Shown here in pieces: positions 1 through 37,635 of a stretch of DNA of 37,635 nucleotides. Where the stretch lies: assembly GCA_029267995.1 (NCBI GenBank), contig JAJUHG010000003.1, forward strand, positions 1 to 37,635, read 5' to 3'. The DNA comes from Micrococcales bacterium. GTDB taxonomy: Bacteria > Actinomycetota > Actinomycetes > Actinomycetales > Cellulomonadaceae. The translations under genes and the position numbers were made by a program. Each line of letters starts with the position of its first letter. Positions within the stretch are counted from its first letter, which is position 1. The notes beneath the pieces are model-generated. The model was given only the letters and a program-made list of their open reading frames with translations, ran no database searches and was not told where the DNA came from.

Positions 1-2
1 AC

Positions 3-959
<957 letters not shown>

Positions 960-1034
960 GCCCGTGCGCGCGGGCTTGCGGGATAGGCTGGAACGGAACC
1001 ACGCGACGTCTCGTACGGCACCCGGGGGGTGGGC

Positions 1035-2675
1035 ATGACCGAGACACCCGGCTACGGGCAGTTCAAGGACCTCGAGCGGCAGGTCCAGCTGCTCGCGTCG
1101 AAGAACGAGCGGCTCGCCTCGGCCCTGCACGCCGCGCGCGAGCAGATCGTCGAGCTCAAGGAGCAGCTCGACGAGGCTGCCAAGCCGCCGGGCAGCTACG
1201 CGCAGTTCGTCGCGCCGGGGCCCGCGGGCACGGCCGACGTCATCAGCGCGGGGCGCAAGATGAACGTCGCCGTCGCGGCCTCGGTCGACCTCGCCTCGCT
1301 CGAGCCCGGTCAGGAGGTCCTGCTCAACGAGTCGCTCACGCTCGTCGAGGCCTTCGGCTTCGAGCCCGTCGGTGAGGTCGTCACGGTCAAGGAGCTGCTC
1401 GGTGCGGACCGTGCGCTCGTCGTGGGGCGGGCCGACGAGGAGCGCGTCGTGCGGCTCTCGGGCGCCCTGCGCTCGGCGGGGGTGCGCGTCGGGGACGCGC
1501 TCACGATCGACTCGCGCAGCGGCTTCGTGTTCGAGGCCGTGCCGCGCTCGGAGGTCGCCGAGCTCGTGCTCGAGGAGGTCCCCGACATCGACTACTCCGA
1601 CATCGGTGGCCTGGGTCCGCAGATCGAGCAGATCCGCGACGCGGTCGAGCTGCCGTTCCTGCACCCCGAGCTGTTCCGCGAGCACGGGCTCAAGGCGCCC
1701 AAGGGCGTCCTGCTGTACGGCCCGCCCGGGTGCGGCAAGACCCTCATCGCGAAGGCCGTCGCGAACTCGCTCGCCGCGACGACCGCGAAGGTGCGCGGGA
1801 TCGACCCGAGCCAGGCGCACTCCTACTTCCTCAACATCAAGGGCCCCGAGCTGCTCAACAAGTACGTCGGGGAGACCGAGCGGCACATCCGGCTCATCTT
1901 CTCCAGGGCTCGCGAGAAGGCCTCGGAGGGGCACCCGGTCGTGGTGTTCTTCGACGAGATGGAGTCACTGTTCCGCACGCGCGGGACGGGCATCTCCTCC
2001 GACGTCGAGACGACGATCGTGCCCCAGCTGCTCGCCGAGATCGACGGTGTCGAGCGCCTCGACAACGTGATCGTCATCGGTGCGTCGAACCGTGAGGACA
2101 TGATCGACCCCGCGATCCTGCGCCCGGGACGGCTCGACGTGAAGATCAAGATCGAGCGTCCCGACGCCGAGGGCGCACGGGAGATCTTCGCGAAGTACCT
2201 CACTCCAGACCTGCCGATCCACCCCGCCGACCTCGCCGAGCACGGCGGCGACGCGACGCTCGCTGTCGAGGCGATGATCGACCGGGCGATCGAGCGCATG
2301 TACGCCGAGACCGAGGAGAACCAGTTCCTCGAGGTCACCTACGCGAGCGGGGACAAGGAGATCCTGTTCTTCAAGGACTTCAACTCCGGCGCGATGATCC
2401 AGAACGTCGTGGACCGGGCGAAGAAGCAGGCGATCAAGGACTTCCTCGCGACGGGCCAGCGCGGGCTGCGCGTCGAGCACCTGCTGAGCGCGTGCGTCGA
2501 CGAGTTCAAGGAGAACGAGGACCTGCCCAACACGACCAACCCTGACGACTGGGCCCGCGTGTCCGGCAAGAAGGGCGAGCGCATCGTGTTCATCCGCACG
2601 ATCGTCACGGGCAAGAAGGGCTCGGCCACGGCCCGCACGATCGAGACGGTCTCGAACACCGGTCAGTACCTGTGA
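1035..2675 (+). CDS. arc: Proteasome-associated AAA ATPase (ARC/Mpa)
   Basis: N-terminal coiled coil ([37 protein letters not shown]), Walker A GPPGCGKT, Walker [10 protein letters not shown]-terminal GQYL. GTG at 1029 is an alternative start; ATG at 1035 has a better spaced G-rich SD. Confidence 0.96.
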
Positions 2676-4291
2676 GCGCGCGCCCCACGACGCGACGGGT
2701 CATGGGGATCGAGACCGAGTACGGCGTCATCGAGCCCGGGCGGCCCGGAGCCAACCCGATGGCACTGTCGAGCTATGTCGTCGCGGCCTACGGCGCGCGC
2801 ATGACGGCGGGACGGCGTCCCCGCTGGGACTACGACGACGAGGACCCCCTGCTCGACGCGCGCGGCTTCCGGCTCGACCGCGCGGCTGCGCACCCCTCGC
2901 TCCTGACCGACGACCCGCAGCGCCCCGCACCCTCGGGCGAGACCCCGCACGACGTCGCCCGGCCCGTGGTCGAGCCCTACGACGACCCGAGCGCAGCGAA
3001 CGCGATCCTCACCAACGGCGCACGGCTCTACGTCGACCACGCGCACCCCGAGTACTCCTCGCCCGAGGTCGTGACCGCGCGCGAGGGCGTCGTGTGGGAC
3101 AGGGCGGGCGAGCTCGTGATGCTCACTGCGATGCGTGAGCTCGGCAAGAACCCGGCCCTGCCCGACGTCGTGCTCTACAAGAACAACGTCGACGGCAAGG
3201 GCGCGACCTACGGCACGCACGAGAACTTCCTGGTCGACCGCGCGGTGCCGTTCACCGAGCTCGCGGCGCGCCTCATCCCGTTCCTCGTCACGCGTCAGGT
3301 GCTCGTCGGCGCGGGCCGGGTCGGGCTCGGTCAGCGCGGGGAGCAGGCGGGCTTCCAGATCTCCCAGCGGGCGGACTACGTCGAGGCCGAGATCGGCCTC
3401 GAGACGACGCTGCGCCGCCCGATCGTCAACACGCGCGACGAGCCGCACGCCGACCCGCGGCGCTGGCGTCGCCTGCACCTGATCGTCGGGGACGCGAACT
3501 GCTTCGAGACCGCGACCTACCTCAAGCTCGGCATGACGTCCCTCGTGCTGTGGCTCGTCGAGCGGGCCGAGGTCGAGGGCCCGCCGCGGGGGACCGCCGA
3601 GGCGCTCGCGCGGATCGACGCGCTCGCGCTCGCAGACCCGGTCGCCGCGACGCACGAGGTCTCGCGCGACCTCGCCCTGACCCGTCGGCTCGAGCTCGTC
3701 GACGGCCGGCGTCTGACGGCGATCGAGATCCAGCGCGAGTACCTCGAGGCGGTCCGCTCGCTCGGCGAGCCCGCCGAGCAGGACACCGAGACGGCCGACG
3801 TCCTGCGCCGCTGGAGCTCGCTCCTCGACCGCCTCGAGACCGAGCCTGCCGCGTGCGCGCGCGAGGTCGAGTGGCTCGCGAAGCTGCGGGTGCTCGAGGG
3901 CCTGCGCCGGCGCGACCGGCTCGAGTGGGACGACCCACGCCTTGCCGCGGTCGACCTGCAGTGGTCGGACCTGCGGCCCGAGCGCAGCGTGCATGGCCGT
4001 CTCGTGCGGGCTGGCGCCGTCGAGCAGCTCGTCGACGAGGCCGAGGTCGAGCGCGCCGTCGTCGAGCCCCCGACGACGACGCGAGCGTTCTTCCGGGGCC
4101 GGTCGATCGCTCGGTTCGGTGCGCACGTGTCCTCGGCGAGCTGGGACTCGCTCGTGTTCGACGTCCCCGGCGCACCGACCCTGCGACGCGTCCCGATGCC
4201 CGACCCGCTGCGCGGCACAGCCTCGCACGTCGCCGAGCTGCTCGAGTCGAGCGCGAGCGCGGGCGAGCTGCTCGAGGCCCTCGGCGGGTGA
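2672..4291 (+). CDS. dop: Pup deamidase/depupylase Dop
   Basis: [23 protein letters not shown]..., Dop-loop region after [53 protein letters not shown] overlap with arc stop. Confidence 0.96.
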
Positions 4292-4349
4292 GGGGCGCGA
4301 CGCACTAGGCTGAGCACGCACGAGCAGTCTGTCCCTCGAGGAGGCGTCG

Positions 4350-4538
4350 ATGTCCGAGCAAGAGCACCGCAGGGTCGAGCGCGAGGACCCCGAGGTCCCC
4401 GACGCGCCCGTGCCCGCGGCGCCGAAGGACCAGGCGCGCGACGCCGAGGTCGACGCGCTGCTCGACGAGATCGACGACGTGCTCGAGTCGAACGCGGAGA
4501 CGTTCGTGCGTGGCTTCGTGCAGAAGGGTGGCGAGTGA
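4350..4538 (+). CDS. pup: Prokaryotic ubiquitin-like protein Pup, C-terminus GGE
   Basis: 62 aa, acidic, ...[28 protein letters not shown]; lies between dop and prcB. Confidence 0.97.
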
Positions 4539-4545
4539 GCGGGCG

Positions 4546-5379
4546 ATGAGCAGCGAGCACCACGCGCGTCTCCCCGCGTCGTTCACGGCGCCGGGCACCT
4601 CGTCCTTCGTCGAGTTCCTCGCGGGGCACGCCCCGCACCTGCTGCCCGGGCACCGGGACCTTCCCGCGGGTGAGGTCCCGAGCTTCCCGCACGCGACGAC
4701 GATCGTCGCGGTCGCCTTCGACGGCGGTGTCGTCATGGCGGGCGACCGGCGCGCGACGATGGGCGCGATGATCGCGCACCGTGAGATCGAGAAGGTCTTC
4801 CCCGCCGACGAGTTCTCCGCGGTCGGCATCGCCGGGACGGCGGGCATCGCGGTCGAGCTCGTGCGGCTCTTCCAGCTCGAGCTCGAGCACTACGAGAAGA
4901 TCGAGGGCACGCTGCTGTCCCTCGACGGCAAGGCCAACCGCCTCGCGACGATGATCCGCTCGAACCTCGGCCTGGCGATCCAGGGGCTCGCGGTCGTCCC
5001 GCTCTTCGCGGGCTACGACCTCGACCGCGGGGTCGGGCGGATCTTCTCCTACGACGTCACGGGTGGGCGGTACGAGGAGCACGACTTCCACGCGGTCGGG
5101 TCGGGCTCGGTGTTCGCGCGCGGTTCGCTCAAGAAGCGCTGGCGCGCGGGCATGGACTCCCAGGACGCGGTGCGCACCGCGGTCGAGGCCCTCGTCGACG
5201 CGGCCGACGACGATGCCGCGACCGGGGGACCGGACACCTTGCGCCAGATCTGGCCCGTCGTCGTGACCGTGACCGCCGAGGGGTACCGCCGCGTGCCCGA
5301 CGCCGTCCTGCGCGACGTCGTCGGCGACCTCGACGAGGTGCGTCGGGGCCAAGGTCAGCGAGGAGGTGGCTCGTCATGA
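4546..5379 (+). CDS. prcB: Proteasome beta subunit PrcB
   Basis: [23 protein letters not shown] active-site region, [28 protein letters not shown]. Start ATG 4546 ([10 protein letters not shown]...) preferred over the ORF-track start at 4510, which overlaps pup. Confidence 0.96.
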
Positions 5380-6074
5380 GCATGCCGTTCTACGTCTCGC
5401 CCGAGCAGCTCATGAAAGACCGGGCGGACTTTGCGCGCAAGGGCATCGCGCGCGGTCGCTCGGTGATCGTGCTCGCCTACGACGAGGGCATCGCCTTCGC
5501 GACCGAGAACGCCTCGCGCGCCCTGCACAAGATCTCCGAGATCTACGACCGCATCGCCTTCGCCGCGGTCGGCAAGTACAACGAGTTCGAGAACCTGCGG
5601 GTCGCTGGCGTGCGCTACGCGGACCTGCGGGGCTACTCCTACGACCGCGCGGACGTCAACGCACGTGCCCTCGCGAACGCCTACGCCCAGACGCTCGGCA
5701 CGGTGTTCACGACCGAGTCCAAGCCGCTCGAGGTCGAGCTCGTCGTCGCCGAGGTCGGGATCGACCCCTCGCTCGACCAGATCTACCGGCTGTCCTACGA
5801 CGGCTCGGTCGCGGACGAGAAGGGCTTCGTCGTCATGGGCGGGCAGGCCGAGGAGCTCAGCGCGGTCGCGGCCGAGGGCTGGCGCGAAGGTCTCGACCTC
5901 GCGAGCGCGATGCGCCTCGCGGTCGACGTGCTCGCGACCCAGCCCGACGGACCGGCCAAGGAGCTCGACACCGAGCAGCTCGAGGTCGCGGTGCTCGACC
6001 GCACGCGACCGCGACGCGCGTTCCGTCGCATCGCACCCGCCGCGCTCGAGGCGCTGCTCGCGACCGGTGCGTGA
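5376..6074 (+). CDS. prcA: Proteasome alpha subunit PrcA
   Basis: [43 protein letters not shown]...; ATGA overlap with prcB. Confidence 0.96.
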
Positions 6075-6075
6075 C

Positions 6076-7437
6076 GTGCGCCGACGGATCTTCGGTCTCG
6101 AGACGGAGTACGGCGTCACGTGCGCCTCGGACTCGGGCCGGGGCCTGAGCGCCGACGAGGTCGCGCGCTACCTGTTCCGCAAGGTCGTCGCGTGGGGGCG
6201 TTCCTCGAACGTCTTCCTGCGCAACGGCTCACGGCTGTACCTCGACGTCGGCTCGCACCCCGAGTATGCGACGGCCGAGTGCGACGACGTCGCCCAGCTG
6301 GTCGCGCACGACCGCGGTGGCGAGCGCATCCTCGAGGGGCTCGTCGCGGACGCCCAGCAGCGGCTCGAGGCCGAGGGGATCGACGGCAAGGTCCACCTGT
6401 TCAAGAACAACACCGACTCGGCAGGCAACTCCTACGGGTGCCATGAGAACTACCTCGTGCGCCGGCAGGGGGACTTCTCCCGGCTCGCGGACATCCTCGT
6501 GCCGTTCCTCATCACGCGTCAGGTGCTCACGGGTGCGGGCAAGGTCCTCACGACCCCGCGTGGGACGAAGTACTGCCTGTCCCAACGCGCGGACCACATC
6601 TGGGAGGCCGTCTCGAGCGCGACGACCCGCTCGCGGCCCATCATCAACACCCGTGACGAGCCGCACGCGGACGCCGAGCACTTCCGGCGCCTGCACGTGA
6701 TCGTCGGCGACTCCTCGATGTCCGAGGTGACCGCGGCCCTCAAGGTCACGACGACCGACCTGCTGCTCGCGATGGTCGAGGCGGGCGTCCCGATCCGCGA
6801 CGTCGCGCTCGAGAACCCGATGCGCGCGATCCGTGAGATCTCGCACGACGTCACGGGCACCGCGCCCGTGACGCTCGCCTCGGGTCGCACCGTGACCGCG
6901 ATCGACCTGCAGGAGCAGTACCTGTCCAGGGTGCGCGACTTCGCGGCCGAGAACCTCGATCTCGACCCGCTCGCCAAGCGCATGCTCGAGCTGTGGGAGC
7001 GCGGGCTGCACGCGGTACGCACGGGCCGCCTCGACCTCGTCGAGCGTGAGCTCGACTGGGTGATCAAGCTGCGCATGATCGAGCGGTACCGGGCCAAGCA
7101 CGGCCTCGAGATGTCCGACCCGCGGGTCGCGCGGCTCGACCTGGCCTACCACGACATCTCGCGCTCGGACGGGCTGTTCAACCTGCTCGCGGCGCGCGGG
7201 CTCGTCGACCGGGTCGTCACGGACCTCGAGGTGTTCGAGGCGACGGTCGTCCCGCCGCAGACCACGCGAGCCAAGCTGCGCGGCGACTTCGTGCGCGCGG
7301 CGCAGGAGGCACGACGCGACTACACGGTCGACTGGGTGCACCTCAAGCTCAACGACCAGGCCCAGCGCACCGTGCTGTGCAAGGACCCCTTCCGCAGCGT
7401 CGACGAGCGCGTGGAACGTCTCATCGCCTCGATGTAG
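6076..7437 (+). CDS. pafA: Pup-protein ligase PafA
   Basis: [64 protein letters not shown]-term [22 protein letters not shown] at 6076 (or 6067); the ORF-track start at 5665 lies within prcA. Confidence 0.96.
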
Positions 7438-7444
7438 CGCGACG

Positions 7445-7459
7445 TACAGTGGTCTGCCG
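7445..7459 (+). promoter_or_regulatory. Putative leaderless promoter of the FKBP lipoprotein gene: TACAGT-N8-GTG
   Basis: tacagt ggtctgcc gtg. Confidence 0.5.
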
Positions 7460-8331
7460 TGACGAGAACGCGGCTCGCCCTCCTGCTGGCACCCCTTGCG
7501 GCGCTCGGCCTCCTCGTGGGCTGCAGCGAGCCGCCCGTCCCGCCCTCGGTCACGGTCGAGGGGCCCCCGGGCTCGGAACCGGTCGTGAGGTACCCCGTGC
7601 CGTTCGAGATCGCCGAGACGAGCTCGGACGTCGTCGTCGAGGGGAACGGACCGCGGCTGCGCGCGGACGAACCGGTGCTGCTGCACTACCGCCTCGAGTC
7701 CGCCGCGACGGGGGAGCTGATCGACCAGACCTTCACCGGTCTGCCCAAGACCTACCTGCTGACCCCGGAGGACCTGAGCCTCGAGCTCTACGAGGCGCTC
7801 GTGCGGGTGCGTGTCGGCTCGCGCGTGCTGCTCCTGACGACGGGCGACCCCGAGATCGGGACGGTGCCCACGGTCCTCGTGGCCGACGTGCTCCCGACCG
7901 AGGCGACCGGCACCCCCGTCGAGCCGCGTGCGGACCTCCCGGTCGTCACGCTCGACGACGACGGCGTCCCGCAGGTCTCCATTCCCGACGCTGACCCGCC
8001 GAGCGAGCTCGAGGTGCAGACCCTCGTGCGCGGCTCGGGCGAGCAGGTCTCGACGCAGTCGACCGTCGTCGTGCAGTACATGATGGTGCGCTGGCGCGAC
8101 GGGGAGGTCGTCGACTCGACGTGGGAGGCGCTCGGCCCGCGCTCGTTCTCCCTCGCCGAGGCGATCACGGGGTGGACCCTGGGGCTTGCCGAGCAGACGG
8201 TCGGCAGCAGGGTCCTGCTCGTCGTGCCGCCCGCAGCGGCGGTCGGTGACGACGGGGGCAACGACCTGACGGGAGAGACCGTCGTCCACGTCGTCGACAT
8301 CCTGGCGGCGACCACCGAGGAGGAGAGCTGA
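7459..8331 (+). CDS. FKBP-type peptidyl-prolyl isomerase-like lipoprotein, two FKBP-like halves
   Basis: Signal peptide with lipobox LLVGC; two repeats with VVVQY...[10 protein letters not shown] / [22 protein letters not shown] start. Confidence 0.82.
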
Positions 8332-9101
8332 TGGCCCCGGCGCTACGCGTCATCCCGTGCCTCGACGTCGACGCGGGGCGCGTCGTCAAGGGCGTGAACT
8401 TCGAGAATCTGCGCGACGCGGGCGACCCGGTCGAGCTCGCGCAGCGCTACGACGCCGAGGGGGCTGACGAGCTGACCTTCCTCGACGTCTCGGCGTCGCT
8501 CGAGCAGCGGGCGACGACCCTCGAGGTCGTGCGGCGTACGGCCGAGCAGGTCTTCGTCCCGCTCACCGTCGGCGGGGGAGTGCGCTCGGTCGAGGACGTC
8601 GACCGGCTGCTGCGCGCGGGCGCGGACAAGGTCGGGGTCAACACCGCGGCGATCGCGCGCCCCGAGCTGCTCACCGAGATCGCCGAGCGCTTCGGACGCC
8701 AGGTGCTCGTGCTCTCGGTCGACGCGCGCCGCACGGCGGACGGTACGCCCACCGACTCGGGCTTCGAGGTCACGACCCACGGGGGGCGACGCGGCACGGG
8801 GATCGACGCGGTCGAGTGGGCCGCACGCGCCGCGGAGCTCGGGGCGGGGGAGATCCTGCTCAACTCGATGGACGCGGACGGGACGACCGCGGGCTTCGAC
8901 ACCGAGATGCTCACCGCCGTGCGCCGTGAGGTGAGCGTCCCGCTCGTCGCGAGCGGGGGAGCAGGCACCCCCGAGCACTTCGTCGCGGCCGCCCGTGCGG
9001 GGGCTGACGCGGTCCTCGCGGCGAGCGTCTTCCACTTCCGCACGCTCACGGTCGGTCAGGTCAAGGACGCGCTGCGAGCGGCGGGCGTCGAGGTGCGCTG
9101 A
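8331..9101 (+). CDS. hisF: Imidazole glycerol phosphate synthase cyclase subunit HisF
   Basis: [63 protein letters not shown]. Confidence 0.97.
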
Positions 9102-9102
9102 C

Positions 9103-9738
9103 TCAGCGCGCCGCGAGGGCCGCGACGTCCTCGGGCGCTCCCTCGATCTCGACGACGGCGGCCCCCGTGCGCCCCGTCGCGTGCAGCAGCAGGTCGACGA
9201 CGTCACCGCGGACCACGACGGTCCCCGCACCAGATCGTGGGGGCTTGACGCGCGCGCGGCGCCCGCCGGGGACGACGAGCACGACGCCGGGCGCGGTGCG
9301 CCGGTAGGCGAGCCGTGCCGCGAGCCGGAGGTGGTCGAAGATCGCCTCGAGGTGCTCCGCGGAGCGCTCGAGCGGTTCGGCGTCCCCGCTCCCGCGGCGG
9401 ACGTCCTCGGTGTGCACGACCATCTCGACGAGGTTGGCCTTGTCCCCGCCCCACGCGACCGGGCTCACCGCGCGCGGGCCGGCCGCGACACGGGCGAGCA
9501 GCTCGGCCCACCCCTGTGGGTCACGCCCTGAGGCGGCGAGGTCCTCGAGGCGTCGCTCGGCGGCGCCGCGCGCGAAGGGCAGCACGAGGCCGGCCGCGGT
9601 CACGGGCGAGCTCTCGCGCAGCACGACGTGCGCCGCGAGGTGCTCGCTCGCCCAGCCCTCGCACAGCGTCGGGGCACCCGGACCGGCCGCCTCGAGGGCG
9701 TCGACGAGGTGGGCGCGATCGATCTGGTGGAAGGCCAT
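9103..9738 (-). CDS. TIGR03085-like / maleylpyruvate-isomerase-fold family protein
   Basis: MAFHQIDRAHLVDALEAAGPGAPTLCEGWASEHLAAHVVLRES...; WGGDKANLVEMVVHTEDVRR. Start ATG complementary to 9736-9738 preferred over the ORF-track start at 9804. Confidence 0.75.
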   Translation of the reverse strand: MAFHQIDRAHLVDALEAAGPGAPTLCEGWASEHLAAHVVLRESSPVTAAGLVLPFARGAAERRLEDLAASGRDPQGWAELLARVAAGPRAVSPVAWGGDKANLVEMVVHTEDVRRGSGDAEPLERSAEHLEAIFDHLRLAARLAYRRTAPGVVLVVPGGRRARVKPPRSGAGTVVVRGDVVDLLLHATGRTGAAVVEIEGAPEDVAALAAR

Positions 9739-9751
9739 GGGAGCGATGCTG
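9739..9751 (-). promoter_or_regulatory. Putative leaderless promoter of the TIGR03085-like gene: CGTGGCAGCAT-N7-ATG
   Basis: Minus strand: cgtggCAGCAT cgctccc ATG. Confidence 0.5.
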
Positions 9752-9819
9752 CCACGGCGACGGGTCGCCGTGCGTCGTGCGAGGATGGTCCGCGATCCCC
9801 CCACGTCGGAAGGACCGCT

Positions 9820-11706
9820 GTGCCTGACCGCCCCCAGTCCGGGGCACCCCGCCCGGAGCAGATGACGCTCACCGGCTCGAAGGTCCGGCGCAGCCTGGTC
9901 CTCGTCGGACGTGGCCTGCGCGACGAGCCCGTCGTGTACTTCTGGGCGATCCTCGCCTCAGGGCTCTTCGGTGCCCTCACGGTGTTCGTCGCACGGACGG
10001 TGGGCTGGGCGACCGACTCGATCGTGCTGCCCGCTCTCTCGGGGGATACCGACGCGCAAGGACGGTGGTGGGTCGCAGGCCTTGTGCTGCTCGGCGTCGC
10101 GATCACGCTCGCGCTCTCGGTCGCGGGTCGGCGCATGGTCGCCGGGCTCGGCGTCGCGAACCTCCAGGCCCGGCACCGTACCCGCGTGACGCGCCAGTAC
10201 CTGCGCCTGCCGATCTCGTGGCACCGCCAGCACCCCGCGGGTCAGCTGCTGTCGAACGCGAACTCCGACGTCGAGGCCGCGACGGGCGTGTTCAACCCCT
10301 TGCCGTTCGCGCTCGGCGTCGTCGTGATGCTCGTGGTCGCCTTCGTCTCGCTCGTCACGGTCGACCCGTGGATCACGCTCGCGGCGTTCACGATCATCCC
10401 GGTCGTGATTGCGGTCAACGCGGTGTTCCAGCGCAAGATGTCGCCCGCGATCACGCGCGCCCAGCAGCTGCGCGCCGAGGTCTCCGACGTCGCGCACGAG
10501 AGCTTCGAGGCCGCGCTCGTGGTCAAGTCGCTCGGGACGGCCGACCGCGAGGAGGAGCGCTTTGCGGACAAGGCCGACGAGCTGCGCCGGGCGAACGTGC
10601 GCGTGGGTGTCGTGCGGGCCTACTTCGACCCGTTCATCGACGCCCTGCCGAGCCTGGGCTCGCTGCTCGTCGTCGTCGTGGGCGTGCTGCGGCTCGACGC
10701 GGGGGCGGTCGAGCCGGGCGAGGTCGTCGGGGCCGCCTACCTGCTGACCCTGCTCGCCGTGCCCGTGCGGGCCTTCGGCTGGGTGCTCGGCGAGCTGCCG
10801 CGCGCGCTCGTGGGCTACGAGCGGGTCGCGCGCGTCGTCGACGCGGGCGGGACGCTGCGCGAGGGCACGCGCACGCTGTCGCCGTCGGCAGGCCCCGCGC
10901 AGGTCGAGCTGCGGGGCGTCACGGTCGAGGTGCCCACGCCGCGCGGCCCCCTCACGCTCCTGCACGAGGTCGACCTCGACCTCGCCCCGGGCCGCACGGT
11001 CGCTCTCGTCGGCTCGACGGGCTCGGGCAAGACGACGCTCGCGGCGACCGTGTGCCGGCTCCTCGACCCCGTGCGCGGTCAGGTCCTGCTCGACGGCGTC
11101 GACGTGCGCGAGCTGAGCCCGCAGGCGCGCACGGGCACCGTGACGCTCGTGTCCCAGTCGACCTTCGTGTTCGAGGACACCGTGCGCGAGAACGTCACGC
11201 TCGCCGACCCCGACGACCCCGACTCCCCGAGCGACGAGGAGGTGTGGGCCGCGCTCGAGGCGGCACACGTCGCCGACGTCGTGCGCCGCCTCGACGGTGG
11301 TCTCGACGCCCCGCTCGGCGAGCGGGGCGCGAACCTCTCGGGCGGGCAGCGCCAGCGCATCGCGATCGCCCGTGCCCTCGTGCGCCGCCCGCGCGTGCTC
11401 GTGCTCGACGACGCGACGAGCGCGGTCGACCCCCGCGTCGAGCGCGCGATCCTTGGCTCGCTCGGGGCCGACGGCGGGTCGCGCCCGACGGTCCTGCTCG
11501 TCGCCTACCGCATGAGCTCGATCCTGCTCGCGGACGAGGTCGTGCACCTCGAGGGCGGGCGGGTCGTGGACCGCGGGACGCACGCCGAGCTGCTCGCGCG
11601 TGACCCGGGGTACGCCGAGCTCGCGACCGCGTACGAGCGTGAGACCGAGCGCAGGGCACGCCTCGCTGCCCAAGACCTCGACGACGACGCGGAGGTGGCC
11701 TTGTGA
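9820..11706 (+). CDS. ABC exporter half-transporter (TM+NBD), degenerate Walker B / H-loop subunit
   Basis: Six-TM exporter domain; Walker A GSTGSGKTT; LSGGQ intact; Walker B VLVLDDATSAVD; H-loop position LLVAYRMSS. GTG 9820 preceded by GGAAGGA. Confidence 0.93.
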   Translation: MPDRPQSGAPRPEQMTLTGSKVRRSLVLVGRGLRDEPVVYFWAILASGLFGALTVFVARTVGWATDSIVLPALSGDTDAQGRWWVAGLVLLGVAITLALSVAGRRMVAGLGVANLQARHRTRVTRQYLRLPISWHRQHPAGQLLSNANSDVEAATGVFNPLPFALGVVVMLVVAFVSLVTVDPWITLAAFTIIPVVIAVNAVFQRKMSPAITRAQQLRAEVSDVAHESFEAALVVKSLGTADREEERFADKADELRRANVRVGVVRAYFDPFIDALPSLGSLLVVVVGVLRLDAGAVEPGEVVGAAYLLTLLAVPVRAFGWVLGELPRALVGYERVARVVDAGGTLREGTRTLSPSAGPAQVELRGVTVEVPTPRGPLTLLHEVDLDLAPGRTVALVGSTGSGKTTLAATVCRLLDPVRGQVLLDGVDVRELSPQARTGTVTLVSQSTFVFEDTVRENVTLADPDDPDSPSDEEVWAALEAAHVADVVRRLDGGLDAPLGERGANLSGGQRQRIAIARALVRRPRVLVLDDATSAVDPRVERAILGSLGADGGSRPTVLLVAYRMSSILLADEVVHLEGGRVVDRGTHAELLARDPGYAELATAYERETERRARLAAQDLDDDAEVAL

Positions 11707-13505
11707 GCGCCTCGATCCGCGACGACGGCGGCCTCGGGGTCTTCGCGACCCTGCGCCGCGGCGTCGCGCTCTCGCCCCAGCTCGTCAAGGGCATCTGGGT
11801 CACGCTCGGGCTCGCCCTCGTCGCCGCGCTCGGCAAGGTCGTCGTCCCGCTCGTGGTCCAGCAGGCGATCGACTCCGCGACGGGCGCGGGCGGACCCGAC
11901 GTGCGCCACGTCGTCGTGCTCGCGGCGATCGGGACCGGGGTGCTGCTCGTCGCGGGGCTGTGCTCGGCGCTCGTCAACGTCCGGCTGTTCCGTTCCTCCG
12001 AGGCGGGCCTCGCGGAGCTGCGCGTGCGTGCGTTCCGCCACGTGCACGACCTCGCGGTGCTCACGCAGAACACCGAGCGACGCGGCGCGCTCGTCTCGCG
12101 CGTCACCTCCGACGTCGACACGATCTCGCTGTTCGTGCAGTGGGGCGGGATCATGCTGCTCGTCTCGGTGCTGCAGATCGTGGTGTCGACCGCCGTGATG
12201 CTGAGCCTGTCGTGGCAGCTCACGATCGTCGTGTGGGCGTGCTTCCTGCCCGTCGCGCTCCTCTCCCGGCCCGCGCAGCGTTCGGTCGCCCGGCGCTACA
12301 CCGCGGTGCGCGAGAAGGTCGGCGCGATGCTCGGGGCGATCTCCGAGGCGGTCGTGGGCGCCGAGACGATCCGCGCCTACGGCGTCGCACCGCGCACCCA
12401 GCGGCGCATCGACGCCGCGATCGACGCGACCCGCAGGGCCATGGTCCGTGCGCAGGTCATGGTCGCGGTCGCGTTCTCGAGCGGGGTGCTCGTCGCGAAC
12501 GGCGTGCTTGCTGCGGTCGTCGCGGTCGGTGTCGTGCTCGGCTCGTGGGGGGAGATCACCGCGGGCCAGCTCGTCGCGATGATCTTCCTCGCCCAGATGT
12601 TCGCCGGCCCCGTGCAGATGGCCACGGAGATCCTCAACGAGCTGCAGAACGCGGTCGCGGGATGGCGGCGCGTGATCGACGTGATCGACACCCCCGTCGA
12701 GGTCGTCGATCGCGGTGCCGAGGGCGTGCGCTCCGAGCGCGGCCCGGCCCGCGTCGAGCTGCGCGGTGTGAGCTTCGCCTACCCGGGCGGTCCGCCCGTG
12801 CTGCGCGACGTCAACCTCGAGCTGCCCGCGGGCAGGCGCGTCGCGGTCGTGGGCGCGACTGGTTCGGGCAAGACGACGATGGCCAAGCTCGTGTGCCGTC
12901 TCATGGACCCGACCGAGGGGCAGGTGCTCCTCGACGGGGTCGACCTGCGCGAGATCGACGGCGAGTCCTTGCGGCGGCGCGTCGTCCTCGTGCCCCAGGA
13001 GGGCTTCTTGTTCGAGGGCACGATCGCTGACAACGTCGCCTACGGCCTGCGCTACGAGGTCGGTGCGGAACCGGCTCCTGCCGAGCGCCGTGCAGCCGCC
13101 GCGGCCGCGGTCGACGAGCTCGGCCTGACCGACTGGGTCGAGGGCATGCCACGCGGCCTCGACTCCTCGGTCGGCCAGCGCGGGGAGTCGCTGTCGGCGG
13201 GCGAGCGTCAGCTCGTCGCGATCGCCCGCGCCCACCTCGCAGGAGGCGACCTGCTCGTGCTCGACGAGGCGACCTCGGCGGTCGACCCCGCGACAGAGGT
13301 ACGCATCGCGCAGGCGCTCGAGCGTCTCACCGCGGGACGCTCGACCCTGACGATCGCGCACCGGCTGTCGACCGCGGAGGCCGCCGACCTCGTCGTCGTC
13401 GTCGACGAGGGTGAGGTCGTGCAGGTCGGGCCGCACTCCGAGCTCGTCGCGAGCGAGGGGATCTACGCCCAGCTGTACGGGGCGTGGGTCGCCCAGACGC
13501 GCTGA
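11703..13505 (+). CDS. ABC exporter half-transporter (TM+NBD), canonical catalytic subunit with LSAGE signature
   Basis: Walker [10 protein letters not shown], Walker [14 protein letters not shown]-loop IAHRLST, signature [13 protein letters not shown] overlap with the upstream subunit. Confidence 0.94.
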
Positions 13506-13518
13506 GCGTCGTCCGTGG

Positions 13519-13532
13519 CAGGATTCCGCCCG
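13519..13532 (+). promoter_or_regulatory. Putative leaderless promoter of hisI: TGGCAGGAT-N7-GTG
   Basis: cgtggCAGGAT tccgccc GTG. Confidence 0.55.
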
Positions 13533-13909
13533 TGAACCTCGACCCCACGATCTCCGCCCGGCTCAAGCGCGACGAGGCCGGCCTCGTGCCTGCGATCGTC
13601 CAGCAGCACGACTCCGGCGAGGTGCTCATGCTCGGCTGGATGGACGACGAGGCGCTGCACCGGACCCTCACGACAGGGCGCGTGACCTTCTGGTCCCGCT
13701 CGCGGCAGGAGTACTGGCGCAAGGGCGACACCTCGGGTCACGTCCAGCACGTGCGCTCGGTCGCGCTCGACTGCGACGGCGACGCGCTCCTCGTGCGCGT
13801 CGACCAGGTCGGGCCCGCGTGTCACACGGGGGCCCGCTCGTGCTTCGAGGCCGGGGGTGACCTGGGCGCCGTCGTCGGCGGTCCGGGAGGACAGGAGGAG
13901 GGCCAGTGA
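13532..13909 (+). CDS. hisI: Phosphoribosyl-AMP cyclohydrolase
   Basis: [68 protein letters not shown] start at 13532. Confidence 0.96.
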
Positions 13910-15453
13910 GCGGACCGACGCGCGACGACATCGCGTGGGGCCGGACCTGGCCCTCGCTCGAAGACTTCCGCGACCTCACGAGCGACCGACGGGTCGTGCC
14001 CGTCGTGCGGCGCCTGCTCGCCGACGACGTCACGCCCGTGGGCCTGTACCGCCGGCTCGCCCAGGGACGGCCCGGGACGTTCATCCTCGAGTCCGCCGAG
14101 CACGACGGACGCTGGTCGCGCTGGTCCTTCGTGGGCGTGTCCTCGCTCGCGACCCTCACGGTGCGCGACGGCCAGGTCACGTGGCAGGGCGAGGTGCCCG
14201 CGGGTGTCCCGACGCACGGTGCACCGCTCGACGTGCTCGGCGAGACCCTCGAGGTGCTGCGCACCCCGGCGATCCCCGGCCTGCCCCCGCTCACCTCGGG
14301 GCTCGTCGGCGCGGTCGGCTGGGACTTCGTCTACCAGTGGGAGCCGACCCTGCCGCGCAAGGCGCCCGAGGAGCTCGGCGTGCCCGAGCTCGTCCTGTGC
14401 CTCGCGGTCGACCTTGCTGTCGTCGACCATCTCGACGGCTCGGTCTGGCTCGTCGCGAACGCGATCAACGTCGACGGGGCCGCGACGGGGGTCGACGAGG
14501 CGTACGCCGCCGCGTGCGCGCGCCTCGACGCGATGCAGTCCGCGCTCGCCGAGCCGGCTGCGGCGAGCCCCGCGGTGCTCGGGGACGCGCGAGCGCCCGA
14601 GCACGTCTCGCGCTCGACCCCCGAGGAGTACGCCCAGATCGTGCGGACCGGCAAGGAGGCGATCCGCGACGGCGAGGTCTTCCAGGTCGTGCTGTCCCAA
14701 CGCCTCGAGATCGACTGCCCGGCCGAGCCGCTCGAGGTGTACCGCGTGCTGCGCACGATCAACCCGAGCCCGTACCTGTACCTGCTCCAGCTGCGCGACG
14801 AGGAGGGTGTCGACTTCGCCGTGGTCGGCTCGAGCCCCGAGACGCTCGTCAAGGTCGACGACGGCGAGGCGATGACGTACCCGATCGCGGGCTCCCGGCC
14901 GCGCGGGGCGACACCTGCGCAGGACGTCGAGCTCGCCGAGGAGCTCCTCGCGGACCCCAAGGAACGCTCGGAGCACATCATGCTCGTCGACCTGTCGCGC
15001 AACGACATGGCCAAGGTGTGCGAGCCGGACTCGGTCGACGTCGTGGAGTTCATGGCGGTGCGCCGCTTCTCGCACATCACGCACCTGTGCTCGACCGTCG
15101 TCGGGCGGCTGCGCCCCGGGGCGACCGCGCTCGAGGTGCTCGCGGCGACCTTCCCCGCGGGGACGCTCTCGGGGGCACCCAAGCCGCGTGCGATCGCGCT
15201 TATCGACGAGCTCGAGCCGGCTCGCCGCGGCCTGTACGGCGGCACGGTCGGATACTTCGACTTCGCGGGGAACATGGACATGGCGATCGCGATCCGCACC
15301 GCGCTCGTGCGCGAGGGTCGTGCGAGCGTCCAGGCGGGTGCGGGGATCGTCGCGGACTCGGTCCCCGAGACCGAGTTCGCCGAGTCGCACGACAAGGCCG
15401 CAGCGGCTGTGCGTGCCGTCCAGCTCGCGGCCCGGCTGCGCGACGCGACGTGA
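13906..15453 (+). CDS. trpE: Anthranilate synthase component I
   Basis: [55 protein letters not shown]...[13 protein letters not shown] overlap with hisI. Confidence 0.96.
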
Positions 15454-16049
15454 CGGGCCGTCGTGCGCGGCGACGCGCAGTCCTCGTGGCCCTCGTGCTC
15501 GGCGGCGCGCTCCTCGCGAGCGGTGCGCCCGGGTGGTTCTCGGTCGAGGTCGTCACGCTCCTGCAGGGCGAGGTGCGCCTCACCGCGAGCGGGGCGCAGG
15601 CGGTTCCGGCGCTGACCGGTCTCGGCCTCGTGCTCCTCGCGGCCGGTGCTGCGCTCGGGATCTCCGGACCGGTCGGGCGGCGGGTCGTGGGCGGCTTCCT
15701 GCTCCTCGCGGGCGTCGCGGCGGGCTGGCTCGTGCTCGCGGCCGTGCGCTCCCCGGGTGCCGCGCTGCGTCGTACGGTCGCCGAGCACACCGGGGTCGGC
15801 GCCGTGCCCGAGGGCGTCGCGACGTCCCTGTGGCCGTTCCTGACCCTCGGGCTCGCCGTCGTCGTCGTCGCGGTGGGCGTCGCGCACGTGCTCGGCGCGG
15901 GTCCGTGGCCCGAGCCGGGCGCGCGGGTCCGTCGCGGTGCGGACCGCGCGGCCGACGAGCCCCGCGCGGACGTCACGAACGACCCCACGAGCACGTGGGA
16001 CGCTCTGTCCGACGGGGACGACCCGACCTCTCCCGGTCGGCTACCCTGA
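15450..16049 (+). CDS. Trp-region conserved membrane protein (TIGR02234-like)
   Basis: Multiple hydrophobic helices, start overlaps trpE stop (GTGA), position immediately downstream of trpE. Confidence 0.78.
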   Translation: MTGRRARRRAVLVALVLGGALLASGAPGWFSVEVVTLLQGEVRLTASGAQAVPALTGLGLVLLAAGAALGISGPVGRRVVGGFLLLAGVAAGWLVLAAVRSPGAALRRTVAEHTGVGAVPEGVATSLWPFLTLGLAVVVVAVGVAHVLGAGPWPEPGARVRRGADRAADEPRADVTNDPTSTWDALSDGDDPTSPGRLP

Positions 16050-16080
16050 CCCAGGACCTCGAGCAAGGAGAGCACTGCAG

Positions 16081-16362
16081 ATGACCACCGAGAAGGACGA
16101 CTACCTTCCGCCGGCCCGCACCCCGTGGAACGAGGGCAAGACCCTTGCCGCGTGGGTCACGACGTGGCTCGTCGTGGCGGGCGGTGTCGCGATCGCCGTC
16201 GGCATGGTCCTGCCGAGCATGCCGCTCGTGATCGGCGGGTCGGTCGTCGTCGTCGTCTCGCTCGTCGTGGGCAGGGTCCTCGCGATCCTCGGCCACGGCA
16301 AGGGCGGTCCGGGCACCGCGAAGCGCGACCGTGCCCGTCTCGCCAAGGGCCGCGCCCACTAG
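16081..16362 (+). CDS. Small two-TM membrane protein, HGxxPAAW-family-like but with a divergent motif (EGKTLAAW)
   Basis: MTTEKDDYLPPARTPWNEGKTLAAWVTTWLVVAGGVAIAVG...; RBS AAGGAG at ~16065. Confidence 0.6.
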   Translation: MTTEKDDYLPPARTPWNEGKTLAAWVTTWLVVAGGVAIAVGMVLPSMPLVIGGSVVVVVSLVVGRVLAILGHGKGGPGTAKRDRARLAKGRAH

Positions 16363-16391
16363 GGCTCACGAAGAACCGGAAGGGATCGCCG

Positions 16392-16934
16392 ATGTCGTCA
16401 CCCCAGGACCCGTTAGCCCCGCCGTCCGAGGGTGATCAGCCGCAGGGCGGCCAGCCGCCGTACGGCGCGCAGCCGCCAGCCCCCGGTCAGCCGCCCACGT
16501 ACGGTCAGCAGCCACCCGCCTACGGCCAGCAGCCGCCCGCGTACGGCCAGCAGCCCCCGGCCTATGGGCAGCAGCCGCCCGCGTACGGCCAGGCGCCCTA
16601 CGGCGGTGCGCCCGCCTACGGGCCGCCCCCCGGCCAGGGCTACGGCGGGGGACCGCTGTACCCCAAGAACTCCCTCGGGGTGTGGTCGATCGTCCTCGCG
16701 GGCGTCGCGTTCTTCTGCGCGGGACCGCTCGCGTCGATCCCTGGCGTGATCCTCGGCCACCTCGCCCTCAAGGCGAACAAGGAGCAGACGGCCAACAACC
16801 AGGGTCTGTCGATGGCCGGCACGATCATCAACTGGGTCATCACGATCGGCTACGTCGCCCTGCTCGTGTGGATCTTCGCCTTCGGAGGTCTCGGGTGGTA
16901 CTTCGGCATCCTCGAAGACTCGATGACGGGCTAG
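16392..16934 (+). CDS. DUF4190-like membrane protein with PPxYGQ-repeat N-terminus
   Basis: Low-complexity (PPAYGQQ)n N-terminal region, then NSLGVWSIVLAGVAFFCAGPLASIPGVILGHLALK... Confidence 0.8.
   Translation: MSSPQDPLAPPSEGDQPQGGQPPYGAQPPAPGQPPTYGQQPPAYGQQPPAYGQQPPAYGQQPPAYGQAPYGGAPAYGPPPGQGYGGGPLYPKNSLGVWSIVLAGVAFFCAGPLASIPGVILGHLALKANKEQTANNQGLSMAGTIINWVITIGYVALLVWIFAFGGLGWYFGILEDSMTG
16491..16595 (+). repeat. Five 21-bp in-frame tandem repeats encoding PP[T/A]YGQ[Q/A]
   Basis: ccgcccacgtacggtcagcag / ccacccgcctacggccagcag / ccgcccgcgtacggccagcag / cccccggcctatgggcagcag / ccgcccgcgtacggccaggcg read directly. Confidence 0.92.
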
Positions 16935-17359
16935 GCCCGAGCGCTTCACCCGCGCCGCCCCGCGGGATCCGGGGGGCGGCTCCCGCGCTCGCCGTCGGCG
17001 CCGTCGCGCTCGCGGCGAGCGCGTACCTCGCGGTCGTGTCGCCGTTCGAGGCGGGGCACTACCCGACGTGCCCGACGCTCGCGCTCACGGGCCTGTTCTG
17101 CGCGGGGTGCGGGTCCCTGCGCGCCGTGCACGAGCTCACGCACCTCGACCTCGCGGGCGCGTGGGCGATGAACCCCTTGCTCGTCCTCGCCGTGCCCTTC
17201 CTCGGTGCGGCGTGGGTGCTCTGGCTGCGCCGTGGGTGGGCGGGCACCCCGCGGCGCTGGATCGCCCCGCCGTGGCTCGTGTGGGTGATCTTCGCGGTCG
17301 TCGTGACCTACTCGGTCGCGCGCAACATCCCCGTGCTCGCGCCGTTCCTCGCACCGTGA
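16895..17359 (+). CDS. DUF2752 family membrane protein (start uncertain)
   Basis: CPTLALTGLFCAGCGSLRAVHELTHLDLAGAWAMNPLL motif. No ATG; the nearest upstream in-frame GTG is at 16895, overlapping the preceding gene. Confidence 0.75.
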   Translation: MVLRHPRRLDDGLGPSASPAPPRGIRGAAPALAVGAVALAASAYLAVVSPFEAGHYPTCPTLALTGLFCAGCGSLRAVHELTHLDLAGAWAMNPLLVLAVPFLGAAWVLWLRRGWAGTPRRWIAPPWLVWVIFAVVVTYSVARNIPVLAPFLAP

Positions 17360-17373
17360 GTCGCCGCGCGTGG

Positions 17374-17387
17374 CAGGATGCCGCGCG
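17374..17387 (+). promoter_or_regulatory. Putative leaderless promoter of the CD225-like gene: TGGCAGGAT-N7-GTG
   Basis: cgtggCAGGAT gccgcgc GTG. Confidence 0.55.
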
Positions 17388-17974
17388 TGAGTTCACCTGA
17401 CGGTTCCGAGCAGAACAACCCGACGCACGGCCCTACGGGCGTCCCGCCGCACCTGCAGGGCAGCTCGTGGCAGCCCGCCGACCAGCCGCCCGCGGGGCCG
17501 GCGTACCCGGGTCAGCAACCGCCCTACGGTGCGCCGGCGCCCGGCGCTCCCGGGAGCGACCCCTACGGCACCCCGCAGCCCTACGGCGGGGGCTTCGGGG
17601 CAAGCGCTCCTTACGGTCAGGCAGGCCACGGCGTGCCCGCCTACGGCTCGTACGGCGCCGGCGCATCCCGTTTCGGTGCGTCCTCGGGGCAGGGCTACGG
17701 CCAGCCCGCGCCGTGGGACCGCCCGATGGGACCGCCCCCGCAGAACTACCTCGTGTGGGCGATCATCACGACGGTCCTGTGCTGCATGCCGCTCGGCATC
17801 GCCTCGATCGTCTACGCCGCGCAGGTCAGCTCGAAGTGGGCCGCGGGTGACGTCGCGGGGGCGCACCGCTCCTCGATGCTCGCGCGCCGGCTGGCGATCT
17901 GGTCGGCCGTCGTCGGAGGAGTCTTCTCGAGCTTCTACGTCATGCTCGTCGTGCTCGGGATCCTCGAGGCCTGA
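17387..17974 (+). CDS. CD225/dispanin-like membrane protein with Pro/Tyr/Gly-rich N-terminus
   Basis: [61 protein letters not shown] 17387 preferred over ATG 17378, which lies in the putative -10. Confidence 0.85.
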
Positions 17975-18078
17975 CGTCCCGCACGCTGGGCGGTGTCCAG
18001 GGCGAATCTCGCGCGGGCCTACGATGTCGGGTGACACACCGGGGTTCGCCCGTGGTGCGCTCACGTAGGGGAGGGGCC

Positions 18079-18891
18079 GTGACTGTTCTCGACGACATCG
18101 TCGCCGGCGTGCGCGAGGACCTCGCGGCGCGCGAGGCGGCGACGCCGCTCGACGTGCTCAAGGAGAGGGCCGCACGCCAGCCCGAGGCGCTCGACTGTCT
18201 CGGTCGGCTGTGGCACGAGGACGCCGTCTCGGTGATCGCCGAGGTCAAGCGCTCGAGCCCGTCCCGCGGCGCGCTCGCGGCGATCACCGACCCGGCCGAG
18301 CTCGCGGTCGAGTACGCGACGGGCGGCGCGGCAGCGATCTCCGTGCTGACCGAGCAGCGCCGCTTCAACGGCTCGCTCGCGGACCTCGACGCGGTCCGCG
18401 CCGCGGTCGACGTCCCCGTGCTGCGCAAGGACTTCGTCGTGACCCCGTACCAGGTGTGGGAGGCCCGGGCGCACGGCGCGGACCTCGTGCTGCTCATCGT
18501 CGCGGCGCTCGAGCAGACCGTGCTGACCTCCCTCGTCGAGCGCGTGCACTCCCTCGGGATGACCGCCCTCGTCGAGGTGCACGCCCCCGAGGAGGTCGCC
18601 CGCGCGGTCGACGCCGGGGCGAAGGTCATCGGGGTCAACGCCCGCAACCTCAAGACCCTCGAGGTCGACCGCGAGACGTTCAACCGGGTCGCCCCGCTCA
18701 TCCCCTCGGGGATCTGCCGGGTCGCCGAGTCCGGTGTGCGCGGCCCGCACGACGTCATGGAGTACGCGCGCGCCGGGGCCGACGTCGTCCTCGTGGGCGA
18801 GGCGCTCGTCACGGGTGACGCGCCGCGCCAGTCGGTCGCCGACCTCGTCGCGGCGGGCGCGCACCCGTCGCTGCGGGCGGTGCGCGGGTGA
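18079..18891 (+). CDS. trpC: Indole-3-glycerol phosphate synthase
   Basis: [74 protein letters not shown] aggggaggg before GTG 18079. Confidence 0.96.
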
Positions 18892-20084
18892 GCTCGGGCC
18901 CCTACTTCGGCAGCTTCGGCGGGCGGTGGGTCCCCGAGGCCCTCATCGAGGCGCTCGACGAGCTCGAGGCCGCGTGGGAGAAGGCCAAGACCGACCCCGA
19001 GTTCGCGACCGAGCTCGAGCGCCTGCACCGCACCTACACGGGCCGGCCCTCGATCATCACCGAGGTGCCGCGCTTCGCCGCCCACGCGGGCGGCGCGCGG
19101 GTGATCCTCAAGCGTGAGGACCTCAACCACACGGGCTCGCACAAGATCAACAACGTGCTCGGCCAGGCGCTCCTGACGAGGCGGATCGGCAAGAAGCGCG
19201 TGATCGCCGAGACGGGCGCGGGCCAGCACGGCGTCGCGACCGCGACCGCCGCGGCGCTGTTCGACCTCGAGTGCACGATCTACATGGGCGCCGAGGACAC
19301 CCGGCGCCAGGCGCTCAACGTCGCGCGCATGCGTCTGCTCGGTGCCGAGGTCGTTCCCGTGACGACGGGCTCGCAGACGCTCAAGGACGCGATCAACGAG
19401 GCGCTGCGCGACTGGGTCACGAACGTCGACACGACCAACTACGTCTTCGGCACGGTCGCCGGTCCCCACCCGTTCCCCGCGCTCGTGCGCGACCTGCAGC
19501 GCATCATCGGCGTCGAGGCGCGCGAGCAGGTGCTCGAGCTCACCGGGGCCCTGCCGACAGCGGTCCTCGCGTGCGTGGGTGGTGGCTCGAACGCGATCGG
19601 CATCTTCCACGCGTTCCTCGACGACGCCGACGTCCGGCTCGTGGGTCTCGAGGCGGCCGGCGACGGGGTCGACTCCGACCGCCACGCCGCGACCCTCACG
19701 AAGGGCCGCCCGGGCGTCCTGCACGGGGCTCGCACCTTCGTGCTCCAGGACGAGGACGGTCAGACCGTCGAGTCGCACTCGGTGTCTGCGGGTCTCGACT
19801 ACCCGGGGGTGGGCCCCGAGCACTCCTACCTCGCCGAGATCGGGCGAGCCGAGTACCGCCCGGTCACGGACGAGGCCGCGATGGAGGCGTTCCGGCTGCT
19901 GTGCCGCACGGAGGGGATCATCCCTGCGATCGAGTCGTCGCACGCGCTCGCGGGCGCGCTCGAGCTCGGCCGCGAGCTCGGCCCGGACGCGACGCTCCTG
20001 GTGAACCTCTCGGGGCGCGGGGACAAGGACGTCGAGACCGCGGGCCGCTGGTTCGGTCTCCTCGACGAGGAGGGCGAGCGGTGA
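18888..20084 (+). CDS. trpB: Tryptophan synthase beta subunit
   Basis: [67 protein letters not shown]. Confidence 0.98.
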
Positions 20085-20893
20085 GCAGTCAGACCACCGA
20101 GAAGATCGAGACGCTGCGCGGCGAGGGTCGTGCGGCGTTCATGACCTACCTGCCCGTCGGGTTCCCCGACGTGGCCGGCTCGGTCGACGCGGTGCGCGCG
20201 GTGATCGACGCTGGCGCCGACATCGTCGAGCTCGGCGTCCCGTACTCCGACCCTGTCATGGACGGTTCGGTCATCCAGCGCGCGACCCAGGCTGCGCTTG
20301 CAGGCGGGGTCCGGCTGCGCGACCTCTTCCACGTCGTCGAGCAGGTCGCTGGCCAGGTCCCGATCGTCGTCATGACCTACTTCAACCCCGTGCTCGCCTA
20401 CGGCGTCGACGCGTTCGCGCGTGACCTCGCGGCGGCCGGGGGAGCGGGGCTCATCACCCCCGACCTCATCCCTGACGAGGGGCAGGAGTGGATCGAGGCC
20501 GCGGACCGGCACGACGTCGACCGGATCTTCCTCGTCGCCCCGAGCTCGACCCCGGAGCGTCTTGCGCTCACGGCCCGGGCGACCCGGGGGTTCGTGTACG
20601 CCGCCTCGACGATGGGGGTCACGGGGGAGCGGGCGAGCGTCGGCGCACAGGCCGAGGAGCTCGTCGCGCGCACACGTGAGGCGGGCGCCCCCCGGGTGTG
20701 CGTCGGCCTCGGGGTCTCGACGGGTTCGCAGGCCGGCGAGGTCGCGCGCTACGCCGACGGCGTGATCGTCGGCTCGGCCCTCGTGCGCCCTCTGCTCGAG
20801 GCGCCCGACCGCCCCACGGGACTGGCGAACCTGCGTACGGTGGCCGAAGAGCTCGCGCGCGGGGTGCGCGGGGCCCGTTCCGAGAGGACCTAG
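20081..20893 (+). CDS. trpA: Tryptophan synthase alpha subunit
   Basis: [64 protein letters not shown] overlap with trpB. Confidence 0.97.
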
Positions 20894-21808
20894 ATGCACC
20901 TGCCCGCGGCGATCCCGAGCCCCTCGCAGTCCGTATGGAACCTCGGACCGCTCCCGCTGCGCGCGTACGCCCTCGCGATCCTCGCGGGGATCGTCGCGGC
21001 GCTGTGGATCACGCAGCGGCGCATGGCCGAGCGCGGGGGCCCCGCCGAGCGGGTCGTCGACATCGCGTTCTGGGCCGTGCCGTTCGGGATCGTCGGCGGG
21101 CGCGTCTACCACGTCGTCTCGTCGCCGCAGGCGTACTTCGGCGAGGGCGGTGACCCGTGGCGCGCCTTGGCGATCTGGGAGGGCGGCCTCGGCATCTGGG
21201 GCGCGATCGCCCTCGGTGCCGTGGGGGCGTGGATCGGCTGCCGTCGGCACAATGTGCGCTTCGCGTCCTTCGCCGACGTCGTCGCCCCGGGCCTGCTCGT
21301 CGCTCAGGCGATCGGGCGGCTGGGCAACTGGTTCAACCAGGAGCTCTTCGGTGGGCCGACGCAGCTGCCGTGGGGGCTCGAGATCGACGCGGCCCACCTC
21401 CCTCCCGGTTTCGACGAGGGCACCCTGTTCCACCCGACCTTCCTCTACGAGATGGTGTGGTGCCTCGCAGGGGCGGCGCTGCTCGTCTGGCTCGACAGGC
21501 GCTTCCGGCTCGGCAACGGCCAGGTGTTCTGGCTCTACGTCCTGATCTATGTCACGGGGCGCGGCTGGATCGAGATGGTGCGGATCGACCCCGCGACGAT
21601 CGTCGCGGGACTGCGCCTGAACGTGTGGACCTCTCTTCTCGTGGGGGCCCTCGCGCTGGTAGCGTTCCTCCTCGCCGCGCGCCGCCACCCCGGGCGCGAG
21701 GCGAGCGTCCTCGTCCGGCCGGAGGGCCCGGAGGAGGTCGAGGAGGCCTCCTCCTCGGGTGACGGGACGGGCGGCGACAACGCCGCGACGGGGGGTCCCG
21801 CGCAGTAG
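20894..21808 (+). CDS. lgt: Prolipoprotein diacylglyceryl transferase
   Basis: WEGGLGIWGAIALG, QAIGRLGNWFNQELFG, HPTFLYEMVW, YGRG-like YVTGRGWIEMVRID. ATG immediately follows the trpA stop. Confidence 0.96.
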   Translation: MHLPAAIPSPSQSVWNLGPLPLRAYALAILAGIVAALWITQRRMAERGGPAERVVDIAFWAVPFGIVGGRVYHVVSSPQAYFGEGGDPWRALAIWEGGLGIWGAIALGAVGAWIGCRRHNVRFASFADVVAPGLLVAQAIGRLGNWFNQELFGGPTQLPWGLEIDAAHLPPGFDEGTLFHPTFLYEMVWCLAGAALLVWLDRRFRLGNGQVFWLYVLIYVTGRGWIEMVRIDPATIVAGLRLNVWTSLLVGALALVAFLLAARRHPGREASVLVRPEGPEEVEEASSSGDGTGGDNAATGGPAQ

Positions 21809-21906
21809 TGCCGAAGACCCGTTCGGTATCGTGAGATGTTGGGCCAAGGGCGTCCCGATTCGCTTGTCGACAACTCTCCCGCCCCGGGAGAAGTGAGGAC
21901 GAATCC

Positions 21907-24900
21907 ATGGCCGCCTCGACGCACGGTGTGTATACCGGCCCGCCCGGTCTCTACGACGCGCGCTTCGAGCACGACGCCTGCGGGGTCGCGTTCGTCGCCA
22001 CGCTGCGCGGCACGCCAGGGCGGGACATCGTCGACGCGGGCCTGACGGCCCTGCTCAACCTCGAGCACCGCGGTGCGGTCGGCGCCGAGCCGGACACGGG
22101 CGACGGGGCCGGCATCCTCACCCAGATTCCCGACGCGTTCGTGCGGGACGTCGTCGCCGCCGAGCTTCCTGCCGCGGGCTGCTACGCGATCGGCACCGCG
22201 TTCCTCCCGGCCGACGACGACGGCGTGCGCGCCGACGAGCTCGCGCGCGCGGTCGAGAAGATCGCCGCGCAGGAACAGCTCGAGGTGCTCGCCTGGCGCG
22301 ACGTGCCGGTCGTCGCGGACCTCGTGGGACCGAGCGCACGCGCGGTCATGCCGATCTTCCGCCAGCTCGTCGTGGCCGACCCGCGGCGCGAGCTCGCCGG
22401 GATCGACCTCGACCGGCGCACCTTCCGGCTGCGCAAGCGTGCCGAGCGCGAGCTCGGGGTGTACTTCGCCTCGCTCTCGGCCCGCACGATCACCTACAAG
22501 GGGATGCTCACGACGGCCCAGCTCGAGCCGTTCTTCCCCGACCTGTCCGACCCGCGCTACGCCTCGGAGCTCGCGCTCGTGCACTCGCGGTTCTCGACCA
22601 ACACCTTCCCGAGCTGGCCGCTCGCGCACCCCTTCAGGCTCATCGCGCACAACGGTGAGATCAACACCGTGCGCGGGAACCGCAACTGGATGCACGCTCG
22701 CCAGGGGACGCTGAGCAGCGAGCTCCTGGGCGACCTCGAGCCCGTGCTGCCGATCTGCTCGGACGACGCGTCCGACTCGGCAAGCTTCGACGAGGTGCTC
22801 GAGCTGCTGCACCTCGGTGGCCGCTCGCTCCCGCACGCGGTGCTCATGATGGTCCCCGAGGCGTGGGAGAACCACGAGTCGATGGACCCCGCCCTGCGGG
22901 CCTTCTACGAGTACCACGCAACCCTCATGGAGCCGTGGGACGGGCCCGCCTCGCTGTCCTTCACCGACGGCTCGGTCATCGGGGCCGTGCTCGACCGCAA
23001 CGGGCTGCGCCCCGGGCGCTACTGGGTCACCGAGGACGGGCTCGTCGTGCTCGCCTCGGAGGCGGGCGTGCTCGACCTCGACCCCGCGACGGTCGTGCGC
23101 AAGGGGCGCCTCGAGCCGGGCCGGATGTTCCTCGTCGACGTCGCCCAGGGGCGCATCGTCGAGGACGAGGAGATCAAGGCCCAGCTCGCCGCGCAGCAGC
23201 CTTACGCCGAGTGGCTCGCCGAGCACGAGGTGCGGCTCGAGGACCTGCCCGAGCGCGAGCACGTCGCGCACTCCTCGTCCTCGGTGCGCCGCCGTCAGCG
23301 GGCCTTCGGGTACACCGAGGAAGAGCTCAAGGTCATTCTTTCTCCCATGGCGGCCAGCGGCGCGGAACCGCTCGGTGCGATGGGCTCGGACACCCCCCTC
23401 GCGGTCCTGTCGAACCGACCGCGTCTGCTGTTCGACTACTTCGTGCAGATGTTCGCGCAGGTCACCAACCCCCCGCTCGACGCGATCCGGGAAGAGCTCG
23501 TCACGAGCATCGGGGGAGCGATCGGCCCCGAGCCGAACCTCCTCGCCGAGGTGCCCGAGCACGCGCGCAAGCTCGTTCTCCCGTTCCCCGTGCTCGACAA
23601 CGACCAGCTCGCGAAGATCGTGCACGTCGGGCGGGACCAGCGCCTCGGGACGGTGTTCTCCTCGACGACCGTGCGCGGGCTGTTCCGGGTGCGCGGCGGG
23701 GGAGGAGAGCTCGCCGCACGGCTCGAGGAGATCTTCGCCGAGGTCGACGCCGCGGTCGAGCGCGGGGTGAGCTTCATCGTGCTCTCGGACCGCGAGTCCG
23801 ACGCCGAGCTTGCGCCGATCCCCTCGCTCCTGCTCACGAGCGCGGTGCACCACCACCTCGTGCGCAAGCAGACCCGCACGAAGGTCTCGCTCGTGGTCGA
23901 GGCGGGCGACGTGCGCGAGGTCCACCACGTCGCGCTGCTCATCGGCTACGGCGCGGCCGCGGTCAACCCCTACCTCGCGATGGAGACCGTCGAGGACCTC
24001 GCGCGCCGCGGGTACCTCGACGTGACCGCCGAGAAGGCGGTCGCCAACCTCATCAAGGCGCTCGGCAAGGGCGTCCTGAAGGTCATGAGCAAGATGGGCA
24101 TCTCGACGATCGCGTCCTACCGCGGGGCGCAGGTCTTCGAGGCGATCGGTCTCGCACAGGACTTCGTCGACCGATTCTTCACGGCGACGCCCTCGCGCCT
24201 CGGCGGGATCGGGATCGACGTCGTCGCGCGAGAGGTTGCAGCCCGGCACGAGACGGCCTACCCGCGCTCGGGCAACCTCAAGGCGCACGAGCACCTGCCC
24301 TCGGGCGGGGAGTACCAGTGGCGCCGGGACGGCGAGGAGCACCTGTTCGACCCCGAGACGGTGTTCCGCCTCCAGCACTCGACCCGGACCCGTCGCTTCG
24401 ACGTCTTCCGGCAGTACACGCGCCGCGTGGACGAGCAGTCCGAGCGCCTCATGACGCTGCGCGGCCTGCTGTCCTTCAAGGAGGGCGTGCGCCCGCCCGT
24501 GCCGATCGAGGAGGTCGAGCCGGTCAGCGAGATCGTCAAGCGCTTCTCGACCGGGGCGATGTCCTACGGGTCGATCTCGGCCGAGGCGCACGAGACCCTC
24601 GCGATCGCGATGAACTCTCTCGGCGCGAAGTCGAACACGGGCGAGGGCGGCGAGGACCCCGACCGCCTACGCGACCCGCGCCGGCGCAGCGCGATCAAGC
24701 AGGTCGCCTCGGGACGCTTCGGCGTGACCGCGGACTACCTCACGCACGCCGACGACATCCAGATCAAGATGGCGCAGGGTGCCAAGCCCGGCGAGGGGGG
24801 TCAGCTCCCGGGGCACAAGGTCTCGCCGTGGATCGCGCGCACGCGGCACTCGACCCCGGGGGTCGGCCTCATCTCGCCGCCGCCGCACCACGACATCTAC

Positions 24901-26466
24901 TCGATCGAGGACCTTGCCCAGCTCATCCACGACCTCAAGAACGCCAACCCCGCGGCGCGCGTGCACGTCAAGCTCGTCTCGCAGGTCGGGGTCGGCACGG
25001 TCGCGACCGGGGTGTCCAAGGCGCACGCCGACGTCGTCCTCGTCTCGGGGCACGACGGCGGCACGGGCGCGAGCCCGCTCACCTCGCTCAAGCACGCGGG
25101 CGGGCCGTGGGAGCTCGGGCTCGCGGACACGCAGCAGACGCTCGTGCTCAACGGTCTGCGCGACCGCGTCGTCGTGCAGGTCGACGGTCAGCTCAAGACG
25201 GGGCGGGACGTGGTCGTGGCCGCGCTCCTGGGCGCCGAGGAGTTCGGCTTCGCGACCGCCCCGCTCGTCGTCTCGGGCTGCGTCATGATGCGGGTGTGCC
25301 ACCTCGACACGTGCCCCGTGGGCGTCGCGACCCAGAACCCTGAGCTGCGCTCCCGGTTCACAGGCAAGCCCGAGTTCGTCGTGAACTTCTTCGAGTTCAT
25401 CGCCCAGGAGGTCCGCGAGCACCTCGCGGCGCTCGGCTTCCGCTCGATCGAGGAGGCGGTGGGTCAGGTCGAGGCGCTCGACGTGCGCCGCGCGGTCGAG
25501 CACTGGAAGGCCGACGGTCTCGACCTCACGCCGATCCTCGCCCCGGTCGAGCCGGCACCCGGGCAGAGCCTGCGGTGCACGACCACGCAGGACCACGGCC
25601 TCGACGCCGCGCTCGACCGCGAGCTCGTCGCGCTGTGCGCCCCCGCGCTCGAGAAGGGCGAGCCGGTGCGCGGGGAGTTCGCGATCCGCAACGTCAACCG
25701 CACGGTCGGCACGATGCTCGGTCACGAGGTCACCAAGCGCTTCGGTGCCGAGGGCCTCGCGGACGGCACGATCGACCTGTCCTTCACGGGCTCGGCGGGG
25801 CAGTCCTTCGGGGCCTTCCTGCCGCGCGGGATCACGCTGCGGCTGTTCGGCGACGCGAACGACTACGTCGGCAAGGGGCTCTCGGGCGGACGCGTCGTGG
25901 TGCGGCCCGACCGTGCCTCGGTGCTCAGCGGTGAGCTCGACGTCATCGCGGGCAACGTCATCGGCTACGGCGCGACCTCGGGCGAGCTGTTCGCCCGCGG
26001 GCTCGTCGGCGAACGCTTCGCGGTCCGCAACTCGGGAGCGACGCTCGTCGTCGAGGGCGTGGGAGACCACGGTTGCGAGTACATGACGGGCGGGACGGTC
26101 GTGATCCTCGGGCCCACGGGCCGCAACTTCGCGGCGGGGATGTCGGGCGGCACGGCGTACGTGCTCGACCTGCGACCTGGAGCGGTCAACCGGGCAGCGC
26201 TCGATGCGGGCGAGCTCGAGCTCGCCCCGCTCGACGAGGAGGACGTGGCGGTCGTCGGCGCCCTGCTGCGCCGGCACGTCGAGGAGACCGCCTCGCCCGG
26301 TGCGGCCGCGCTGCTGGCGGACGAGGCGTGGCACGAACGGTTCACGCGGGTCCTCCCGCTCGAGTACGCACGCATGAAGCGGGCCATGGCCCAGGCCGAG
26401 GCCGAAGGGCTCGACCCGAGCGCGCCGGGCGTGTGGGACCACATCCTGGAGGTGTCCCGTGGCTGA
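21907..26466 (+). CDS. gltB: Glutamate synthase (NADPH) large subunit
   Basis: Class II GATase [97 protein letters not shown]. Confidence 0.98.
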
Positions 26467-27934
26467 CCCCCGTGGCTTCCTGAAGGTCCGAGACCGCGAG
26501 CTGCCGCCGTCGCGCCCCGTGCCGGTGCGGCTCATGGACTGGCGTGAGGTGCACGAGCACCGGGCCGGCTCGCCGAGCACCGACCCGATCCTCGTGCGGC
26601 AGGCGGGACGCTGCATGGACTGCGGCATCCCCTTCTGCCACGAGGGGTGCCCGCTCGGCAACCTCATCCCCGAGTGGAACGACCTCGTGTGGCGCGGGCA
26701 GTGGGAGGACGCCGCGGACCGGCTGCACGCGACGAACAACTTCCCCGAGTTCACCGGGCGCATCTGCCCGGCCCCGTGCGAGACGAGCTGCGTCCTGGGC
26801 ATCTCCCAGCCGCCCGTGACGATCAAGAACGTCGAGGAGTCGATCATCGACGAGGCCTGGGAGCGCGGGTACGTCAGGCCGCAGGTCCCGCAGCGCCTCA
26901 CGGGCAAGACGGTCGCGGTCGTCGGCTCGGGCCCCGCGGGGCTCGCGGCTGCGCAGCAGCTCACACGCGCGGGCCACACCGTCGCGGTGTTCGAGCGGGA
27001 CGACGCGATCGGCGGGCTCATGCGCTACGGCGTCCCCGACTTCAAGCTCGAGAAGCGGCACATCGACCGCCGGATCGAGCAGATGGAGGAGGAGGGCACG
27101 CGCTTCCGTCCCGGGATCGAGATCGGTGTCGACATCCTGTGGTCGGACCTGCGGGCCCGTTACGACGCCGTCGTCGTCGCGACGGGCGCACCCGTGCCGC
27201 GCGAGCTCGACGTCCCGGGGGCGGACCTCGCAGGCGTGCACTTCGCGATGGAGTACCTGCACCAGGCGAACGCGGTCCAGGCGGGTCGGCGCGTGCGCGA
27301 CCAGGTCACCGCGACCGGCAAGCACGTGATCATCATCGGTGGCGGCGACACCGGCTCGGACTGCCTCGGCACCGCGCTGCGCCAGCGCGCCGCCTCGGTC
27401 ACGACGCTCGCGATCGGCAAGCGTCCCCCCACCGAGCGCACCGAGGACCAGCCCTGGCCGACCGACCCCGTGCTCTTCGAGGTCTCCTCCTCGCACGAGG
27501 AGGGCGGCGAGCGTGCCTACCTCGCCTCGACCGTCGCGCTGCTCGGGGACGAGGACGGTCACGTGCGCGCGCTGCGCGTCGCGACGACCGAGTACCTCCC
27601 GGACGGTCGACGCGTCCCGACCCCGGGCACCGAGCGCGACATCCCGGCGGACCTCGTGCTCGTCGCGATGGGCTTCACGGGTCCCGAGACCGACGAGCTC
27701 GTCGAGCAGACGGGCGTCGACCTCACGGGGCGCGGGCTCGTCGCGCGTGACCGCTCGTACGCGACGAGCGTCCCCGGGGTCTTCGTGGCCGGCGACGCCG
27801 GCCGCGGCCAGTCCCTCGTCGTGTGGGCGATCGCCGAGGGCCGTGCGGCCGCGGCAGCCGTCGACGAGTACCTCATGGGCGCTTCCGAGCTGCCCGTCCC
27901 CGTCCCTGCGACCAAGGTCGCGCTGCGACCCTGA
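26459..27934 (+). CDS. gltD: Glutamate synthase small subunit
   Basis: [69 protein letters not shown] start overlaps gltB. Confidence 0.97.
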
Positions 27935-28002
27935 GGTCATTGGGTAGCGTTCGTCCGGACGTCGCCCACGCACCCCCTACGAAAGGCAAGAGGCTCAACC
28001 CC

Positions 28003-29424
28003 ATGCGTAGAGCAAAGATCGTGTGCACCATCGGCCCCGCCACGGAGTCGCCCGAGCAGATCAGGGCCCTCGTGGACGCCGGGATGGACGTCGCGCGACT
28101 CAACCGCAGCCACGGAGACACCGAGCTGCACGAGAAGGTCTACCACCGGGTGCGCGAGGCGGCTGCGGCCGCAGGTCGTCCCGTCGCGGTCCTCGTCGAC
28201 CTCCAGGGTCCCAAGATCCGCCTCGGGACCTTCGTCGACGGCAAGCATGAGCTCGAGGTCGGTGACACGTTCACGATCACGACCGAGGACGTGCCGGGCA
28301 CCAAGGAGCTCGTCTCGACGACCCACAAGGGCTTGCCGGGCGACGCGCGCGTGGGCGACCCGATCCTCATCGACGACGGCAAGGTGCTCGTTCGCGTGAC
28401 CGCGGTCGAGGGGCCGCGCGTCGTGACGCGCGTCGAGGTGCCCGGCCCGGTGTCGAACAACAAGGGCCTCAACCTGCCCGGCGTCGCGGTCTCGGTCCCG
28501 GCCCTGAGCGAGAAGGACACCGAGGACCTGCGCTGGGCCCTTCGCGTGGGCGCGGACCTCATCGCGCTGTCCTTCGTGCGCTCGGCGAAGGACTACGACG
28601 ACGTGCGCCGGATCATGGAGGAGGAGGGTCGCGTCGTCCCCGTGATCGCCAAGGTCGAGAAGCCCCAGGCGGTCGAGAACCTCGAGGAGGTCGTCCTCGC
28701 GTTCGACGGCATCATGGTCGCGCGTGGCGACCTCGGCGTCGAGATGCCGCTCGAGCAGGTCCCGCTCGTGCAGAAGCGCGCGGTCGAGCTTGCGCGCCAG
28801 AACGCCAAGCCCGTGATCGTCGCGACCCAGGTGCTCGAGTCGATGATCAGCTCCCCGCGCCCGACCCGCGCCGAGGCCTCGGACTGTGCGAACGCGGTGC
28901 TCGACGGCGCGGACGCGGTCATGCTCTCGGGGGAGACCTCGGTCGGGGAGTTCCCGATCATCGCGGTCGAGACGATGGCCCGCATCATCGAGAACACCGA
29001 GCAGCTCGGCGCGGAGCGTATCGCCCCGCTCGGTTCGATCCCGCACACCCGTGGTGGCGCGATCACGCGCGCAGCCGCGGAGGTCGGCGAGATCCTCGGC
29101 GTGAAGTACCTCGTGACCTTCACCCAGAGCGGTGACAGCGCACGCCGCATGTCGCGCCTGCGCTCGTCGATCCCGCTGCTCGCCTTCACCCCGGACACCC
29201 CGACGCACAACGCGCTCGCGCTCAGCTGGGGCGTGACGCCCTACCAGGTCCCGCGGGTCGCGAACTCCGACGAGATGGTCGGCCAGGTCGACCAGACGCT
29301 CCGCGCGAACGGCCTGGCCGAGCAAGGTGACCTCGTCGTCGTCGTCTCGGGTGCCCCGGTCGGCGTCCCGGGCACGACGAACTCGATGCAGGTGCACCGC
29401 ATCGGCGACCTCGACCGCGGCTGA
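28003..29424 (+). CDS. pyk: Pyruvate kinase
   Basis: RRAKIVCTIGPATES, VDLQGPKIRLG, IAKVEKPQAVENL, MVARGDLGVEMP, ATQVLESMI. True start ATG 28003. Confidence 0.97.
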   Translation: MRRAKIVCTIGPATESPEQIRALVDAGMDVARLNRSHGDTELHEKVYHRVREAAAAAGRPVAVLVDLQGPKIRLGTFVDGKHELEVGDTFTITTEDVPGTKELVSTTHKGLPGDARVGDPILIDDGKVLVRVTAVEGPRVVTRVEVPGPVSNNKGLNLPGVAVSVPALSEKDTEDLRWALRVGADLIALSFVRSAKDYDDVRRIMEEEGRVVPVIAKVEKPQAVENLEEVVLAFDGIMVARGDLGVEMPLEQVPLVQKRAVELARQNAKPVIVATQVLESMISSPRPTRAEASDCANAVLDGADAVMLSGETSVGEFPIIAVETMARIIENTEQLGAERIAPLGSIPHTRGGAITRAAAEVGEILGVKYLVTFTQSGDSARRMSRLRSSIPLLAFTPDTPTHNALALSWGVTPYQVPRVANSDEMVGQVDQTLRANGLAEQGDLVVVVSGAPVGVPGTTNSMQVHRIGDLDRG

Positions 29425-29434
29425 GCCCGCACCT

Positions 29435-30901
29435 TCACGTCCGACGGGACGTCTCGGCCTCGGCCGGGGCGTCCCGTCGTCCGTGTCGGTCGAGGAACTC
29501 GTAGACCTCGCGGTCGTCGACGCCCGGGAAGGTCCCGGCGGGGAGCGGGGCGAGGACGTGCGCGTGCACGGTCGCGCTCGGCCAGGATCGCGAGGACCAG
29601 TAGTCGGCGAGCCCGGGCTCGGGCTCGCGGCAACAGCTCGGGTCGGGGCAGCGTGAGACGGTGCGCGTCGTCGTCTCGCGGCCCCGGAACCACTTCGCGT
29701 CCGCGTAGGGGACGCCGAAGCTGATCGAGAAGGCGCCCGTCGTCGTCGTCCCGGTCTGGGTCGAGCTCCAGTACGTCCCGCTCGGCGTGTCGGTGTACTG
29801 GTGGTACTCGGTCGTGCGGTCGCGGCGCGTGAACGCGACGCGCGCGGGCCACTGCCGGCACACCGGCTGGCCCTCGATCGCGCCGGTCGAGTCGGTCGGG
29901 AAGGCCATGCCGTCGTTCTCGAAGCCCTTGTAGATCGCGCCGTCGTCCCCGACCCGCAGGAAGTGCACCCGCAGGTCGAGGTGCGAGGTCATGAGGTTCG
30001 TGAGCCGCTGGGCGGCGGTCTCGTGCGTGATGCCGAAGGCGTCACGGAAGTCCTCGACCGCGAGGTCCTTGTTCTTCTTCGCCTCGGTGAGGAACGCCAC
30101 GGCGGCGTCGCGGGGGACGAGGCACGCGGCGGCGAAGTAGCTGATCTCGAGGCGCTGGCGCAGGAAGTCGGCGTACCCGCGTGGCTTGTCGTGCCCGAGC
30201 ACGCGGTGACCGATCGCCTGGAGTGCGAGCGAGCGCAGCCCGTGCCCCCCGGGGATCGACGCGGGCGGGAGGTAGATGCGCCCGTTCGCGAGGTCGGTCA
30301 CGGTGCGCGTCGAGTGCGGCAGGTCGTCGACGTGCAGGAGGGTGAAGCCGAGGTGCTCGGCCATGCGTGCGACCGAGCGGTGCGTCAGGGCGCCCGAGGT
30401 GTACCCGCCCCAGCGCAAGGCCTCACGGGCGGCCTCCTCGACCTCGGGCAGGTAGTTGTCCCGCTCGCGCATCCAGCCACGCAGCTCGGTGTTGGCTCGT
30501 CTGGCCTCCTCGGGCGTCGCGATCGCGGCGTCGACCCGGCGCGCGAGCTCGGAGTGCAGGCCGACGAGCGCCTCGAGCGCCTCGGTCGGCAGCGACTTGC
30601 TCACGCGCACGCGGGGCAGGCCGAGCCCGGCGTAGGTCGCGGACTGCTGCGCCTTCTCGAGCGCGAGCTCGAGCGCGGCCCGGCGGGAGGGCGGCTCGGG
30701 GGAGAGCAGCTCGGCGACCGGGACCCCGAGCTCGCGCGCGAGGTGCTGCAGGAGCGAGAGGCGAGGCTCTCGCTTGCCGGTCTCGACGAGCGAGAGCTGG
30801 CTCGCCGAGCAGCCCGCGGCCGCGGCGAGCTGGTCGAGCGTGAGTCCCGCCCGGGTGCGGAAGTGCCGGATGCGCATGCCCACGGTGCGGGGGTCGGTCA
30901 T
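29435..30901 (-). CDS. RamB/ScfR-like transcriptional regulator (XRE HTH + ImmA/IrrE-like + C-terminal DUF2083-type Cys region)
   Basis: [59 protein letters not shown]; ImmA-like region [16 protein letters not shown]-terminal CRQWPA and CPDPSCC. Confidence 0.85.
29442..29479. terminator. Terminator-like hairpin downstream of pyk, inside the 3' coding end of convergent scfR
   Basis: CGACGGGACG ... CGTCCCGTCG outer 10-bp stem, inner CGGCC-TC-GGCCG, with TCT/GGG joinable by G-U/C-G pairs. Confidence 0.65.
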
Positions 30902-30913
30902 GGGCCGAGGGTA
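30902..30913 (-). promoter_or_regulatory. Putative leaderless promoter of scfR: TACCCT-N6-ATG
   Basis: Minus strand: ggcTACCCT cggccc ATG. Confidence 0.5.
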
Positions 30914-30932
30914 GCCGTTCCTGACGAAAGGG

Positions 30933-30950
30933 CAAGAACAAGCATTCTTG
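30933..30950. promoter_or_regulatory. Candidate operator: perfect inverted repeat CAAGAA-N6-TTCTTG between scfR and pckG
   Basis: caagaa caagca ttcttg read directly; overlaps plus-strand TTGACA (30948-30953) and the minus-strand TTGCCC (30930-30935). Confidence 0.55.
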
Positions 30951-31039
30951 ACACCCGTGCACCGAGAAAGTCTGCACCTCTGCGGTCATGGTGGAAGCAG
31001 CGACGTCCTCCGTCGCACGGATCTCGCGAAAGGCGCACC

Positions 31040-32872
31040 ATGACGATGATGCAGGAACGCACCGTGACCCACCCTCGCCTCACGGCCTGGGTCGAGGAGA
31101 TCGCCCACCTCGCACGGCCCGACGAGGTCGTGTGGTGCGACGGGTCCCAGCGCGAGTACGACGAGCTGTGCGAGCTGCTCGTCGCGCAGGGCACGATGGT
31201 GCGCCTCGACCCCGCCAAGCGGCCGCGCAGCTTCCTCGCACGCTCGACCCCCGACGACGTCGCGCGGGTCGAGAGCCGGACGTTCATCTGCTCCGAGCGT
31301 GAGCGCGACGCGGGGCCGACGAACAACTGGCGCGAGCCCGGGGCGATGCGCGAGACGCTGCGGGGCCTGTTCGACGGCGCGATGCGCGGGCGCACGATGT
31401 ACGTCATCCCGTTCTCGATGGGGCCGGTCGACTCGCCGCTCGCCCAGCTCGGTGTCCAGGTGACCGACTCGCCCTACGTCGTCGTCTCGATGCACCTGAT
31501 GACCCGTGTCGGGACCCAGGTGCTCGAGGCGCTCGGTCCGGACGGACAGTTCGTGCCCGCGGTGCACAGCGTCGGCGCGCCGCTCGTCACGGGGGAGGGG
31601 GCCAACGAGGTCCGGGTCGAGGACGTGCCATGGCCGTGCAACGCGATGAAGTACATCTGCCACTTCCCCGAGACGCGCGAGATCTGGTCCTACGGCTCGG
31701 GCTACGGGGGCAATGCGCTGCTCGGCAAGAAGTGCTTCGCGCTGCGCATCGCCTCGGTCATGGCGCGCGACGAGGGGTGGCTCGCCGAGCACATGCTCCT
31801 GCTGCGCCTCACCTCGCCCGAGGGGCGCCGCTTCCACGTCGCCGCTGCCTTCCCCTCGGCGTGCGGCAAGACGAACCTCGCGATGCTGCGGCCCACGGTG
31901 CCGGGCTGGACCGCCGAGACGATCGGCGACGACATCGCGTGGATGCGCCCCGGCCCCGACGGGCGGCTGCGCGCGATCAACCCCGAGGCGGGCTTCTTCG
32001 GCGTGGCTCCAGGGACGGGCGTCGAGACGAACCCGACAGCGGTCGAGATGGTCGCGAGCGACACGATCTTCACCAACGTCGCGCTCACCGAGGACGGCGA
32101 CGTGTGGTGGGAGGGCCTCACGCCGACCCCGCCCGCGCGCCTGACCGACTGGCAGGGGCAGCCGTGGACCCCCGACTCGGGCCGGCCCGCCGCGCACCCG
32201 AACGCGCGCTTCACGGTCCGCGCAGACCGTGCCCCGAGCATCGCGAGCGACTGGGACGACCCCGCCGGCGTCGAGATCGACGCGATCCTGTTCGGCGGGC
32301 GCCGCGCGACCAACGTCCCGCTCGTGACCGAGGCACGCGACTGGGAGCACGGGGTGTTCCTCGGGGCGACGCTCTCCTCGGAGCAGACGGCGGCCGCGGA
32401 GGGGACGGTCGGGACGCTGCGGCGCGACCCTTTCGCGATGCTCCCGTTCTGCGGGTACCACATGGGCGACTACTGGCAGCACTGGCTCGACATGGGGCGC
32501 CGGCTCGGTGCCGCCGCGCCGCGGATCTTCGCGGTCAACTGGTTCCGCAGGGGCGCCGACGGTCGCTTCCTGTGGCCCGGGTACGGCGAGAACTCCCGGG
32601 TGCTCGAATGGGTGCTGCGGCGCGTCGAGGGCACGGCCGGCGCGGTCGAGACACCGGTGGGTCTTCGGCCCGCCGACGACGCGCTCTTCCTCGACGGTCT
32701 CGACCTCGGCGAGGCGGACCTCGCCGAGCTCTTCGCGGTCGACCCCGACTCGTGGCTCGAGGAGGTCGAGCTCGCGCGCGAGTGGTTCGGGATGATCGGC
32801 GACGCGCTGCCGGGCGAGATGGCCCACCAGCTCGAGGTGCTCCGCGAGAACCTCGAGACTGCTCGCGGCTGA
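31040..32872 (+). CDS. pckG: Phosphoenolpyruvate carboxykinase (GTP)
   Basis: [13 protein letters not shown]-loop, [62 protein letters not shown] 31040. Confidence 0.97.
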
Positions 32873-32887
32873 CCCGCCGACCGCCAG

Positions 32888-32961
32888 TGCCCCGGGTGGG
32901 ATTCGAACCCACACTGGATCGGGTTTGAGCCGAACGCCTCTGCCGATTGGGCTACCGGGGC
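32888..32961 (-). tRNA. tRNA-Leu (anticodon CAA), atypical: 74 nt with a short variable loop, no encoded CCA
   Basis: Reverse complement gccccggtagcccaatcggcagaggcgttcggctcaaacccgatccagtgtgggttcgaatcccacccggggca: 7-bp acceptor GCCCCGG/CCGGGGC, T arm GTGGG-TTCGAAT-CCCAC, anticodon loop CTCAAAC. Confidence 0.88.
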
Positions 32962-33025
32962 GCCCGCAGGGGAGTCTATCGAGCGCCCGCGTGTCCTCGT
33001 GCACCCTCTTCACCCGCGCTCCCAC

Positions 33026-33039
33026 TACGATCAGGGGTG
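33026..33039 (+). promoter_or_regulatory. Putative leaderless promoter of the ANTAR regulator: TACGAT-N7-GTG
   Basis: ccacTACGAT caggggt GTG. Confidence 0.55.
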
Positions 33040-33701
33040 TGAACGCGAAGAACAACGCCGACGACGGCGTCCAGCTCGACCTCGACTCGATCGTCCTGCC
33101 CGACGACACCCCTCAGCCGAGCACGCCCGCGCGGCGCGCGGTCGTCGCCGAGGACGAGGCGCTCATCCGCATGGACGTCGTCGAGACGCTCCGCGAGGGC
33201 GGCTACGAGGTCGTCGGCGAGGCGGGGGACGGCGAGGAGGCGGTGCGCCTCGCGACCGAGCTCAAGCCCGACGTCGTCGTGATGGACGTCAAGATGCCAG
33301 TGCTCGACGGGATCTCTGCGGCCGAGCGGATCGGCAAGGACCACGTCGCGCCCGTCGTGCTGCTCACGGCCTTCTCGCAGACCGAGCTCGTCGAGCGTGC
33401 GCGCGACGCCGGCGCGATGGCCTACGTCGTCAAGCCGTTCACGCCGGCCGACCTACTGCCTGCGGTCGAGATCGCGATCTCGCGCTACGCCCAGATCTCG
33501 GCCCTCTCGGAGGAGATCGCGGACCTCACCGAGCGCTTCGAGACGCGCAAGCGGGTCGACCGTGCCAAGGGCCTGCTCATGACGAAGATGGGCCTGACCG
33601 AGCCGGAGTCCTTCCGCTGGATCCAGAAGACGTCGATGGATCGCCGTCTGACGATGCGCGAGGTCGCGGACGCCGTGATCGACCAGCTCGGCCGGGACTA
33701 A
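33039..33701 (+). CDS. pdtaR: ANTAR-domain response regulator (PdtaR-like)
   Basis: Receiver RAVVAEDEALIRMDVVETLREGGYEVVGEAGDGEEAV..VVVMDVKMPVLDG..LTAFSQ..YVVKPF; C-terminal ANTAR RFETRKRVDRAKGLLMTKMGLTEPESFRWIQKTSMDRRLTMREVADAVI. GTG 33039. Confidence 0.93.
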   Translation: MNAKNNADDGVQLDLDSIVLPDDTPQPSTPARRAVVAEDEALIRMDVVETLREGGYEVVGEAGDGEEAVRLATELKPDVVVMDVKMPVLDGISAAERIGKDHVAPVVLLTAFSQTELVERARDAGAMAYVVKPFTPADLLPAVEIAISRYAQISALSEEIADLTERFETRKRVDRAKGLLMTKMGLTEPESFRWIQKTSMDRRLTMREVADAVIDQLGRD

Positions 33702-33748
33702 GCGGACAAACTGAACCCATAAGTAACGTAGGTCACAACTTGACAACG

Positions 33749-33767
33749 ACCCGCGGCTGACGCGGGT
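33749..33767 (+). terminator. Hairpin downstream of the ANTAR regulator, terminator or leader structure
   Basis: ACCCGCG-GCTGA-CGCGGGT followed by TT; 7-bp stem. Confidence 0.45.
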
Positions 33768-33868
33768 TTGACATGTTCACGTGATCTTTCGTCGGTACCG
33801 TTCCCGCACCACACCATCGCGGGGCAGGTGCGCCCGTGACGGTCGGACAGAGATGAAACGGGGTACCG

Positions 33869-35101
33869 ATGAACTACAAGAGCACTCGCGTGCGTGTCGC
33901 GGCGCTCGCCGGCGCGGCGCTGCTGGCGCTGTCCGCGTGCGGACAAGGAGGCGGTTCTGGTGACGGGGACGGCCTCGTCATCGGCACGCTCCTGCCGCAG
34001 ACCGGCTCGCTCGCCTTCCTGGGCCCGCCCGAGATCGCGGGCGTCGACCTGGCGATCAAGGAGATCAACGAGGCAGGCGGAGTCCTCGGCAAGGACGTCA
34101 AGGTCGAGCACGGGGACTCCTCCGACGCCGACAACGCCCAGGTCGCGCAGCAGTCGGTCACCCAGCTCAAGTCCAAGGGTGTCCACGCGATCATCGGTGC
34201 GGCCTCCTCGGCCGTGACACGCAACGTCGTCGACGACATCACGAACTCCAAGATCATCCAGGTCTCCCCGGCGAACACCGCGACGGACCTGTCGGGCAAG
34301 CACCCGTTCTACTTCCGTACCGCGCCCTCGGACCTCCTGCAGGGCTCGGCGCTCGGGAACCTCATCCTCGGTGACGGGCACGTCGACGTCGGCGTCCTGG
34401 TCTTCAACGAGGACTACGGCACCTCGCTGCGCGACGTCCTCAAGGCGACCGTCGAGGACGCAGGCGGGACGATCACCTACGGCAACCCCGGCGAGGAGTT
34501 CGACCCGCAGTCCTCGTCCTTCGCCGACCCGGTCACCGCGGTCCTCGCGACCAACCCTGACGCGATCGCGATCATCGCCTTCGACCAGACGAAGACGATC
34601 GTCCCCGAGCTCGTCTCGCGCGGCTTCGACGGGTCGAAGTTGTACTTCGTCGACGGCAACCTCGCCGACTACTCCGAGGACTTCGAGCCCGGGACGCTCG
34701 AGGGGGCCCAGGGCACGCTGCCCGGCGCCTTCCCGGACGACACGTTCCAGCAGCGCCTCCTCGAGGTCAACCCGGACCTGTCGGACTACTCCTACGCCGC
34801 GGAGTCCTACGACGCGGTCATGCTTGTCGCGCTCGCCGCGGTCAAGGCCGAGAGCGTCGACACCGAGGCGATCCGCGACCAGATGGCCGCCGTCTCGGGT
34901 GCCAACGGCGGGGAGACCTGCTCGTCCTTCGCCGACTGCGTCAAGCTCATCGAGGACGGCAAGGACATCGACTACGACGCCAAGTCCGGCGCGGGTCCGT
35001 TCAACGAGAACAACGACCCGTCCGCGGCCTTCATCGGCATCTACCAGTTCGGTGGTGACAACACCTACACGTGGACCAAGGCGGTCGAGGGCGAGCTCTG
35101 A
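33869..35101 (+). CDS. livJ: Branched-chain amino acid-type ABC transporter substrate-binding lipoprotein
   Basis: Lipobox LALSACG; GLVIGTLLPQTGSLAFLGPPEIAGVDLAIKEINEAGGVLG; GAASSAVTRNV; YFRTAPSD. Confidence 0.92.
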   Translation: MNYKSTRVRVAALAGAALLALSACGQGGGSGDGDGLVIGTLLPQTGSLAFLGPPEIAGVDLAIKEINEAGGVLGKDVKVEHGDSSDADNAQVAQQSVTQLKSKGVHAIIGAASSAVTRNVVDDITNSKIIQVSPANTATDLSGKHPFYFRTAPSDLLQGSALGNLILGDGHVDVGVLVFNEDYGTSLRDVLKATVEDAGGTITYGNPGEEFDPQSSSFADPVTAVLATNPDAIAIIAFDQTKTIVPELVSRGFDGSKLYFVDGNLADYSEDFEPGTLEGAQGTLPGAFPDDTFQQRLLEVNPDLSDYSYAAESYDAVMLVALAAVKAESVDTEAIRDQMAAVSGANGGETCSSFADCVKLIEDGKDIDYDAKSGAGPFNENNDPSAAFIGIYQFGGDNTYTWTKAVEGEL

Positions 35102-35127
35102 GCGCCCCGCCGAACCCCACGCAAGGC

Positions 35128-35161
35128 ACGGGGCCCGCAGGAGAGATCCTGCGGGCCCCGT
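35128..35161. terminator. Intergenic terminator-like hairpin between convergent livJ and livF
   Basis: ACGGGGCCCGCAGGA-GAGA-TCCTGCGGGCCCCGT: perfect 15-bp stem, 4-nt loop; no clear U-tract. Confidence 0.85.
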
Positions 35162-35219
35162 CCCGTGCGAGCAGGCCGTCGTCGTCGCTAGCGTGGAGAC
35201 CTGCCCCGCGCGCGGCGAG

Positions 35220-35954
35220 CTACTTCGCGAGCGTGCCGAGGTACAGCTCGATGACCTTCGGGTCCTTGAGGAGCTCACGACCGCTCGCCGTGTAGGCGTT
35301 CTTGCCCTGGTCGAGCACGTAGCCGCGGTCGCAGATCTGCAGGCAGCGACGCGCGTTCTGCTCGACCATGATGACCGAGACGCCCGCCTTGTTGATCTTG
35401 CGCGTACGGATGAACGTCTCGTCCTGACGCACGGGGGACAGGCCCGCCGAGGGCTCGTCGAGCAGCAGGACCGAGGGTTCCATCATGAGCGCACGGGCCA
35501 TCGCGACCATCTGTCGCTCGCCGCCCGAGAGCGAGCCGGCGCTCTGCTTGCGCCGCTCACCGAGCACGGGGAACAGGTCGACGATGAAGTCGAACCGCTC
35601 CTTGTACCGCTGGGGGGCCTGGAAGAGCCCCATCTGGAGGTTCTCCTCGATCGACAACGAGGGGAACACGTTGTTGTTCTGGGGCACGAAGCCCACCCCG
35701 CGGCGCACGAGGGTGTCGGCGCGCTCGTTCGTGATGTCCTCGCCCTGGAGCACGACCGAGCCCGACCGCACCTGGACGAGGCCGAACAGGGCCTTGAGGA
35801 GCGTCGACTTGCCCGCACCGTTCGGCCCGATGATCCCGACCAGCTCGCCCGGGTGCACGACGAGGTTGCAGCCGTTGAGGATGTTGACCCCCGGCAGGTA
35901 GCCCGCGACGAGGTCCTTGGCCTCGAGCAACGGCTCGGTCGACGACGTGCTCAT
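35220..35954 (-). CDS. livF: Branched-chain amino acid ABC transporter ATP-binding protein LivF
   Basis: GPNGAGKSTLLKALFG, GVGFVPQNNNVFPSLSIEENL, LSGGERQMVAMARALM, LLLDEPSAGLSP. ATG start complementary to 35952-35954; the upstream ORF extension lies over livG. Confidence 0.95.
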   Translation of the reverse strand: MSTSSTEPLLEAKDLVAGYLPGVNILNGCNLVVHPGELVGIIGPNGAGKSTLLKALFGLVQVRSGSVVLQGEDITNERADTLVRRGVGFVPQNNNVFPSLSIEENLQMGLFQAPQRYKERFDFIVDLFPVLGERRKQSAGSLSGGERQMVAMARALMMEPSVLLLDEPSAGLSPVRQDETFIRTRKINKAGVSVIMVEQNARRCLQICDRGYVLDQGKNAYTASGRELLKDPKVIELYLGTLAK

Positions 35955-36904
35955 GCCCGTCCCTCCTCGTCCTCGCGCCGCGTGGCTTCCTCCGCGCGCT
36001 CGGCGTCCTCCTCGGCGGCCTCCGTCTCGAGCTGCTCGGCGACCTCGTCGCTCAGCAGCGCGTCGTCGCCCAGGTCGGTGTCGTGGTGCGCGCCGAGGTA
36101 GGCGTCGATCACGGCCTGGTCGCGCATGACGTCGTCCGGAGGGCCCTCGGCAACGATGCGCCCCTCGGCCATGACGACGACCCAGTCGGAGATGTGCCGG
36201 ACCATGTGCATGTCGTGCTCGACGAAGAGCACCGTCATGCCGTCGTCGCGCAGCGCCTGGATGTGCCCGAGCAGCGACTGCGTCAGGGCGGGGTTCACCC
36301 CGGCCATGGGCTCGTCGAGCATGATCATCTCGGGGCCGTTCATGAGCGCACGGGCCATCTCGAGCAGCTTGCGCTGACCGCCCGAGAGCGAGCCCGCGAA
36401 GTCGTCGCGCTTCGCGTCGAGCTTGAAGCGGCGCAGGAGGGACTCGGCCTGCTCGGTGATCTCGGCCTCGCGCGGGCGCCACAGCGGCGGCACGAGCGCC
36501 GTGAACAAGTTCTCCCCGGGCTGGCGCGGCGCACCCAGGCGCATGTTCTCGATCACCGTCATGCGCGAGAGCGCCTTGGTGAGCTGGAACGTGCGCACCA
36601 TGCCGGCCTTGGCGACCTTGCCCGCGGGCAGGCCCGCGAGCGAACGGCCGTTGAAGGACCACTCGCCCTTGTCGGGCTTGTCGAAACCGGTCAGGAGGTT
36701 GAACAGCGTCGTCTTGCCCGCACCGTTGGGGCCGATCAGGGCCGTGATCTTGCCACGCTGGACCTCGAGGTGGTCGACGTCGACCGCGACCATGCCGCCG
36801 AAGGCGCGGTGCACGCCGTCGGCGACGAGGATCGGGTCGGGCTTGCGCGCCCCCGGGACGCGCTCGACGTCCGAGAACACGGAGCGGGTGGCGTCAGCGG
36901 ACAT
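35951..36904 (-). CDS. livG: Branched-chain amino acid ABC transporter ATP-binding protein LivG, with acidic C-terminal tail
   Basis: GPNGAGKTTLFNLLTGFDKPDKG, MVRTFQLTKALSRMTVIENM, LSGGQRKLLEMARALM, MLDEPMAGVNP; ATGA overlap with livF. Confidence 0.95.
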   Translation of the reverse strand: MSADATRSVFSDVERVPGARKPDPILVADGVHRAFGGMVAVDVDHLEVQRGKITALIGPNGAGKTTLFNLLTGFDKPDKGEWSFNGRSLAGLPAGKVAKAGMVRTFQLTKALSRMTVIENMRLGAPRQPGENLFTALVPPLWRPREAEITEQAESLLRRFKLDAKRDDFAGSLSGGQRKLLEMARALMNGPEMIMLDEPMAGVNPALTQSLLGHIQALRDDGMTVLFVEHDMHMVRHISDWVVVMAEGRIVAEGPPDDVMRDQAVIDAYLGAHHDTDLGDDALLSDEVAEQLETEAAEEDAERAEEATRREDEEGRA

Positions 36905-37635
36905 TGATCGACAGCTCCTTCTTGTCCCCGAGGATGCCCTGCGGGCGGAAGATGATGAGCATCATGAGCGTCACGCCGACCACGACGAAGCTGAACGACT
37001 CGATCTGCTCGGTGCGCAGCACGGTCGCGGGGATCACGTCACGCATGACGGACTTGATGAGCATGAGGCTCGACCACAGGAGCATCGAGCCGAGCACGGG
37101 GCCGAACACGGTCGCGGCGCCGCCGAGCAGCAGGAGGGTCCAGACGAAGAACGTCGTGGGACGGCCCATCGAGTCGGCCTGGACGGCCTGGGGGAGGACG
37201 AACACGATGCCGCCGAGCGCTCCCATGCAGCCACCGAGGATGAGCGACTGCATCTTGTAGGAGTACACGCTCTTGCCGAGCGAGCGCACGGCGTCCTCGT
37301 CCTCACGGATCCCCTTGAGCACGCGTCCCCACGGCGAGCGCATGAGGCGCCACACGAGGAGGCACAGCAGTGCGACGAGCACCCACGCGACGATCCGCAG
37401 CCACCAGCTGTTCGAGTAGCAGTTGGGGTACGTCCAGAACAGGACCGTCGTGTCGCCCTCGGGCAGCAGGCACGTCGCGTGGAAGGCGTTCTTGAAGCCG
37501 TCGCCCGCGATCCCTGCGTTGCCGCCGGTGAGCCACGTCATGGACGTCGAGCGGCCGATCAGGCGCACGATCTCGGCCGCGGCGATCGTCACGATCGCGA
37601 GGTAGTCCCCGCGCAGCCGCAGCGTCGGCATGCCG
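36894..37635 (-). CDS. livM: Branched-chain amino acid ABC transporter permease LivM, 5'-partial (runs off the window)
   Basis: LRLRGDYLAIVTIAAAEIVRLI, LMRSPWGRVLKGIREDEDAVRSLGKSVYSYKMQSLILGGCMGALGG; C-term MLIIFRPQGILG. Confidence 0.93.
   Translation of the reverse strand, partial: GMPTLRLRGDYLAIVTIAAAEIVRLIGRSTSMTWLTGGNAGIAGDGFKNAFHATCLLPEGDTTVLFWTYPNCYSNSWWLRIVAWVLVALLCLLVWRLMRSPWGRVLKGIREDEDAVRSLGKSVYSYKMQSLILGGCMGALGGIVFVLPQAVQADSMGRPTTFFVWTLLLLGGAATVFGPVLGSMLLWSSLMLIKSVMRDVIPATVLRTEQIESFSFVVVGVTLMMLIIFRPQGILGDKKELSINVR

Follow-up and report, generated by a model that had tools for sequence, protein, structure and literature searches.

A conserved palindrome as the probable operator of an ScfR regulator encoded divergently from pckG in Cellulomonadaceae and their relatives

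Regulators of the ScfR type that lie divergent to their own enzyme gene are already known from the RamB/PrpR systems. The family includes repressors (RamB on aceA/aceB and icl1) as well as activators (PrpR and the RamB of Paracoccus); in Corynebacterium, RamB is a repressor of aceA/aceB and of its own gene, in Mycobacterium it represses icl1, and PrpR (Rv1129c) of M. tuberculosis activates prpDC and icl1. In PrpR, Cys363 is an iron ligand, one of the four [4Fe4S] ligands (PMC6765138), and the operator is built of TTTGCAAA-type repeats (PMC3420887). The RamB site of C. glutamicum is A(A/G)AACTTTGCAAA (PMC4448153), and the RamB of Paracoccus denitrificans, a class 2 ScfR, is divergent, activates the glyoxylate operon from an upstream site and binds CoA thioesters (PMC10370305).

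We analysed a stretch of 37,635 nucleotides (the window) from a genus of the Cellulomonadaceae, the family with Actinotalea and Cellulomonas, in which scfR and pckG are divergent across a spacer of 138 bp, with the ATG of scfR at 30901 and the start of pckG at 31040 (Table 1). Like PrpR, the ScfR of the window belongs to a divergent regulator–enzyme pair, carries an XRE helix-turn-helix and is predicted to share the same sensor fold, but its divergent target is pckG rather than prpDC, and its predicted operator, AAGAA-N6-TTCTT, differs from the PrpR repeats, which occur in none of 130 regulator–target spacers. The RamB proteins of C. glutamicum and M. tuberculosis belong to the same superfamily and are acetate/gluconeogenic regulators that autorepress; other members of the ScfR clade are divergent to aceA, a further likeness to RamB, and sites of the C. 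glutamicum type ([AG]AACTTTGCAAA) are absent from the same 130 spacers. A similar comparison can be made with the P. denitrificans RamB, also an ScfR-family protein divergent to its target, which uses two near-identical boxes 18 bp apart, whereas the operator here would be a single compact inverted repeat, its halves separated by 6 bp. Judged from sequence, it is the operator and the PEP-forming targets that appear to differ from the RamB/PrpR type. Neither an AAGAW-N6-WTCTT operator with PEP-forming targets nor a paper tying an ScfR protein to pckG was found in the open literature searched, the scope of which left aside the classification of ScfR proteins reportedly given by Carter and Alber (2015).

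Table 1. Features of the scfR–pckG region; promoter elements and the operator are predictions, and the name of the pckG product is presumed from the first-pass annotation and general family knowledge
Feature	Position	Strand	Remarks
scfR	29435..30901	-	XRE helix-turn-helix regulator, 488 aa, PrpR-like (IrrE/GAF-like) sensor region
scfR -10, TACCCT	30908..30913	-	6 nt before ATG; same TACCCT in L007, the second genome of the genus
Ancestral scfR -10, decayed, TTTCGT	30924..30929	-	TAnnGT in relatives, alignment columns -9 to -4
scfR -35 (candidate), TTGCCC	30930..30935	-	16 bp from TACCCT; overlapped by operator
Operator	30931..30952	.	core AAGAW-N6-WTCTT with outer arms GTn...nAC
pckG -35 position, GAGAAA	30964..30969	+	columns 31-36; TTGAAA/TGGAAA-like in relatives; weak
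pckG -10, CATGGT	30987..30992	+	conserved nAnnnT, then GGAA
pckG	31040..32872	+	GTP-dependent phosphoenolpyruvate carboxykinase (presumed), 610 aa

The N-terminus of ScfR matches the Pfam families HTH_31 (1.5e-12) and HTH_3 (1e-11), and its sensor region matches M. tuberculosis PrpR in a PDB profile search (2.4e-11). When the predicted structure (mean pLDDT 79.5, pTM 0.67) was compared with known folds by Foldseek, the top six matches were all PrpR, the best at 1.6e-12. The Pfam family for the ScfR C-terminal region (PF09856) gave no match to the window protein and matched two of 16 clade members, at best with 0.0018. Four cysteines are invariant in the 16-member alignment (Cys348, Cys418, Cys423 and Cys424, with a C-terminal spacing of C418-X4-C423-C424). 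Cys348 aligns with Cys363 of PrpR, whose numbering we derived from the construct 81-486 assuming a 23-residue tag; the accompanying motif is C-X2-C-X4-C in PrpR and C-X4-C-C in ScfR. The regulator had been spoken of as RamB, but its score with the NCBIfam RamB equivalog (NF038139), for which the curated cut-off is 700 bits, is 42.5 bits, and an aceA-linked clade member scores 55.4 bits; it is thus a RamB/PrpR-like protein and not RamB.

The spacer holds an exact CAAGAA-N6-TTCTTG palindrome at 30933-30950 (CAAGAACAAGCATTCTTG), which the first-pass annotation had quoted along with TTGACA, TTGCCC, TACCCT and AAAGTCTGCACC; all five strings are indeed in place. Allowing up to two mismatches this is the single match in the window (0.08 expected), and the exact form MAAGAW-N6-WTCTTK has one copy in the whole 2.6-Mb genome, again this palindrome (reversed control 0). 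Other two-mismatch matches in the genome are no more frequent than in the control, and a search of this genome for a genome-wide regulon of palindrome sites found none. We do not take the palindrome alone as proof of significance: some 6-bp inverted repeat of any sequence with a gap of 3-12 bp is found in 25% of shuffled versions of the window spacer. Since a lone inverted repeat could be chance in a spacer of this length, the significance of the palindrome comes from its conservation in relatives. It is unlikely to act as an RNA hairpin or terminator, because both predicted start sites lie downstream of it and a terminator scan found none.

At a loose threshold, an scfR match is found in 216 of 222 genomes of the family, most of them with a full-length homologue. 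We compared the spacers between regulator and divergent target at 130 distinct loci, placing the neighbours by tblastn. The divergent gene is pckG at 113 loci, ppdK (pyruvate phosphate dikinase) at 10, aceA (isocitrate lyase) at six and PEP synthase at one, the reference sequences for ppdK, aceA, aceB and PEP synthase bearing names that we take from our reading of them. At least nine of the ten positions of the core AAGAW-N6-WTCTT are present in 112 of the 130 spacers (0.45 in shuffles of the same spacers), the core being perfect in 94 and one position off in 18; no shuffle gave 10/10. Some of the low scores are an artefact of where the alignment starts, and L087 and L090 do carry the site; in a small number of relatives with the pair retained, among them L053, L054, L071 and L143, the palindrome is weak or altered. 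A second family of the order has a core of 9-10 in 11 of 11 scfR–pckG pairs, and among more distant aceA-linked homologues L194 and L203 have the same core and many have variants such as GTGAAATTCGGCGAATCTTCAC. The palindrome is genuine, many related bacteria have conserved it, and the suggestion that relatives keeping the scfR–pckG arrangement would share it held up. The scfR–PEP synthase spacer (L062, Curtobacterium) lacks the canonical operator and has GAAAATCCGGCGGATTTC, also an inverted repeat, in the equivalent position, possibly reflecting a changed operator specificity.

For the anatomy of the site we aligned 96 scfR–pckG spacers centred on the palindrome, equivalent to about 67 effective sequences given their phylogenetic relatedness. 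Because the aligned rows were picked by core score, what counts as independent evidence is the conservation of the outer arms and the flanks, not that of the core. The AAGA/TCTT half-sites are 94-100% complementary and lie one helical turn apart (centres 11 bp apart); the symmetry runs on into GT/AC outer arms and is lost when the dyad axis is moved by 1-2 bp. The left outer arm in the window is degenerate, with GG instead of the family GT.

The palindrome goes with the regulator gene and not with pckG. Its core scores 9-10 at all 10 ppdK-linked loci and at all six aceA-linked loci, and in the regulator tree the ppdK-linked members fall inside the pckG-linked clade and the aceA-linked members form a separate supported group. 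Of the genomes with scfR that we sampled, most hold about one site, usually beside scfR, and where we looked at second sites in other genomes they were mostly at an aceA divergent to a paralogue. An scfR orthologue is missing from 44 family genomes, and a pckG homologue is absent from 40 of these, so that regulator and enzyme appear to have been lost together. Two genomes without scfR (G031 and G032) have a close pckG homologue, upstream of which no palindrome was found (best 7 of 12); just upstream of pckG and in the same direction lies what we take, from its translation, to be an MFS-like frame. In two genomes of one genus (G131 and G133; loci L179 and L180) the aceA-linked paralogue of their sister species is missing and a 10/10 palindrome lies upstream of aceA, as expected if the remaining pckG-linked ScfR took over aceA. 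Four sister species have 8/10 variants at aceA; the paralogue was checked in two of them (G129 and G130). The window's own genome (97% complete) was searched for a second ScfR and for isocitrate lyase, and neither was found; together with the lack of a second operator, this makes ScfR look dedicated to pckG there.

Several genomes of a Cellulomonas-like genus (g4) have scfR divergent to ppdK with the palindrome kept (L032, L034, L038, L039, L077-L080 and L083), and at least two genomes (G028 and G066) have a ppdK-linked scfR plus a second, pckG-linked copy. In the window, a pyruvate kinase gene (28003-29424) is convergent to scfR at a distance of about 10 bp, and pyk, scfR and pckG thus cluster at the PEP–pyruvate node; among the loci fetched, most of which outside the window genus reach just 1.5 kb beyond scfR, the pyk–scfR arrangement was met in that genus's two genomes and nowhere else.

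A generic sigma-70 scan found no promoter on either strand, and the promoter assignments are therefore based on conservation. Towards scfR, the -10 of relatives has its two key bases about 90% conserved and lies 4 bp from the palindrome, with the ATG 6 nt on, and the operator fills the -10/-35 interval. In the window genus TACCCT, at the same 6 nt from the ATG, appears to stand in for this decayed ancestral element, and with TACCCT/TTGCCC the operator overlaps the scfR -35 (TTGACG at this place in the second genome of the genus). With the -10 so near the ATG, the scfR mRNA is probably leaderless, and the TTGCCC-16-TACCCT promoter proposed earlier, its strings confirmed in place, is plausible. 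On the pckG side, relatives share two conserved blocks, (T/G)(T/G)GAAA at +31 to +36 and nAnnnTGGAA, and in 67 of the 80 loci scored the -10 hexamer starts at +54/55 from the palindrome start. Operator and -10 are thus a fixed distance apart, although the coding sequence lies anywhere from 99 to 319 bp from the operator. The window promoter would be GAGAAA-17-CATGGT (30964-30992), with three of six matches each to TTGACA and TATAAT, and the predicted start at about 30999 would place the operator centre at about -57.5. This supports the proposal of a weak pckG promoter, possibly dependent on an activator. Of the earlier idea that the palindrome covers both -35 elements, the scfR half is plausible; the pckG half fails, the conserved -35 starting about 31 bp from the palindrome start.

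We consider that the palindrome very probably serves as operator for the ScfR encoded beside it. Bound to the two AAGAA/TTCTT half-sites as a dimer, or as half of a PrpR-like tetramer, ScfR would cover the scfR -35 and so turn scfR off (negative autoregulation); from about 58 bp upstream of the predicted pckG start, where its distance to a weak promoter is fixed, it would activate pckG under conditions in which PEP has to be made from oxaloacetate. The signal, judged by homology to PrpR/RamB, would be a short-chain acyl-CoA, sensed by a domain that Fe-S stabilises. An operator common to scfR and pckG, coupling autoregulation to pckG control as the first-pass annotation proposed, is supported by conservation in relatives. 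What is documented here is the conservation of the operator, its fixed geometry, its covariation with the regulator and the predicted fold of the sensor. Binding by ScfR, autorepression, activation of pckG and the ligand are inferred, and we lean moderately towards this full reading. ScfR is probably an activator at pckG, the sign being suggested by an operator that leaves the pckG core promoter free and by the weakness of that promoter.

A serious rival, to which we give a lesser though real chance, is that ScfR represses both genes, as RamB does in C. glutamicum, and that pckG is released when the acyl-CoA ligand changes. The operator, however, is clear of the conserved pckG -35, a hexamer that starts about 13 bp past the core palindrome, and both pckG elements in the window are weak, which favours activation. 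That the site serves only ScfR autoregulation, with the neighbouring pckG controlled otherwise, seems improbable to us. It would fit the presence of the palindrome beside scfR whatever the neighbour gene, and in relatives the site lies between the scfR -10 and -35, a textbook position for a repressor; but it leaves unexplained the fixed operator-to-pckG -10 distance with its variable distance to the coding sequence, the joint loss of scfR and pckG, and the site found in trans at aceA in genomes that lack the aceA-linked regulator. Many factors bind palindromes and the assignment to ScfR comes from sequence, yet the site tracks ScfR-type genes whatever their neighbour, and we did not find it at two pckG promoters from genomes lacking scfR, so that binding by another regulator is very unlikely.

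We give next to no credence to the original layout, in which TTGACA (30948-30953, plus strand) is the pckG -35 and AAAGTCTGCACC (30967-30978) a RamB-type site. Both are exact string matches in the window, but neither is conserved as such. In relatives TT(G/C)AC is the operator's outer arm, and we rejected TTGACA as a -35 because there is no conserved -10 at 16-18 bp downstream of it. The only conserved part of AAAGTCTGCACC is AAA, which belongs to the pckG -35; beyond it, conservation in alignment columns 38-50, counted from the palindrome start, is close to background, and the pattern AAAGT-TGCA turns up in one of 130 spacers, that of the window itself, so that the RamB-like site was likewise discarded.

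Taken with an operator that ScfR very probably binds, these comparisons incline us slightly towards a separate Actinomycetes branch of the RamB/PrpR superfamily with its own operator, GTnAAGAW-N6-WTCTTnAC, which would have moved with duplicated regulators among pckG, ppdK and aceA (PEP/glyoxylate routes), such that one type of acyl-CoA/Fe-S sensor may gate gluconeogenesis in Cellulomonadaceae, Microbacteriaceae and relatives. In the literature searched, there is little on how pckG is controlled in bacteria other than Corynebacterium and Mycobacterium. One compact operator and one regulator, in more than 100 genomes, predict a controller of the PEP-forming step in Cellulomonadaceae and relatives, and the loci with pckG, ppdK and aceA as targets, together with those where the paralogue is gone and the site kept, form a natural series in which the re-use of an operator and its regulator can be studied.
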